NCBI GenBank assembly: GCA_944380635.1
Contig: CALWID010000016.1
Location: forward strand, 1-55,056
DNA from: an uncultured Eubacterium sp.
GTDB lineage: Bacteria > Bacillota > Clostridia > Oscillospirales > Acutalibacteraceae
DNA length: 55,056 bases
Reading direction: 5' to 3'
A model generated the notes under the pieces. That model saw only the letters and a list, made by a program, of their open reading frames with translations. It had not been told where the DNA came from and did not search any database. How positions within the stretch are numbered: the stretch's first letter is position 1; each line of letters begins with the position of its first letter. The position numbers were made by a program, and so were the translations under genes. Positions 1 to 55,056 of this stretch are shown in pieces.

Positions 1-1580
1 TGTGACGCCTGTTCCACCCAAGTTGCCGTTATTGTGTTATTATCAGCGCCTGCTTTAAGACTGTTTGTTGGTGCAGGCGCCGCGCAGATTCTGTATACGG
101 CGGAAACCTCTCCCGTTTCATTGTACGCAACAACTTTGGCGTCATATTCCCAAGCAGGCGTTAAATCCGTAAATGTAAACTGACTGTCTTTTGTTTCCCC
201 TTCGAAAACATCGCCGGGGCCACAGTTTGTGTATACTCTGTAGCCGTCTGCTCCTGCAACATCGTCCCAGTCAAGATACAAATCCGTGCCGCCGTCGCCG
301 CGCGCATATACATTAAAGCCTGTTGGGGCGGTTAATGCAATGCTTGGCTTTACAGGCTCGCAGAAATCGCTGTAAAGTCTGCTGTCCTGATACCATTTCC
401 ACGCTCTTACTCTTACATAGTAATCCTGAGCATTTGCAACATTTATTGTGTAACTTGTTGAGGCTGAGCCGTTAATAAATGTTCCGCTTACATTCTTTGT
501 GAAAGTTTCGTCCGTTGACCACTGAATGTAATATCCATGTGACGCCTGCACATCCCATGTTGCTGTTATTGTGTTATTATCCACACTTGCTTTGAGATTT
601 CCTGTCGGCGCGGGCGCCGCGCAGATTCTGTATACGGCAGACGCTTCGCCTGCTCCATTGTACGCAACAATTTTAGCGTCATATTCCCAAGCGGGTGTTA
701 AATCCGTAAAAGTAAACTGACTTTCATCTGTTTCCCCTTTAAGGACATCGCCGGGGCCACAGTTTGTATATACTTTGTAGCCGTCTGCTCCTGCAACATC
801 GTCCCAGTCAAGGTACAAATCCGTGCCGCCGTCGCCGCGCGCATATACATTAAAGCCTGTTGGCGGCTCAAGTTTTTCTTGAGGGGGTTCTTCCTTAAGA
901 GTTGTAACACTGCAATCGGCGGAAGCGGAATACTTTGAATTTGCCGCCGTTACGCGGATATTATATTCCGTATCCGGTGTGCAATTACTGAATGTATATT
1001 GATTTTCCTTAATTGTGTCTATATGAACAGCCGGATTTTTGCTTATATCATAAATAAGATATTCGGTTGCGCCGTTAACAGGCTCCCATTTGATTGAAAA
1101 ACTTGTTTCGGTAATATCAAAAGCGCTGATTACAGGCGCTGAAACCTCCGGAATCTCCGGCTCTGACGGATTCACCTCAATAAGTTCAACATAATATATA
1201 ACAGGTTCTGTAATTGCCGTTGACTGGCATAAAATTAAATATTCCTCGCCGGCATTAAACTCTGCTGTAATATCAACATTAGGATTCACCTGACCTTCGG
1301 TATCATCGCCGCCCATATCTTCTGCTATGGTTTCTCCGTTGCTGTCAAGAACGAAACACCATGGGGTTACAATGTCGTCGCCAAGGTGGGAAACAATACG
1401 GTATTCGCCTGTTTTTTGCGGAGTAAAAGTAATAAAATGCTGGTCGCCGCTGTAATCAATAGTAACTTCAACTGTTTGCCCCGGGGTTATTGTGCTTTGA
1501 CCGGACGCAAATGCCGCGCCGGCGGGCATAACGCACAATACCATTATAAGGCTTAAAATAACGCTTAATACTTTTTTCAA
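1..1580 (-). CDS. Secreted fibronectin type III repeat protein (C-terminal part outside window)
   Basis: The frame stays open from a TTG start at 1580 to the window edge, so the C-terminus is missing. TTG is chosen because a GAGGTG ribosome site lies about 8 bases upstream and the first residues form a signal peptide (two Lys, a hydrophobic stretch, then AGAAFA). A beta-rich N-terminal domain of about 120 residues follows, resembling bacterial pre-peptidase-like domains. Then come FN3-type modules with the W-D/DGYKVY pattern. A 179-residue (537-bp) unit holding two FN3 modules occurs twice, nearly identical. No catalytic motif is visible. Such proteins are usually extracellular binding or scaffold proteins; the ligand is unknown. 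It is probably co-expressed with the two secreted proteins upstream on the same strand. Confidence 0.8.
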   Translation of the reverse strand, partial: MKKVLSVILSLIMVLCVMPAGAAFASGQSTITPGQTVEVTIDYSGDQHFITFTPQKTGEYRIVSHLGDDIVTPWCFVLDSNGETIAEDMGGDDTEGQVNPNVDITAEFNAGEEYLILCQSTAITEPVIYYVELIEVNPSEPEIPEVSAPVISAFDITETSFSIKWEPVNGATEYLIYDISKNPAVHIDTIKENQYTFSNCTPDTEYNIRVTAANSKYSASADCSVTTLKEEPPQEKLEPPTGFNVYARGDGGTDLYLDWDDVAGADGYKVYTNCGPGDVLKGETDESQFTFTDLTPAWEYDAKIVAYNGAGEASAVYRICAAPAPTGNLKASVDNNTITATWDVQASHGYYIQWSTDETFTKNVSGTFINGSASTSYTINVANAQDYYVRVRAWKWYQDSRLYSDFCEPVKPSIALTAPTGFNVYARGDGGTDLYLDWDDVAGADGYRVYTNCGPGDVFEGETKDSQFTFTDLTPAWEYDAKVVAYNETGEVSAVYRICAAPAPTNSLKAGADNNTITATWVEQAS

Positions 1581-1707
1581 ATTTAACACCTCTTATTTCA
1601 GAATTCTGAAATGCGTTTTGCAAATTTCTGCATTTTATTATAAAATAAAGCGGCGAAGTAATCAACCGCCATTTTATACCTTTAAAAAAAATTTAAAATT
1701 TAAGCCA

Positions 1708-1750
1708 AAAGCGCACTTCCCGCCGAAAGGCACTGCGGGAAATGCGCTTT
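1708..1750 (-). terminator. Hairpin after the leucine-rich-repeat gene
   Basis: On the minus strand, arms of about 15 bases (AAGCGCATTTCCCGC and its near-perfect complement) enclose a loop of about 11 bases just past the stop at 1756. An AT-rich stretch with T-runs follows, but there is no immediate long T-tract, so it may be a weak terminator or an mRNA-stabilising hairpin between 1756 and the FN3 gene. Confidence 0.6.
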
Positions 1751-1755
1751 AATTT

Positions 1756-3069
1756 TTATGAGAATGTGCGCCACAATTTTGAATGGTCTCTAACATTGAT
1801 ATATCCGTCGTTATTAACATCCAAAGCGGAATCATAATCAGAGTCGCCGCGTTTTGAGTTATAGCAATCCAAAAAGTTCTTTGTATACTCATCGCCGCAT
1901 ACGCTGCACCTTACAGTGGCTGTATAATCATTATAGGCTACTACGGAATAATCGTGCTCTTCATTCCAGATAACATAAATATCCGTATCAGCCGTAATAT
2001 TACTGCCGCTTGCGCTCCAGGACGGGCACACATAACCTGACGGCGCCTGAGGATATGCAGGAGCGGCAGCGTTTCCTCCCTTAATAACATATGAATAATC
2101 CACAAGACTTCCGCCCAAAGAATCATAATATGAAACCTTATAAAAATTCTTTGTAAGGTCTACATGCACGCTCATATTTACGGCTTGGGAGTTATTAACA
2201 TTATACGAATAATCAAATCCGTTTTGAACCGCAGAGTAATCCGAAAACTCAAAAGAGCCGGTTGACGGATTATATGTAAACGAATCCGTAACGGAAACGC
2301 GCTGCGAATCAATGCCGCTGACAGGGGCGGATATTGTTTTGCCGCTTGCCGTTGCAGAGGCACTTACGGTCTGAAATCCTATATCCTGCTCAGTAACATC
2401 ACTCAAAAGCGTATTTGCCGAAAGATCAAGCGAAGGCAGGCGGTTATAACTGCACATAAGGTCTGAAAGCGCCGTGTTATGAGAAAGGTCAAGATAAGAA
2501 ATCTCATTCAGGTGGCAGCTTAAGCGGGTAAGCCCCGTGCAGGCGCTTACATCAAGGGAAGTAAGCGCGCAGCTGTAACACTGCAAGTCCGTTACGCTCG
2601 GCGGCAAAATAAGACTTTGCAAATCCTTATTACCGGCGCAGTTGAGCGACCAAAGTTTTGTGTTTGCCGAAAGGTCCAGCGAAGTTAAATTATTGCCGTT
2701 TATGGTTAATAATTCCAAATTTTGCAAAGCGGAAAGGTCCGCGGTTTCAAGGCCGAGCGCGCCGGCATAAAGTTCCTTTAGTTGAGTAAAATTTTCAATT
2801 CCTTTAAGGTCTTTTATTTCTCCGTAAGCAATTGAGTAAAAGAACAGCGGCATATTTGTAACCTGCGAAGCCTCTGAAGAACTCAGAAAATAATCTCCGT
2901 CCGTATTAAAATGCTCAATAACTACGTTTCTGAAATTATCATCCGGGAAATTGACGGCGTTTATTTCAACGCCGTCCTGAGCGTTAGCGAATATCAGACC
3001 CGTAAAGCAGGAAAGAGCCATAATTACGGCAAGAAGAGCCGATAAATTTTTCTTTAAAAATTTGTTCAT
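1756..3069 (-). CDS. Secreted leucine-rich-repeat protein with dockerin-like C-terminal motif
   Basis: 437 residues. The first 30 are a signal peptide (MNKFLKKN, long hydrophobic core, FANAQD). Residues of about 90-230 carry short leucine-rich repeats of the LTSLDLSANTKLWSLNC type. A beta-rich region follows, then a CxxC-containing module (VRCSVCGDEY), and the end has one EF-hand-like dockerin half (DVNNDGYINVRD). A single half-dockerin is common in clostridial secreted proteins and need not mean cellulosome binding. The ATG has an AGGAAGGA ribosome site. Only 16 bases separate it from the giant gene upstream, so the two are very likely one transcript. Role: probably extracellular adhesion or recognition; the target is unknown. 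Confidence 0.8.
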   Translation of the reverse strand: MNKFLKKNLSALLAVIMALSCFTGLIFANAQDGVEINAVNFPDDNFRNVVIEHFNTDGDYFLSSSEASQVTNMPLFFYSIAYGEIKDLKGIENFTQLKELYAGALGLETADLSALQNLELLTINGNNLTSLDLSANTKLWSLNCAGNKDLQSLILPPSVTDLQCYSCALTSLDVSACTGLTRLSCHLNEISYLDLSHNTALSDLMCSYNRLPSLDLSANTLLSDVTEQDIGFQTVSASATASGKTISAPVSGIDSQRVSVTDSFTYNPSTGSFEFSDYSAVQNGFDYSYNVNNSQAVNMSVHVDLTKNFYKVSYYDSLGGSLVDYSYVIKGGNAAAPAYPQAPSGYVCPSWSASGSNITADTDIYVIWNEEHDYSVVAYNDYTATVRCSVCGDEYTKNFLDCYNSKRGDSDYDSALDVNNDGYINVRDHSKLWRTFS

Positions 3070-3085
3070 TTATATTAGTCCTTCC

Positions 3086-6000
3086 TTAAAACCTTGAAGA
3101 AAACTTAACGGGAATCGTATTGCTTACAGTTGAACCGTCGCTTAAAGTAATGGTGCATGTAATATCCGCGTTGTAATTAGTAGAAGTAATTGTACCGGTA
3201 AGTTTAACAAGTCCGTTTTCGTCAACAGTAATTCTTGAATTACTTGATTCCCACTGAATTGCCGTGTAAGTTTCGGCAGTTTCGGGATAAGTGTTGACTG
3301 AAAGTTGGATTTCCGCGCCATACAACTGAACCATTGAAGTTTTTGAATATTCAACGGAGTCAACCTCTTCGCCTTCATATACGAATTTGAATGACTCAAT
3401 CAACTGTACTGCGTCGGTTACCATAATGGTGCGTGTAATCTCGCTTACACGGTCATATTCATCAGTAACCGTATATTTAACGGTTATTTTGCCGTATTCA
3501 GCGTCATTATCTTTAAGAATGATTATTGTATCGCCGTTTACCTGAGCGGTTACATTTTCCGCATCTGAATATGTTAATTCCGCTGATTTGAGCATAGCGC
3601 CGTCTGCATGGGACGCTGTGATAACAACTGTATTATTTTCATCCTTGGCGTATGAATTGCCGTCCTTAACATCTTCTCCGTTTATCTTAAGAGCAAGAGC
3701 GCCCGCCTCTATAAACGGATGACCGTCAAGATTATTATAAGCGGTTCTGAGAGCGGCGCAGGCGTTATCAATTTCTTCCTGAGTTGAAAGATAATCAGCG
3801 CTTACAGCCTGAGCGGTTTCATATGCCTCTTTAAAAGCCATACCATAATCATATTCATAATCCATATAATTTACGGAGGCGTATTCTGCTATTGCGGCGT
3901 TAAGAGCGGTCATATCATTTGTTGTTATCGCCCTTATGGTTGCCGTATGGCCGCCGTCCAAAGAATAAGCGGTAATTGTGCATTCGCCGCCGGAAATAAA
4001 TGTTACGGTGCCGTTTTCATCAACCGTTGCAATTTCCGGATTTGAAGATACATAAACAGCGCTTCTGATGCTTGGGCGGAGAAGATCGCTTGTACCTGTA
4101 TAATTAGGCGAAAGCGTTACCGTTGTTGACGGTGAGCCGTAAACAAATTCATCATCAAACGAAATTGACTCAACAGGTGTGAGAACAAATGAAACATATA
4201 TACTGCCCTCAGCCGTGTTGCCCGCCTCATCCGTAACTTTAGCAGTTATTTTAGCGTAATCCGCCGCGATGCCGTTTTTGGTTACAAGGCCGTTTTGGTC
4301 AACTGAAATATTGCTGCTTGAGGAACTCCATTCAACGGTTGTGCCTGAACTGCAGTTTGCAGGCTCAAGAGTTGTGCTGAGCTGCACCGTTCCGCCGTTA
4401 AGTGAAACGGCCTGATACCTGATAAATCCGTCATTTATAACAGAAGCATTATCGCTTTCCACAAGCGAAACGGTTACGCCCGTTACAGCAACGAATTTTT
4501 CAAGTGAGTTATAGGCGTTATTAAGGCTGTCAATAGTAGTATTTACATCAGCCTGGTTTGCCGTTGCCTCGCTTATAACTTTATTTGCAAGGTCAAGAGC
4601 ATTTTTAAAGTTTGCAAGAGACGCATTTGTGTATGTATGCGTATCTTTAGTGCTTTTATAAAATTCATTATACTGCGCATAGAGATTTGCAAGCTGAGTA
4701 TAATCCGTTTTGAAAACAACCGTACAAGTTGCGGTATAAGCGCCGTCATATGTTTCTGCCGTTATAACAGCCGTGCCGGTATTTACGGGAGTAACATTAC
4801 CGTTGCCGTCTACCGTTGCAACGCCCGTATTGCTTGAAGTCCAGATAACATCTTTAATATCCGCGTCATCCGGAGTTACTGTTGCGTTCAGTTTAAACGC
4901 GCCCTGGTTAGCGTATCTTTCAACATTTGTCTGGTCAAGAGAAACGCCGCCGACAAGGTCTTCCGCAACTACAACTCTTATAGTTCTTGTAACCGTTCTG
5001 CCGTAATAATCGGTTGCGGTAACAGTAACTGTTGCCTTTGCGCTTGCAGTAAGATTTGCCGTAGGCTGTGAAACAATTACCTGCGTTCCGTTTGCGGAAA
5101 CATCAGCATTGCTTGAATCCACTACGCTCCATTCAAGGCTCTTGTAGTTTGACGCAGCGTCTGAAGGAAGAGCGGCGGTTATAATTGTTCGCGCCTCATA
5201 ACCTACGCCTGAATAACCGTACGAATGTGAAACGGCATTTGCGTCTATGCTGCCGCTGCCCTTAGACTGGAAAGTAAAGCCAAGATTTTTCTTCTGGTTA
5301 TCATAAGAAAGGTTTATTGTGCTTGCCGCAACGAACTCATGGCCGGCAAGCGCCTCGCCCGCCTTATTGAGTTCCTCAGCAATTTGGTCTATTTCATACT
5401 GAACAAGCGAATCATCGCTGAGCGCCGCCGTGGCATTATCGTAAGCCTCTTTGAACGCCATGCCGTATTCATACTGATAATCCATATAATTTATATCGGC
5501 ATATTTTGAAAGGGCGGTGTTAAGAGCGCTTCTGTCGCCCTCCGTGGAAACACGGCATTCGGCAGTGTAGCCGCCGTCGTATGTTGTAACTCTGATAGTT
5601 GTTGCACCCGCGCCGGTGAATGTTACAAGGCCGGTTTGGTCAACCGTGGCAACCGTATCATCATCAGAACTCCATACAACATCTTTAATGCTTGCCTGGC
5701 CGATATGGAATACGGAATCACCTGTTGGGTAAACAACGCAGTTTAACTGATACTGCTCGCCGATACTTCCGCCTATTTCACTTTGATTTATCTCAACGGA
5801 AGTTACAGGGAAGTATGCGAATGATACCCATACATTATCACTGTACTGATTACCGAAATGGTCTGTTATAGTGCAGGTTATCATACCGTAGCAGCTTGTA
5901 TCCTGAGCGGGTTTCGCAACGCCGTCCTGAGAAACGGTGATAAGGTCTGTTGAAGATGACCATTCAACCTTTTCATAACTTGCGTTATTCGGATAAAGCC

Positions 6001-9000
6001 TTACTTTAAGGTTGAGTTCCGCGTTTTTATATGAAAGTCCTTCGCTGAGAAGTGAAAGGTCGTACTGATAATAATCGTCAGTTTCCTCACCGTCAAGATA
6101 AAGTTCTACTTTCTGAATGAATGTATATTTCTTAAGGCCGTTATACGCCGCCTCAAGTTGGGCGTACATATCGTCTACTTCTTCCTGAGAAGAACTGTTC
6201 GCGTCAACAAGCGCCTGTGCCTCATCAAGTTTCTGAATATACGCTTCATAAGTATCCGGATAATAATTCTGCGGCTCGAGAGCAAGATTCTTATATGAAT
6301 TTATAAGCTGCTGCAAAGCGTCATAATTTGTAAGAACTGTTACGGCGCACTGCGCTGTATGACCGCCGTCAACGGTGGTGGCTGTAATAACACATTCGCC
6401 GCCGTAAACAAACTTAACATTGCCGCTTGAATCAACGGTGGCAACATCCGTATCACTTGAAGCCCAGATAACATCTTTAATATCTGCGGTTGTTAATCCG
6501 AGGGCGGTTGGCTCTACCGTTGCCGTAAGTGTTGTACTCTCGTTCGTTTTGCCGGTTATTTCATTTTTATCAAGAGTTATTCCCGTTGCCTGAGTTCTTG
6601 AAAATGCTACAACAACGCTGTCTGAAACGGTTTCGCCGAAATAATCCTCCGCCGTAACCGTTATTGTTGCATAGCATGCGCTGTAATCCTCATTAGGCGT
6701 TACCTTGCCGGTTGAATCAACCGCAATGGAATCGTTGCTTGAAGTCCACCTTATATTTCTGTACATAGCGTCCAGAGGAGTCAGGTCATAATCAAGTTGA
6801 TACGAAGTATTATAATAGTATAGCGTTGAAACATCCACGCTTATATAATCAGGAGCCTCATTTGCCGAATTATCAAGTATCTTAATTTCATTAAGACCTA
6901 CATAACCGCCGAGTTGATAGAATGCATAAAGCAGTTCATCAGCATAGGTATCAACAAGGGACTGAGAAGCAAGGTCCATTTCGTTATTTATATAATATGC
7001 ATAATTAAGCATAAGCATATAATTACGATAATAAGCCTCGTTGTCCGCCGTCCTTTTAATAATGGTTGATTCGCAAAGCCCTATTATTTCCTGAAGTCTT
7101 GATTTATCGGGATAAACCGTTACGGTAGCGGTGTCCTGAATACCGCCGTCTGTTGAAATACAGTAAAGGGTGGTGGTGCCTACATCAACGCCCTTAATAA
7201 CTACATTTCCGTTTGAACTGTCTTTGCTTACAACAGTTACTATATCCTTATCAGCCGAATACCAGTTGGCGTCATAGCAGGCTGAATTGTTTCCTGTAAG
7301 AGAGCCGCCGAAAGTCATTGTGTGGGTAACATTAAGCGTTTGACCGTTTATAACGGAGAAATTATCACCGTCAATGGTATTTGATGTGGCGTCATTTCTT
7401 ACAACGGTAAGAGTTACCGTATCGCTCTTTACTTGCCCGTCTGCCGAAACGCAGTAAATATTTACGCTCTGCGCGCTTTCATGGCCGGCTTTCATTTTAA
7501 CGGTAGCCGTGCCCGCCGCGGAATCGGCGGATAAATCAAAACTATCGTTGTCTATATACCAGTTTACATTTTTATTTGTTGCGTCCGATGGGTTAATATT
7601 TGCTTTAAGGGTTATACCCTTATTTACATAATTAATATTGCCGTCCAGCGCCTTAATTGTTACGGTTACATATTGCAGCGTTTCACCGTTTATCACTGCC
7701 GGCTCTGAAGCCGTATAGTCGCTGCCGCCCACCGAGCCGGTTACTTCAAGTGAAATACTCTCAACAGGCTGGCCGTTTTCTATTGTCATTTCGCCCTGAG
7801 CGGAACTTATCTCCAGGAAGTTTGAGCCTATATAGTAGCCCGTCTGCGCCTTGCAGACTACCGTTGCGCTGCCGCCGCCGACCGCCGTATAAAGGCCGTT
7901 TGTATCTATTTTTCCTATTCCGTCAGAAGCAGTGCCGTCGTTCATAACAGGATCGCCGTTTTCATCAACCGCCGGATTTCCGTCCGCGTCGGTTTCCTGA
8001 TAAGGCTGAGTCGCCCAGATAACCTCGTCCTCGCCGGTTTCTGCGTTTACTGTTTTAATTCCCCATGTGTAATACAGATTATCCGAATTCGCTACACGGG
8101 AAGGATATACTTTGGCGTGCATATACTGCGTTTCGCCTAAATTAACGGAACTGCGGTCCGCCGTTACCTCTACATCGGACAGATAACTGCCGACCCTTCC
8201 CGTAACGGTTATAGTGACTGTTTTTGAAACATTATTTGCCGCAGAAGTAGCGGTAATCTCAACCGTCTGCTGGGAATACTGACCGAGTGAGCCGCCGGCG
8301 TCTCTGCCGGTAATTGTGCCCGTTAACGGGTCAACATAAGCAATAGACGGGTCTGAAGAACTCCATGTAATATCAGATGTATCAGCGGCTTCAGGCTGAA
8401 CATTATCTATGGAGAGTTGAATATCCGTTCCCTCACGCACTGTGGTTGCGCCCATAATCTCAAAATCAGTTACGGGAACGCCGTCCACAACGGTGAATGT
8501 AATGGAATCATTTGTTGTAAACTGCAAAATGATATTTGCTATTACCTTAACCGCCGTTGCCGTGAGTTGAACAGGGTCTGCGGTATCGCCCACTATATCG
8601 GAAATAGCGAAACAAGCGTCCAAAATTGCAGTAAGCACCGTTCTGTTTATATCAAGCCCTATATACTTAATAAGTATATCCGCTATCTGGCTTGAATCAA
8701 CGGTAGTCATATTGTCAAGTTCGTAAATATAATTTATGTATTTTAAGAGGTTTTCAATAAATCCGTCCGTATCCGGTGAAACAACAATGGTAACTTCACC
8801 GGTGTTTTTAAATGTAACAAGGCCGCTGTCATCAACAGTAGCAATAACCTTTCCGCTTGTAAATATAGAAGTGTTTTTAACAGAATAGATTACGCCCATA
8901 TGAAGCCTTGTGGGAGTTGTGCAGGCTGAAAGCTGAAGCGTTGAGCCAACCGCAACGGTGGTGGGCAGGTCCTGCTTATTTGTAATATGGGTGCCGTTTG

Positions 9001-9703
9001 GAATAAAATCAGCATAAATTGCCGTGGATTTCTGAACGGTAACGCTGAAACTGTCCGCGTCAAGCACATTTCCGTTAGCGTCATACATAGTGCAGGTAAT
9101 GGTGGTATTTACCTTATCAAGATATTCCCTGAGCGAATCAATAAGTTCGCCCTTATAGGAATCTATGTACTGGTCAAGAAGAGAATCGGAGCCGAAAGCA
9201 GCCTCAACAAGCGCAATAATAGCGTCCGTATCCATAGTATCAATATTAACGGTATCGTTGAAAAGCGCTTTTTCAAAAATAGTTTTCAGCAGCGAGCCGA
9301 TAAGCGGTACGGTTGCCACTTCATTATCTATCCAAAGCCTAACGGCAGCGCCTTTTGAAGAGTCATAAGCGCGCACAAGCCCGTCCGCCGTAACATCACA
9401 TACGGTGGGGGTATCGCTCGTCCACTTAACATATCCGTTATCGGGAAGGGTGCAGTCTATAAACTGATAAGTAAACTGCTTTTTATCTCCCTCATACATA
9501 TATTCTATATAAGGAGTTTCGCCGTCCTCCTGATAAGTGGGCACAAGAGTGCCGTCCTCATAGAAGATTTCAATATCATATACGCCGATAACTCCGCCGC
9601 CCTCATCTATCTCAGCAGCCAGAGCGGAAAAGCCCGGCAAAGCCATACTTATCACCGTAAGGATTGCCAAAAAAACGCTGAGCAGTTTTTTACCTGTTTT
9701 CAT
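3086..9703 (-). CDS. Giant secreted Ig-like (BIG2)/FIVAR-repeat surface protein, 2205 aa
   Basis: Signal peptide at residues 1-30 (MKTGKKLLSVFLAIL to SALAAE). The rest alternates bacterial Ig-like group 2 domains, marked by VxWSSSDxxIAxVDxxTGxIT and ending in GGxxTIxAxxxDGG, with helical FIVAR-like segments marked by QEEVDxxxAxLxxAYNxL. At least five helical segments are visible. Two of them (encoded near 3.8-3.9 kb and 5.4-5.5 kb) share an almost identical stretch around NYMDYxYxYGMAFKEAY. There is no LPXTG or SLH anchor at the C-terminus (it ends SNTIPVKFSSRF), so it is either secreted or held non-covalently. No catalytic motif is visible. GGAGG lies ahead of the ATG. It is the first gene of the secreted-protein run on this strand. 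Function is unproven; adhesion or cell-surface architecture is the usual role of such proteins. Confidence 0.85.
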   Translation of the reverse strand: MKTGKKLLSVFLAILTVISMALPGFSALAAEIDEGGGVIGVYDIEIFYEDGTLVPTYQEDGETPYIEYMYEGDKKQFTYQFIDCTLPDNGYVKWTSDTPTVCDVTADGLVRAYDSSKGAAVRLWIDNEVATVPLIGSLLKTIFEKALFNDTVNIDTMDTDAIIALVEAAFGSDSLLDQYIDSYKGELIDSLREYLDKVNTTITCTMYDANGNVLDADSFSVTVQKSTAIYADFIPNGTHITNKQDLPTTVAVGSTLQLSACTTPTRLHMGVIYSVKNTSIFTSGKVIATVDDSGLVTFKNTGEVTIVVSPDTDGFIENLLKYINYIYELDNMTTVDSSQIADILIKYIGLDINRTVLTAILDACFAISDIVGDTADPVQLTATAVKVIANIILQFTTNDSITFTVVDGVPVTDFEIMGATTVREGTDIQLSIDNVQPEAADTSDITWSSSDPSIAYVDPLTGTITGRDAGGSLGQYSQQTVEITATSAANNVSKTVTITVTGRVGSYLSDVEVTADRSSVNLGETQYMHAKVYPSRVANSDNLYYTWGIKTVNAETGEDEVIWATQPYQETDADGNPAVDENGDPVMNDGTASDGIGKIDTNGLYTAVGGGSATVVCKAQTGYYIGSNFLEISSAQGEMTIENGQPVESISLEVTGSVGGSDYTASEPAVINGETLQYVTVTIKALDGNINYVNKGITLKANINPSDATNKNVNWYIDNDSFDLSADSAAGTATVKMKAGHESAQSVNIYCVSADGQVKSDTVTLTVVRNDATSNTIDGDNFSVINGQTLNVTHTMTFGGSLTGNNSACYDANWYSADKDIVTVVSKDSSNGNVVIKGVDVGTTTLYCISTDGGIQDTATVTVYPDKSRLQEIIGLCESTIIKRTADNEAYYRNYMLMLNYAYYINNEMDLASQSLVDTYADELLYAFYQLGGYVGLNEIKILDNSANEAPDYISVDVSTLYYYNTSYQLDYDLTPLDAMYRNIRWTSSNDSIAVDSTGKVTPNEDYSACYATITVTAEDYFGETVSDSVVVAFSRTQATGITLDKNEITGKTNESTTLTATVEPTALGLTTADIKDVIWASSDTDVATVDSSGNVKFVYGGECVITATTVDGGHTAQCAVTVLTNYDALQQLINSYKNLALEPQNYYPDTYEAYIQKLDEAQALVDANSSSQEEVDDMYAQLEAAYNGLKKYTFIQKVELYLDGEETDDYYQYDLSLLSEGLSYKNAELNLKVRLYPNNASYEKVEWSSSTDLITVSQDGVAKPAQDTSCYGMITCTITDHFGNQYSDNVWVSFAYFPVTSVEINQSEIGGSIGEQYQLNCVVYPTGDSVFHIGQASIKDVVWSSDDDTVATVDQTGLVTFTGAGATTIRVTTYDGGYTAECRVSTEGDRSALNTALSKYADINYMDYQYEYGMAFKEAYDNATAALSDDSLVQYEIDQIAEELNKAGEALAGHEFVAASTINLSYDNQKKNLGFTFQSKGSGSIDANAVSHSYGYSGVGYEARTIITAALPSDAASNYKSLEWSVVDSSNADVSANGTQVIVSQPTANLTASAKATVTVTATDYYGRTVTRTIRVVVAEDLVGGVSLDQTNVERYANQGAFKLNATVTPDDADIKDVIWTSSNTGVATVDGNGNVTPVNTGTAVITAETYDGAYTATCTVVFKTDYTQLANLYAQYNEFYKSTKDTHTYTNASLANFKNALDLANKVISEATANQADVNTTIDSLNNAYNSLEKFVAVTGVTVSLVESDNASVINDGFIRYQAVSLNGGTVQLSTTLEPANCSSGTTVEWSSSSSNISVDQNGLVTKNGIAADYAKITAKVTDEAGNTAEGSIYVSFVLTPVESISFDDEFVYGSPSTTVTLSPNYTGTSDLLRPSIRSAVYVSSNPEIATVDENGTVTFISGGECTITAYSLDGGHTATIRAITTNDMTALNAAIAEYASVNYMDYEYDYGMAFKEAYETAQAVSADYLSTQEEIDNACAALRTAYNNLDGHPFIEAGALALKINGEDVKDGNSYAKDENNTVVITASHADGAMLKSAELTYSDAENVTAQVNGDTIIILKDNDAEYGKITVKYTVTDEYDRVSEITRTIMVTDAVQLIESFKFVYEGEEVDSVEYSKTSMVQLYGAEIQLSVNTYPETAETYTAIQWESSNSRITVDENGLVKLTGTITSTNYNADITCTITLSDGSTVSNTIPVKFSSRF

Positions 9704-10043
9704 TTAAAATTCCTCCGTTCAGAGTGATAACAGTTTTACGGAAAATCTACTTGCCCATAATAATCCATAATACTACCCTCTTATTATAATAATTTTTACA
9801 TATTTATTCCATTGTGAATTTACACAAAATTTACATTTCCGATTTGTATATTATTGTTATACAGGCAGTGAATTGCCGCTCATTTTTGCATAGAATTTTA
9901 AAACCCTTTTATTTACGGCGTATCATATTGCTAAAAAGGAAAAACTATGCCGCTTTAAGCAATCATAACGCCGGCACAAAATATCTTTTTCAAAAATACA
10001 AAAATAAGAAATCGGCTGAACTGCTTTTTACAGGCGCAAAAAA
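9704..10043. other. Intergenic region upstream of the giant surface protein gene
   Basis: No convincing gene. The part nearest 9704 holds the GGAGG ribosome site and an AT-rich stretch that must contain the promoter of the secreted-protein run, but I cannot fix a -35/-10 pair. An open plus-strand frame at 9814-10092 has no ribosome site, runs through the terminator and looks random. Confidence 0.5.
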
Positions 10044-10080
10044 ACGGCGCCTGCCCGCTGTGATTAGCGGAAAGCGCCGT
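10044..10080 (-). terminator. Rho-independent terminator of the PAS-protein gene
   Basis: On the minus strand ACGGCGC...GCGCCGT closes an outer stem and CCGCT...AGCGG an inner stem. A run of seven T follows. It lies about 45 bases past the stop at 10125. Confidence 0.85.
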
Positions 10081-10124
10081 AAAGCCGTGTAATTTATATT
10101 CGGTTTTCAGATATCAGGCTTGGT

Positions 10125-11255
10125 TTACGCCTCGCCGATTTCCTCAAGTTCGCAAATTGCCGCCATTGAATTATCCTGCTGGGTTATGAGTTTTCTTACA
10201 TCACGCACCTTCTTAAATTTAGAGCCGCGCGCTTTTATGATATACTGAGCCTCACACTTTCCGCTTTTCAGAATATCCTCGCGCAGCTGCTTTTCAAGCG
10301 CGCTCTTATCCCCGCTTATAAGGCGGGAAAGGTCGCCGTCAAATCTGTCAAAAAACTCTGCTCTTGAATACCCTGTAAGTTTCACGAAATCGCCGCTTAT
10401 AAGGTCGCATTCAAACGGTTTTTCAGGCGTTGTAAAGAATATTGCGCCGCTCAGATTTTCAAGCAGATTTATAAGTTTATCGTTGGCGCAGTCCGCTCTT
10501 GCCTCTGCGTCCTTAACTCGCGTAATATCAGTAAACATAGCGTGAAATACGGGGCAGCCGTCGTCATCCCTTTTATGCACTGCGGCGTTGCACTTGCACC
10601 ATATGTATTTATCCTTATGCTGGCGGATTCTGTACTCCAAATCAATAGGCTCGCCCGTTGCCACTGCCTTGCCAACCGCCTGATAAACAAGGGTTTTATC
10701 TTCCGGGTGAATAATTTCGTCAAGGCGGTAAGTCTGCTTTCTGCACGCCTCTTTAGTTGTGCCGAAAAGGCGGCAGCCGCCCTCGTTTATGTAAAGCGTT
10801 TCAAAATGCATATTTGAGGTTACTTTAAACAGGCACACGCCGCCGGTTACAAGGTCTATAAGATGATTTATCTCCTTTGCCCGCTCCTTTAGCAGCCTGT
10901 TTTTTTCCCTGCTTTTGGATACATCGGCAAAAACAAGGCGGCACAGCGGTGAATCCTCAATATTCTGAGCCGTGCAGTGCACAAACACCTGCTCGCCGTT
11001 TCCGTTTATCATATCAAAATCCATATAGACAAAACGGGAATCTTTTTTGCAGATTTTCTGAATAACCTCCTGCCTGTCAGACGGGATAATTATATCCTGC
11101 AAAAACAATTTGCCCTCTTTGATTTTAGAAGGGTGAACACCTGCGAATTCGGAAAAATGGCTGTCAGAATCAACTATCTTAAAATCGTCCTCTTTATCTA
11201 CCACGCAGTTTAAAAATTCAACTTCGTAGGCTCTGTCCTCATTAGTTTCGGTCAC
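10125..11255 (-). CDS. Protein of three tandem PAS domains without an output domain
   Basis: 376 residues from a GTG start at 11255. The frame is open to a TTG at 11276, but the AAGGAG ribosome site lies inside that extension and is spaced correctly only for the GTG. Three PAS-like modules are visible: about residues 20-115, 130-255 (with the PAC-type ending FHAMFTDITRVKDAEARAD) and 265-370. A short coiled linker (SREKNRLLKERAKEINHLIDLV) joins the first two. There is no GGDEF, EAL, HATPase or HTH segment. It is likely a cytoplasmic sensor or scaffold acting on a partner, or a relative of a longer signalling protein that lost its effector. Its own terminator follows, so it is monocistronic. 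Confidence 0.75.
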   Translation of the reverse strand: MTETNEDRAYEVEFLNCVVDKEDDFKIVDSDSHFSEFAGVHPSKIKEGKLFLQDIIIPSDRQEVIQKICKKDSRFVYMDFDMINGNGEQVFVHCTAQNIEDSPLCRLVFADVSKSREKNRLLKERAKEINHLIDLVTGGVCLFKVTSNMHFETLYINEGGCRLFGTTKEACRKQTYRLDEIIHPEDKTLVYQAVGKAVATGEPIDLEYRIRQHKDKYIWCKCNAAVHKRDDDGCPVFHAMFTDITRVKDAEARADCANDKLINLLENLSGAIFFTTPEKPFECDLISGDFVKLTGYSRAEFFDRFDGDLSRLISGDKSALEKQLREDILKSGKCEAQYIIKARGSKFKKVRDVRKLITQQDNSMAAICELEEIGEA

Positions 11256-11405
11256 AGCTTTTTTGCTCCTTTCCAAAGCGTTGCCGATTGGGATTAAACC
11301 CGCTAATATATTATATCGTCATTATAGCATAAAAATTATATTTTTGCGAATTTTTTGTTAATAAAACTGCATGAAAATTTGATTTGGTATGTTCAAAAAT
11401 AAAAC

Positions 11406-11436
11406 ATTGTGTTATTATATTAATTGTGTTATTATA
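11406..11436 (+). repeat. 14-bp direct repeat upstream of purL
   Basis: ATTGTGTTATTATA occurs twice, 17 bases apart (11406-11419 and 11423-11436), in the 258-bp gap between the divergent PAS gene and purL. Each copy contains a -10-like TATTATA. It could be an operator pair or overlapping promoter elements; the sequence does not decide. Confidence 0.5.
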
Positions 11437-11513
11437 CTAACTAATAAAAACAAATACCCGCCGCGGCAAATGAGTATCCCGCCATGCGGCAAAAATACGC
11501 ATACTGAAAGGCT

Positions 11514-14500
11514 ATGGTGATTAAAATGGCAAAAGTTTTTCGCGTTTTTGTTGAAAAAAAGAAAGGAAACGATATTGAGGCAAGGCAGCTGCAGGAAGAC
11601 CTTGTTTCAACAGTTGGCATAACGGCTCTTGAAGACCTGCGGCTTATAAACAGGTATGACGCTCAGGGCATTTCCGAAGACGAGTTCAGGGAGGCTGTTA
11701 ATCTTATTCTTTCCGAGCCTAACTTGGATAATGTTTACAGCGAACTTGATATTCCGGCGGGCTGGAAATATTTTGCCGCCGAGTTTCTGCCCGGTCAGTA
11801 CGACCAAAGAGCGGACAGCGCCGCGCAGTGCATTCAACTTTTAACTCAGGGCGAAAGGCCGCTTGTTTCAAGTGCAAAAGTATATTTGCTTAAGGGCAAT
11901 ATTACAAACGCCGAATTTGATAAGATAAAATCATACATAATAAACCCTGTTGAATCGCGCGAGGCTTCTATGGCTGTTCCCGAAAGCCTTGACATCACGG
12001 CGGACAGACCTGCTGACATTGCCCGAATTAACGGCTTTACCGCGATGAGCGATGAAGAGATAGCGGATTATCACGGCAGCATGGGATTTGCAATGAGCGT
12101 TGCGGACCTTTGCTGGGTTAGGGATTATTTCAAAACGGAAAAAAGGGACCCGAGCCTTACCGAACTTAAGGTTATAGACACTTATTGGAGCGACCATTGC
12201 CGCCACACCACTTTCAGCACAATACTTGATGATATTAAAGTTGAAAAATCAAAATATTCCGCCGCGGTAGAGGACGCAATCAAAGAATATTTTGATTTAA
12301 GAAAAGAAGTTTACGGCAGCCGCGAAAAAAATGTTTGCCTTATGGATATGGCGTGCATAGGCGCAAAAGCGCTTAAAAAACGCGGCATACTTGATAATCT
12401 TGACGAAAGCGACGAGATAAACGCCTGCTCCATAGAAGTGCCGGTTACAATAGACGGAAAAACCGAGCAGTGGCTTGTTCAGTTTAAAAATGAAACTCAC
12501 AACCACCCCACTGAAATAGAGCCTTTCGGCGGCGCGGCAACCTGCCTCGGCGGCGCTATAAGGGACCCGCTTTCAGGCAGGGCATATGTATACCAGGCAA
12601 TGCGCGTAACAGGTTCCGGCGACCCGACTGTTTCATTTGAAGACACGCTTGACGCTAAACTGCCGCAGAAAAAAATAACCACGGGCGCGGCGCAGGGCTA
12701 TTCAAGTTACGGAAACCAAATCGGCCTTGCTACCGGTCAGGTAGTTGAACTTTACGACGAAGGCTATGTTGCAAAACGCATGGAAATAGGCGCGGTAATC
12801 GGCGCGTCGCCCAAAAAGAATGTTATAAGAGAAGTTCCGCAGGAGGGCGATATTATCGTTCTGCTCGGCGGGCGCACCGGAAGGGACGGCTGCGGCGGAG
12901 CGACCGGCTCCTCAAAAGCACATAACAGCATGAGCATAGAAACCTGCGGCGCAGAAGTTCAAAAAGGTAATCCCCCTACTGAAAGAAAAATACAGCGCCT
13001 GTTCAGAAATGAAGAAGTTGCAAGAATGATAAAGAGGTGCAACGATTTCGGCGCGGGCGGCGTTTCCGTTGCCATAGGCGAACTTGCGGACGGGCTTGAT
13101 ATAGACCTTGATAAAGTGCCCAAAAAATATGACGGGCTTGACGGCACGGAACTTGCCATTTCCGAATCCCAGGAAAGAATGGCGGTTGTGCTTGACAAAA
13201 ATGATGTTGATAAATTTATAAAACTTTCAAACGATGAAAATCTTGAGGCGACCCCGGTAGCGGTTGTAACTTCCACAAACAGGCTGACTATGACCTGGAG
13301 GGGCGACAAAATTGTTGACATCAGCCGTGATTTTCTTAACACAAACGGCGTAACGCAGCACGCAAGCGCAGTTATTGAGGCGGTTGACGAAGATAAAAAT
13401 TACAGAACCGATATTCCCGCCGCGCTTGAATCAATGAGCCCTGCCAAGGCGCTTAAAGCAAACCTTGAAAGGCTTGAGGTATGCTGCCAGAAAGGTCTTG
13501 CCGAAAGATTTGACTCATCTATCGGCGCGGCAACGGTGCTTATGCCTTTTGCCGGCAAATATCAACTTACGCCGGAAGAGGTTATGGCCGCGAAACTGCC
13601 CGTGCTTAACGGCGAAACCGATGACGCCACCGTTATGGCATACGGCTTTATTCCAAAACTTTCCGAGTGGAGCCCGTTCCACTCAGCGGCATTCGCAGTT
13701 ACGGAATCGCTTGCAAAACTCGCGGCGGCCGGGTGCGACCCGTCAAAAGCGCGCCTTACTTTCCAGGAATATTTTGAAAGGCTGAATGACGACCCGAAAC
13801 GCTGGGGCAAACCCACTGCGGCTCTGCTTGGCTCAATCACGGCGCAAATAGGATACGGCGCTCCGTCCATAGGCGGTAAAGACAGTATGAGCGGCTCTTT
13901 TAACGAACTTGATGTTCCGCCGACTCTTGTTTCTTTTGCCGTTGGTATGAGCAAAGCGTCAAAAACAGTTTCCGCCCGTTTCAAGAAAACCGGCTCTAAA
14001 GTTTATATGATAAATATCCCTGTTTGCGAGAGCAGCGGACTGCCTGATTACAAAAACGCTATGGCAGTTATGAAAAATGTATATGAAGGAGTCAGAAACG
14101 GCTCTATTCTTGCCGCGGGAGTAGTTAAAGAGGGCGGCGCCGCCGCTAATATCTGCAAAATGGCGTTCGGCGATAAATTCGGCTTTACATTTGAGCAGGG
14201 GCTTGATATGAGCACTCTGTTCGCTCCGTTACAGGGCAACTTTGTTGTTGAATGCGCCGGCGAACTGCCGGATAAATTCAGCGGCGCCGTATTGCTCGGC
14301 ACAACAAATGACAACGGCGTATTTATCTTAGACGGAGAAGTGCTTACCGTTGATGAACTTATAGACGCATGGTGCTCAAAACTTGAAAAAGTATTCCCGC
14401 AAAACAGCGGCGTTAAAGCGGATATGCCTCAGGATATAGACCTCTGCGGAGAGCGCTCGATATTCATATGCAAAAACAAGGTTGCAAAGCCGCGCGTATT

Positions 14501-15284
14501 TATTCCCGCTTTTCCGGGTACCAACTGCGAGGTGGACACTGCCCGAGCGTTTGAAAAAGCAGGCGCCGAGACGGAAATACTTGTTGTAAACAACCTTTCC
14601 CCCGCCGCTATCAATGAAACCATAGAAAAAATGGTAAAAGCAATAAACAACGCTCAGATAGTTATGCTGCCGGGCGGATTTTCAGGCGGTGATGAGCCTG
14701 AGGGCTCCGGCAAATTCATTGCAACAACATTCCGCAACCCTCGCGTTGCTGAGGCGGTGGCAAAACTCCTTAACTGCCGCGACGGACTTATGCTTGGCAT
14801 ATGCAACGGTTTTCAGGCGCTTATCAAACTCGGGCTTGTGCCTTACGGCGAGATAAGAGAAATTAAACCTGACGACCCGACCCTTACCTTTAACACAATA
14901 GGCAGGCATATCTCACAAATGGCATACACAAGAGTTACAAGCGTTAAATCCCCGTGGCTTGCAGGCGTAAACGCCGGCGATGTATTTGCCGTTCCGATTT
15001 CACACGGCGAGGGCAGATTCGCCGCAAACGCAGAAACTATAAAACGGCTTGCGGAAAACGGCCAGATAGCAACTCAATATGTTGACCTGAACGGCACGCC
15101 CGTTGCCGATATGCCGTTTAACCCGAACGGCTCGGTATGCGCCGTTGAGGGTATCACTTCCCCGGACGGAAGAGTGCTCGGCAAAATGGGCCACTGCGAA
15201 AGAAAGGGAGCAGACCTTTACGCCAATGTGCCGTTTGAAAAAGATATGAAGATATTTGAAAGCGGCGTAAACTACTTTAAGTAA
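11514..15284 (+). CDS. purL: Phosphoribosylformylglycinamidine synthase, single-chain form
   Basis: 1256 residues, the usual length of the fused PurS-PurL-PurQ type found in many clostridia. It makes FGAM from FGAR, glutamine and ATP in de novo purine synthesis. An N-terminal PurS-like segment covers about residues 1-80. Two AIR-synthase-like halves follow (DTYWSDHCRHTTF, NETHNHPTEIEPFGGAATCLGG, ATGSSKAHNSMS, SIGGKDSMSGSF). The C-terminal class I glutaminase starts near residue 994 (PAFPGTNCE). It has GGFSGGDE, the nucleophilic Cys near 1097 in GICNGFQ, and SHGEGRF carrying the His/Glu. GAAAGG lies ahead of ATG 11514; a GTG at 11517 is an alternative start with slightly better spacing. Twenty bases around the start are identical to those of purF at 51319-51338. 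Confidence 0.97.
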   Translation: MVIKMAKVFRVFVEKKKGNDIEARQLQEDLVSTVGITALEDLRLINRYDAQGISEDEFREAVNLILSEPNLDNVYSELDIPAGWKYFAAEFLPGQYDQRADSAAQCIQLLTQGERPLVSSAKVYLLKGNITNAEFDKIKSYIINPVESREASMAVPESLDITADRPADIARINGFTAMSDEEIADYHGSMGFAMSVADLCWVRDYFKTEKRDPSLTELKVIDTYWSDHCRHTTFSTILDDIKVEKSKYSAAVEDAIKEYFDLRKEVYGSREKNVCLMDMACIGAKALKKRGILDNLDESDEINACSIEVPVTIDGKTEQWLVQFKNETHNHPTEIEPFGGAATCLGGAIRDPLSGRAYVYQAMRVTGSGDPTVSFEDTLDAKLPQKKITTGAAQGYSSYGNQIGLATGQVVELYDEGYVAKRMEIGAVIGASPKKNVIREVPQEGDIIVLLGGRTGRDGCGGATGSSKAHNSMSIETCGAEVQKGNPPTERKIQRLFRNEEVARMIKRCNDFGAGGVSVAIGELADGLDIDLDKVPKKYDGLDGTELAISESQERMAVVLDKNDVDKFIKLSNDENLEATPVAVVTSTNRLTMTWRGDKIVDISRDFLNTNGVTQHASAVIEAVDEDKNYRTDIPAALESMSPAKALKANLERLEVCCQKGLAERFDSSIGAATVLMPFAGKYQLTPEEVMAAKLPVLNGETDDATVMAYGFIPKLSEWSPFHSAAFAVTESLAKLAAAGCDPSKARLTFQEYFERLNDDPKRWGKPTAALLGSITAQIGYGAPSIGGKDSMSGSFNELDVPPTLVSFAVGMSKASKTVSARFKKTGSKVYMINIPVCESSGLPDYKNAMAVMKNVYEGVRNGSILAAGVVKEGGAAANICKMAFGDKFGFTFEQGLDMSTLFAPLQGNFVVECAGELPDKFSGAVLLGTTNDNGVFILDGEVLTVDELIDAWCSKLEKVFPQNSGVKADMPQDIDLCGERSIFICKNKVAKPRVFIPAFPGTNCEVDTARAFEKAGAETEILVVNNLSPAAINETIEKMVKAINNAQIVMLPGGFSGGDEPEGSGKFIATTFRNPRVAEAVAKLLNCRDGLMLGICNGFQALIKLGLVPYGEIREIKPDDPTLTFNTIGRHISQMAYTRVTSVKSPWLAGVNAGDVFAVPISHGEGRFAANAETIKRLAENGQIATQYVDLNGTPVADMPFNPNGSVCAVEGITSPDGRVLGKMGHCERKGADLYANVPFEKDMKIFESGVNYFK

Positions 15285-15340
15285 TTCAGCGGCGCGGAAA
15301 ACAAATTTTTTCAGCGCGCTTTAAAAGGAGATTTTTATAA

Positions 15341-16549
15341 ATGAAATATGTTGTTGTTTTGTACGACGGAATGGCGGATTATCCCGTTGAGGCTCTCGGC
15401 GGCAAAACGCCTATGATGGTGGCAAAAAAGCCGAATCTTGACAGCCTTGCCCAAAGGGGCGAGGTAGGGCTTATCCGCACGGTTGCCCCGGGTCTTAAGC
15501 CCGGCTCCGATGTTGCCAATATGAGCGTTATGGGCTTTGACCCGATGAAATATTATACCGGCAGAAGTCCGCTTGAGGCAGCGTCCATAGGCATAGATAT
15601 GAAACCGGATGATGTTTCTTTGCGCTGCAACCTTGTTACTCTTTCTGAAGACGATAAACCGTATGAGGAAAAGACTATTGAGGATTACTGCGCGGACGAT
15701 ATTTCCACTGAGGAGGCAAAAGAACTCATAGACGCCGTTCAGGCAGAACTCGGAAATGATACTTTTCATTTTTATGCAGGCGTATCATACCGCCACTGCC
15801 TTATCTGGCACGGCGGCACAACAAACTTGGGCTCAATGACGCCGCCTCACGATATAACCGGCAAAGTTATTACCGAGTATCTTTCAAAAAGCGAAAATGC
15901 AAAGCCGCTTATTGAAATGATGAAAAAATCTTATAATATTCTTAAAGACCACCCCGTTAATCAAAAGAGAAAAGCAAACGGCAGGCGCCCCGCCAACTCA
16001 ATCTGGCTCTGGGGCGAGGGCACAAGACCCGCCATGGGCAAATTTGAGGAAATATACGGAATAAAAGGCGGCGTTGTTTCCGCAGTTGACCTTATTAAAG
16101 GCATAGGCCGCTGCGCCGGAATGGAAGTTGCCGATGTGCCCGGCGCAACGGGATATATTGACACAAATTTTGAGGGCAAGGCAAACGCCGCGCTTGACCT
16201 GCTTACAAGAAACGACCTTGTTTACATTCATTTTGAGGCGCCCGATGAGTGCGGCCACAGAAATGAGCCTGAAAACAAAGTCCGTTCAATAGAACTTATA
16301 GACGAAAAAGTTTTGCCGATACTCTTTAAAGGGCTTGAAAAATATGATGATTACAAAATTATGTGCCTGCCCGACCACCCCACTCCGATAGTTACGCGAA
16401 CACACGCCTCAGACCCGGTGCCGTTTGTAATTTATCATAAAAACAAGGAAATCGAAGGCATTGTTACAATAAACGAGGAAACGGCTAAAGAAACCGGCAT
16501 ATTCGTTGATTTTGGCCCAAGTATAATGGAACATTTCCTTAAGCAATAA
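15341..16549 (+). CDS. Archaeal-type (ApgM-like) phosphoglycerate mutase family; possible homoserine kinase
   Basis: 402 residues, alkaline-phosphatase superfamily. Metal and catalytic motifs visible: LYDGMADYP near the N-terminus, the nucleophile Ser in GSDVANMSVMGFDP, then FEAPDECGHRNEP and CLPDHPTP near the C-terminus. The family is annotated as 2,3-bisphosphoglycerate-independent phosphoglycerate mutase. Members of it are also known or proposed to act as homoserine kinases in bacteria lacking ordinary ThrB. Here the gene is followed, after a small lipoprotein, by O-acetylhomoserine sulfhydrylase, which fits homoserine metabolism; that assignment is inference. AAAGGAG precedes the ATG. It lies 56 bases after purL. 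Confidence 0.85.
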   Translation: MKYVVVLYDGMADYPVEALGGKTPMMVAKKPNLDSLAQRGEVGLIRTVAPGLKPGSDVANMSVMGFDPMKYYTGRSPLEAASIGIDMKPDDVSLRCNLVTLSEDDKPYEEKTIEDYCADDISTEEAKELIDAVQAELGNDTFHFYAGVSYRHCLIWHGGTTNLGSMTPPHDITGKVITEYLSKSENAKPLIEMMKKSYNILKDHPVNQKRKANGRRPANSIWLWGEGTRPAMGKFEEIYGIKGGVVSAVDLIKGIGRCAGMEVADVPGATGYIDTNFEGKANAALDLLTRNDLVYIHFEAPDECGHRNEPENKVRSIELIDEKVLPILFKGLEKYDDYKIMCLPDHPTPIVTRTHASDPVPFVIYHKNKEIEGIVTINEETAKETGIFVDFGPSIMEHFLKQ

Positions 16550-16563
16550 AAGCGGAGAGATAA

Positions 16564-17028
16564 ATGAAAAAATTTTTGATATGTCTGGCTGTTTTCACGG
16601 CCGCGGCGTGTATTTTTTCCGCCTGCAGCACACAAACCGTCAGCGATAAAAGCGCAAACGAGCCTTCTTTAGAACTTTCAACAACAGTAAACAGCGATAC
16701 GAGCGAATCGATTTCCTATGCGATTACAAAAGATGAGGCGCGCGAAATTGCAGATGAAACCCTGAAAAGCGCTATGGCGCAAAATGAATTCGGCATAGGC
16801 GAAGATTATAATATATTTGAATTTGAAAGAATAGAACTTCTTTCTAATGATGAACAGTGCGTTGCGTTCAATGCCGGATACGGCGAAACAAGCGAAACGG
16901 AAAATGTAACCGGCCATGCTTATTACGCCGTGTATTATACAGACACTTCACAAATTGCAGGCTTTGCTTATATATGCATAGACGCCGTTACAGGCGACCT
17001 GCTTTTTACCGGATATATGGGCGATTAA
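16564..17028 (+). CDS. Small lipoprotein with PepSY-like end
   Basis: 154 residues. The signal peptide ends in the lipobox FSAC (Cys near residue 20), so it should be lipid-anchored outside the membrane. An acidic, Ser/Thr-rich linker follows. The C-terminal 100 residues end AGFAYICIDAVTGDLLFTGYMGD, which resembles a PepSY-type domain (strand, then D-xxTG). GGAGAG precedes the ATG. The gene sits 14 bases after the mutase-family gene and 34 before metY, so it is probably transcribed with them. I do not recognise a specific function. Confidence 0.7.
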   Translation: MKKFLICLAVFTAAACIFSACSTQTVSDKSANEPSLELSTTVNSDTSESISYAITKDEAREIADETLKSAMAQNEFGIGEDYNIFEFERIELLSNDEQCVAFNAGYGETSETENVTGHAYYAVYYTDTSQIAGFAYICIDAVTGDLLFTGYMGD

Positions 17029-17062
17029 AAGGAATACTATAACAAGTAAAGGAGAGAAACTT

Positions 17063-18331
17063 ATGAAATTAGATACTATCTGCGTGCAGGGCGCGTACAA
17101 GCCTAAAAACGGCGAGCCGCGCGTTATACCGATAATTCAGAGCACCACTTATAAATATGATTCAAGCGATGAAATGGGCGACCTTTTTGACCTTAAAAAG
17201 AGCGGCTATTTCTATTCAAGACTTCAGAACCCGACCTGCGACTATGCGGCAGGCAAGATTGCTATGCTTGAGGGCGGCTCCGCGGCAATGCTTACATCAA
17301 GCGGCCAGGCGGCAAACTTTTACGCTGTTTTTAACATTGCTCAGGCGGGCGACCATGTTGTTTCAAGTTCCGCAATCTACGGCGGCACTTTTAATCTTTT
17401 CAATGTTACAATGAGGAAACTCGGCATTGATTTCACATTTATTTCCCCCACCGCAAGCGAGGAGGAAATTCAGGCGGCAATAAAGCCGAACACCAAATGT
17501 ATTTTTGGCGAAACAATCTCTAACCCGAGCCTTGATGTGCTTGATATTGAAACTTTTGCCAAAGTTGCTCATAAAAACGGTATCCCGCTTATTGTTGACA
17601 ACACCTTTGCAACGCCTATTAACTGCCGACCGTTTGAATTCGGGTGCGATATAGTTACTCATTCCACCACAAAATATATGGAGGGCCACGCCTCAACAAT
17701 AGGCGGCGCAATAGTTGAAAGCGGTAAATTCGATTGGGAGCAAAACGATAAATTCCCCGGCCTTACAACACCTGATGAAAGTTATCACGGGCTCACATAT
17801 ACAAAAGCGTTCCCGGACGCGCCGTATATAACAAAATGCACCGTACAACTTATGAGGGACCTTGGCTCAATCCAGGCTCCGCAAAACGCTTTCCTGCTTA
17901 ACCTTGGCTTGGAAACACTGCACCTGAGGGTTAAAAGGCATTGCGAAAACGCAAAAAAAGTTGCCGAGTATCTTAAAAGCAACGATAAAATCACATGGGT
18001 AAAATGCGCTATGCTTGAAGATGACGATCAGTATGAACTTGCTAAAAAATATATGCCGAACGGCACATGCGGCGTTGTTTCATTCGGAATTAAAGGCGGC
18101 AAAGAGGCTGCAACCGTGTTTATGGATAGTTTAAGGCTTGCCGCGATAGTTACACATGTAGCGGACGCGCGCTCATGCTGCCTGCACCCGGCGTCAACCA
18201 CTCACCGCCAACTTACGGATAAGGAACTTGAAGAAGCCGGAGTTGCTCCGGATATGGTGCGCTTTTCCTGCGGCATAGAAGATGCGAACGACATCATCGC
18301 CGACATCCAGCAGGCGCTTGATAAGATCTAA
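17063..18331 (+). CDS. metY: O-acetylhomoserine sulfhydrylase (PLP-dependent)
   Basis: 422 residues, typical for the MetY branch of the Cys/Met-metabolism PLP family. It makes homocysteine from O-acetylhomoserine and sulfide. Motifs: SRLQNPTCD, TSSGQAANFYAVFNI, the phosphate-binding SSSAIYGGTFNLF, VDNTFATP, and the PLP lysine at residue 204 in HSTTKYMEGH. The C-terminus has HPASTTHRQL and RFSCGIED. The related methionine gamma-lyase activity cannot be excluded from sequence alone, but the length and the inserted region DKFPGLTTPDESYHGL favour MetY. AAAGGAG precedes the ATG. It is the last gene of the plus-strand run and is followed by a terminator. No SAM riboswitch is seen upstream. Confidence 0.9.
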   Translation: MKLDTICVQGAYKPKNGEPRVIPIIQSTTYKYDSSDEMGDLFDLKKSGYFYSRLQNPTCDYAAGKIAMLEGGSAAMLTSSGQAANFYAVFNIAQAGDHVVSSSAIYGGTFNLFNVTMRKLGIDFTFISPTASEEEIQAAIKPNTKCIFGETISNPSLDVLDIETFAKVAHKNGIPLIVDNTFATPINCRPFEFGCDIVTHSTTKYMEGHASTIGGAIVESGKFDWEQNDKFPGLTTPDESYHGLTYTKAFPDAPYITKCTVQLMRDLGSIQAPQNAFLLNLGLETLHLRVKRHCENAKKVAEYLKSNDKITWVKCAMLEDDDQYELAKKYMPNGTCGVVSFGIKGGKEAATVFMDSLRLAAIVTHVADARSCCLHPASTTHRQLTDKELEEAGVAPDMVRFSCGIEDANDIIADIQQALDKI

Positions 18332-18353
18332 GATAAAATTGAGTATACAAAAA

Positions 18354-18388
18354 CACCTTGTAGTCTTTAAACTGCAAGGTGCTTTTAT
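18354..18388 (+). terminator. Terminator between convergent metY and the zinc-ribbon operon
   Basis: CACCTTG and CAAGGTG arms, extended by an AG/CT pair, enclose a loop of about 9 bases. CTTTTATTTT follows on the plus strand. A run of As on the other side means it can serve both converging transcripts. Confidence 0.8.
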
Positions 18389-18395
18389 TTTAATA

Positions 18396-19172
18396 TTACT
18401 TTATCTTGTAACCACAATAAGTGCAAAACCCGGCTGTTGAAGATACTTGTTTTCCGCAATTTGGGCAAAAACTTTTCTTTAAATCTGAGTGATTTAATTT
18501 TTCTTGCGGTTTTGGAATTGTTTCAGAATTATTAGTTTCAAGACTTTTCTGTGTCTTTGCTGGCACAACAAAATAAACAATCATAATGAAAACGGGTATT
18601 GATATGGCAAGCGTACTCAAAATAACCAAATTGCTTATCAATGATAAAACCGATCCCAAAATCTGAAAAGCAGCATATATAATAATACATATTGTCCCTG
18701 CAATCCTTCCCGGCTTTGAATGCAGCAACATATCAAGCGAAATCAAAACTATAAATACAAGCAGCGCTATCGTTCCGATTTGAGCAGCGGTTTCATAACG
18801 CATAATATCAGGAAAAATATTGTCTCGGATATAAACAGAATTAAACACAGTAGAAACTAACCACGCAATGCAAATTATGTATTTCAGGATCTCATTTCTG
18901 TGATTAACAACATTTACAATCAGTTGGAGAAATATTAAAACACTGAACACTACAGCAATCAAATCAACAATCCAAACAAAATTATAATATTCAAAATACC
19001 ATTCCGTAAACTTTGTCATATCAACTGCTTTTTCGCTCGTATTATAAGCACTTGCTCCGCTTGCAAATGCATTCTGCATTAGACTTGCTGCGCTGATCAT
19101 AAATCTGCATATAAGCAGACAGGCGGCTGATATTATACCTATAACATTTTTATCTTTGATAAGTTTTTTCAT
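18396..19172 (-). CDS. Multi-pass membrane protein with C-terminal zinc ribbon
   Basis: 258 residues. About six hydrophobic segments span residues 10-205 (IGIISAACLLICRFMI, IVDLIAVVFSVLIFLQLIV, YIICIAWLVSTVF, IGTIALLVFIVLISLDMLL and two more). A charged linker and a CxxC...CxxC ribbon (FCPNCGKQ...FCTYCGYKIK) end the protein, presumably in the cytoplasm. It is the last gene of a five-gene minus-strand run in which three members carry such ribbons. Nothing identifies a transported substrate. Function unknown. Confidence 0.75.
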   Translation of the reverse strand: MKKLIKDKNVIGIISAACLLICRFMISAASLMQNAFASGASAYNTSEKAVDMTKFTEWYFEYYNFVWIVDLIAVVFSVLIFLQLIVNVVNHRNEILKYIICIAWLVSTVFNSVYIRDNIFPDIMRYETAAQIGTIALLVFIVLISLDMLLHSKPGRIAGTICIIIYAAFQILGSVLSLISNLVILSTLAISIPVFIMIVYFVVPAKTQKSLETNNSETIPKPQEKLNHSDLKKSFCPNCGKQVSSTAGFCTYCGYKIK

Positions 19173-19186
19173 TATGATCCATCTCC

Positions 19187-20677
19187 TTATTCAGGAAAAT
19201 CTTTTTGGGCAACAAAATTGCTTACGTAACCTGCTCCTGCGCCTTTGAATACAATCTTCAACTCTTGTATGCCTGACACACTAAAAGAAAAATCCTCAGG
19301 CAAAAAGCCAGCAGAAATTCTTGACGAGGTAAAAAGCAATTTGCCATCTCCATAAGCCTCAAAATAGCACTCATTAGTATTATCCTTTTGTAAATCTGAA
19401 AGGAACAATGTGCCTGTCACAAGGTCATATTTACCTCCCAGATTATAATGCTCGGCATAATAGGAAGTATCATCTGTATTACTTGTGTCCCATACAATGC
19501 AATGTTTCATCTCTTTATTTGTATTTGTTGTTCTCTCAACATCAAATTCTATATTTTCCCCCCATCCTAAATTGTTTCTTTCTTCATATAAAATATTATC
19601 TTCATCATACAAATAAAATGGCAAATACTGCTGATAGGTATCATATTTTGTTTTGTAATCTGCGTTACCAGGCTGAAGTCGCATAGCAACCTCTATATTG
19701 CCTATTGCGCCGTTAACATCATGCTCTTTAAAGGACGCCTCTGCCTTTTGAGCATAACTGTCAGCATATGTAACAAGCGTTTCGTCTATCTTTTGCTGTA
19801 TTTCAGTTGAATCCACACCGCAACTGTCAAGATAAGATTTGGCGGAATTCAGAAGTTCTATGCCGCCGCTTATATCGCCGTTCGAAATACTCTCATCTAC
19901 TGCCGCAAGCGTTGAATCAATATATCCGTCAACACATTCCCCTATCATCGTTAACGCGTTATCATATCCAGAATCATCTGCAATTACATTAGAAAAATCT
20001 GCTATTGCCGATTCATAATCACTTTCTGTTTTATATTCATAAACGCCGGAGCAATAATATCCTTTTGAATCCAACAAATTTTTCAGAGCATTCCAATCGC
20101 CTGAATTTGCAGAACTTATACAACTTTCAATGCTTTGACCGTTAGGATTATAAATCAGTGTGCCGTATTCTGATTGCAAATAATCGGTTACAGCATCATC
20201 ACCGTTTTGCGTTGCTGGTTCATCAAATGAATATGAATTAACGCCGCTTGACACCTCGTCTATCTTGTCGCCTATCAATTCATCGTATTTTCTGATTTTC
20301 GTTTCATTACCATACGCCTCGGAATATACGCTATTCACCAGATCGCCGTTATTGGCCGCGAGCGCTTCTCGCATAGGTCTTGCCGAAGTAAAATTGATGA
20401 GCAGAACTGCAACGGCAATAAAAATTGCTAAAACAGCTATAACAATAGGAATAATGAATAACTTTTTCTTATATTGCAAACCGTTATCAGATATTAGACT
20501 TTCGTCATAAGCGCCGTTTTCGCTTGAAATAATTTCCACATCATTTGAATCATTTACTTCAGATGATTCTGTAGTATCAGATCCAAAATAATTTTCTTCA
20601 GGTTCAATTTTTGCACCGCAGTTTGTGCAGAATTTCACATTATCATTTATCTCGCATCCACAATTTTTACAAATCAT
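19187..20677 (-). CDS. Zinc-ribbon, single-pass protein with NPCBM-like C-terminal domain
   Basis: 496 residues. The N-terminal ribbon uses Cys3/Cys6 (or Cys8) and Cys17/Cys20. An acidic linker leads to one membrane segment at about 73-96. Residues of about 130-350 are helical and TPR-like (AEASFKEHDVNGAIGNIEVAMRLQPGNADYK). The last 130 residues are beta-rich, with YNLGGKYDLVTGTLFLSD and FEAYGDGKLLFTS, the pattern of an NPCBM-type carbohydrate-binding module. The protein therefore probably has a cytoplasmic ribbon and an outward-facing sensor or binding part. It overlaps the gene upstream by 11 bases and lies 14 bases before the next, so it is translationally coupled in an operon. Confidence 0.75.
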   Translation of the reverse strand: MICKNCGCEINDNVKFCTNCGAKIEPEENYFGSDTTESSEVNDSNDVEIISSENGAYDESLISDNGLQYKKKLFIIPIVIAVLAIFIAVAVLLINFTSARPMREALAANNGDLVNSVYSEAYGNETKIRKYDELIGDKIDEVSSGVNSYSFDEPATQNGDDAVTDYLQSEYGTLIYNPNGQSIESCISSANSGDWNALKNLLDSKGYYCSGVYEYKTESDYESAIADFSNVIADDSGYDNALTMIGECVDGYIDSTLAAVDESISNGDISGGIELLNSAKSYLDSCGVDSTEIQQKIDETLVTYADSYAQKAEASFKEHDVNGAIGNIEVAMRLQPGNADYKTKYDTYQQYLPFYLYDEDNILYEERNNLGWGENIEFDVERTTNTNKEMKHCIVWDTSNTDDTSYYAEHYNLGGKYDLVTGTLFLSDLQKDNTNECYFEAYGDGKLLFTSSRISAGFLPEDFSFSVSGIQELKIVFKGAGAGYVSNFVAQKDFPE

Positions 20678-21446
20678 ATACTATACCCTTTCTTTTTACA
20701 GGAATTAATGTATTTTCAGATTCTAATGTTTGCGAAGGATCATAATAAAAATAGCCATCATCGTAACTTGCTATTCTAAGTTCACCATCAATCCACATAA
20801 GAAAAACATCATTTTCATTAAGATCAGAGTTTTGTACTGCTCTATATTTTCCGTCTTCATATCGATAATACGAATTAGCGGTATCATAATACTGAATATA
20901 ACTTATACTTTCAGACTGGATCTCTAAACAGAAATTATATATTCTGTCTTGCTGTTTTAAATTTGCCTGATTCTCATCCAGTGTTGTTGCCGTATCATCA
21001 ATTTTAAAATAAAAAACATTATTAAAATCCGTTTTGGCATTCACATCATACGTATAAATGCAAAATGAATATGTGCCATTTCCACACTCATAAACGGAAT
21101 CAAAGTCTCCGTTATATCCCTGATCAAGAATTTTTTCATTTGTTTCCGAATCCAACACTGCACCGGACTCATATATATTAAGAGTTATGCTTGTATCATA
21201 AAATTTGAATAAGTTTTTATAATCCGAAAAATAATCATTAAATTTTACTTCAAGCGCCTCTTGTCCATCAATCGTTTCAACAGCAACATTAATTATTGGC
21301 AAATCCGCTGTAAGATCACTTTGTAATTTTTTTGCTTTACTATCGAAGTATAATATATACCCCAAAGAAACCGCTGTTATTATAAATACAATGATCAGCG
21401 CACCGATTAAAAAAGTTTTTCTTATTGAAGTACCGCTTTTGTGCAT
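20667..21446 (-). CDS. Single-pass membrane protein of unknown function
   Basis: 259 residues. A basic N-terminus (MHKSGTSIRKTF) is followed by one membrane helix at about 13-35 (LIGALIIVFIITAVSLGYILYF). The rest is a soluble, aromatic- and acid-rich, beta-looking domain that should lie outside the cell. It lacks the zinc ribbon of its neighbours. Its end overlaps the next gene by 11 bases, and the gene upstream ends 17 bases before its start. I recognise no family. Confidence 0.65.
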   Translation of the reverse strand: MHKSGTSIRKTFLIGALIIVFIITAVSLGYILYFDSKAKKLQSDLTADLPIINVAVETIDGQEALEVKFNDYFSDYKNLFKFYDTSITLNIYESGAVLDSETNEKILDQGYNGDFDSVYECGNGTYSFCIYTYDVNAKTDFNNVFYFKIDDTATTLDENQANLKQQDRIYNFCLEIQSESISYIQYYDTANSYYRYEDGKYRAVQNSDLNENDVFLMWIDGELRIASYDDGYFYYDPSQTLESENTLIPVKRKGIVYDL

Positions 21447-21463
21447 AATTCTTTTCCTCTTCT

Positions 21464-22054
21464 TTAATAACCAAACCCAAAAAGGTCATTATAGCAATCG
21501 TCACAAATATCCTCCGTCTCGCCAAAGAACGAAATCTCGTTTTTGCTGCCGAAATAAACATCACCACATTCATCGCAAGTATGTATATTTGAAATGATTA
21601 CGGCAAGTATAATCACTGCCAATAAGACCACTGCGGCAATCATAATATTTCTTTTTTGCCACCATGTTAAGGTACTTACCTTTGTTTTTACCTGATTAAT
21701 CGTTTCGCTGTTATTTATATCATTTTTAACAGATGATACAACACTTCCCATATGATTAATTGTTTCACTGTTTTTTAAATCTGATTTTACCGACGAAATG
21801 AAACTTTTATCTTGATTTAAATCACTGCTTGAAGTTTCACTTTCCTGATTTAAAAAAGCGCCGCATGAAGAGCAATATAACGCCTCATCGTTACCTATTT
21901 CTTTTCCGCATTTTGGACAAGTTTTAATTTCATTAGTTACATCACTGTTTTCATCGTCATTATCGGTTTTTGCTTCAGACAACTTTTGCCCACACTCCGG
22001 ACAAAAGTTTAAATCTTCTTCGGTTTCATATCCGCAATTTAAACATTTTTTCAT
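21464..22054 (-). CDS. Membrane protein with two N-terminal zinc ribbons and a C-terminal CxxC pair
   Basis: 196 residues from ATG 22054, chosen because AAAGGAG lies 10-15 bases upstream; the open frame continues upstream to 22114 without a ribosome site. Ribbon 1 is CLNCGYE...FCPECG and ribbon 2 is CPKCGKE...YCSSCG. A Ser/Asn-rich segment with a repeated motif (SVKSDLKNSETINHM and SVKNDINNSETINQV) follows, then a membrane helix (NIMIAAVVLLAVIILAVIISNI). The C-terminus has CDECGDVYFG and CDDCYNDLFG, a further likely metal site, here outside the membrane. Second gene of the operon. Function unknown. Confidence 0.75.
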   Translation of the reverse strand: MKKCLNCGYETEEDLNFCPECGQKLSEAKTDNDDENSDVTNEIKTCPKCGKEIGNDEALYCSSCGAFLNQESETSSSDLNQDKSFISSVKSDLKNSETINHMGSVVSSVKNDINNSETINQVKTKVSTLTWWQKRNIMIAAVVLLAVIILAVIISNIHTCDECGDVYFGSKNEISFFGETEDICDDCYNDLFGFGY

Positions 22055-22097
22055 AAAATATATTTCTCCTTTACGGTATTTATAATTTAAATTTCTT

Positions 22098-22727
22098 TCA
22101 ATTGAATATATCAATCACTTTTAAAGAAGGATCCAGTGTTGTAATATCGAAATTATTACCATTTAAATCCGAATATGTGCCGTCTAGATTTCTGTTACCA
22201 ATTTGCATATCATCTTTATCATAAACCACATAATCCAAAGTATAGTAAATGAGAGCATTATTTTGATCAAAATATGACCATTTTGTTGTACCATCAGTTT
22301 CATTAAATTCGCAAAATGAGGAACAAATTACTGAACTGCTTGAATCCTGACTTAACGATGAATTATAAAACATTCCCAAAATACTTTGATAACCTTCACC
22401 ATTGTCATTCGTGTAATTCCAGCCGAATTCAACATACATAATCCCATCTTTTTCGCTGTGATCAGCATAATCAATATCACGCGAACTGTTAAGAACCGGA
22501 TTTACTTTGTATTCAACGCCTTCCCAAACCACTGTATTAAACTCTGTAATATTTGTTTTTGTTGTTTCACTATAAGGCTTATCAAATTCTTCAGAAGTTA
22601 TATTTGTGTCATTTTCTGCACCAAACAAACTGCTTGATTCATCAAAATTTTCATCAGTACTTTTGCTACATGCGGCAAAAGAAAAAACTAATAAAATTAA
22701 TAATAAAATCGTTGTAAACTTTTTCAT
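22098..22727 (-). CDS. Lipoprotein, first gene of the zinc-ribbon operon
   Basis: 209 residues. The signal peptide ends in the lipobox FAAC at about residue 20, followed by an acidic Ser/Asn-rich linker. The remainder is a beta-rich domain (VVWEGVEYKVNPVLNSSRDIDYADHSEKDG, split here by natural turns) with no family I recognise. AGGAGG precedes the ATG. The four genes downstream follow at short distances. About 200 bases upstream lie the palindromes that precede the divergent XRE gene. Confidence 0.7.
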   Translation of the reverse strand: MKKFTTILLLILLVFSFAACSKSTDENFDESSSLFGAENDTNITSEEFDKPYSETTKTNITEFNTVVWEGVEYKVNPVLNSSRDIDYADHSEKDGIMYVEFGWNYTNDNGEGYQSILGMFYNSSLSQDSSSSVICSSFCEFNETDGTTKWSYFDQNNALIYYTLDYVVYDKDDMQIGNRNLDGTYSDLNGNNFDITTLDPSLKVIDIFN

Positions 22728-22870
22728 ATTCTCCTCCTTAAACTAAATCGTAAAGATACACTTATACTGTTATTATAATTTATTATCAACCATAAAATCT
22801 ATATTCTAATAGCATATAAATGCTGATTTTTTTCAAATTTTCGACAAATACGCCATATAAAATAGAATTT

Positions 22871-22893
22871 ATTGACATTCTGTGAATGTCAAT
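22871..22893. promoter_or_regulatory. 23-bp perfect palindrome, likely XRE operator 1
   Basis: ATTGACATTC and GAATGTCAAT, 10-base arms around TGT, form an exact inverted repeat in the gap between the lipoprotein-led operon and the XRE regulator gene. A dyad of this size is typical of a dimeric HTH repressor site. Confidence 0.7.
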
Positions 22894-22925
22894 TTCTTGT
22901 TTGAATTATAACATACTATATTTGT

Positions 22926-22948
22926 GTTGACAAGTAGTGAATGTCAAA
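22926..22948. promoter_or_regulatory. Degenerate second copy of the palindrome, likely operator 2
   Basis: GTTGACA...GTGAATGTCAAA repeats most of the 22871-22893 dyad 55 bases further on. It overlaps the upstream ATG and the ribosome site of the XRE gene, so binding would block that gene's own expression. Confidence 0.6.
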
Positions 22949-22964
22949 AAGGTGCGGATATTGT

Positions 22965-23216
22965 ATGTTTAAAAATAAAACTCAAAACGGAAAAAATAAT
23001 TTATGCGGCAGGAAGATTTCCCTGCTGCGCGAAAAAATGGTTCCAAAATGCAGTCAGCGGCAACTTGCTGATAAATTGCAAATAATAGGGCTTGATGTTG
23101 ACAAAAATGCTATTCAGCGCATTGAATGCGGCAAACGATTTATTACGGATATAGAAATCAAAGCCTTTTGTCAGGTTTTCAATATTTCGCCGAACGAACT
23201 TTTTGAATACGAATAA
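22965..23216 (+). CDS. Small XRE-family (Cro/C1-type) transcription regulator
   Basis: 83 residues from ATG 22965, chosen because AAGGTG lies about 10 bases upstream; ATG 22941 would add eight residues but has no ribosome site. The helix-turn-helix is GRKISLLREKMVPKCSQRQLADKL, then an IQRIECGKRFITDIEIKAFC stretch, ending in SPNELFEYE, the usual end of single-domain XRE proteins. It probably binds the two palindromes directly upstream, repressing itself and perhaps the divergent zinc-ribbon operon. The DNA specificity is inference. Confidence 0.8.
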   Translation: MFKNKTQNGKNNLCGRKISLLREKMVPKCSQRQLADKLQIIGLDVDKNAIQRIECGKRFITDIEIKAFCQVFNISPNELFEYE

Positions 23217-23303
23217 CAGTTTGATTTTATCGGCGCTTTTTATTGATTTTTGCCTTACATTCTGTTAACCTATATTAAACCGAACAAAAAAAGAGGTAAA
23301 AAA

Positions 23304-24575
23304 ATGTTTGTAGATATAGCCAAGATAAAGATAAAAGCCGGAAACGGCGGGGACGGCGCCGTGGCGTTTCACCGTGAAAAATATGTTGCAAGCGGCGGGC
23401 CGGACGGAGGCGACGGCGGCAAGGGCGGAGATATTATTTTTGTTGTGGACGATAATCTTGCCACGCTTGCCGATTTCCGCTACAAGCGCAAGTACGCCGC
23501 AAAAAACGGTCTGCCGGGCGAGGGCAGCAAAAAGCACGGCAAAAACGGTGAAGACCTTGAGATACGCGTGCCGCGCGGAACAATAATCAGGGAACTTTCA
23601 AGCGGCGTTGTTATGGCGGATATGAGCAAAACAGAGCGCTTTATTGCCGCAAAAGGCGGCAAAGGCGGCTGGGGAAACAGGCATTTTGCAACGCCCACAA
23701 GGCAGGCGCCGCGCTTTGCTAAACCCGGCGCGCCGGGCGAAGAATGGGAAATCAGCCTTGAATTAAAACTGCTTGCGGATGTTGGACTTATAGGCTATCC
23801 CTCCGTTGGAAAATCAAGCCTTATTTCCGTTGTTTCACAGGCAAAGCCCAAGATTGCCGATTATCATTTCACCACGCTTTCACCGAATTTGGGCGTTGTT
23901 TATATGGGCGAAGGCAATTCGTTTGTTATTGCCGATATTCCCGGACTTATAGAGGGCGCGAGCGACGGCGTTGGGCTGGGCCATGAATTTTTGCGCCATA
24001 TTGAACGCTGCCGCCTGCTTATTCATATTGTGGATGTTAGCGGATTTGAGGGCAGAAATCCAAAGGAAGATTTTGAAAACATAAACCGCGAATTAAAGAA
24101 ATTCAATCCCGAACTTGCTGAAAAGCCGCAGATTGTGGCAGGCAACAAAATAGATATGGCAGAGCCTGAGCAGATAGAGGATTTTAAAAAATTCATTGAA
24201 GAAAAAGGGCTTGAATACTATTCAATCTGCGCGCCAATATCAGAGGGAACGCAGGAACTTATGAACGCCGCGTGGAAAAAATTGCAAACTCTGCCGCCGA
24301 TTAAGGAATATGAGGCGGAAGAAATCCCGATTGAAAGCCTTGTTAAAAATGACAGCGGCTTTAAGATTACTCAGCCTGAAAAAGGCTCTTTCATAGTGGA
24401 GGCGTCCTGGTTTCCCCGAGTGCTTAAAGGGGTTGATACCGAAGATTACGAAAGCCTGCAATATATGCAGAGAGTTCTTGAAAAAAGCGGCGTATTTGAC
24501 GCCCTGAGGGACAGAGGAATAAAAGAGGGAGATACGGTTATCGTTTATGACATTGAGTTTGAATATGTGCCGTGA
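23304..24575 (+). CDS. obgE: Obg-family GTPase
   Basis: 423 residues from ATG 23304 (AAGAGGT upstream; an open extension to 23250 has no ribosome site and lacks the conserved start MFVDIAKIKIKAGNGGDG). The Gly-rich Obg fold covers about 1-158. The G domain has G1 GYPSVGKSSLIS, G3 DIPGLIEGA and G4 GNKID. The C-terminal OCT domain (about 345-423) ends GDTVIVYDIEFEYVP. Obg acts in 50S ribosome maturation and stress control. The mrnC gene, which matures 23S rRNA, starts 6 bases after the stop, so two ribosome-assembly genes are coupled. Confidence 0.97.
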   Translation: MFVDIAKIKIKAGNGGDGAVAFHREKYVASGGPDGGDGGKGGDIIFVVDDNLATLADFRYKRKYAAKNGLPGEGSKKHGKNGEDLEIRVPRGTIIRELSSGVVMADMSKTERFIAAKGGKGGWGNRHFATPTRQAPRFAKPGAPGEEWEISLELKLLADVGLIGYPSVGKSSLISVVSQAKPKIADYHFTTLSPNLGVVYMGEGNSFVIADIPGLIEGASDGVGLGHEFLRHIERCRLLIHIVDVSGFEGRNPKEDFENINRELKKFNPELAEKPQIVAGNKIDMAEPEQIEDFKKFIEEKGLEYYSICAPISEGTQELMNAAWKKLQTLPPIKEYEAEEIPIESLVKNDSGFKITQPEKGSFIVEASWFPRVLKGVDTEDYESLQYMQRVLEKSGVFDALRDRGIKEGDTVIVYDIEFEYVP

Positions 24576-24581
24576 TTTTTT

Positions 24582-24980
24582 ATGAGATTTACAGATTATG
24601 ATATAAACGCGGGCGCTTTAAGCCCGCTTAACCTGGCGTTTATAGGGGACTGCGTTTATGAAATGCTGGTGCGCGAAACACTGGTGGCAAAGGCAAACAG
24701 ACCCGTAAACGATTTGCACAGGGAAAGCGTTAAATTTGTCAGCGCAAAGGCGCAGACAAAAGCTTATGAAAAAATTAAAGATTTGCTTACCGAGGAGGAA
24801 ACCGCGCAGTTTAAACGCGGAAGAAACGCCAAAACAGGGCATTCGCCGAAAAGCGCAACAGGCGCCGAATACCACACGGCAACAGGAGTTGAGGCGCTTT
24901 TCGGTTATCTTTACATAACCGATCAGCTTTCCCGAATAAAAGAATTATTTGCCGTTATCATCAACAACGAAAACAATTAA
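24582..24980 (+). CDS. mrnC: Mini-ribonuclease III
   Basis: 132 residues, the normal size. It is an RNase III catalytic domain without the double-stranded-RNA-binding domain; the family trims 23S rRNA ends in Firmicutes. Signature parts: LNLAFIGDCVYEMLVRE (with the catalytic Asp), then GRNAKTGHSPKSATGAEYHTATGVEALFGYLY containing the second acidic cluster near the C-terminus. No clear ribosome site is seen; the start lies 6 bases past the obg stop, so translation is probably coupled. Confidence 0.93.
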   Translation: MRFTDYDINAGALSPLNLAFIGDCVYEMLVRETLVAKANRPVNDLHRESVKFVSAKAQTKAYEKIKDLLTEEETAQFKRGRNAKTGHSPKSATGAEYHTATGVEALFGYLYITDQLSRIKELFAVIINNENN

Positions 24981-24988
24981 GCCAACGC

Positions 24989-25028
24989 AAAAGCGGTCTG
25001 AACACATTTTGTATTCAGACCGCTTTTT
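24989..25028 (+). terminator. Terminator between convergent mrnC and the GH5 gene
   Basis: AAAGCGGTCTGAA and TTCAGACCGCTTT arms around an 11-base loop, followed by T5. A-run and T-run symmetry makes it usable in both directions. Confidence 0.9.
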
Positions 25029-25063
25029 GTATTTATACCGCTTACTGTTTTATAGTATAACTT

Positions 25064-26326
25064 TTATGATATTGCCGCTGTTTCCGCAGCGTTAAATGTA
25101 AATGAATCTGTTGAAAGTTCATTTTCTAAAAACGCTTTAATATCATCATAAGGCGCTGTATTTATATCTATTCTTTCAGTATCCTTATTGAATATCCCCC
25201 ATTGCTCGCCCGCGTTAAAAGTTTTATAAGTCCATTTAGTTGTGCTTATAGCATTTTCTTTATAAATGCCGTTTGCGTACGCCTCTTCCCCGCCGTTATT
25301 GTATTCGCCTACCAAAAGCGCAACGCCCCATTTTTCGCGCATTTTCGTCATTTCTTTTACCCGCGAGCGTATTTTGGATTTTTTGGTATCATAAAGGTGC
25401 ATTTGATACATCATATTAATATATCCGTTTTCCTGAGGGTTTGGCAGCACATCGGCAGACCATATTCCCTCAAAACTGATTATATGGTTTTTATCCACAC
25501 TGCGCACGGCATTATAAAGCGCGTCATAAGCGGCATTAGTTTTTTCAACAGCCTCATCACTTTCCGCCTGCCAGGCGTTTTCGCCCTCGTAACCGCTGTT
25601 ATTCTGGGGTTCATTAAGCAAATCATAAGCGGCAACAATATCCTCATCACGGTAACGTTCGGCTATACCGGCCCAAAGCCGCTTTGCCGTTTCCATATCC
25701 GCATTATCAGTATAAAGCGTGTTGCGCCCGGCTTTGCCGGTGGAGTGATTCATACTCTGCCCGCCCGGCGCGCCGTGCATATCAAGAATAACATATATAT
25801 TGTGCACGCGGCACTGCTCTATAAGCCAATCAAGCCGCTGAAATCCCGGATTTTCGTTTGGGTCATCAGTTAACCAGTTTCCTTCTTCCGTCATAAAATT
25901 TCTATACCAAAACGGCACGCGAACGCAGTTAAAGCCGAGTTTTTCTATCTGCGCTATATCGGAATCCGTTATAAAATTATCCTCATATATTTTAATAAGT
26001 TCCTGCGTTTTTTCCTCGCCGAAACGGTTATTCAGCACCTCTAAAGTATCATAATATCCCCATTCGTCTGAATAGTTGGTAATAAAACTCATCCAGGTTT
26101 CCATAAGCATCCAGTTGCCGAGATTAACGCCTTTTAAAACAACTTCCTGCCCTTTCTCATTTTTAAGAACGCCGTTTTCAACCGCAAGCATTCCGGCGGC
26201 AGGCTCATTTTGATAATTATACTGCTCAAGTTCGGCAACCGGCTTTTCCGCCTCACGGGCGCAGCCTGAAAACAGCATTACAGCCGCCGCGATTACGGCA
26301 AAAAAGCGGGTAAAATATTTTTTCAT
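25064..26326 (-). CDS. Glycoside hydrolase family 5 lipoprotein (beta-glucanase type)
   Basis: 420 residues from ATG 26326 (GGGGGTG upstream; the frame runs open to 26359). The lipobox LFSGC gives a lipid-anchored surface enzyme. GH5 landmarks: GVNLGNWMLMETWM, NCVRVPFWYRNF, the substrate-site DMHGAPGGQSMNHSTG, the acid/base Glu near 238 in YDLLNEPQ, MYQMHLYD, and the nucleophile Glu near 341 in LLVGEYNNGG. The GVNLGNW...HGAPGGQ pattern is closest to exo-beta-1,3-glucanase/GH5_9-like and related glucanases; the exact substrate is not decidable by eye. No carbohydrate-binding module or dockerin. Monocistronic. Confidence 0.88.
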   Translation of the reverse strand: MKKYFTRFFAVIAAAVMLFSGCAREAEKPVAELEQYNYQNEPAAGMLAVENGVLKNEKGQEVVLKGVNLGNWMLMETWMSFITNYSDEWGYYDTLEVLNNRFGEEKTQELIKIYEDNFITDSDIAQIEKLGFNCVRVPFWYRNFMTEEGNWLTDDPNENPGFQRLDWLIEQCRVHNIYVILDMHGAPGGQSMNHSTGKAGRNTLYTDNADMETAKRLWAGIAERYRDEDIVAAYDLLNEPQNNSGYEGENAWQAESDEAVEKTNAAYDALYNAVRSVDKNHIISFEGIWSADVLPNPQENGYINMMYQMHLYDTKKSKIRSRVKEMTKMREKWGVALLVGEYNNGGEEAYANGIYKENAISTTKWTYKTFNAGEQWGIFNKDTERIDINTAPYDDIKAFLENELSTDSFTFNAAETAAIS

Positions 26327-26488
26327 AAAAAGCACCCCCGTGTGCAAATTAAGGCGCAAAACAAAATCAGTTTTTAACTGCCCTGCATCTTAATTATAGC
26401 GCGCACGGGGGCTGCAAGCAATAGCGTAAATAATATTTAATTATGAACTAAAAGTCTTAATCATCGGGATAACATAATCCAAACGGCA

Positions 26489-26671
26489 TTATTGATTATT
26501 ATTTTTATTCTTTTTGTCCTTTCCCGCCATACAAGCGCTGCACCCTCCGCAAGAGGAGCAATCGCAGCCGCAGGACGATTTGCCGCTTTTCTTATCCTTT
26601 ATCATTTTAGCAACCACCGCAATAACAACAACGGCGATAACAGCCAAAACCAAAATACTTCCCCAACTCAT
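26489..26671 (-). CDS. FeoB-associated Cys-rich membrane peptide
   Basis: 60 residues: one N-terminal membrane helix (ILVLAVIAVVVIAVVAKMI), then a Cys-rich cytoplasmic tail with CGCDCSSCGGCSAC. This is the well-known small protein found next to feoB in Firmicutes. It lies 24 bases after feoB in the same direction. Its role in iron uptake is not settled; the cysteines could bind Fe(II) or another metal. Confidence 0.9.
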   Translation of the reverse strand: MSWGSILVLAVIAVVVIAVVAKMIKDKKSGKSSCGCDCSSCGGCSACMAGKDKKNKNNNQ

Positions 26672-26695
26672 AATAACACCTTGTTTTCCGAAAAA

Positions 26696-29107
26696 TTATT
26701 TAACTGCCTCAACTTGCTTTTTGTGTTTTGCGGCAGTATACACAAGCCTGTTTTCATCATATTTGTTTTTCCTGAAAAGGAGATACAGGAATACCGCAAG
26801 CACGGCAATAGCAACAACAGTCCATACTGAAAAACCAACCGAACCGGTGATTAATCCGCCGATATTGTAAATCATAAGCGAAATGCAATAAGCAAAAACT
26901 GTTTGGTAACCGATAGCAATCCAAGTCCATTTTGCACTGTTCATTTCCCTTTTTATTGCGCCGATAGCCGCAAAGCACGGAGCGCACAAAAGGTTGAACA
27001 CCAGGAATGAATACGCCGCAATAGCGCTCATACCCTCAAAATCAAGCACGCCGAATACGCCTACAACTTCTTCTTTTGCAACAAGGCCCATAACGGTTGC
27101 TATAGTTGCCTTAATATTATCAAAGCCAAGCGGCAGGAATATCCATTTAACAACATTCGCTATCATTCCGAGCACGCTGTTTTCAAGTTCCATTTCAGTT
27201 TCAAAGCCGAATCCTCCGGCGGAAGTGGTGCCGAAGTGCGAACCTGCCCAGATAAATATTGAAGAAAGCAGAATTATAGTGCCCGCCTTTTTGATGAATG
27301 ATGAGCCGCGCTCCCACATTGAGCGCATAACAGAGCCGAAAGTCGGCACATGGTAAGCAGGAAGTTCCATAACGAACGGTGCGGGATCGCCGGCAAACAA
27401 TTTTGTTTTCTTTAAAATAATGCCGGAGATTATGATTGCCGCTATTCCTATAAAGTACGCGCTCGGAGCAACCCACCACGCGCCGTGGAACAGCGCAGTG
27501 GCTATCAGCGCCACTATGGGCATTTTCGCGCCGCAGGGAATGAATGTTGTTGTCATAACCGTCATTTTTCTATCCCTGTCATTTTCAATCGTACGGCTTG
27601 CCATAACGCCGGGAACACCGCAGCCCGTGCCTATCAGCATAGGTATAAACGATTTACCGGACAGACCGAAGCGGCGGAAAATCCTATCCATAATAAACGC
27701 TACACGAGCCATATAGCCGCAGCCTTCAAGAATTGCAAGAAGAATAAACAGTACCAGCATCTGCGGAACAAATCCGAGAACAGCACCGACGCCGCCTACA
27801 ATACCGTCAAGCACAAGGCTCTTAAGCCAATCGGCACAATTTATTGCGTCAAGTCCGCGCTCAACAAATACGGGAATACCCGGAACATATATGCCGTAAT
27901 CCTCCGTTGCGGGCACATTATCCGCCTCAAGCGCCGTATCAACCGTTTGAGAAATATCATATCCCTCTTTCGCAAGCGAATCAGCATATGAGCCGTACGC
28001 CTCGTCAAAAGCGGCGTAATCGCCGTCCGCAATAGCGGTTTGAATATCCTCAGCGCCTGCAACTCCGGAAGCGGCGGCAGCGTCTACCGTTTCAACAACA
28101 TCAGAAGTCCATATGTATTCAGCGGCATACTCGTTCATTGCATCATCATAATCGCTCTGCCCTGTAAGGTGCCAACCGTCGCCGAACGCGCCGTCGTTAG
28201 TCCAGTCCGTAAGAACGGTTCCGACTGTAGTCCACGATATATAATATACAAGAAACATTACAACAACAAATATCGGCAGCGCCAAAAATCTGTTTGTAAC
28301 TATTTTATCAATTTTATCGGACACCGTCAACTTGCCTTTTTGCTTATTTACATAGCATGAGCCGATAATTGACGCTATATATTCGTATCTTTCGTTTGTA
28401 ATTATACTTTCGCTGTCATCATCATATTCCGCCTCTGCCTCTTTAATTATATCCTCAACATTAGGCAGGCTTTCGCCGGTTTCAAAAATCTTATCGTCGC
28501 GCTCAAAAAGTTTTACGGCGAAAAATCTTTTGCGCTCTTCAGGCACATTTAACTGAGATTCTATTTTTGAAAGGTATTCTTCAACACCAACGCTGAATTC
28601 GTGAACAATGGGCTGTTTTTTGCCTACTGCTGCAACCGCCGCGTTTGCCGCCGCTTTAACGCCGGTGCCTTTCAGCGCCGATATTTCAACAACGGCGCAG
28701 CCGAGCGAAGACGAAAGTTTTTTAACATTTATGCTGCCGCCCTGCTTGTTTACAACATCCATCATATTAACGGCAACAACCACCGGCACGCCGAGTTCAA
28801 GCAGTTGCGTGGTAAGATAAAGGTTTCTCTCAAGGTTTGTTCCGTCAACTATATTAAGGATAACATCAGGCTTTTCATCAAGTATATAATTTCTGGCAAC
28901 TACCTCTTCAAGCGTATACGGTGAAAGGCTGTAAATACCGGGCAAATCCGTTATGGTAACGGTTTTATCGCTTTTAAGTTTGCCCTCTTTTTTTTCAACA
29001 GTTACGCCGGGCCAGTTGCCCACAAACTGATTTGAGCCTGTAAGGGCATTAAACAGGGTTGTTTTGCCGCTGTTCGGATTTCCGGCAAGCGCTATTTTTA
29101 TCGACAT
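26696..29107 (-). CDS. feoB: Ferrous iron transporter B
   Basis: 803 residues from ATG 29107 (AAGGAGG upstream). The N-terminal G domain has G1 at residues 9-17 (GNPNSGKTT), G3 DLPGIYSL, G4 NMMD and a G5-like SALKG. The membrane part carries the Gate motifs, including MLIGTGCGVPGVMASR and LCAPCFAAIGAIKREM. It imports Fe(II) through the inner membrane. Odd: between the first two membrane helices there is an acidic, Ala/Asp/Tyr-rich insertion at about residues 300-412 that classical FeoB proteins lack and that should be extracytoplasmic. It lies in an operon behind two feoA genes, under a promoter with four palindromic sites. Confidence 0.96.
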   Translation of the reverse strand: MSIKIALAGNPNSGKTTLFNALTGSNQFVGNWPGVTVEKKEGKLKSDKTVTITDLPGIYSLSPYTLEEVVARNYILDEKPDVILNIVDGTNLERNLYLTTQLLELGVPVVVAVNMMDVVNKQGGSINVKKLSSSLGCAVVEISALKGTGVKAAANAAVAAVGKKQPIVHEFSVGVEEYLSKIESQLNVPEERKRFFAVKLFERDDKIFETGESLPNVEDIIKEAEAEYDDDSESIITNERYEYIASIIGSCYVNKQKGKLTVSDKIDKIVTNRFLALPIFVVVMFLVYYISWTTVGTVLTDWTNDGAFGDGWHLTGQSDYDDAMNEYAAEYIWTSDVVETVDAAAASGVAGAEDIQTAIADGDYAAFDEAYGSYADSLAKEGYDISQTVDTALEADNVPATEDYGIYVPGIPVFVERGLDAINCADWLKSLVLDGIVGGVGAVLGFVPQMLVLFILLAILEGCGYMARVAFIMDRIFRRFGLSGKSFIPMLIGTGCGVPGVMASRTIENDRDRKMTVMTTTFIPCGAKMPIVALIATALFHGAWWVAPSAYFIGIAAIIISGIILKKTKLFAGDPAPFVMELPAYHVPTFGSVMRSMWERGSSFIKKAGTIILLSSIFIWAGSHFGTTSAGGFGFETEMELENSVLGMIANVVKWIFLPLGFDNIKATIATVMGLVAKEEVVGVFGVLDFEGMSAIAAYSFLVFNLLCAPCFAAIGAIKREMNSAKWTWIAIGYQTVFAYCISLMIYNIGGLITGSVGFSVWTVVAIAVLAVFLYLLFRKNKYDENRLVYTAAKHKKQVEAVK

Positions 29108-29183
29108 TTTGTTCCTCCTTATAATCGCAACCGGCAAAAAGCCGATTTGCCTTAAAGATATGTAAAATCAATTATTTCCCGCT

Positions 29184-29411
29184 CTATTCAGCAACTTCAA
29201 TGCTGGCGGCGTCCCCTTTTCTGAGTGAAAGTTCATAACCTCTTACGGTTACTTCAATCGGGTCGCCAAGCGGAGCAACTTTGCGGATATAAACAGAAAC
29301 GCCCTTGGTTATGCCCATATCCATTATTCTCCTTTTAAGCGCGCCTTCGCCGTTAATTTTCTTAACGGTAACGGTTGAGCCTATCTTTGCTTCTTTTAAA
29401 GTCATTTGCAT
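29184..29411 (-). CDS. feoA: FeoA-family SH3-like protein (second copy)
   Basis: 75 residues, single FeoA domain: TLKEAKIGSTVTVKKI, LKRRIMDMGITKGVSVYIRKVAPLGDPIEV, GYELSLRKGDAASIEV. It is a cytoplasmic accessory of FeoB. It is directly ahead of feoB (about 75 bases) and 7 bases after the first feoA. AGGAGG precedes the start. Confidence 0.92.
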   Translation of the reverse strand: MQMTLKEAKIGSTVTVKKINGEGALKRRIMDMGITKGVSVYIRKVAPLGDPIEVTVRGYELSLRKGDAASIEVAE

Positions 29412-29418
29412 TCCTCCG

Positions 29419-29628
29419 TTAAACTATTATTTTGTTTGCCACAGCGCGGCTTATTGCAACGCGCGTACCCTTGACGCTGACTATTAAATTGCCGCCAAGG
29501 CTTGATACCACGGTTACATCCGCTCCCTCAACAAAACCGAGGGATTCAAGATGACGGCGCACATCTTCTTTGCCCGTTATTTTGACAATGATTTTTTTAT
29601 CGCCGAAATCCGCCATTGAAAGCAGCAT
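29419..29628 (-). CDS. feoA: FeoA-family SH3-like protein (first copy)
   Basis: 69 residues from ATG 29628, chosen because GGGGGGA lies about 7 bases upstream; the open frame up to 29667 would run into the operator region. The FeoA pattern is visible (RRHLESLGFVEGADVTVVSSLGGNLIVSVKGTRVAISRAVANKIIV). It differs clearly from the second copy, so the pair is an old duplication with probably different roles. First gene of the feo operon. Confidence 0.9.
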   Translation of the reverse strand: MLLSMADFGDKKIIVKITGKEDVRRHLESLGFVEGADVTVVSSLGGNLIVSVKGTRVAISRAVANKIIV

Positions 29629-29656
29629 TTTTAAATCCCCCCATTCAGTTAAATAG

Positions 29657-29774
29657 GTTAGTTTCAACTAACTTATTGATGAAAAATTAGTTAGCCATCG
29701 CTAACCATTCTTCCAAAAAAATTAGTTAGATTAAACTAACCGATTGCCAAAAAATTAAGTTAGCCAACGCTAAC
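29657..29774. promoter_or_regulatory. Four phased 16-bp GTTAG-N6-CTAAC operators of the feo operon
   Basis: Sites at 29657-29672, 29690-29705, 29725-29740 and 29759-29774 each read GTTAG, six bases, CTAAC. Three of the four have arms of six or seven bases; the third has exactly five. Starts are 33, 35 and 34 bases apart, near three helical turns. The array lies between the -10 box and the first feoA. The shape resembles DtxR/IdeR/MntR-type iron or manganese repressor boxes, which contain TTAG...CTAA. The regulator itself is not in the window. Confidence 0.85.
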
Positions 29775-29781
29775 TAATGAA

Positions 29782-29810
29782 AATATACCACAACTGTCTA
29801 TATTTGTCAA
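29782..29810 (-). promoter_or_regulatory. Sigma-A promoter of the feo operon
   Basis: On the minus strand TTGACA (29805-29810), 17 bases, TATATT (29782-29787). The first operator begins 7 bases downstream of the -10 box, so a bound repressor would sit on the start site. Confidence 0.88.
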
Positions 29811-29851
29811 CACCTATTTATAATTTTATTTTGCTTTTAATTATATATATA

Positions 29852-29889
29852 GAATGTGATAATAAAAAGGGAATGTGATAATAAAAAGG
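29852..29889. repeat. Tandem duplication of a 19-bp unit
   Basis: GAATGTGATAATAAAAAGG occurs twice head to tail (29852-29870, 29871-29889), touching the terminator of the dehydrogenase gene. It looks like replication slippage. Confidence 0.8.
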
Positions 29890-29907
29890 CGGATTGATAC
29901 CGCCTTT
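29885..29907 (-). terminator. Terminator of the short-chain dehydrogenase gene
   Basis: AAAGGCGG, 7-base loop, CCGCCTTT. On the minus strand it ends in TTTTTATTAT. It separates this gene from the feo promoter. Confidence 0.8.
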
Positions 29908-29963
29908 CCGATAATTAAAGTCAACGCGGGATTTCGCAAATACCGCATTAAAATTTTACCTGT

Positions 29964-30740
29964 TCATTTTTTCGGCATATACATAATGCCGACTATTTTA
30001 TTTACGAAACCTGCCGGCAGTATTTTTTGAAGCAGGCAGAAAACCTTGTATTTGCCGCCTACCGTTGCAATTACGGGCAGGCGCTTTTTTTGAGCAATTT
30101 TCACAATCTGCTCGGCAACATACTGTGGTTTCATACCGTTAATTTCGTCATTTTCCATAACCGCAACGCTGCGCGCAATTATGCCGCCGTAAACATCATC
30201 GCCCTCAAAATTCTTTTTGCGGGAGGCGGTAAACCCGGTTTTCACATCGCCAAGGCGTATTGCGCAAACAGAAACGCCGAACTGCTTTAACTCATTTGAA
30301 AGCGCAAGCGCCACGGATTCCGCCGCGGATTTAGTTGCCGAATAAAAAGACTGAAACGGAATAGAAAAGACGGACGCCGCAGAAGATATAAAAATTATGC
30401 GCCCTCTTCCTTCGCGCAGTTTAGGCAAAGCCGCCTTTGTAACGGCAATATGGGCAAAAAAATTCAGTTCAAACTGAGAGCGTATCTCGCTCATATCAGT
30501 AAATTCAACACTGCCGGAAACGCCGAATCCCGCATTATTTATCAGCAAATCTATCTTATCTATTTTAGAAAGCGCAGAATCTATATCCGCCTGATTAGTT
30601 ATATCGCACTTTATATTTTCCGCGCCTTTTAAATCGCAGTCATGCCGCTGAAGGCATATAACGCGCCAGCCTTTGCTTAGCAGAACCAGCGCGGTTTCCC
30701 TGCCTATACCGCCTGAAGCGCCTGTAATTACCGCAACCAT
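29964..30740 (-). CDS. Short-chain dehydrogenase/reductase
   Basis: 258 residues from ATG 30740 (GGGTGA close upstream); a GTG at 30749 is an alternative start with GAAAGG ahead of it. Rossmann motif VAVITGASGGIGRETALVL at the N-terminus. NNAGFG is next, then the catalytic Ser in IIFISSAAS and the YxxxK motif in FYSATKSAAESVALAL. It belongs to the classical NAD(P)H-dependent SDR family, close to DltE/YqjQ-like members. The last 50 residues (FCLLQKILPAGFVNKIVG) are hydrophobic, suggesting membrane association. Substrate unknown. Single-gene unit. Confidence 0.88.
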   Translation of the reverse strand: MVAVITGASGGIGRETALVLLSKGWRVICLQRHDCDLKGAENIKCDITNQADIDSALSKIDKIDLLINNAGFGVSGSVEFTDMSEIRSQFELNFFAHIAVTKAALPKLREGRGRIIFISSAASVFSIPFQSFYSATKSAAESVALALSNELKQFGVSVCAIRLGDVKTGFTASRKKNFEGDDVYGGIIARSVAVMENDEINGMKPQYVAEQIVKIAQKKRLPVIATVGGKYKVFCLLQKILPAGFVNKIVGIMYMPKK

Positions 30741-30987
30741 AACAATCACCCATGCCTTTCGTGCCGCAGATTATTTTTCTCCCCGGCGCTTTATTGCAGC
30801 CCGATAAAACGCCGGCGGCAATTAATCCGTTTAAAATAATCGCAATGCTGATTTTACGGCAATGCAATTTATCAGCACGGTTTTTTATATTCCGCCCAAC
30901 GCTGAATTTAAACAGATATAATAATGTATATAATTTATACTCAGTATATCACACGCTCAAATAATTGCAACAAATTTCAGCAAGACA

Positions 30988-31024
30988 AAAAAAGCACGGA
31001 CCCGCTGTTGCAGACCCGCGCTTA
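30988..31024 (-). terminator. Second terminator after rpmA
   Basis: AAGCGCGGGTC...GGGTCCGTGCTT folds with several G-U pairs and is followed on the minus strand by a T7 run. Confidence 0.65.
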
Positions 31025-31045
31025 TAGACAAAATAATGTTAAGAA

Positions 31046-31076
31046 AAACAGGGCTTTGCAAAAAGCGAAAGCCTTG
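31046..31076 (-). terminator. First terminator after rpmA
   Basis: On the minus strand ACAAGGCTTT and AAAGCCCTGT arms enclose CGCTTTTTGC and are followed by TTTTC. About 25 bases after the rpmA stop. Confidence 0.75.
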
Positions 31077-31101
31077 TTTTTGTTTTAACGATTAATACTG
31101 A

Positions 31102-31386
31102 TTACTGCTCAACAGGGTAAACAGAAACCTTTTTCTTGTTTTTGCCCATTCTCTCAAACTTAACGGTGCCGTCAATAAGGGCAAAAAGAGTATCGTCTGA
31201 GCCGATTCCGACATTGTTGCCGGGATGAATATGAGTTCCTCTCTGGCGGTAAAGAATGTTGCCGGCAAGAACAAACTGACCGTCCGCTCTTTTAGCGCCG
31301 AGGCGCTTGGATTCGGAATCACGGCCGTTCTTAGTTGAACCCATACCTTTTTTATGAGCAAAAAGTTGCAAATCTAACTTAAGCAT
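31102..31386 (-). CDS. rpmA: Ribosomal protein L27 with cleavable N-terminal extension
   Basis: 94 residues. The N-terminus [14 protein letters not shown] carries the extension typical of Firmicutes and relatives. The protease Prp cleaves after the Phe of LQLF so that the mature protein begins AHKKG and can reach the peptidyl-transferase centre. The core has [15 protein letters not shown] and [13 protein letters not shown]. It follows prp by 3 bases in the rplU-prp-rpmA order. Confidence 0.97.
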
Positions 31387-31389
31387 TTA

Positions 31390-31704
31390 CTACACCTCCG
31401 AAATTTTCACATTAATGTTTTCAGGATAATCTTTTTGAAGTTCACTTAAATGGAGCAAAAGCCCTTTCAAAATATCCTGAGCGGAAACCGGGCTGCCTTT
31501 AACGGCAAGTTTTAAATAACCGCTTTCAGCCTCAGCCTCAGCAGAAAGATTTAAAATATCCGTAACGGTATTTGCCGCCATAAGGCACGCGCTTGAAACA
31601 AAAGCGCACAACACATCCTGACCGCTCGGCGCGGTAAGAGAATGGCCTTTGCAGGTAAATCCCGTAAAAAGATTGCCCGACTTGAAAAATTCAACTTCAA
31701 TCAT
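31390..31704 (-). CDS. prp: Ribosomal-processing cysteine protease Prp
   Basis: 104 residues. The family removes the N-terminal extension of L27. The catalytic His lies in CKGHSLTA and the Cys in GQDVLCAFVSSACLMA; both are present. It sits between rplU and rpmA, the conserved position, with gaps of 5 and 3 bases. The extended L27 next door is its expected substrate. Confidence 0.95.
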   Translation of the reverse strand: MIEVEFFKSGNLFTGFTCKGHSLTAPSGQDVLCAFVSSACLMAANTVTDILNLSAEAEAESGYLKLAVKGSPVSAQDILKGLLLHLSELQKDYPENINVKISEV

Positions 31705-31709
31705 TTCAA

Positions 31710-32018
31710 TTAAGCGTTAATAGCGGTAATCTCAACCTTTGTATATGGCTGACGATGACCCATCTTGCGCTTTTCGTTCTTCTTCGGCTTATAAGTAAAT
31801 ACGGTGATTTTCTTAGCCTTGCCGTTTTTAAGAACCTTGGCGGTAACTGTAGCCTTTGCACAATCCTTGCCTGTTTTAATACCTTTGTCGTCGCTTACAG
31901 CAAGAACATTATCAAAAGTTACTTCGGAATCAGCGTCTGCGCCGAGTTTTTCAATGTAAACAACATCGCCCTCAGAAACCTTATACTGCTTGCCGCCGGT
32001 TACGATAACAGCGTACAT
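31710..32018 (-). CDS. rplU: Ribosomal protein L21
   Basis: 102 residues: [25 protein letters not shown] at the start and [24 protein letters not shown] at the end, both typical of L21. First gene of rplU-prp-rpmA. AAGGAAGG precedes the ATG, with a structured leader and its own promoter upstream. Confidence 0.97.
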
Positions 32019-32051
32019 AGATTTTACCTTCCTTTATTCAGACTCGCTATG

Positions 32052-32082
32052 GCAGGTGAACATCCGTTTCTTTAATACCTGC
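32052..32082 (-). promoter_or_regulatory. Candidate L21 mRNA leader hairpin
   Basis: In the 74-base 5' UTR of rplU, GCAGGT (32077-32082) and ACCTGC (32052-32057) can pair on the minus strand around a 19-base loop. L21 leaders with autoregulatory function are known in Firmicutes. Identity with that Rfam family is likely but was not checked. Confidence 0.55.
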
Positions 32083-32098
32083 AATATGCGGCTTAATA

Positions 32099-32126
32099 AT
32101 TATAGCATATAAAATTATAATGTCAA
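32099..32126 (-). promoter_or_regulatory. Sigma-A promoter of rplU-prp-rpmA
   Basis: TTGACA (32121-32126), 16 bases, TATAAT (32099-32104) on the minus strand; both boxes are consensus. Confidence 0.88.
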
Positions 32127-32192
32127 GTAAAAATTGCGTTTTTCCCTAAGAAGCCAAAGCAATAATTTTAACGGTATGACTATAAATAAAAA

Positions 32193-32411
32193 TCATCTGT
32201 TTATTTTGGGATTATCCGTTCTGCCCAAAATGTAATCCACCGAAACTCCGTAATAATCGGCAAGTTTTAAAAGGTGCCTTACAGGCAGTTCGTTAGCGCC
32301 GCGCTCGTATCTTGCATACATAGTTTGTGAAGTTCCGAGAACATCTGCTATATTCTGTTGAGTTTTGTCATTGTCCTCTCTCAAATCGCGTATGCGTTTA
32401 ACATAGTCCAT
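32193..32411 (-). CDS. Small XRE-family (Cro/C1-type) regulator
   Basis: 72 residues, one HTH_3 domain: RIRDLREDNDKTQQNIADVL, QTMYARYERGANELPVRHLL, then KLADYYGVSVDYILGRTDNP. This is the common clostridial single-domain repressor type. Its coding strand faces the transposase remnant. Target unknown. It marks the left edge of the AT-rich island but could be a core gene. Confidence 0.88.
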   Translation of the reverse strand: MDYVKRIRDLREDNDKTQQNIADVLGTSQTMYARYERGANELPVRHLLKLADYYGVSVDYILGRTDNPKINR

Positions 32412-32504
32412 AGCAAGTCACCCGATATTATTATAGATAGTACACAAATTTACTATTGGTTTTAGTAAAAATTTTTACTAATATATTCGTAAGGGGGAGA
32501 TCTT

Positions 32505-33462
32505 ATGTTTTCTGAAACAAAAATCAAGTTAAGAAAAAGCATCGTCAACAATGAAAAATTTCAAGTGTTTGGTCAGATAATGCCCAAAAACTCATTTTAT
32601 ATGCATATACAACAAACAATATCGAAGAGAAAATCGGAAAAATACAGAGTATCCCACAGCGCATTAGCCAAATGGATAAAACAGTATTCAGAAATCAAGG
32701 TGGATGGCGAAACAGTGGTTACGGCAGAGCAAATAAAAGCACTGCAAAAGCGAAACGCACAGTTGGAGGAGGAAAATTTAATATTAAAAAAAGCGATTGC
32801 AATATTCACTCCACACTCAGACAAAGATTAACAGCAGTAAAACTTTTATCATCTTATCATGCAATAACTACATTATGCCGTGTTTTGAGAGTAAACAGAA
32901 GCACATATTATGAATATATAAATCATAAGCCGTCCAAGCGAGAAAAAGAAAATCAGTATATCCGCAGCTGCATATTAGAAATATACGCAAAAACCGATAA
33001 ACGTTTGGGCGCCCACAAAATTGCCATTTGTCTTAAGAGAGACTATTGCATAAACATCAGCGACGGCAGAGTGTACCGTCTTATGAAAACAATGAATCTT
33101 CCTAAAATGAGCACTGTTAAACCGCCTAAGCATAAGGAATCAAATTCCGAAAACGGTGTATGCAAAAATATTCTTAAACAGAATTTCAATCAGTCAAAAC
33201 CTAATCTCGTATGGGTATGTGATTTTACATATATCAGAGTAGGCGCAAAATTTTATTATCTGTGTGCGATTATGGATTTGTATGCAAGAAAAATTATTGC
33301 TTACAAGGTTTCAAACAAAATCGACGGTTTTAATTTTCTCTAAACGAAGTGCAATTAAGCCTTTTCAAATACATTAATGGCTTTTACAATTCTTTAAGAC
33401 CTCATTCTCATAACAACGGCTTGTCTCCAAATCAGGCTGAACTTTATTTCTTTAATCGTTAG
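32505..33462 (+). pseudogene. IS3-family (IS150-like) transposase, internally deleted
   Basis: OrfA (32505-32831, AAGGGGGAG ribosome site) ends in the leucine-zipper type NAQLEEENLILKKAIAI. A7 at 32786-32792 is the expected -1 frameshift site into OrfB. OrfB reads on through KLLSSYHAITTLCRVL and VNRSTYYEYINHKPSKRE, then the first two catalytic Asp (WVCDFTYI, AIMDLYARKIIAY), and stops at 33343. From 33334 another frame resumes with FSLNEVQLSLFKYINGFYN to 33462, the normal C-terminus. About 60-70 residues with the third catalytic acid (Glu) are missing, so the element is dead. A right-end-like TGTCTGAACCATAG (minus strand) ends at 33502. I could not find the left end. Confidence 0.88.
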
Positions 33463-33502
33463 TTTTCATTTTTTGTCCTTTTTATTGACTATGGTTCAGA
33501 CA

Positions 33503-34192
33503 CCTATATGTTGAGTGCGATAATGTTTTTATTTCATTGTTTCCTTTCTTATTCATCATTTTTTAAATCTTCTCGTTTTTAGTAACACGGCTGCCAAACC
33601 GTTCCTATTATACAGTAAGGCTTTTGACAATGCTCTAAGCTTGCATCAATCTTGCCAGTTCCATTTTTACTAAAACTTTTTATTTCCCCGGTAGAAACGT
33701 GGGTTTTTTCTTTGCTGAAGAAAAAATAAAGAAACTGACTCCACTTTAAAAACAAAATCAGTTTGTTTCTTAATTTTAATATTCTATCCTTTTGAAACAT
33801 TTTTGTGCTGTTTGCACAGTTTAGGTTGGTTCAATTTTCCCTATTTAGGTTTCATTTTAATATATTATACTTATTTCTATATTTATTTCTATATTTAGTT
33901 TTTGGCAGTTATATTGTACGGCAAAGTCAAACAACATATATTCACTGGTCATATAACTGATACAATATAAATTAAACCGCATTTATATGCCGATAGAATA
34001 TAGATTAATTTTTTCGTATATGCTAGAATTAAGTAAATTGCAAATTTAGAAAATGATAAAAAATTTGCATTTTTGCAATTTGCAATGGAAAGTTAATGCA
34101 GTTATCAAATTAATCCTGATAAAAGCCGAACATAATTTTACACCGAAAAGCATTTATCAATAATGTACATTGCATTCAAACAAGGAGGAAAA
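33503..34192. other. Gene-free AT-rich stretch between IS remnant and TPR gene
   Basis: Very AT-rich, with short repeats such as TTTCTATATTTA (near 33875-33900) and several TTTGCA/TGCAAA words near 34040-34085. A minus-strand open frame at 33579-33800 has no ribosome site and no recognisable features. It must contain the promoter of the TPR gene. No RNA gene recognised. Confidence 0.5.
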
Positions 34193-35236
34193 ATGGAAAA
34201 ACAATTTGAAGAAATATATGATCAAGTTTTTGATTTGATTGACAATGGCAGAACGGCAGAAGCTATGAGCATAGCACAAAAATTGGTTGATTCTAATATG
34301 TCTAATGAAGCAGCATGGTTTGCATATGCATGTGCAAAAAAAGCATGGGGCGACATGGCTCTAGCCGTTAAAGGATTTGAACAATCAGTGGCAATCAACA
34401 AAGAATATGTACCGGGGTATATTGGGCTGTCTTGGTGTTATGGCGAAAAAGGGGACTCGGATTTAGCACTTAAAAGCGCTCAAAAAGCATTAGAAATTGC
34501 TCCGAATAATACCAGCGCTATGGATTGTGTAGTTAGATCTATTTTTGATTTAGAAGGCATAGATAGCGCCATTGATAAATGTTCAGGTTACGTAAATATT
34601 TCTGATGGAGATATTGGGTTGAAAAATTTGCTGGGGAATCTTTATATCAGAAAAGCATTAATGTATGTCGTGGATGTTCCTGATGATTTCAAAGATCCGG
34701 GGTGTGATACAACTCCAGGATTTATTTCTTTTGAAGATATTCAAGACGCAAGAGAATGTTGTAACAAAGCAAAATCCTTATTAACACCGGATTGTAAAGA
34801 GGATTTGGAAACAGCCGAAAATATACTTAAAGCTTGTGATGAAGATTGTGAGCTTGCACCTTGCCACAAAACAATTTATACCATTTTTAATGCAATAATT
34901 GTGTTTCTTTTTTACACACTTATTACATTGATTTGGGGTGCCCCTCTCGGTATTATCGCCGCAATTTTCACTATAAAAGCCGACAAATTTCCTATATATA
35001 TGTATAATTATGTTTGGTGCACCGGTTCTGATGATCCTTTAAAATATGTAAGCGACTCGTTTTATTCAAATCACGAAGTTTTAAAATCTATGGCCGATGG
35101 TGCAAAAGAAGGCTGGGAAAGTTCTGGCGGATTTGGTGATTCGATCGGTGGAAATCTTTTAAAAGACCAATTTTGGTATTTCAAGGCGAGAATACAGTTT
35201 TATAAACGTTTGTTAAAAGGCAAAAAAAACAAATAG
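34193..35236 (+). CDS. TPR protein with C-terminal membrane segment
   Basis: 347 residues from ATG 34193, which has AAGGAGG 5 bases upstream; ATG 34163 lies before that site and is not the start. Residues of about 1-130 hold TPR-like helix pairs (AEAMSIAQKLVDSNMSNEAAWFAYACA, and SDLALKSAQKALEIAPNNTSA with the classic ALEIAPNN ending). A hydrophobic hairpin follows at about 233-265 (IFNAIIVFLFYTLITLIWGAPLGIIAAIF), then a charged tail. AT-rich like the rest of the island. It lies 205 bases before the first radical SAM gene, with no shared transcript evident. Function unknown; an accessory role in the peptide system is only possible. Confidence 0.75.
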   Translation: MEKQFEEIYDQVFDLIDNGRTAEAMSIAQKLVDSNMSNEAAWFAYACAKKAWGDMALAVKGFEQSVAINKEYVPGYIGLSWCYGEKGDSDLALKSAQKALEIAPNNTSAMDCVVRSIFDLEGIDSAIDKCSGYVNISDGDIGLKNLLGNLYIRKALMYVVDVPDDFKDPGCDTTPGFISFEDIQDARECCNKAKSLLTPDCKEDLETAENILKACDEDCELAPCHKTIYTIFNAIIVFLFYTLITLIWGAPLGIIAAIFTIKADKFPIYMYNYVWCTGSDDPLKYVSDSFYSNHEVLKSMADGAKEGWESSGGFGDSIGGNLLKDQFWYFKARIQFYKRLLKGKKNK

Positions 35237-35441
35237 CACACTAATATCACACTATAAGTACAAATGATATCAAATTTACATAATTATTATGGTAATTTTC
35301 AGTATTAATATTATTTAACCTGGCTAAAGTACGGTATTAACAATTCACTGTATTAGCATCCTAATAGATATTTAATATGTTGTAAGTTATATAACAAAAA
35401 TCATATTAGGTCATAGTATTAATGAACGAGAAGGAAAGACT

Positions 35442-36707
35442 ATGAATAATTTGAAAAAATCCGTGTTTAATTTTACATATAAAAGATCCGAGGGAGAAAA
35501 TGTTATTTATAACACTTTCAGTAAAGGTCTTGTTGTTCTTGGCGATGTTGAATTTGAGCAATATGAAAATTTATGCATTGAAGATGAAGAAATAATCAAT
35601 GGATTAGTAGATAATGGAATGTTAATAAAAAAGGAATATAACGAAATGGCATTCCTTAAATATTTTCATTACAAAACCAAATTTGCGAAGGATGCATTGT
35701 TTTTAACTATCGCCCCGACTCTCGACTGCAATTTTGGTTGTCCATACTGCTACGAAAACAGAAGACACGGAAAAATGAGCGTAAAAGTACAGGATGCAAT
35801 TATTGAATTCATTGCCGAAACTGTAAATCAGGGTGCCACGACACTTAATATTACATGGTATGGTGGAGAACCTCTTCTTTATTTTTCAATCGTAGAGAAG
35901 ATGTCCGAAAAAATTGTAGAAATAGCCAAAGCTAATGGTTGCAAATTGGTTATGGACATGGTAACAAACGGATATCTTTTAACAGAAGAAATTGTTGAGC
36001 GTTTGGATGAACTTGGAATAATCAAGGTTCAAATAACATTAGACGGCATGCAGAAAAATCACGACAAGAGAAGGCATCTATTAAATGGTGGCGCGACCTT
36101 TGATAAGATTGTTGCAAACCTGAAGTTGTTTGACGATTCTCCGATTGCTGTTTTAATTAGAATGAATGTTGATAACGAAAACTACAAGGATTTCGGCAAA
36201 CTCAAAGCTTTAGTTGCCGAGCTTAAAAACTCAAATGTTAAGGTATATGCTTCTCCTGTTGAGGATATTAATAAGGATAAGGAAAACTCCGTAAGCGAAT
36301 TCATGTCTAACGAAGAGTTTGATGAATTTACCATTAATGCTACCAAGGGCGGGGATTTGTCTGAAGATGAATTTTCTGTTATGGATGACAGATATTGCTT
36401 TTGTACAGCAGAAACCGAAAATTGTTATGTGGTTGATGAAAAGGGCAATTTCTATAAATGTTGGGATGAGGTAGGAAGAACAGAATATCGTTGTTTTAAC
36501 ATTCTTGATGATGAAACCTATAATTATTTCCAAATAGCAAAATTTGTTGCAAATGATCCGTTTTCTGATGAAAAATGTGCTAATTGTGTATTTCTGCCTA
36601 TTTGTTTTGGCGGTTGTCAATTTCAAAAAGCACATTTAATTAAATCACCATGCGGATTTACCGAAAAAACAATGATTAACTTCATTGAAAATACATTTTT
36701 TAAATAA
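35442..36707 (+). CDS. Radical SAM/SPASM peptide maturase (module A)
   Basis: 421 residues. An N-terminal region of about 85 residues (VIYNTFSKGLVVL and so on) resembles the short wing-like leader regions of SPASM peptide maturases. The [4Fe-4S]-SAM motif is Cys96/Cys100/Cys103 in DCNFGCPYC. WYGGEPLL is the SAM-binding Gly motif, and QITLDGMQKNHDKRR is typical of SPASM enzymes. C-terminal SPASM cysteines lie in YCFCTAETENC, NFYKC, CANCVFLPICFGGC and SPCGF. Such enzymes form thioether or other radical cross-links in small peptides. The next gene, 20 bases on, is a 36-residue peptide with five Cys, the obvious substrate. AAGGAAAG precedes the ATG. Codon use is AT-rich, unlike the flanking core genes. 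Confidence 0.9.
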   Translation: MNNLKKSVFNFTYKRSEGENVIYNTFSKGLVVLGDVEFEQYENLCIEDEEIINGLVDNGMLIKKEYNEMAFLKYFHYKTKFAKDALFLTIAPTLDCNFGCPYCYENRRHGKMSVKVQDAIIEFIAETVNQGATTLNITWYGGEPLLYFSIVEKMSEKIVEIAKANGCKLVMDMVTNGYLLTEEIVERLDELGIIKVQITLDGMQKNHDKRRHLLNGGATFDKIVANLKLFDDSPIAVLIRMNVDNENYKDFGKLKALVAELKNSNVKVYASPVEDINKDKENSVSEFMSNEEFDEFTINATKGGDLSEDEFSVMDDRYCFCTAETENCYVVDEKGNFYKCWDEVGRTEYRCFNILDDETYNYFQIAKFVANDPFSDEKCANCVFLPICFGGCQFQKAHLIKSPCGFTEKTMINFIENTFFK

Positions 36708-36726
36708 GTGAAAGGAAGTGAAAAGT

Positions 36727-36837
36727 ATGAAGGTAATCCAGAAGGCTAAGACTACTCCTTCGTCTTACAGCAAGAAAAGAGCCACTTGTATGAGCTGCTT
36801 AGCAACATGCAAACAGTGTCCTCCAAAGACTTGCTAA
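36727..36837 (+). CDS. 36-aa Cys-rich RiPP precursor candidate (module A)
   Basis: AAAGGAAGTG precedes ATG 36727. The product has a basic, Cys-free N-terminal half (residues 1-20, four of the first 18 being Lys plus Arg18 nearby) and a C-terminal core with five Cys at 21, 24, 28, 31 and 36, spaced CxxC, xxx, CxxC, xxxx, C-terminal Cys. The core also has Thr and two Pro. This leader/core split, directly behind a SPASM radical SAM enzyme and ahead of ATP-grasp and methyltransferase genes, is what a ribosomally made, post-translationally modified peptide precursor looks like. The general design is shared by clostridial Cys-rich rSAM peptides (SCIFF, CLI_3235-like, FibroRumin types), but the sequence matches none that I recall. 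Gene call is inference from context. Confidence 0.75.
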   Translation: MKVIQKAKTTPSSYSKKRATCMSCLATCKQCPPKTC

Positions 36838-36865
36838 TTTTATAAGGAGAAGAGGCGAGTTTATC

Positions 36866-37816
36866 TTGCCTCTTGTTTATATTGATATGTTTTGTTTTGT
36901 TAAAGAAGACTTTGAGGATATAGCACATGACAATTCTCTTTATATACAAGCGGAATTTTCTAAAGCGCTAAATAACTTTTGTTTACTTGATTTGAAGAAG
37001 CAAAAAATATTTGATAAAAATGGAAATGTGTTTTTCCCAAATATGTCTGTTATGCTTAGAACGACCTGCACAAATGTGGAAAAGGCTTTATATACATTGC
37101 ATTTACTTGGTGTTCTAACAATAGAAAAATCAAATGATATTGATAAAATTGAAAGTTGGTTTAGATTTTATCAGCCAAAACGAACTATTAATGAAATTTC
37201 TGCAAAGTCAATTTTTGATATTAAACTTCCGGATAGTGAAAAAATTTTTATTAAGTCAAAGAAAAAAGGATTTACTTTGATTACTGAAAAAGAAAAAATA
37301 ATTAACAAAAACAACGAACTTGTTAATTTTATTGAAGAAAAATGCAAAGATGATGAACTTTTAATCTCCAAATTTGTAAAAATAAAAAGAGATTCTTTAG
37401 GAACAAAGGAATCTAGACATATCGTATTAAATGGAAAGTTAGTTAATTCATCGAGATATTTTTATTGCTTAAGGCATAATGTTCCGATATCACAAATTAA
37501 AGCCGCCAATATTATTATAGATAAATTATCGACGATTGTTGACTTTCCTAAAAATTATGCTTTAGATATTGGCGAATTTGTAGAAGATGGGAATAAATAT
37601 ATTGATGTTGTAGAAATAAATCCGTTAAGTACTTCTATATGTTATGTTAACAACAGTATTTTTGAAAACAGCGATTACGATTTTAAATACAACAATATAT
37701 ATGGCTTTGGTAATGAGTTTTTTTACGATTTTCTAGCAAATCCGGGAAATTATGTTCTTGACAGGACTTTTGGCGTTAATTATGAATATATAAATGAAAA
37801 TAGATTTGAAATATAG
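36866..37816 (+). CDS. ATP-grasp enzyme of the CDC123/R2K-like clade (module A)
   Basis: 316 residues from TTG 36866, preferred because GAGG (36852-36855) is 10 bases upstream; the first ATG (36887) has no ribosome site. The N-terminal 120 residues are a variable substrate-side domain. The C-terminal half has the R2K/DUF4343 pattern: FIKSKKKG near 128-135, RHIVLNGKLVNSSRY at 184-198, LDIGEFVEDGNKYIDVVEINP at 233-253, where the ExN pair (Glu250, Asn252) should hold Mg-ATP. Such enzymes activate a carboxylate and join it to an amine or similar group. Beside a peptide precursor it probably modifies side chains or the C-terminus, or adds an amino acid. The reaction is unknown. Confidence 0.75.
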   Translation: MPLVYIDMFCFVKEDFEDIAHDNSLYIQAEFSKALNNFCLLDLKKQKIFDKNGNVFFPNMSVMLRTTCTNVEKALYTLHLLGVLTIEKSNDIDKIESWFRFYQPKRTINEISAKSIFDIKLPDSEKIFIKSKKKGFTLITEKEKIINKNNELVNFIEEKCKDDELLISKFVKIKRDSLGTKESRHIVLNGKLVNSSRYFYCLRHNVPISQIKAANIIIDKLSTIVDFPKNYALDIGEFVEDGNKYIDVVEINPLSTSICYVNNSIFENSDYDFKYNNIYGFGNEFFYDFLANPGNYVLDRTFGVNYEYINENRFEI

Positions 37817-37819
37817 ATT

Positions 37820-38458
37820 ATGAAAAATCAACTAAAAACTACATTTTCTTCAATGATAAAAAGAGGCCATTATTTGTACTATTTTTACAATTGGATGTAT
37901 ACTCTTGTTGAAGATTATAAAATAGCAAATATGAGAATGGATAAAACCGTTTTTAACGAATATAGCGATGCTTATCCGTCACAAAGTATCAGTTACTTTT
38001 ACCTAAAAGAATTTGTTAATAAAGTGGATTTTAATTCAAAAGATGTTTTTGTTGATGTCGGATCTGCTTGGGGCAGAATGATTGGATATCTTAAGCGGCA
38101 TACAGACATCGGTAAATTTATAGGCGTTGAGCTTAATCAGGAAATTGCCAAATTATCAAAAAGTATTTTTCAAGATGATGTTAATGTGGAAATAATATCT
38201 GGAGATATAGTTGAAAATATACCTGAAAACGCAACAGTATTTTATTTGTTCAATCCTTTTAACAATGTTGTGTTAGAGAATTTTCTTGATGCAGTAGAAA
38301 ATAGAATCGATCATTCTGTTAGAATTTTGTATTTATATCCTACTTGTAAATCGGTGTTTGATAATAGATTTGAAAAATTTAAATTAATTAATAAATATAA
38401 GCTAAAACCAAAATATATGGGAGAATTAGAATTATTAGAATATTACTATGTACTATAA
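37820..38458 (+). CDS. Class I SAM-dependent methyltransferase (module A)
   Basis: 212 residues. Motif I is VFVDVGSAWGRM at residues 76-87, with the acidic end of strand 2 at Glu104 (FIGVEL). Strand 3/4 residues follow (IISGDIVENI), and the catalytic-loop motif YLFNPFN is at 142-148. The start lies 3 bases after the ATP-grasp stop, so the two are one translational unit. The NPF loop fits an N-, O- or carboxyl-methyltransferase; the acceptor is presumably the module A peptide. Carboxyl methylation would combine logically with an ATP-grasp step, but that is inference. Confidence 0.8.
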   Translation: MKNQLKTTFSSMIKRGHYLYYFYNWMYTLVEDYKIANMRMDKTVFNEYSDAYPSQSISYFYLKEFVNKVDFNSKDVFVDVGSAWGRMIGYLKRHTDIGKFIGVELNQEIAKLSKSIFQDDVNVEIISGDIVENIPENATVFYLFNPFNNVVLENFLDAVENRIDHSVRILYLYPTCKSVFDNRFEKFKLINKYKLKPKYMGELELLEYYYVL

Positions 38459-38531
38459 TTTTTCTTAATAATATTCGATTTATATGTTAACGATGCATTG
38501 TGAGTTATTCTATTTGTACCATGAAACAGTA

Positions 38532-38560
38532 TTGACATTTACTTATTTATTTTATATAAT
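38532..38560 (+). promoter_or_regulatory. Consensus sigma-A promoter of module B
   Basis: TTGACA (38532-38537), 17 bases, TATAAT (38555-38560). Both boxes and the spacing are perfect. Expected start near 38567, giving a short leader with AAGGAG before the precursor ATG. A promoter this strong suits a precursor peptide needed in excess. Confidence 0.9.
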
Positions 38561-38599
38561 ATTGTTGATTTGGATTATTATTTTAAGGAGCGGATTTTA

Positions 38600-38755
38600 A
38601 TGAAAACATTAAGCGAAATACAAGCAATGGGAATAACAAAAGTTACATTGAGATGTGGACGTAATATGGCATCAGCATCAAATTATTCGGCTAGTGACGA
38701 TTGTGGAAGTTGTGAAAATAATACTAGCAATCAGACAGAAGCTACTTGTTGTTAA
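38600..38755 (+). CDS. 51-aa Cys-containing RiPP precursor candidate (module B)
   Basis: ATG 38600 has AAGGAG 9 bases upstream (a TTG at 38570 is in frame but precedes that site). Residues 1-18 form a leader-like segment (MKTLSEIQAMGITKVTLR). The rest is a small-residue, Ser/Asn/Thr-rich core with Cys at 19, 35, 38, 50 and 51: one early Cys, a CGSC pair and a terminal CC. No similarity to the module A peptide beyond Cys content. The stop overlaps the start of a radical SAM gene by one base (TAATG), so peptide and enzyme are translationally coupled. Substrate status is inferred from context. Confidence 0.75.
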   Translation: MKTLSEIQAMGITKVTLRCGRNMASASNYSASDDCGSCENNTSNQTEATCC

Positions 38756-39849
38756 TGCTTAATCTTATTGAAAGACGGATTAATAATTTTCATTACTTTG
38801 TTGATCCATCAACTCCATCGGATATATTTTTTGACAATAAAATATTGCAATGGTTAACTGAGAATGATTGTGATCTATCAATATCGAGTTTATCAGATTA
38901 TATAAAAGAACATTCACCTTCTTATATGCCAATTTTGCTAACTTGGGATATGACAAGTAGGTGCAATTTTAATTGTCCGTTCTGCTATATAAGAGATAAC
39001 AGTATTGCTAATGAGGTAACTTTTGCTGAAGCGAAGCCCGTTATTGACGAATTGGTCAACAACGGGCTATTTGAAGTGTATCTTTCCGGCGGAGAATGTA
39101 CACTGTTGGATGATTTTGTGCTAATATATAAATATTTAAAATTAAAAGGCGTATTTGTTACTGTATTTACAAATGCTTCTTTGATTAACGATAATATTTT
39201 GGATTGCTGGAGAGAACTACCACCAAGTAGTGTTGAGATAACTCTTTACAATGATGATTTAGAGTCTGCACCATTTATAAATATAATAAAGTTACATAAT
39301 ATGGGTATATATGTTTTACCAAAATTTACGCTTACCAAAACAACATTAAAATATTTTGCAAAAGTAAGTAAATGGGCAAAGAATAATGGGTTTTTCCTTG
39401 CTGTTGATACTGAACTTTTCGATGGTACAGATGAATTACATTCAAACATTGCAGAAAATTATTCATTAAGCGTTGAACAAAAGAAAATATATGCTCCAGA
39501 CAGAGTAAATGTTACTAAATCAGCGGTTGGTGTGCGAAAAGGATTTTCTTGCAAATCTAAAAAAGGTACTATTCAAATTTCTCCAGATTTTTCTATTTCG
39601 TTATGTAATAAAATGAAAACACGCTGGGATTTGAGAAATTGTAATGTTATTACAGCTTTAAATGAATTAAGAGAAATAATAAAAAAATATGAAGATGCGC
39701 CATTATATGGTTGCAAAGGTTGTGCATATACGGCTAAATGCTCAATGTGTTATGCCAATGCAGAAATCTTTAATGGAGAATTGCATGTTCCCAAAGGTTA
39801 CTGTGAAGATTTGAAAAAAAGGTGCGAAATGTTTATACATAATAAGTAG
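38755..39849 (+). CDS. Radical SAM/SPASM peptide maturase (module B)
   Basis: 364 residues from ATG 38755; an in-frame TTG at 38746 would overlap the precursor more and has no ribosome site. An N-terminal segment of about 60 residues may bind the leader. The cluster motif is Cys70/Cys74/Cys77 (SRCNFNCPFC), with LSGGECTLLDDF as the Gly motif. The C-terminal SPASM-like cysteines lie in FSCKSKKG, SISLCNKM, CKGCAYTAKCSMC, GYCEDLKKRC. It is clearly diverged from the module A enzyme. It probably cross-links the Cys of the 51-residue peptide. No transporter, protease or immunity gene follows before the transposase remnant. Confidence 0.88.
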   Translation: MLNLIERRINNFHYFVDPSTPSDIFFDNKILQWLTENDCDLSISSLSDYIKEHSPSYMPILLTWDMTSRCNFNCPFCYIRDNSIANEVTFAEAKPVIDELVNNGLFEVYLSGGECTLLDDFVLIYKYLKLKGVFVTVFTNASLINDNILDCWRELPPSSVEITLYNDDLESAPFINIIKLHNMGIYVLPKFTLTKTTLKYFAKVSKWAKNNGFFLAVDTELFDGTDELHSNIAENYSLSVEQKKIYAPDRVNVTKSAVGVRKGFSCKSKKGTIQISPDFSISLCNKMKTRWDLRNCNVITALNELREIIKKYEDAPLYGCKGCAYTAKCSMCYANAEIFNGELHVPKGYCEDLKKRCEMFIHNK

Positions 39850-40380
39850 AATTTGAATATATATGTTTTGGGTGGCGTAAGTTCAAATTATTAGTTAATA
39901 TTCTTAGCACGAATAGTTTTTTCAATCAATATTTCAAATTAGTTAATTAAAATAATTGTTAATATATAGTGAAACGCTTCAATATAGTTGTAAATAGTTT
40001 TAACAGGAAAAGCCAATAAAATATAATAAAAAAGAACTTATTATGCCCCAGAGTTACTCAGAAGGATTTAAGGAAAAGATTGCCCGTCTCCATCTAGAGA
40101 AAGGGTGAACATGTAAAAACAGCACTGCGGAATCTAGCGCTTCTAAAGCCAACTTTTCCAAGTGGTGTGCAGAATTCAACTAAAAATACTGGCATAAATA
40201 TAACAGGATAGTAATTGCCGACATAACAGACCGAAATATCACAAGTGACCTTTGCAAAAACACCGTGAGTGAGGCAAAGCACGATAATTTCTGCACGGAC
40301 TGGAACGGCACAAATTATCAAAACTGCGATATTTACAAAAGATACAGTTAATAATAAAATCAGCATTAAAAAATTTAGTC
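39850..40380. other. Right end of the AT-rich island
   Basis: Apart from the transposase remnant (listed separately) I see no gene. The 190 bases before it are AT-rich with TTAGTTAATA-like repeats. The 200 bases after it look like decayed coding sequence with several stops. The normal GC content resumes near the rpsO promoter. Confidence 0.5.
40043..40183 (+). pseudogene. Remnant of an IS3-type transposase OrfA
   Basis: MPQSYSEGFKEKIARLHLEKG, an in-frame TGA, then TCKNSTAESSASKANFSKWCAEFN and a second stop: the start and helix-turn-helix of a common clostridial IS3 OrfA (normally with an ExxV-SKxSIxxWxxEF pattern). The family differs from the left remnant. Dead, and not part of an intact element. 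Confidence 0.75.
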
Positions 40381-40409
40381 TTTACAATTCTGTTTTTGTA
40401 TGCTATAAT
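40381..40409 (+). promoter_or_regulatory. Sigma-A promoter of rpsO
   Basis: TTTACA (40381-40386), 17 bases, TATAAT (40404-40409). It leaves a leader of about 110 bases before rpsO. Confidence 0.85.
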
Positions 40410-40429
40410 TCTTTCGCTGAATACGAATT

Positions 40430-40474
40430 ACTCGGATACGGGCGCAGGCGCCTTGGGCGAGTTCACCTACCCGT
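40430..40474 (+). promoter_or_regulatory. Candidate structured rpsO (S15) leader
   Basis: ACTCG (40430-40434) pairs with CGAGT (40458-40462) around a GGCG/CGCC inner hairpin. ACGGG (40438-40442) can alternatively pair with CCCGT (40470-40474), which would make a pseudoknot. S15 autoregulates through such leaders in several bacteria. Identity with a known class was not checked. Confidence 0.5.
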
Positions 40475-40523
40475 TTCTGTGTTTTGCGCTTATCGGCAAA
40501 TAATATTGAAGAGGTGAAATTAA

Positions 40524-40799
40524 ATGACACAGGCAGAAAAGCAGGCTATCATCAAAGAGTATGCAACTCACGAGAACGATACCGGTTCTCCGGAAGTTCA
40601 GATTGCAGTTCTTACAACAAGGATTAACGAGCTTACCGCTCACCTTAAGATACACAAGAAAGATAACCATTCCCGCCGCGGCCTTCTTAAAATGGTAGGC
40701 CACAGAAGGAATCTTCTTGCTTATCTTTACAAGACCGATATTAACAGATACCGTGCGCTTGTTGCAAAACTCGGCATTCGTGATACTCTGGACAGATAA
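40524..40799 (+). CDS. rpsO: Ribosomal protein S15
   Basis: 91 residues, normal length: [54 protein letters not shown], the classic S15 core that binds 16S rRNA helix h22. GAGGTG precedes the ATG. It is followed by a terminator and then pnp, the conserved rpsO-pnp order. Confidence 0.97.
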
Positions 40800-40805
40800 T
40801 TTTTT

Positions 40806-40837
40806 GCAGACGGCAATAAAACTGCCGTCTGCTTTTT
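40806..40837 (+). terminator. Terminator between rpsO and pnp
   Basis: GCAGACGGCA, loop of about 7, TGCCGTCTGC, T5. Directly after the rpsO stop. Confidence 0.9.
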
Positions 40838-40874
40838 ATCTTTAAAAGCGCCCTCAGGGCATAAAAATAACCGT

Positions 40875-40950
40875 AAGGAGGCAGAGAAATAGTAGTAAAT
40901 TGAGGGCATAAAGGCTTTGCGCCCTGAATTTATTACTATTGCGCCTCCTT
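40875..40950 (+). promoter_or_regulatory. Long imperfect hairpin in the pnp leader
   Basis: 40875-40907 (AAGGAGGC...AATAGTAGTAAATT.AGGGC) pairs with 40921-40950 (GCCCT.AATTTATTACTATT...GCCTCCTT). That is about 26 pairs with one small internal loop, one mismatch and a G-U pair, around a 13-base loop. It lies 31 bases before pnp. In enterobacteria the pnp leader is cut by RNase III in a comparable stem and PNPase then represses itself; the same logic is plausible here but is inference. The stem also hides an AGGAGG. Confidence 0.75.
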
Positions 40951-40981
40951 TGGAATATAAAATAAAAGTGAGGTAAAAATT

Positions 40982-43171
40982 ATGTTTTTCAAAAACTACA
41001 AAAAATGGGAAACAGAATTTGCAGGCCGTAAATTTACGCTTGAAACAGGCAAAATGGCAGGCCTTGCAAACGCCGCGTTCTTTGCAACATACGGCGAAAC
41101 TCAGGTGCTTTGCACCGTAACGGCTTCCGCTAAGCCGAGGGAGGGCATTGATTTCTTCCCGCTTTCAGTTGATTATGAAGAGAAAATGTATTCAGTTGGC
41201 AAAATACCCGGCTCATTTCTGCGCCGCGAGGGCAGAGCAAGCGAAAAGGCTATCCTTACCAGCAGGTGCATAGACAGACCTATCCGCCCGCTTTTCCCCA
41301 AGGATCTCAGAAATGACTGCTCAGTAGTTGCAACGGTAATGAGCGTTGACCCTGACTGCTCTCCGGAAGTTACCGCTGCAATCGGTGTTTCAGCCGCTAT
41401 TGCCGTATCCGATATTCCGTGGGACGGCCCTATTTCCTCAGTAAATGTCGGCCTTGTTGACGGCGAAATCGTTCTTAACCCAACTCTTGAGCAGAGGGAA
41501 AAGACAGACCTTACGCTTACAGTTGCTTCAACGGCAGACCTTGTTGCGATGATAGAGGCAGGCGGTAACGAAATTCCTGACGATCTTATGTTTGACTGCA
41601 TTATGGCAGGCCACGAGGAAAACAAAAAGATGGTTAAATTCATTCAGGGCATCGTTGACGAAATCGGCAAGCCGAAATTTGAATATGAATCATCAGATCC
41701 CGACCCTGAAATTCTTGCCGAGATTGAAGATTTCTGCATAGAAGATGTAAAGAAGGCGCTTGATACTGATGATAAACTTGTTCGTGATGAGGCTCTTCTT
41801 CCCATATATGCCGCTGTTCACGAGAAGTTTGACGAAAAATTTGAAGGCTGCGAAAGCAAGATTGACGAAATTATGTACCTTGTTCAGAAACATGTTGTAC
41901 GCTCTTGGCTTAAAGACGAGCACAAGCGTGTTGACGGCAGAGGAATAGACGAAATCCGCCCGCTCAACGCAGAGATAGACCTGCTTAAAAGAGCGCACGG
42001 CTCAGGCATGTTCACAAGAGGTCAAACCCAGGTGCTTTCAGTTACCACTCTTGGCCCGATGAGCGACTGCCAGCAACTTGACGGTTTGGACGAGCAGAAA
42101 GAAAAGAGATACATTCACCACTACAACTTCCCGTCATTCAGCGTTGGCGAAACAAAGCCTTCAAGAGGCCCCGGCAGAAGAGAAATCGGCCACGGCGCGC
42201 TTGCTGAAAGAGCGCTTCTTCCCGTTATTCCGAGCGTTGATGAATTCCCGTACTGCATCCGCGTAGTATCTGAAGTTCTTTCCTCAAACGGCTCAACATC
42301 ACAGGGCTCAGTATGCGGCTCTACTCTTTCACTTATGGCAGCGGGCGTTCCTATCAAGGCTCCTGTTGCAGGTATCAGTTGCGGACTTATCACCGGCGAC
42401 AAAGGCGTTTACGGCGACTTTATGACTATGGTTGATATTCAGGGACTTGAAGATTTCTACGGCGATATGGATTTTAAAGTTGCCGGCACAAAGAAAGGCA
42501 TTACCGCCATTCAGATGGACCTTAAAGTACACGGCCTCACTCCCGAAATCATCAAAGAGGCATTCGCAAAGACCCACAAAGCAAGAAATTATATTCTTGA
42601 TGAAATTATGCTGCCCGTTATCAGCGAGCCGCGCAAGGAACTTTCAAAATACGCGCCCAAGATGGTTACTCTTTCCATTGACCCCGATAAAATCGGTGAT
42701 GTTATCGGCAAGGGCGGCAAAGTTATTCAGGAAATCCAGAGCGACTTTGATGTTAAAGTTGATATTGAGGAAGACGGCAGAGTATTCATCAGCGGTATTG
42801 ATATTGACAAATGCAACAGCGCTAAAGATGTTGTTAAACTTATTGCAACAGACCCCGAGGTAGGCGCGTTCTACAACGGCGTTGTAACAAGAATAATGAA
42901 CTTCGGCGCATTTGTTGAGATTGCCCCCGGCAAAGAAGGACTTGTTCATATCTCAAGGCTTGATGTTAAGAGAGTGGATAAGGTTGAAGATGTTGTTAAA
43001 GTCGGCGACACGGTTGTTGTTAAATGCATAGAGATAGACGACCAGGGCAGAATTAATCTTTCAAGGCGCGACGCTCTTATTGAACTTGACGGTTTAAAGC
43101 CTGAAAACGATATTGACGAGGCGCCAAGAAGGCCGAGAAGAGATAATCACCGCCGTCCGCGCAAAGACTGA
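40982..43171 (+). CDS. pnp: Polyribonucleotide nucleotidyltransferase (PNPase)
   Basis: 729 residues, usual length. It degrades RNA 3' to 5' with phosphate. Two RNase PH domains (FAGRKFTLETGKMAGLANAA at the start; second core with RGQTQVLSVTTLGP, FPSFSVGETKPSRGPGRREIGHGALAERAL and VLSSNGSTSQGSVCGSTL) flank a helical linker. A KH domain (IGDVIGKGGKVIQEI) and an S1 domain (YNGVVTRIMNFGAFVEI, GLVHISRL) end the protein. GAGGT precedes the ATG. Confidence 0.98.
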   Translation: MFFKNYKKWETEFAGRKFTLETGKMAGLANAAFFATYGETQVLCTVTASAKPREGIDFFPLSVDYEEKMYSVGKIPGSFLRREGRASEKAILTSRCIDRPIRPLFPKDLRNDCSVVATVMSVDPDCSPEVTAAIGVSAAIAVSDIPWDGPISSVNVGLVDGEIVLNPTLEQREKTDLTLTVASTADLVAMIEAGGNEIPDDLMFDCIMAGHEENKKMVKFIQGIVDEIGKPKFEYESSDPDPEILAEIEDFCIEDVKKALDTDDKLVRDEALLPIYAAVHEKFDEKFEGCESKIDEIMYLVQKHVVRSWLKDEHKRVDGRGIDEIRPLNAEIDLLKRAHGSGMFTRGQTQVLSVTTLGPMSDCQQLDGLDEQKEKRYIHHYNFPSFSVGETKPSRGPGRREIGHGALAERALLPVIPSVDEFPYCIRVVSEVLSSNGSTSQGSVCGSTLSLMAAGVPIKAPVAGISCGLITGDKGVYGDFMTMVDIQGLEDFYGDMDFKVAGTKKGITAIQMDLKVHGLTPEIIKEAFAKTHKARNYILDEIMLPVISEPRKELSKYAPKMVTLSIDPDKIGDVIGKGGKVIQEIQSDFDVKVDIEEDGRVFISGIDIDKCNSAKDVVKLIATDPEVGAFYNGVVTRIMNFGAFVEIAPGKEGLVHISRLDVKRVDKVEDVVKVGDTVVVKCIEIDDQGRINLSRRDALIELDGLKPENDIDEAPRRPRRDNHRRPRKD

Positions 43172-43244
43172 TTTGCGCAAGCATAAAACAAAATATTCCA
43201 AAACCTTTTAAGGCATTAAAACCGGTTACAAAATGGTTTTAACC

Positions 43245-43320
43245 CCACTGAAAGGCAGTGGATTTTTCTGAGCAACGCTCATTTTTCGCCACATAACTGT
43301 TTTGGTTATGTGGCTTTTTT
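43245..43320 (+). terminator. Three consecutive hairpins after pnp
   Basis: CCACTG/CAGTGG with T5 (43245-43267), TGAGC/GCTCA with T5 (43269-43286), and the strong GCCACATAAC/GTTATGTGGC with T6 (43288-43320). Transcription should end here before the MATE gene. Confidence 0.88.
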
Positions 43321-43362
43321 ATGGCTGATTTTACAGCTAATAATAGCGCAAAGGAGAACAAT

Positions 43363-44706
43363 ATGGAGCAGACATTTATGAAAGAGCGCAAAATAGTGCC
43401 GCTTGTGGTAACAATGGCGCTGCCGATGACGATTTCTATGCTCATTAACTCGCTTTATAATATTGTGGACAGTTATTTTGTTGCGAAAATAAGCGAGGAC
43501 GCAATGACGGCGCTTTCGCTTGTGTACCCCGTTCAAAATCTTGTAACGGCAGTAACAGTCGGCTACGGAATCGGCGTAAATGCCGTAATAGCATTTTATC
43601 TCGGCGCCGGGAAGCAGAAACACGCGGACACTGCCGCCTCCGCAGGTATGATTTTTAACCTGCTGCACGGCGTTATACTGACGCTCTGCGTTTTCATAAT
43701 GCCCTCGTTTCTGAGAATGTTTACCGATAATGCCGTTATCCTTGATTACGGCATAAGATATTCAAATATAGTATTTCTTTTCAGCATACCGATTGCGGCG
43801 GGAATAAGTTTTGAAAAAACTTTTCAGGCAGTTGGCAGAATGAATGTTTCCATGCTGGCTATGCTTGCCGGGTGCGTAACTAATATAATACTTGACCCCA
43901 TTCTTATTTTCGGCTGGTGGATTTTTCCGAAAATGGGCATAGAGGGCGCCGCGCTTGCCACGGGCATTGGTCAGGTGGTAACGCTTGTTATCTATCTTGC
44001 GGTATACTTTGCAAAAGGGCTTGCCGTTAAGATAAGATTTAAAGATTTTACCGAATTTGCAAAAATAAGCCGCCGCACATACGCAATCGGCATACCCGCC
44101 GCGCTTAATATGGCGCTGCCGTCCCTGATGATATCCGTGCTGAATTCAATTCTTGCCGTATTTTCGCAAACCTATGTTCTTGTGCTTGGCGCATATTATA
44201 AACTTCAAACATTCCTGTACCTGACTGCAAACGGCATAGTTCAGGGTATGAGACCGGTGCTGAGTTATAACTACGGCGCAAAAGAGTATAAAAGGGTGCG
44301 CGGTATTTTCAGCGTGAGCCTGTCATTCATAGTATGCGTTATGGTGCTTGGCACTGTTTTGTGCGCCGCAATACCGCAAAACCTTATAGGGCTTTTCAGT
44401 TCCGGCAGTGAAACAATAGAAATAGGAGTTCACGCCCTGCGAATAATCTGCATAGGATTTATACCATCCGCAATCAGCGTAACCGTATCAGGCGCGCTGG
44501 AGGGGCTCGGCAAAGGCGGCACTTCTCTTTGGATTTCGCTTTTAAGATATGTAATAGTTATCCTGCCGGCAGCATTTATCCTAAGCAAAATCACCGGCGC
44601 CGGCGGCGTTTGGAATGCTTTTTGGATTACGGAAATAATAACGGCGCTGTTCTCGGTAATTGTTTTTATAATAGTTTCAAAAAGAAATCTTCATAAAACG
44701 GCATAA
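43363..44706 (+). CDS. MATE-family efflux transporter
   Basis: 447 residues from ATG 43363, with AAGGAGAAC upstream; the open frame begins 42 bases earlier inside the terminator region. Twelve hydrophobic segments. N-terminal landmarks LVVTMALPMTISMLINSLYNIVDSYFVAKI and ILDPILIFGWWIFPKMGIEGAALATGIGQ are typical of the NorM/DinF-like multidrug and toxin extrusion family. Probably exports cationic compounds with Na+ or H+. No local regulator. Confidence 0.93.
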   Translation: MEQTFMKERKIVPLVVTMALPMTISMLINSLYNIVDSYFVAKISEDAMTALSLVYPVQNLVTAVTVGYGIGVNAVIAFYLGAGKQKHADTAASAGMIFNLLHGVILTLCVFIMPSFLRMFTDNAVILDYGIRYSNIVFLFSIPIAAGISFEKTFQAVGRMNVSMLAMLAGCVTNIILDPILIFGWWIFPKMGIEGAALATGIGQVVTLVIYLAVYFAKGLAVKIRFKDFTEFAKISRRTYAIGIPAALNMALPSLMISVLNSILAVFSQTYVLVLGAYYKLQTFLYLTANGIVQGMRPVLSYNYGAKEYKRVRGIFSVSLSFIVCVMVLGTVLCAAIPQNLIGLFSSGSETIEIGVHALRIICIGFIPSAISVTVSGALEGLGKGGTSLWISLLRYVIVILPAAFILSKITGAGGVWNAFWITEIITALFSVIVFIIVSKRNLHKTA

Positions 44707-44858
44707 GCGCAGTGCGCCGTTTTAAAATTCGTTAAAATCAAAATGATATAAAAAAACGAAAAAATTTCCAAAAAATGCTTTCATAAAAACCGCATACTGA
44801 GCCTTAATATGTGCAAAATATTACAGATAAAGTTACAAATTAAGGGAGAAAGATGTAT

Positions 44859-45395
44859 ATGAAAGCAACAGGAATTGTCAGGCGAATTGACGATTTGGGA
44901 AGAATTGTTATTCCAAAAGAAATACGCCGGTCTTTCAGAATAAGGGAAGGCGACCCGCTGGAAATATTTACGGACGCCGAGGGCGAAGTTATTTTTAAAA
45001 AATATTCACCCATAGGCGAACTTTCAAATTTTGCCAATCAGTATGCGGAAGTGCTGCACAAAAGCGGCGGACTTCCGATAGCCATTATGGATAACGACCA
45101 TGTTATAGCCGCTTCAGGGCTCAGCAAGCGCGAAGTGCTTGAAAGGCGCGTTACTAAAAATTTGGAAGAACTGATGGAAAACAGAGCAATCCATATTTCA
45201 ACAAAAGAAGTGCCGCCGATGAACGCCATAGAGGGGTTTGACAGAAAAGCAAATGTTGTGTACCCAATTATTTACGGCGGCGATGTTTCAGGCGCAGTTG
45301 CTCTTATGCAGAGCGATGAAAACCACCTGCCTACTGAAACAGAGATAAAACTTGTGCAGGTTGCGGCAGCGTTTTTAGGCAAGCAAATGGAATAA
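44859..45395 (+). CDS. spoVT: Stage V sporulation regulator SpoVT
   Basis: 178 residues from ATG 44859, the same length and start (MKATGIVRRIDDLGRIVIPKEIRR) as the Bacillus protein; ATG 44853 is closer to GGGAGA but adds two residues. An AbrB-type DNA-binding domain (1-50) is followed by a GAF-like domain (about 55-178, ending VQVAAAFLGKQME). It controls forespore genes under sigma-G in known spore formers. Its presence suggests that the organism sporulates or did so recently. Confidence 0.95.
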   Translation: MKATGIVRRIDDLGRIVIPKEIRRSFRIREGDPLEIFTDAEGEVIFKKYSPIGELSNFANQYAEVLHKSGGLPIAIMDNDHVIAASGLSKREVLERRVTKNLEELMENRAIHISTKEVPPMNAIEGFDRKANVVYPIIYGGDVSGAVALMQSDENHLPTETEIKLVQVAAAFLGKQME

Positions 45396-45457
45396 CGGCA
45401 AAGGCAGGAAAAGCAGTCGCTTTTACGCAAAGCCGCAAAATCTTAATTTCTCTGTAT

Positions 45458-45491
45458 AAAAGAAGTCCTTTTTGCAAAAAAGGACTTCTTT
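45458..45491 (+). terminator. Terminator of spoVT
   Basis: AAAGAAGTCCTTTTT, GC, AAAAAAGGACTTCTTT, then AATTTT. Confidence 0.85.
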
Positions 45492-45696
45492 AATTTTGCA
45501 GGCATACCGCCGAAAAGCACAAATTTTAAGCAATTTAAATGCCATTAAAAAACAGGCGCAAACATCGGCAATGTGCGTATGAGAGGAGCGCATTTTATTA
45601 TATAATAAAAGACGCCTTGTTTTTGTGTATTCTGCACAATATTTAAAGTATTTTGTTGTGCATTATATTTAAAATATAGAAGTTTGCACAAAAATA

Positions 45697-45724
45697 TTGA
45701 TTTTTTAAAACAAGTGTATATAAT
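45697..45724 (+). promoter_or_regulatory. Promoter of the YczE-like gene
   Basis: TTGATT (45697-45702), 16 bases, TATAAT (45719-45724). Transcription would start near 45731, after the upstream in-frame ATG at 45727, so translation must start at 45763. Confidence 0.75.
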
Positions 45725-45762
45725 GTATGGCAAGAGAGGAAAAAACAGGCGGGGTCTTCTTG

Positions 45763-46578
45763 ATGAAATCATTTAAGCGCGAAGCATATGGCTACATAAA
45801 GGATATGTTTATCCAGCATAATATGGTTAAACGCACCGTGCTTTCGTTTATAAGCATTATCATCATGGGCTTTGCGGTTTCGCTCTTCTCACTTTCCGGA
45901 TTCGGGGTTGACCCCTTCACCTCGATGAATATGAATGTTTCCTCCGTTGTGGGCATCGGTTTCGGCACATATCAACTTATAATAAATGTTATTATTTTGC
46001 TGTTTGTTGTTATTGTTGCTCACCGCGGGCTCGTTGGAGTAGGCACAATATTTAATATGATATTTGTTGGCTACACCTGCGAGTTTTTCGAAAAGCTTTT
46101 CTCTCCCCTTGGAAACAGCAGCCTTCCAATAAGGCTCTTGCTCCTTGCGGCGGGAATTGTTGTAATGTGCTTTTCAAGCAGCCTGTTTTTTACGGCAAAT
46201 GTAGGTGTAGGCCCCTATGACACACTTGCATTTATGCTTACCAGAAGCACCAAAATTCCAATGAAGTGGACCCGTGTTATGACTGATATTTCAGTTGTGC
46301 TTATCGGGCTTGTTGCAAGCGGCGGGCTGACGGCGCTTTTCCACGGAAACTTTTCGGAAATTAAAAATATCGGAATCGGCACAGTAATCACCGCATTTTG
46401 TATGGGCCCGCTTGTTAATTTCTTTAACAAGCATTTGAGTTCTAAAATACTTAATGTTGATTACGAGGGCATGAGCCGCGATATAGCGTTTTTCCTTATA
46501 AAAGGCGCGCTTATCAAAAACTCACTTCGCCCGGTAACGGAAAATTCGGATTCAAAATCCCTTTCCGGCAAGCGTTGA
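45763..46578 (+). CDS. YczE/YyaS/YitT-like integral membrane protein
   Basis: 271 residues from ATG 45763 (GGCGGGG upstream; see the promoter at 45719). Five or six hydrophobic segments, with GFGVDPFTSMNMNVSSVVGIGFGTYQL and FTANVGVGPYDTLAFMLT, the two related halves seen in the YczE family. A cytoplasmic C-terminal tail of about 60 residues follows. Family function is not firmly known. Monocistronic: own promoter and terminator. Confidence 0.82.
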   Translation: MKSFKREAYGYIKDMFIQHNMVKRTVLSFISIIIMGFAVSLFSLSGFGVDPFTSMNMNVSSVVGIGFGTYQLIINVIILLFVVIVAHRGLVGVGTIFNMIFVGYTCEFFEKLFSPLGNSSLPIRLLLLAAGIVVMCFSSSLFFTANVGVGPYDTLAFMLTRSTKIPMKWTRVMTDISVVLIGLVASGGLTALFHGNFSEIKNIGIGTVITAFCMGPLVNFFNKHLSSKILNVDYEGMSRDIAFFLIKGALIKNSLRPVTENSDSKSLSGKR

Positions 46579-46964
46579 TTCCGTTAATAATACGAGCGTT
46601 TTCGCTCCATATTTGCCAGCAAGCAAGCAATTGCTTCACATAAATTTTTACCCCTTAAAAGAAAAGAACTGTCGGTTAACGGCGGTTCTTTTCTTTTTTT
46701 ATGAACTAAAATTTCATTTCCGAAATTTATATCAAAAAACGGAAGTATTTTTTGCCGTTTGTTATTTTCTCATTTCTGCGATAGTATTTCTAAATTATTT
46801 GATAGCATTTCTAAAACTTTAACCAATGAAAAATGATATAAAGAAACTGCAAGCATGTTTAAAACAGTGATATTTTAATCATATTGTTGCGCTTAATACA
46901 AATTGCTTGCTTAAAATGTACTTGTTTTCTTATGTGTAAAAATTTAAAGAAAGGAGCAACAGAT
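46579..46964. other. Gap before the LPXTG surface-protein gene
   Basis: Contains the terminator at 46657-46700. Further on there is a short direct repeat (GATAGTATTTCTAAA near 46781 and GATAGCATTTCTAAA near 46801) and an AT-rich stretch that must hold the next promoter. No gene. Confidence 0.5.
46657..46700 (+). terminator. Terminator of the YczE-like gene
   Basis: AAAAGAAAAGAAC...GTTCTTTTCTTTT with an inner loop and a final T-run. Confidence 0.8.
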
Positions 46965-48536
46965 ATGAAAACAAAGAAAAGCAGAAGATTTTTAAGCCTG
47001 CTGCTTGCCGTTGTTATGGCAGTTTCGGCTATGACTGCCACAGTTTCGGCTCAGGCGGCTTATCAACCTTCTTACGGCGAAAAAGCCACTCAGGAGGATT
47101 TCGCCCTGATGATTGAGGATATTAACACTATCCTTGATGACGCTGTATTAACAGGCAGCACTATTGAATCAATCTATAAACTTCTTCCTTCGCTTTCCGC
47201 AGCGTTCAACAACAGTTCTCCCAGCGAAGCGTCAGACACTATTAACTATTACATAAATTATGACGCTGAGCGCTGGGGTGCTCTTGCCGATTATGTGGAT
47301 GAGGGAACAAGGGCAATAGTTGCAGACTCAACAGATGAAGAAGGCAATGTCATTCCCGGAACATTTTCAAAATTCTTTGCAGACAATCCGATAGTTTGCG
47401 AAACTCAGGCTGATTTCCAGGAAGAACTCAACTATATAGTTGATATGGTAGTTGATTCAAACTTCGTTCAAATCATTGCTTTTGCTTTCAGCCCGTTTAT
47501 GGGCGGCGATTCATCAGTAGGCATTGAATTCTGCGCAGGCCTTGATGAAATTTGTGAAGCGCTTGGTATTGAACAGGAAGTAGACGCCGGCACAGCGCTT
47601 GGCATTCCTTCTATGGCAGGAAACGAGCAGCAAACCGAAACCTATATTAAAAATATTATCGGCGCCGTTCTTCCGGACGCTGCAAACAGTGTGCTTAATA
47701 TTCTCCGCACAGTTCTTGCTGATGAAAATTTCGCAAAACTTTACAGCGGAGTAACAAAAGTGCTTACAAATCTCAACTCACTTCTTACAACAATCTCTGA
47801 AGCTTTCGGCGGATTAATAGATATGAGTTCTGTTTCAGGCGTTATTAATGATATTAATACTGCTTGGTCGCAGATTCCAACAACTGAAGACGACCTTAAG
47901 AGAATTGACCTTAACGCGCTCATTCCGTGGCTTTTCACTTATCTCGGATATGATATTTTAAATTCACTTATTACCGTTCCTCAGATTGATGCGGCAAATA
48001 TAACCGGAACAGATACAAACGCAGACCTTGTAAAAACTGTATTTGACTGGGTTTACGAATTTATTTCAGCGAACAAGTCAACGCTTGAGTTTGCGATAAA
48101 AGATGAAGGCTACGGCAGTCTTATTGAAAATGCTCTCGGCTTAGAAATTTCTAAAGAAGTTGAAGATACCGTTATCGAGTTAATTAACCTTAGCAACGAT
48201 GACCTTGCAAACGAACTTGTTGTTGCTGTTGCGACGCTTGCGGGCAGAGAAATTGAAGAACCCACAACTGACGAACCGACAACCGGTAATGAGACGACAA
48301 CAGGAAATGAACCAACAACAGGAAACGAGCCGACAACGAATGATAATGACTCCGCTAAAGAGCCGACCACAGCAAATAACGGCAAACTTCCCGCAGTAAA
48401 TACAAGCAATCCGGATCTTCCGAACACGGGCGTAAACGCTGATTATATAACTGCCGCAAGCGCAGCGATTGCTTTGGTTGCAGGCATTGCCCTTGTTTAT
48501 GTAATCCTTTCATCAAAGAAAAAAATTACTGAATAA
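46965..48536 (+). CDS. Cell-wall-anchored helical surface protein (LPNTG sorting signal)
   Basis: 523 residues from ATG 46965 (AAAGGAG upstream). The signal peptide is KKSRRFLSLLLAVVMAVSAMTATVSAQAA. The mature part to about residue 420 is mostly helical and acidic, with no family I recognise. A Thr/Pro/Glu linker with a short PTTGNE repeat follows. The end has the sortase signal LPNTG, a hydrophobic helix (YITAASAAIALVAGIALVYVIL) and a basic tail (SSKKKITE). It should be linked to peptidoglycan by a class A or similar sortase; no sortase gene is in the window. Function unknown. Confidence 0.85.
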   Translation: MKTKKSRRFLSLLLAVVMAVSAMTATVSAQAAYQPSYGEKATQEDFALMIEDINTILDDAVLTGSTIESIYKLLPSLSAAFNNSSPSEASDTINYYINYDAERWGALADYVDEGTRAIVADSTDEEGNVIPGTFSKFFADNPIVCETQADFQEELNYIVDMVVDSNFVQIIAFAFSPFMGGDSSVGIEFCAGLDEICEALGIEQEVDAGTALGIPSMAGNEQQTETYIKNIIGAVLPDAANSVLNILRTVLADENFAKLYSGVTKVLTNLNSLLTTISEAFGGLIDMSSVSGVINDINTAWSQIPTTEDDLKRIDLNALIPWLFTYLGYDILNSLITVPQIDAANITGTDTNADLVKTVFDWVYEFISANKSTLEFAIKDEGYGSLIENALGLEISKEVEDTVIELINLSNDDLANELVVAVATLAGREIEEPTTDEPTTGNETTTGNEPTTGNEPTTNDNDSAKEPTTANNGKLPAVNTSNPDLPNTGVNADYITAASAAIALVAGIALVYVILSSKKKITE

Positions 48537-48570
48537 TCAGTAGTTCATCAAAATTACTCCATTTTACACC

Positions 48571-48600
48571 GACCCCGCCGTGAAAACGGCGGGGTCAACT
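48571..48600 (+). terminator. Terminator of the surface-protein gene
   Basis: GACCCCGCCGT, GAAA tetraloop, ACGGCGGGGTC, then AACTTTTG. Very stable stem, modest T-run. Confidence 0.85.
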
Positions 48601-48665
48601 TTTGCTCTTTTTAATTGATTACGGTATTCGTATATAGTATAATAGATTTGAAAGAGGTGGCGGCA

Positions 48666-49502
48666 ATGCTTAAAATTTACAGAAAAAATATAATTGCGTT
48701 TTATGTTCTTTGCGTGGCGGCGCTCGTTGCGGCGGCCTTTGTTGATTTAAAACTTGATATTCTGCTGAATTCCCCCGAAAACGCCTTTGCCGTTTGGTTT
48801 TATAACACAGGTGAAATACCCTGCCGGCTGATATGCCCTATTGCAGGCGCTGCACTGCTGTACTGCTGCAATTCTAAATTTGCCAAATTTGCGGGAGCGT
48901 GCATATCTGTTGGCGGCGGCGCTTATTTCGGCTATTATTTTGCAGAGCACTTTTTCGTTCAGGATAATCAACTGATATACGGCATTGTTTACGGAATAGG
49001 ATTTTCGCTTGTGCTTATTTTTATCGGCAGATTTATAAATATTCCTCAAAATCTTAAAAAGCCTATAGCGGCGCTTGCAATTGCAGGCATTGCGGTAATG
49101 GCGGCGCAGCTTTGCGCTGTGGAGATAATGAAATATCTTTGGGGCAGAGTCAGATTTCGTGATTTGATTGCGACAGGCAGTTATGAATCTTTTACACCGT
49201 GGTATATCATCAACGGAATTAACGGCAATAAATCTTTTCCGAGCGGGCATACGGGCGGAGCGGCAATGAGTTTTCTTGCAATGCTGCTGCCGTATATAAG
49301 CAGGAAAGCGTATAAACACAGGCAGATTTGCTTTTTCATACCGTTTATATACACTTGCACAGTTGCCGTAACAAGGCTGATAATGGGCGCTCACTATCTT
49401 TCAGATGTGGCAATGGGCGGCGCCGTTGGTATGCTTACCGTAATCATCGCCATGGCAGTTCTTGATAAAAAAGGATTGGGAACAAAACTTCAAATTAAAT
49501 AA
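48666..49502 (+). CDS. PAP2-family lipid phosphatase
   Basis: 278 residues from ATG 48666 (AAAGAGGTGG upstream). Multi-pass membrane protein. The three phosphatase motifs are visible: KYLWGRVRFRD (motif 1 with a second Arg where Pro is usual), FPSGHTGGA (motif 2 with the His), and TRLIMGAHYLSDVAMGG (motif 3). It probably dephosphorylates a lipid phosphate such as undecaprenyl pyrophosphate or phosphatidic acid at the outer face. Own terminator downstream. Confidence 0.88.
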   Translation: MLKIYRKNIIAFYVLCVAALVAAAFVDLKLDILLNSPENAFAVWFYNTGEIPCRLICPIAGAALLYCCNSKFAKFAGACISVGGGAYFGYYFAEHFFVQDNQLIYGIVYGIGFSLVLIFIGRFINIPQNLKKPIAALAIAGIAVMAAQLCAVEIMKYLWGRVRFRDLIATGSYESFTPWYIINGINGNKSFPSGHTGGAAMSFLAMLLPYISRKAYKHRQICFFIPFIYTCTVAVTRLIMGAHYLSDVAMGGAVGMLTVIIAMAVLDKKGLGTKLQIK

Positions 49503-49511
49503 ACTATAAAA

Positions 49512-49546
49512 CCCGGTCATCACAAATAAGTGATGCCGGGTTTTTG
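49512..49546 (+). terminator. Terminator of the PAP2 gene
   Basis: ACCCGGTCATCAC, AAATAA, GTGATGCCGGGT, T-run. Confidence 0.9.
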
Positions 49547-49641
49547 CAAACAGTTTGCGCGGCTTTTGTTTATAAATTGGCTGCAAATTGGCAGCAAAAA
49601 GCAATTTTAAAAACCGTTATTATAAAAAAACGCAAAAAAAT

Positions 49642-49671
49642 ACCGCCTTGTTTTTCGCATAACAAAGCGGT
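49642..49671 (-). terminator. Terminator of tRNA-Ser
   Basis: On the minus strand ACCGCTTTGTT and AACAAGGCGGT arms, followed by ATTTTTTT, 3 bases past the CCA end. Confidence 0.85.
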
Positions 49672-49674
49672 TCT

Positions 49675-49767
49675 TGGCGCAGATGAAGAGATTCGAACTC
49701 TTGAAACGGTGTTCGCCGTTTACACGATTTCCAATCGTGCTCCTTCGGCCAGCTCGGACACATCTGC
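49675..49767 (-). tRNA. tRNA-Ser (anticodon GGA)
   Basis: 93 bases. Acceptor stem GCAGATG/CATCTGC, discriminator G and an encoded CCA. D-arm with GAGCTGGCCGAAGG. Anticodon stem CACGA/TCGTG with loop TTGGAAA, anticodon GGA (reads UCC/UCU). Long variable arm AACGGCG...CACCGTT, as in class II tRNAs. T-arm AAGAGTTCGAATCTCTT. Confidence 0.96.
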
Positions 49768-49795
49768 TTATAAAGCGGATTTACACCGCCCATAT

Positions 49796-49824
49796 AATTT
49801 ACTATATTTTAAGTAAATAGTCAA
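49796..49824 (-). promoter_or_regulatory. Probable promoter of tRNA-Ser
   Basis: TTGACT (49819-49824), 17 bases, TAAATT (49796-49801) on the minus strand, between the purF stop and the tRNA. No terminator is obvious after purF, so read-through is also possible. Confidence 0.65.
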
Positions 49825-49861
49825 GTGCTGATTTAAAATTAATCCGCAGAAAAAGCAAAAA

Positions 49862-51328
49862 TCAATCAAGCACCTGATAATACGCCGAAAACTGATTGAG
49901 TTTCGTTTCAAATTTATCTTTCGGCTGTTCTTTGGGAACTTCAACCGGGTATTTGCCCGTAAAGCAGCCGTCGCAAAAGCCCATTCCCGTATTTTCCGCA
50001 AGGTGGTGTGTTGCCTCTACGGAAAGATACGCAAGCGAATCCGCGCCTATAACCTGAGCAATTTCATCCGCCGTATTATATTTGCAGGCAATAAGATTAT
50101 CACGGCTGTCTACATCCGTGCCGAAATAGCACGGGAATTTAAACGGAGGGGAGGAAACACGCATATGAACTTCCTTTGCGCCCGCCTCACGGAGCAGGCT
50201 GACAATTCTGGCGCAGGTGGTGCCGCGCACAATGGAATCATCTATCATAATAACGCGCTTATCCTTAATATTTTCCCGTATTACATTTAACTTTATTCTT
50301 ACGGCGTCCTCACGCATATCCTGGCTTGGCTGAATAAAACTTCTGCCGATATATTTATTTTTAATAAAGCCAACACCGTAAGGTATTCCGCTTGCTTTTG
50401 AATAGCCGAGCGCCGCGTCAAGCCCCGAATCAGGGACCCCGATAACTATATCGGCGTCTACAGGACTTTCCTTGGCAAGAAATTCGCCCGCTTTCATTCT
50501 GGCATGCTGAACAGACGCACCCTCAATAACGGAATCAGGGCGCGCAAAATATATGTATTCAAAAACGCAGAGCCCGCAAGGCTTTTCAACGCAATGCGAA
50601 GTATCAGACTCAATGCCCGAGGTGCTGATAGTTAATATCTCCCCCGGTTTAATATCCCTGATAAAATGCGCGCCGATAGTTTCAAGAGCGCAGGATTCGG
50701 ACGCCACAACATAAGCGCCGTCATCCGTTTTGCCCAGGCACAACGGGCGAAAGCCCATAGGATCCCTGAAAGCGATAAGTTTTGTGGCGGTCATTACAAC
50801 GCACGAGTAGGCGCCTTTAAGGCTGTTCATAACCTTTGATATTGCCTCTTCCGTACTTTTACTTTCAAGGCGTTCCTTAACTATTGAATACGCTATTGAT
50901 TCCGTATCCGAAGTGCCGTGAAAGATAGCGCCGCCGAGTTCGAAACTCTTTCTGAGTTCCGCCGCGTTCACAAGATTTCCGTTATGCGCTATGGCAAGAT
51001 TACCCTTTATATGGCGGATAACAAGCGGCTGAATATTATTGTGATTTTTGCCGCCGGTGGTTGAATAGCGCACATGGCCGATTGCCATATTGCCCGTGCC
51101 GAGCGCCTCAAGTTTTTCCTTTGAAAAAACATCGGGCACAAGTCCGTCCCCGCGGTGCTGGGTAAAAACGCCGTCATCATTAACGGCAATACCGCAACTT
51201 TCCTGCCCGCGGTGCTGAAGAGCATAAAGTGCGAGATAAGCAGACCTTGCCACATAGGTAGTTTTGTTTTCAAATATTCCGAAAACTCCGCATTCCTCAT
51301 GAATACTGTTAAACAATATAATCACCAT
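49862..51328 (-). CDS. purF: Amidophosphoribosyltransferase
   Basis: 488 residues. First step of purine synthesis: PRPP and glutamine to phosphoribosylamine. A short propeptide ends at Glu12; Cys13 (EECGVFG) is the N-terminal nucleophile of the class II glutaminase after processing. ALQHRGQESCGIAV, GHVRYSTTGG and AHNGNLVN are glutaminase motifs. VIMIDDSIVRGTT is the PRPP loop. C-terminal Cys residues (for example GFCDGCFTGKYP) fit the Bacillus-type [4Fe-4S] cluster enzyme. The start ATG and ribosome site (GAAAGG) lie inside a long inverted repeat. Confidence 0.97.
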   Translation of the reverse strand: MVIILFNSIHEECGVFGIFENKTTYVARSAYLALYALQHRGQESCGIAVNDDGVFTQHRGDGLVPDVFSKEKLEALGTGNMAIGHVRYSTTGGKNHNNIQPLVIRHIKGNLAIAHNGNLVNAAELRKSFELGGAIFHGTSDTESIAYSIVKERLESKSTEEAISKVMNSLKGAYSCVVMTATKLIAFRDPMGFRPLCLGKTDDGAYVVASESCALETIGAHFIRDIKPGEILTISTSGIESDTSHCVEKPCGLCVFEYIYFARPDSVIEGASVQHARMKAGEFLAKESPVDADIVIGVPDSGLDAALGYSKASGIPYGVGFIKNKYIGRSFIQPSQDMREDAVRIKLNVIRENIKDKRVIMIDDSIVRGTTCARIVSLLREAGAKEVHMRVSSPPFKFPCYFGTDVDSRDNLIACKYNTADEIAQVIGADSLAYLSVEATHHLAENTGMGFCDGCFTGKYPVEVPKEQPKDKFETKLNQFSAYYQVLD

Positions 51329-51402
51329 AGCCTTTCAGGCTACAAAAATAAATTAAAATCATTAAGCCTTACTGTAGCCTGATAAGGCGTTAATGGTGAT
51401 TA
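51319..51402 (-). promoter_or_regulatory. Inverted repeat sequestering the purF ribosome site and start codon
   Basis: 51319-51343 contains the purF ATG and ribosome site. It is the near-complement of 51374-51402: 9 pairs (GTAGCCTGA with TCAGGCTAC), 5 pairs (AAGGC with GCCTT) and 10 pairs (ATGGTGATTA with TAATCACCAT), broken only by small bulges, around a 30-base loop. In the mRNA this would hide the start. GCCTT/AAGGC inside the loop side allows an alternative fold. Looks like a translational switch; ligand or protein unknown. Confidence 0.75.
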
Positions 51403-51403
51403 C

Positions 51404-51444
51404 AGCCATCTCAAAATTATGCCGCAGGCAAATTTTGAGAGGCT
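51404..51444 (-). promoter_or_regulatory. Second hairpin upstream of purF
   Basis: AGCC, bulge, TCTCAAAATT pairs with AATTTTGAGA, GGCT around a 12-base loop. There is no T-run, so it is not an obvious terminator for the glutamate synthase genes. It may be part of the purF leader or a processing site. Confidence 0.6.
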
Positions 51445-51467
51445 CGCTTTCGACCGCTTCCTTTTTA

Positions 51468-52202
51468 TCAATTAGGTGTATAAAGATTAGCGTAAGGCCT
51501 TGAAGTAGCCGGCGAAAGTTTCTTAAAAGGCTTTGCCGTTATCTCTTTATAATCAGCCCCGAAATATTTGCAATATTTTTTAATATAGCCGTCAAGTTCT
51601 TTTTCATCCTCTTTTGTAAGAGATGAAACTTTTATATTAGGCGAAAGATTTTCCTTTGGAAAAGCGCCGCGAACAAATATTTTGCCGCCGTGCATGCCTG
51701 ACGCGCAGTGAGTGCCGAAAAGTTTTTCGCCGCGCTTTAAGCCCAAGCCCAGCAAAACGATAGTGCCGCCCGCCATATATTCGCCAAGGAAAGAACCTGC
51801 GTTCTGCCCGATTACAATAACGGGTTTCATTTTTTCAAACTCTTTGATATGAATACCGCCGCGGCAGGCAACATTATCACGAACATAAATACTGCCGTCT
51901 CGCATACCATAGCCGAGCGCGTCGCCGCTGTGCCCGTGAATAATTATCTCTCCGCCGTTCATTGTGTTTCCGACCGCGTCCTGACCGCTGCCGTAAACGA
52001 TTATTTTTCCTCCGTTAAGATAACACGCCAAATCATTGCCCGGAGTGCCGTGAATTTCTATGGTCTTGCCGGAATCAAGCGCGCAGCCTATATATCTTTG
52101 GCCGTTTACATCTTTAACGGTTACTTTATTTTTTTGGGAAAGTTGAGTCCTTATCAAATCATTTACAGTTTCATATCTCTGAAGTCCGGCTTCAATACTC
52201 AT
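51468..52202 (-). CDS. Glutamate synthase GXGXG-domain subunit (GltB3-like)
   Basis: 244 residues. Right-handed beta-helix built of Gly-rich turns (NGGKIIVYGSGQDAVGNTMNGGEIIIHGHSGDALG, broken by natural repeats), as in the C-terminal domain of the large glutamate synthase subunit. In archaeal and clostridial split enzymes it is a separate gene. It overlaps the FAD oxidoreductase stop by 4 bases (ATGA). It has a C-terminal tail (YCKYFGADYKEITAKPFKKLSP) usual in this clade. Confidence 0.88.
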   Translation of the reverse strand: MSIEAGLQRYETVNDLIRTQLSQKNKVTVKDVNGQRYIGCALDSGKTIEIHGTPGNDLACYLNGGKIIVYGSGQDAVGNTMNGGEIIIHGHSGDALGYGMRDGSIYVRDNVACRGGIHIKEFEKMKPVIVIGQNAGSFLGEYMAGGTIVLLGLGLKRGEKLFGTHCASGMHGGKIFVRGAFPKENLSPNIKVSSLTKEDEKELDGYIKKYCKYFGADYKEITAKPFKKLSPATSRPYANLYTPN

Positions 52203-53461
52203 AAGGCAATACCTCCCGTCAGTTTTTCGGTTCTTGTTTCTCTGTTAAACAGGAATAAGGACGGCGTTTCCATTATATCGCCCTCCAGAGTGCTGAGGTC
52301 AACCTTATTAGAAATAAGATTTGTGTAGATCCCGGCGTTTTCGCTTGAATTTATCAACACAAAACCAACCAGCCTGGAGCCCTCAAATATAAGGCGTTTA
52401 TATGAAGTGCCGTTTGTTTTTACCTTATCGCTGTATTGCTCGCCGGCGGCATTTATAAGCCCGCATGTGCAAATGCGAAGTCCGTAAAAATCAATGGCGT
52501 TTACGCTGTAAGCGCCGTTTGTTTCGGGATTTCCGCCCGCCATATGAGCGCCTGCCGCCATGCCCTGATAAACCGCGTTCGGCCAAAGGGCAATGATTTT
52601 TTCAGAGCCGTCCAGCATATCAACGGAAACAGTACAGTCCCCCGCGGCGTAAATATCTTTATCGCTTGTCTGCATAGTCTGCTGGTTAACTATAATTCCC
52701 CTGTTTACCTCAAGCCCCGCCTTTTCGGCAAGGGCGGTTTCCGGGCGAACGCCTACCGCAATTACAAGCACATCGCACTCAAGCGTTTCTCCGCTTTTAA
52801 GCAAAACGGATTTTACCGTGCCGTTTTTAACATTAGCCGTAACGGCAGTATCCTGCAAATGGAATGAAATTCCGTGTTCCTCAAGATATTTTTTAACAAA
52901 TACTGCGCTTTTCTCATCAAGAATAGAGGGCAGAACGCGCGGCGAAAGTTCCGCAACATCAACGCTTGCGCAGATTTTTGAAAGCCCCTCTGCGGCTTTC
53001 ATACCTATAAGACCAGCGCCGATAACAACGGCTCTTGAGTTTTTGTTTACAGCCTTTTTAAGCGCCTTTGCGCTTGCAAGGTCCAGAAAAGTAAACACAT
53101 TTTTGCAGCCGTCTGCGTTTTCAACATGCGGCACAAACGGTTTTGAGCCGGTGGCAATACAAAGTTTATCATAAGGATATTCTTTTCTGCCCGCCTTAGC
53201 GATTTTCTTTTCCCTGTCTATCTTTGTAACCTGAGTGCCGGTTATAACATTTATATTATTTTCTGCATAAAACTGAGGCCTTTTTAAGAACATTCTTTTT
53301 TCCTCAACCGTGCCCTTAAGCAGATAACTTATTGACGGGCGGCTGTAAGGAAAATAATTTTCTTTTGTAAGAACAGTGATTTCGCCGTTTTTATCCGTTT
53401 CCCTTATAGTCTGGGCGGCGGCAATACCTGCTGCCGAAGCGCCTATAATAACATACTTCAT
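52199..53461 (-). CDS. FAD/NAD(P)-dependent oxidoreductase of the glutamate synthase set
   Basis: 420 residues from ATG 53461, overlapping the ferredoxin stop (TGATG), with GGAGGTG 9 bases upstream; a GTG at 53464 is the alternative. FAD site: YVIIGASAAGIAAAQTIRE. NAD(P)H site: AVVIGAGLIGMKAAEGL. FAD closing motif: DIYAAGDCTVS. It resembles the NirB/rubredoxin-reductase group. It probably feeds electrons from NAD(P)H through the ferredoxin subunit to the FMN subunit. No disulfide CxxC, so not a thioredoxin reductase. Confidence 0.9.
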   Translation of the reverse strand: MKYVIIGASAAGIAAAQTIRETDKNGEITVLTKENYFPYSRPSISYLLKGTVEEKRMFLKRPQFYAENNINVITGTQVTKIDREKKIAKAGRKEYPYDKLCIATGSKPFVPHVENADGCKNVFTFLDLASAKALKKAVNKNSRAVVIGAGLIGMKAAEGLSKICASVDVAELSPRVLPSILDEKSAVFVKKYLEEHGISFHLQDTAVTANVKNGTVKSVLLKSGETLECDVLVIAVGVRPETALAEKAGLEVNRGIIVNQQTMQTSDKDIYAAGDCTVSVDMLDGSEKIIALWPNAVYQGMAAGAHMAGGNPETNGAYSVNAIDFYGLRICTCGLINAAGEQYSDKVKTNGTSYKRLIFEGSRLVGFVLINSSENAGIYTNLISNKVDLSTLEGDIMETPSLFLFNRETRTEKLTGGIAL

Positions 53462-53898
53462 CACTGCTCACCTCCCGCTTCTGCCCACACAAGCGCGCGG
53501 TTAGGGCAGTTTTTAACGCACGCCGGCTCTTCCCCGCCGCAAAGGTCGCACTTAAAAGCGATATTGCCGGGCTTAATACAGCCTATGGGGCATACGGCAA
53601 GGCAGGTCATACAGCCGATACATTTATTTTCATCAACAGAAACTATACCTGTTTTCTTATCTTTGTGCATAGCGCCGGTGATGCACGCCTTTACGCAGGC
53701 GGGGTCATCACAATGGCGGCAGTTTACGGCAACGGAATCATCCCTGCCGCCGTAAACGGTAATTCTTGCTACGGGCGCGGGATTTTCCTCTTTATACGCC
53801 GTAACTATATCCTTTGATTTACTGTGCGCCGTTTTGCAGTATACCTCGCAAAGGCGGCAGTTAATACAAAGATTTTCACGAGCAAAAACTTTTTTCAA
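53461..53898 (-). CDS. Ferredoxin-type subunit with four [4Fe-4S]-binding motifs
   Basis: 145 residues from TTG 53898, chosen because AAGGAGG lies 7 bases upstream; the open frame further upstream only overlaps the FMN gene. Cys sets CINCRLCEVYC, CRHCDDPACVKAC, CIGCMTCLAVC and CDLCGGEEPACVKNC give up to four clusters, as in HycB/DmsB-like electron-transfer subunits. It lies between the FMN and FAD subunits. Confidence 0.9.
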   Translation of the reverse strand: MKKVFARENLCINCRLCEVYCKTAHSKSKDIVTAYKEENPAPVARITVYGGRDDSVAVNCRHCDDPACVKACITGAMHKDKKTGIVSVDENKCIGCMTCLAVCPIGCIKPGNIAFKCDLCGGEEPACVKNCPNRALVWAEAGGEQ

Positions 53899-53911
53899 CC
53901 GTAAACCCTCC

Positions 53912-55056
53912 TTATTCTCCGGCGTGCTTGATTCCGAGAATCTCAAGTTCTTTATCATTTAAGCCTATGCCTCTTAACATAAGCCTGTTGCCGCGCAGTG
54001 AATCAACGGAATTTATACCCATTCCGCCCATTATCTCTTTAATTTCATGGTTCCACGCTTTAACAAGATTTATAACACGCTGATGAGCGATTTCAGGATT
54101 AAGCCTCCTTGTAAGATCCGGGCGCTGGGTGGCAATACCCCAGTTGCACTTGCCCGTATTACATGTTTGGCACATATGGCAGCGCATTGCAATAAGCGCC
54201 GCTGACGCAATATAGCAAGCGTCTGCGCCAAGTGCAATAGCCTTAACAATATCAGCCGAACAGCGGAAAGAGCCTGCCGCAACAAGCGAAACATTTGAGC
54301 GGATACCCTCATCACGCAGCCTTTGGTCTGCCGCGGCAAGCGCAAGTTCAATGGGAATACCAACATTATCTCTTATTCTTGTGGGCGCAGCGCCGGTGCC
54401 GCCCCTGTAGCCGTCTATAACAACAATATCCGCGCCGGCTCTTGCAACACCGGAAGCAATAGCGGCAATATTATGAACCGCCGCGATTTTTACAGATACC
54501 GGCTTTTCGCCGTTTGTTGCCTGTTTTAAAGACCAAATAAGTTGGCGCAAATCTTCAATTGAGTAAATATCGTGGTGTGGCGCAGGTGAAATAGCGTCTG
54601 AGCCGACGGGTATCATTCTTGCATTTGATACCTCAACATTAACTTTTTCACCCGGCAGATGACCGCCTATACCGGGCTTTGCGCCCTGGCCTATTTTGAT
54701 TTCAATAAATTTTGAATTAAGAAGATAATCTTTATAAACGCCGAAACGGCCGGACGCCACCTGCACTCCCGCATATTTGCCGTATTCCCTGAGTTCGCTG
54801 TGAAGTCCGCCCTCGCCGGTATTAAACACCGTGCCGAGTTCTTTTGCCGCCATGGCAAGGGATTTTTGCGCGTTAAGGCTTATAGAGCCAAAAGACATTG
54901 CCGAAAACATAATAGGCGTTTCAAGCATTACCTGCGGCGGCATTTTAGTTAAAGATTTACCTTTTTTCTCAACAACCATTTTATCCGGCTTTCTGCCGAG
55001 AATGGTGCGGATTTCCATAGGCTCTCTGAGCGGGTCTATGGAGGGATTTGTTACCT
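53912..55056 (-). CDS. Glutamate synthase FMN-domain subunit (GltB2-like), N-terminus outside window
   Basis: The frame is open to the window edge: VTNPSIDPLREPMEIRT is the conserved lead-in of the synthase domain, so the ATG at 55018 is internal. Landmarks: AMSFGSISLNAQKSLAMAA, GEGG, KIGQGAKPGIGGHLPG, SVKIAAVHNIAAIASGVARAGADIVVIDG, GYRGGTGAAP and CHMCQTCNTGKCNWGIATQ (the Fe-S cysteines). It transfers ammonia to 2-oxoglutarate using FMN. Such split forms depend on a separate glutaminase subunit, which would be upstream of the window. Confidence 0.93.
   Translation of the reverse strand, partial: VTNPSIDPLREPMEIRTILGRKPDKMVVEKKGKSLTKMPPQVMLETPIMFSAMSFGSISLNAQKSLAMAAKELGTVFNTGEGGLHSELREYGKYAGVQVASGRFGVYKDYLLNSKFIEIKIGQGAKPGIGGHLPGEKVNVEVSNARMIPVGSDAISPAPHHDIYSIEDLRQLIWSLKQATNGEKPVSVKIAAVHNIAAIASGVARAGADIVVIDGYRGGTGAAPTRIRDNVGIPIELALAAADQRLRDEGIRSNVSLVAAGSFRCSADIVKAIALGADACYIASAALIAMRCHMCQTCNTGKCNWGIATQRPDLTRRLNPEIAHQRVINLVKAWNHEIKEIMGGMGINSVDSLRGNRLMLRGIGLNDKELEILGIKHAGE

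Follow-up and report, generated by a model that had tools for sequence, protein, structure and literature searches.

A candidate RiPP unit comprising a radical SAM/SPASM maturase, a Cys-rich peptide and an R2K-clade ATP-grasp enzyme in an uncultured Eubacterium sp.

Background

In this study, a window of 55,056 nucleotides (the whole stretch of DNA that was analysed) from an uncultured Eubacterium sp. was investigated, and a radical SAM/SPASM maturase, a Cys-rich peptide of 36 aa and an R2K-clade ATP-grasp enzyme were found to be encoded side by side. We read this locus as a probable RiPP pathway, in which the SPASM enzyme would cross-link Cys residues and the R2K enzyme would add something to the peptide by ligation, with the C terminus as the likeliest site, here with an added methyltransferase (probability of about 0.68). 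Two other genomes, G1079 and G1019, contain intact copies, and in sequence comparison three genes seem to form the conserved unit, namely maturase, precursor and R2K ligase, because no relative of the window methyltransferase was detected in either of their loci (tblastn, E up to 0.05).

The R2K clade was predicted to consist of peptide ligases in 2015, and the term radical SAM does not occur in that paper (PMC4431377). No link between R2K enzymes and RiPPs was found among the matches listed for open-licence papers. With a bacterial R2K protein of 309 to 316 aa beside one 36-aa peptide, three genes suffice to test the ligase prediction, and the enzyme group thereby gains a concrete candidate substrate to test. 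On the stronger, tentative reading of R2K as a dedicated ligase of the C terminus (see Discussion), no substrate of a bacterial R2K enzyme would, to our knowledge, have been defined before this peptide.

Results

Gene arrangement and occurrence of the unit

Four genes on the + strand occupy positions 35442-38458 of the window, with intergenic gaps of 19, 28 and 3 bases in the list of open reading frames. These coordinates confirm the four tightly packed genes of a preliminary description made from the window alone, and its domain labels were upheld by Pfam profiles (Radical_SAM, R2K_2 and DOT1-type methyltransferase). The features are as follows:

35442..36707, + strand: radical SAM/SPASM peptide maturase, 421 aa (Pfam/NCBIfam profiles, homologues)
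36727..36837, + strand: predicted precursor peptide, 36 aa, MKVIQKAKTTPSSYSKKRATCMSCLATCKQCPPKTC, no Asp/Glu
36850..36874, + strand: RNA hairpin of 10 pairs between the peptide and R2K genes (shuffle-tested folding)
36866..37816, + strand: R2K-clade ATP-grasp enzyme, 316 aa with TTG as the start or 309 aa with ATG 36887
37820..38458, + strand: predicted class I SAM-dependent methyltransferase, 212 aa (profiles and a low-confidence model)

The R2K protein was searched in 60, 394, 391, 32, 300 and 300 genomes, with the window genome counted in four of these sets. The gene set is rare: three intact copies were obtained among 1,477 genome searches (overlaps counted), and no R2K match was obtained in 36 further genomes from the genus of the window. 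Both further copies (loci L033 in G1079 and L034 in G1019) were found among 300 genomes and belong to one family (f14) of the same order as the window genome, which is itself of another family. The order maturase, peptide, R2K is kept in each, and all three proteins are related to those of the window. Two other, weak R2K hits were rejected as copies, namely one that falls within an 876-aa frame of G358 (E 9.6e-4) and a 360-aa R2K-like protein in G739 (E 7.8e-7), beside which no peptide or radical SAM gene was seen.

A first contig search for relatives returned none, and a second returned a single broken remnant of R2K, in a record of Faecalibacterium prausnitzii. This record and G377 each contain a broken C-terminal remnant of a nearer R2K gene (38% and 41% identity, respectively), and G377 was the only one among 32 genomes of its genus to match R2K. 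The R2K remnant adjoins a likely oligopeptide ABC transporter (judged by eye), and tblastn gave no trace of maturase or peptide beside the remnants in the 12 to 13 kb read. The R2K gene was probably more widespread formerly.

Precursor peptide

The open reading frame at 36718-36837 encodes 39 aa from a GTG or 36 aa from the ATG at 36727. The latter is most likely the precursor start; it is preceded by AAAGGAAG at the usual distance of a ribosome site, and a ribosome-site-like sequence stands before each of the three peptide genes. Residues 1-20 of the window peptide contain no Cys and six Lys/Arg, and Cys residues follow at positions 21, 24, 28, 31 and 36, in agreement with the Cys-free basic half and the five-Cys half noted earlier. 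An ATG frame of at least 30 aa with at least five Cys arose in 6 of 20,000 random 158-base stretches (first-order model of the module).

As proposed in the preliminary description, the 36-aa peptide was compared with the NCBIfam precursor families; neither these nor Pfam returned a family at E up to 1, and the NCBIfam precursor models (Clo7bot, SCIFF and others) gave none for the G1079 and G1019 peptides at E up to 0.1, in a size range where such short peptides can be missed. A plasmid search gave one chance match (E 9), and viral contigs contained no exact match to one DNA pattern of the peptide.

Identity to the window peptide was 76% for G1079 and 36% for G1019 in the alignment (62.5% and 34% by BLAST), and none of 5000 shuffles scored as well for any of the three pairs. 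Among the 216 and 87 open reading frames of at least 25 aa in those loci, these two peptides were the best matches to the window peptide. The first ten residues are identical between the window and G1079, and the G1019 peptide keeps the outline M-x-x-I-x-K-A. The motif C-x3-C-K-x-C-P-P is present in all three peptides and the longer C-x2-C-x3-C-K-x-C-P-P in two, with Lys 6 and Lys 29 invariant throughout. The window peptide has no acidic residue, the G1079 peptide has D18 and D24, and the G1019 peptide has five. A conserved precursor linked to modifying enzymes, as expected for a RiPP, was thus found in each of the three intact loci. The preliminary description had staked its reading on the peptide frame being conserved beside homologous enzymes, and this was observed in both of the other intact loci.

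Maturase

The window maturase matched Radical_SAM (PF04055) with 79.5 bits against a cut-off of 29.5 and contains the cluster site CNFGCPYC; a C-x2-C-x5-C-x3-C pattern near the C terminus was taken by eye to be a SPASM pattern. Its best NCBIfam models were TIGR04463 (257.9 bits), Clo7bot (256.2) and CefB (215.0), each at less than half of its cut-off, and the curated models nearest in sequence are those of maturases of Cys-rich peptides. None of the three loci's maturases reached the cut-offs of TIGR04463 (525; 257.9 bits in the window, 250.2 and 219.9 in the others), Clo7bot (600; 256.2, 244.2 and 228.1) or SCIFF (425; 87.1, 69.9 and 81.7). The nearest solved chain was 5wgg (7.9e-13), which we take to be the SCIFF maturase CteB.

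The other two maturases are 54% and 45% identical to that of the window. A tree was built from 15 enzymes, comprising the SCIFF-like enzyme of the window genome and those of the three loci, four other genomes and seven of 36 plasmid records. The enzymes of the three loci formed a clade with 100/100 support (stem 1.02) in this tree, in which 7 of the 12 inner branches are open and another five, all end branches, were flagged as long. With a limit of E 1e-60, searches of 149 genomes each around G1079 and G1019 returned the query genomes alone, and no relatives were found in viral contigs. Plasmid relatives occurred in 36 records, each at less than 60% identity; no ATP-grasp gene was listed beside them in the feature tables of 7 of the 36.

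The window locus thus resembles the Clo7bot, TIGR04463 and CefB systems in the homology of the maturase over most of its length (215 to 258 bits) and in the short Cys-rich precursor beside it, but the maturase scores are less than half of the curated cut-offs. The Clo7bot locus of a Paraclostridium plasmid encodes seven precursors and ABC transporters with no ATP-grasp enzyme, whereas the window module contains one of the R2K clade. Likeness to Clo7bot leaders was weak (68 to 1870 of 5000 shuffles were as good in six comparisons, with two of four typed Clo7bot leaders) and was not used as evidence. SCIFF systems likewise place a SPASM maturase beside a small Cys-rich peptide, but the window maturase stays far below the SCIFF cut-off. 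The genome appears to have its own SCIFF system (G000:C30), beside which no ATP-grasp gene was seen by eye.

R2K ATP-grasp enzyme

The 316-aa protein matched R2K_2 (PF18299) with 27.1 bits, barely above the cut-off of 26.2. The G1019 protein scored 32.1 (R2K_2) and 35.3 bits (R2K_3), above the cut-offs, and the G1079 protein 18.6 and 18.4 bits, under them (18.6 against 26.2). The window protein also matched phrog_7313, a phage family of unknown function (36.5 bits). The protein may start at ATG 36887 (residue 8) rather than TTG 36866, as the homologues begin near there. In both comparisons R2K is less conserved than the maturase and the peptide, at 34% and 30% identity to the window.

The clade is described as having two lysines in the RAGNYA domain together with ExR and ExN motifs (excerpts of PMC4431377). 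Residues K130, E182, R184, D234, E250 and N252 are kept in four of four aligned rows, one of which is a fragment; the three intact rows also share K134 and G135. ExR (E182-x-R184) and ExN (E250-x-N252) are accordingly present in all four rows and K130/K134 in the three intact ones, in which we read K130 and K134 as the two RAGNYA-domain lysines, with K134 as the second. The catalytic residues are invariant, and the enzyme is therefore probably active. The earlier reading also depended on the 316-aa protein matching ATP-grasp in a profile search, and an HMM profile match with the catalytic columns kept was obtained.

No match was returned by the R2K profile against solved structures, by NCBIfam (E up to 1 for the window protein and 0.1 for the other two), by plasmids or phages with the window or G1019 protein, or by plasmids with the G739 protein, and no relatives were found in viral contigs. 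The AlphaFold model (pLDDT 37.3) was too low in confidence for use as evidence. The enzyme resembles R2K-clade members (CDC123, R2K.2 and R2K.3) in its profile match and catalytic columns and differs in its setting; the contexts in the excerpts of the paper that defined the clade (PMC4431377) are type VI secretion, phage, an acetyltransferase and an ADP-ribosylglycohydrolase.

The locus was also compared with graspetide loci. Graspetide enzymes join an Asp/Glu side chain to Ser, Thr or Lys. In line with this background, Thr/Ser to Asp/Glu is the link in the excerpts of PMC8939145, where SPASM enzymes or methyltransferases also stand beside ATP-grasp enzymes. The window locus resembles branch 5 in that source, in which Bacteroides loci combine an ATP-grasp enzyme, a SPASM enzyme and precursors, some with conserved Cys. 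Those enzymes belong to other ATP-grasp families, and the window precursor offers no Asp or Glu to such a link; the usual graspetide linkage within this peptide is therefore excluded by its sequence. The NCBIfam searches above likewise gave no match to a RiPP-maturase ATP-grasp model. The preliminary description knew of no class with this exact set; the pairing of a SPASM enzyme or methyltransferase with an ATP-grasp enzyme of another family is already described (excerpts of PMC8939145), and the R2K clade is the new element here.

Methyltransferase

The 212-aa protein matched a DOT1-type methyltransferase profile (25.7 bits against a cut-off of 23). Its structural model was of low confidence (pLDDT 51.1), and the fold search agreed only with a class I methyltransferase, to which weak profile hits also point. 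No relative was found by sequence among solved structures, and the one match in plasmids was a distant one (23% identity, E 3e-8), at a site of a Nonomuraea record with no annotated feature. No other methyltransferase frame was seen by eye adjoining R2K in G1079. A neighbour may possibly have been lost from view in G1019, because this genome is 76% complete and the contig ends 1.5 kb from the R2K gene. The methyltransferase is probably accessory to the unit. Of the RiPP set first proposed, the small peptide kept beside homologous enzymes and the R2K profile match stood, and the methyltransferase, which had no relative at the two other loci, was removed from the defining set.

Hairpin between the peptide and R2K genes

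In each of the three loci, the stretch from the stop codon of the peptide to the start of R2K contains a hairpin of 10 to 12 pairs, with differing sequences, and in the window it covers TTG 36866. Only 0, 0 and 1 of 200 shuffles folded as well (z -4.8, -3.3 and -3.1); the G1019 stretch comprised 102 bases, up to the ATG suggested by homologues, and further stems were present in it. Before the peptide gene, 157 and 49 of 200 shuffles were as good in two gaps, and the 19-base gap had no fold. A plain terminator was rejected, with no T run following the hairpin in G1079 or G1019, and terminator-like sites in the region were not in excess (1 against 2.0 in shuffles). The hairpin may shield the messenger upstream of it or restrain the expression of R2K.

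Discussion

Proposed mechanism and alternative explanations

In the proposed pathway, the basic N-terminal part of the peptide would act as the leader, and the SPASM enzyme would form thioether or related radical cross-links from the core Cys residues. The R2K enzyme would use ATP to activate a carboxylate and form an amide on the peptide, in the likeliest case coupling the C-terminal carboxylate to an amino acid or amine. The methyltransferase, where present, would methylate the product, and the hairpin may keep the precursor messenger above that of the enzyme. The gene order, its conservation, the motifs and the hairpin were observed and the enzyme families are supported, whereas the chemistry of each step, the co-transcription of the unit and the role of its product are inferred. 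The small number of intact loci (three), the comparatively low conservation of R2K, the G1079 R2K score under the Pfam cut-off and the finding of no evident transporter among the scanned neighbours speak against the reading.

The C-terminal site is preferred because it is the only carboxylate common to the three precursors. Since the window precursor contains no Asp or Glu, the carboxylate activated by R2K, if the enzyme acts on this peptide, would be the C terminus or come from an outside source, and the lack of acidic residues thereby narrows the possible reactions ahead of experiments. The C-terminal residues of the G1019 peptide, MKD as against KTC, speak somewhat against the C-terminal site. 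R2K need not act on a RiPP, since the clade has phage-type members (phrog_7313). The stronger proposal, that R2K is a dedicated ligase by which a ribosomal peptide with radical cross-links is extended or capped at its C terminus and that a RiPP class can be founded on this chemistry, is put forward tentatively.

It is conceivable, if rather doubtful, that R2K instead acts on an amine of the peptide, such as the conserved K6 or K29 or the N terminus, and links it to a carboxylate from outside, either an amino acid or a small acid. The invariance of both Lys residues in the three peptides and the placement of the clade among ATP-grasp enzymes that form peptide-like links (excerpts of PMC4431377) favour this chemistry.

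The four to five spaced Cys residues followed by Pro, in the motifs given above, would also suit a small metal- or cluster-binding protein whose metal site is matured or modified by the enzymes, and no export gene was evident among the scanned neighbours. We consider this unlikely, as the Cys spacing presumably differs from that of ferredoxins and the maturase has its nearest matches among RiPP maturases. A role of R2K as an ATP-dependent chaperone or ATPase that serves the peptide or maturase without making a bond is a similarly poor prospect. CDC123, a eukaryotic translation factor of the R2K clade with a poorly understood enzymatic activity, is reported as an assembly factor and, in 2025, as an ATPase (excerpts of PMC12860950), but the ExR and ExN columns typical of a ligase are preserved here. 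A graspetide-like cyclase that makes side-chain lactam or ester rings beside the SPASM cross-links is improbable: loci with ATP-grasp and SPASM enzymes and Cys-bearing precursors are described (excerpts of PMC8939145) and the G1079 and G1019 precursors contain Asp/Glu, but such a ring is impossible in the window precursor and the R2K protein matched no NCBIfam model at E up to 1.

Genomic setting

The TPR membrane protein gene at 34163-35236, upstream of the unit, was rejected as a member. A TPR gene is also upstream in G1079, but its match covers only 86 residues (29%, E 0.002), and G1019 has RelA-/RecJ-like genes there (by eye). No transporter was evident beside the three genes among five upstream G1079 proteins, three window flanking proteins and FeoB. 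In G1079, a metallopeptidase-like frame (L033 4265-5203) lies past a polymerase-like gene (by eye) and was not assigned to the unit.

The G+C content is 26 to 35% in 1-kb windows from about 32.0 to 40.4 kb, against 39 to 48% in the flanks. The three enzyme genes have a third-position G+C of 0.20 to 0.30, compared with 0.47 in a pnp-like gene, and the peptide gene (0.49) departs from this low pattern. The module was likely acquired by transfer, as judged from sequence. Promoter-like sites in the region were not in excess (29 against 30.3 in shuffles). Transposase-like frames and a second peptide/radical SAM pair share the low-G+C stretch with the module; this second pair has a 12-of-12 promoter consensus upstream and is probably a separate unit.

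Second peptide and radical SAM pair

Downstream of the main module, a second pair was seen:
window 38600-39849 (+), small peptide and radical SAM enzyme
The peptide comprises 51 aa with CC at its C-terminal end, and its frame overlaps the start of the 367-aa radical SAM enzyme, which fell below the cut-off for each of the 25 NCBIfam families listed. A 12/12 match to the promoter consensus TTGACA-17-TATAAT accompanies this pair at window 38532-38560. By eye, a SCIFF-like pair is also present in the same genome, on a different contig from the window:
L020 5051-6649, SCIFF-like peptide and maturase

R2K-like proteins and remnants in other genomes

Three R2K-related frames were read at other loci:
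L017 6005-7087 (-), stand-alone R2K-like protein, 360 aa, more distant genome
L018 7093-7566 (-), broken C-terminal R2K remnant, genome G377
L029 6001-6564 (+), broken C-terminal R2K remnant, Faecalibacterium prausnitzii record
The 360-aa protein shares 23% identity with the window R2K, and no RiPP genes were seen beside it at its locus. Both remnants adjoin an apparent oligopeptide ABC transporter operon.

Low-G+C stretch

G+C is low across about 32000-40400 of the window, a stretch that includes:
window 32505-33343, transposase-like frames
This stretch, with its transposase-like frames, lies directly before rpsO-like and pnp-like genes recognised by eye.
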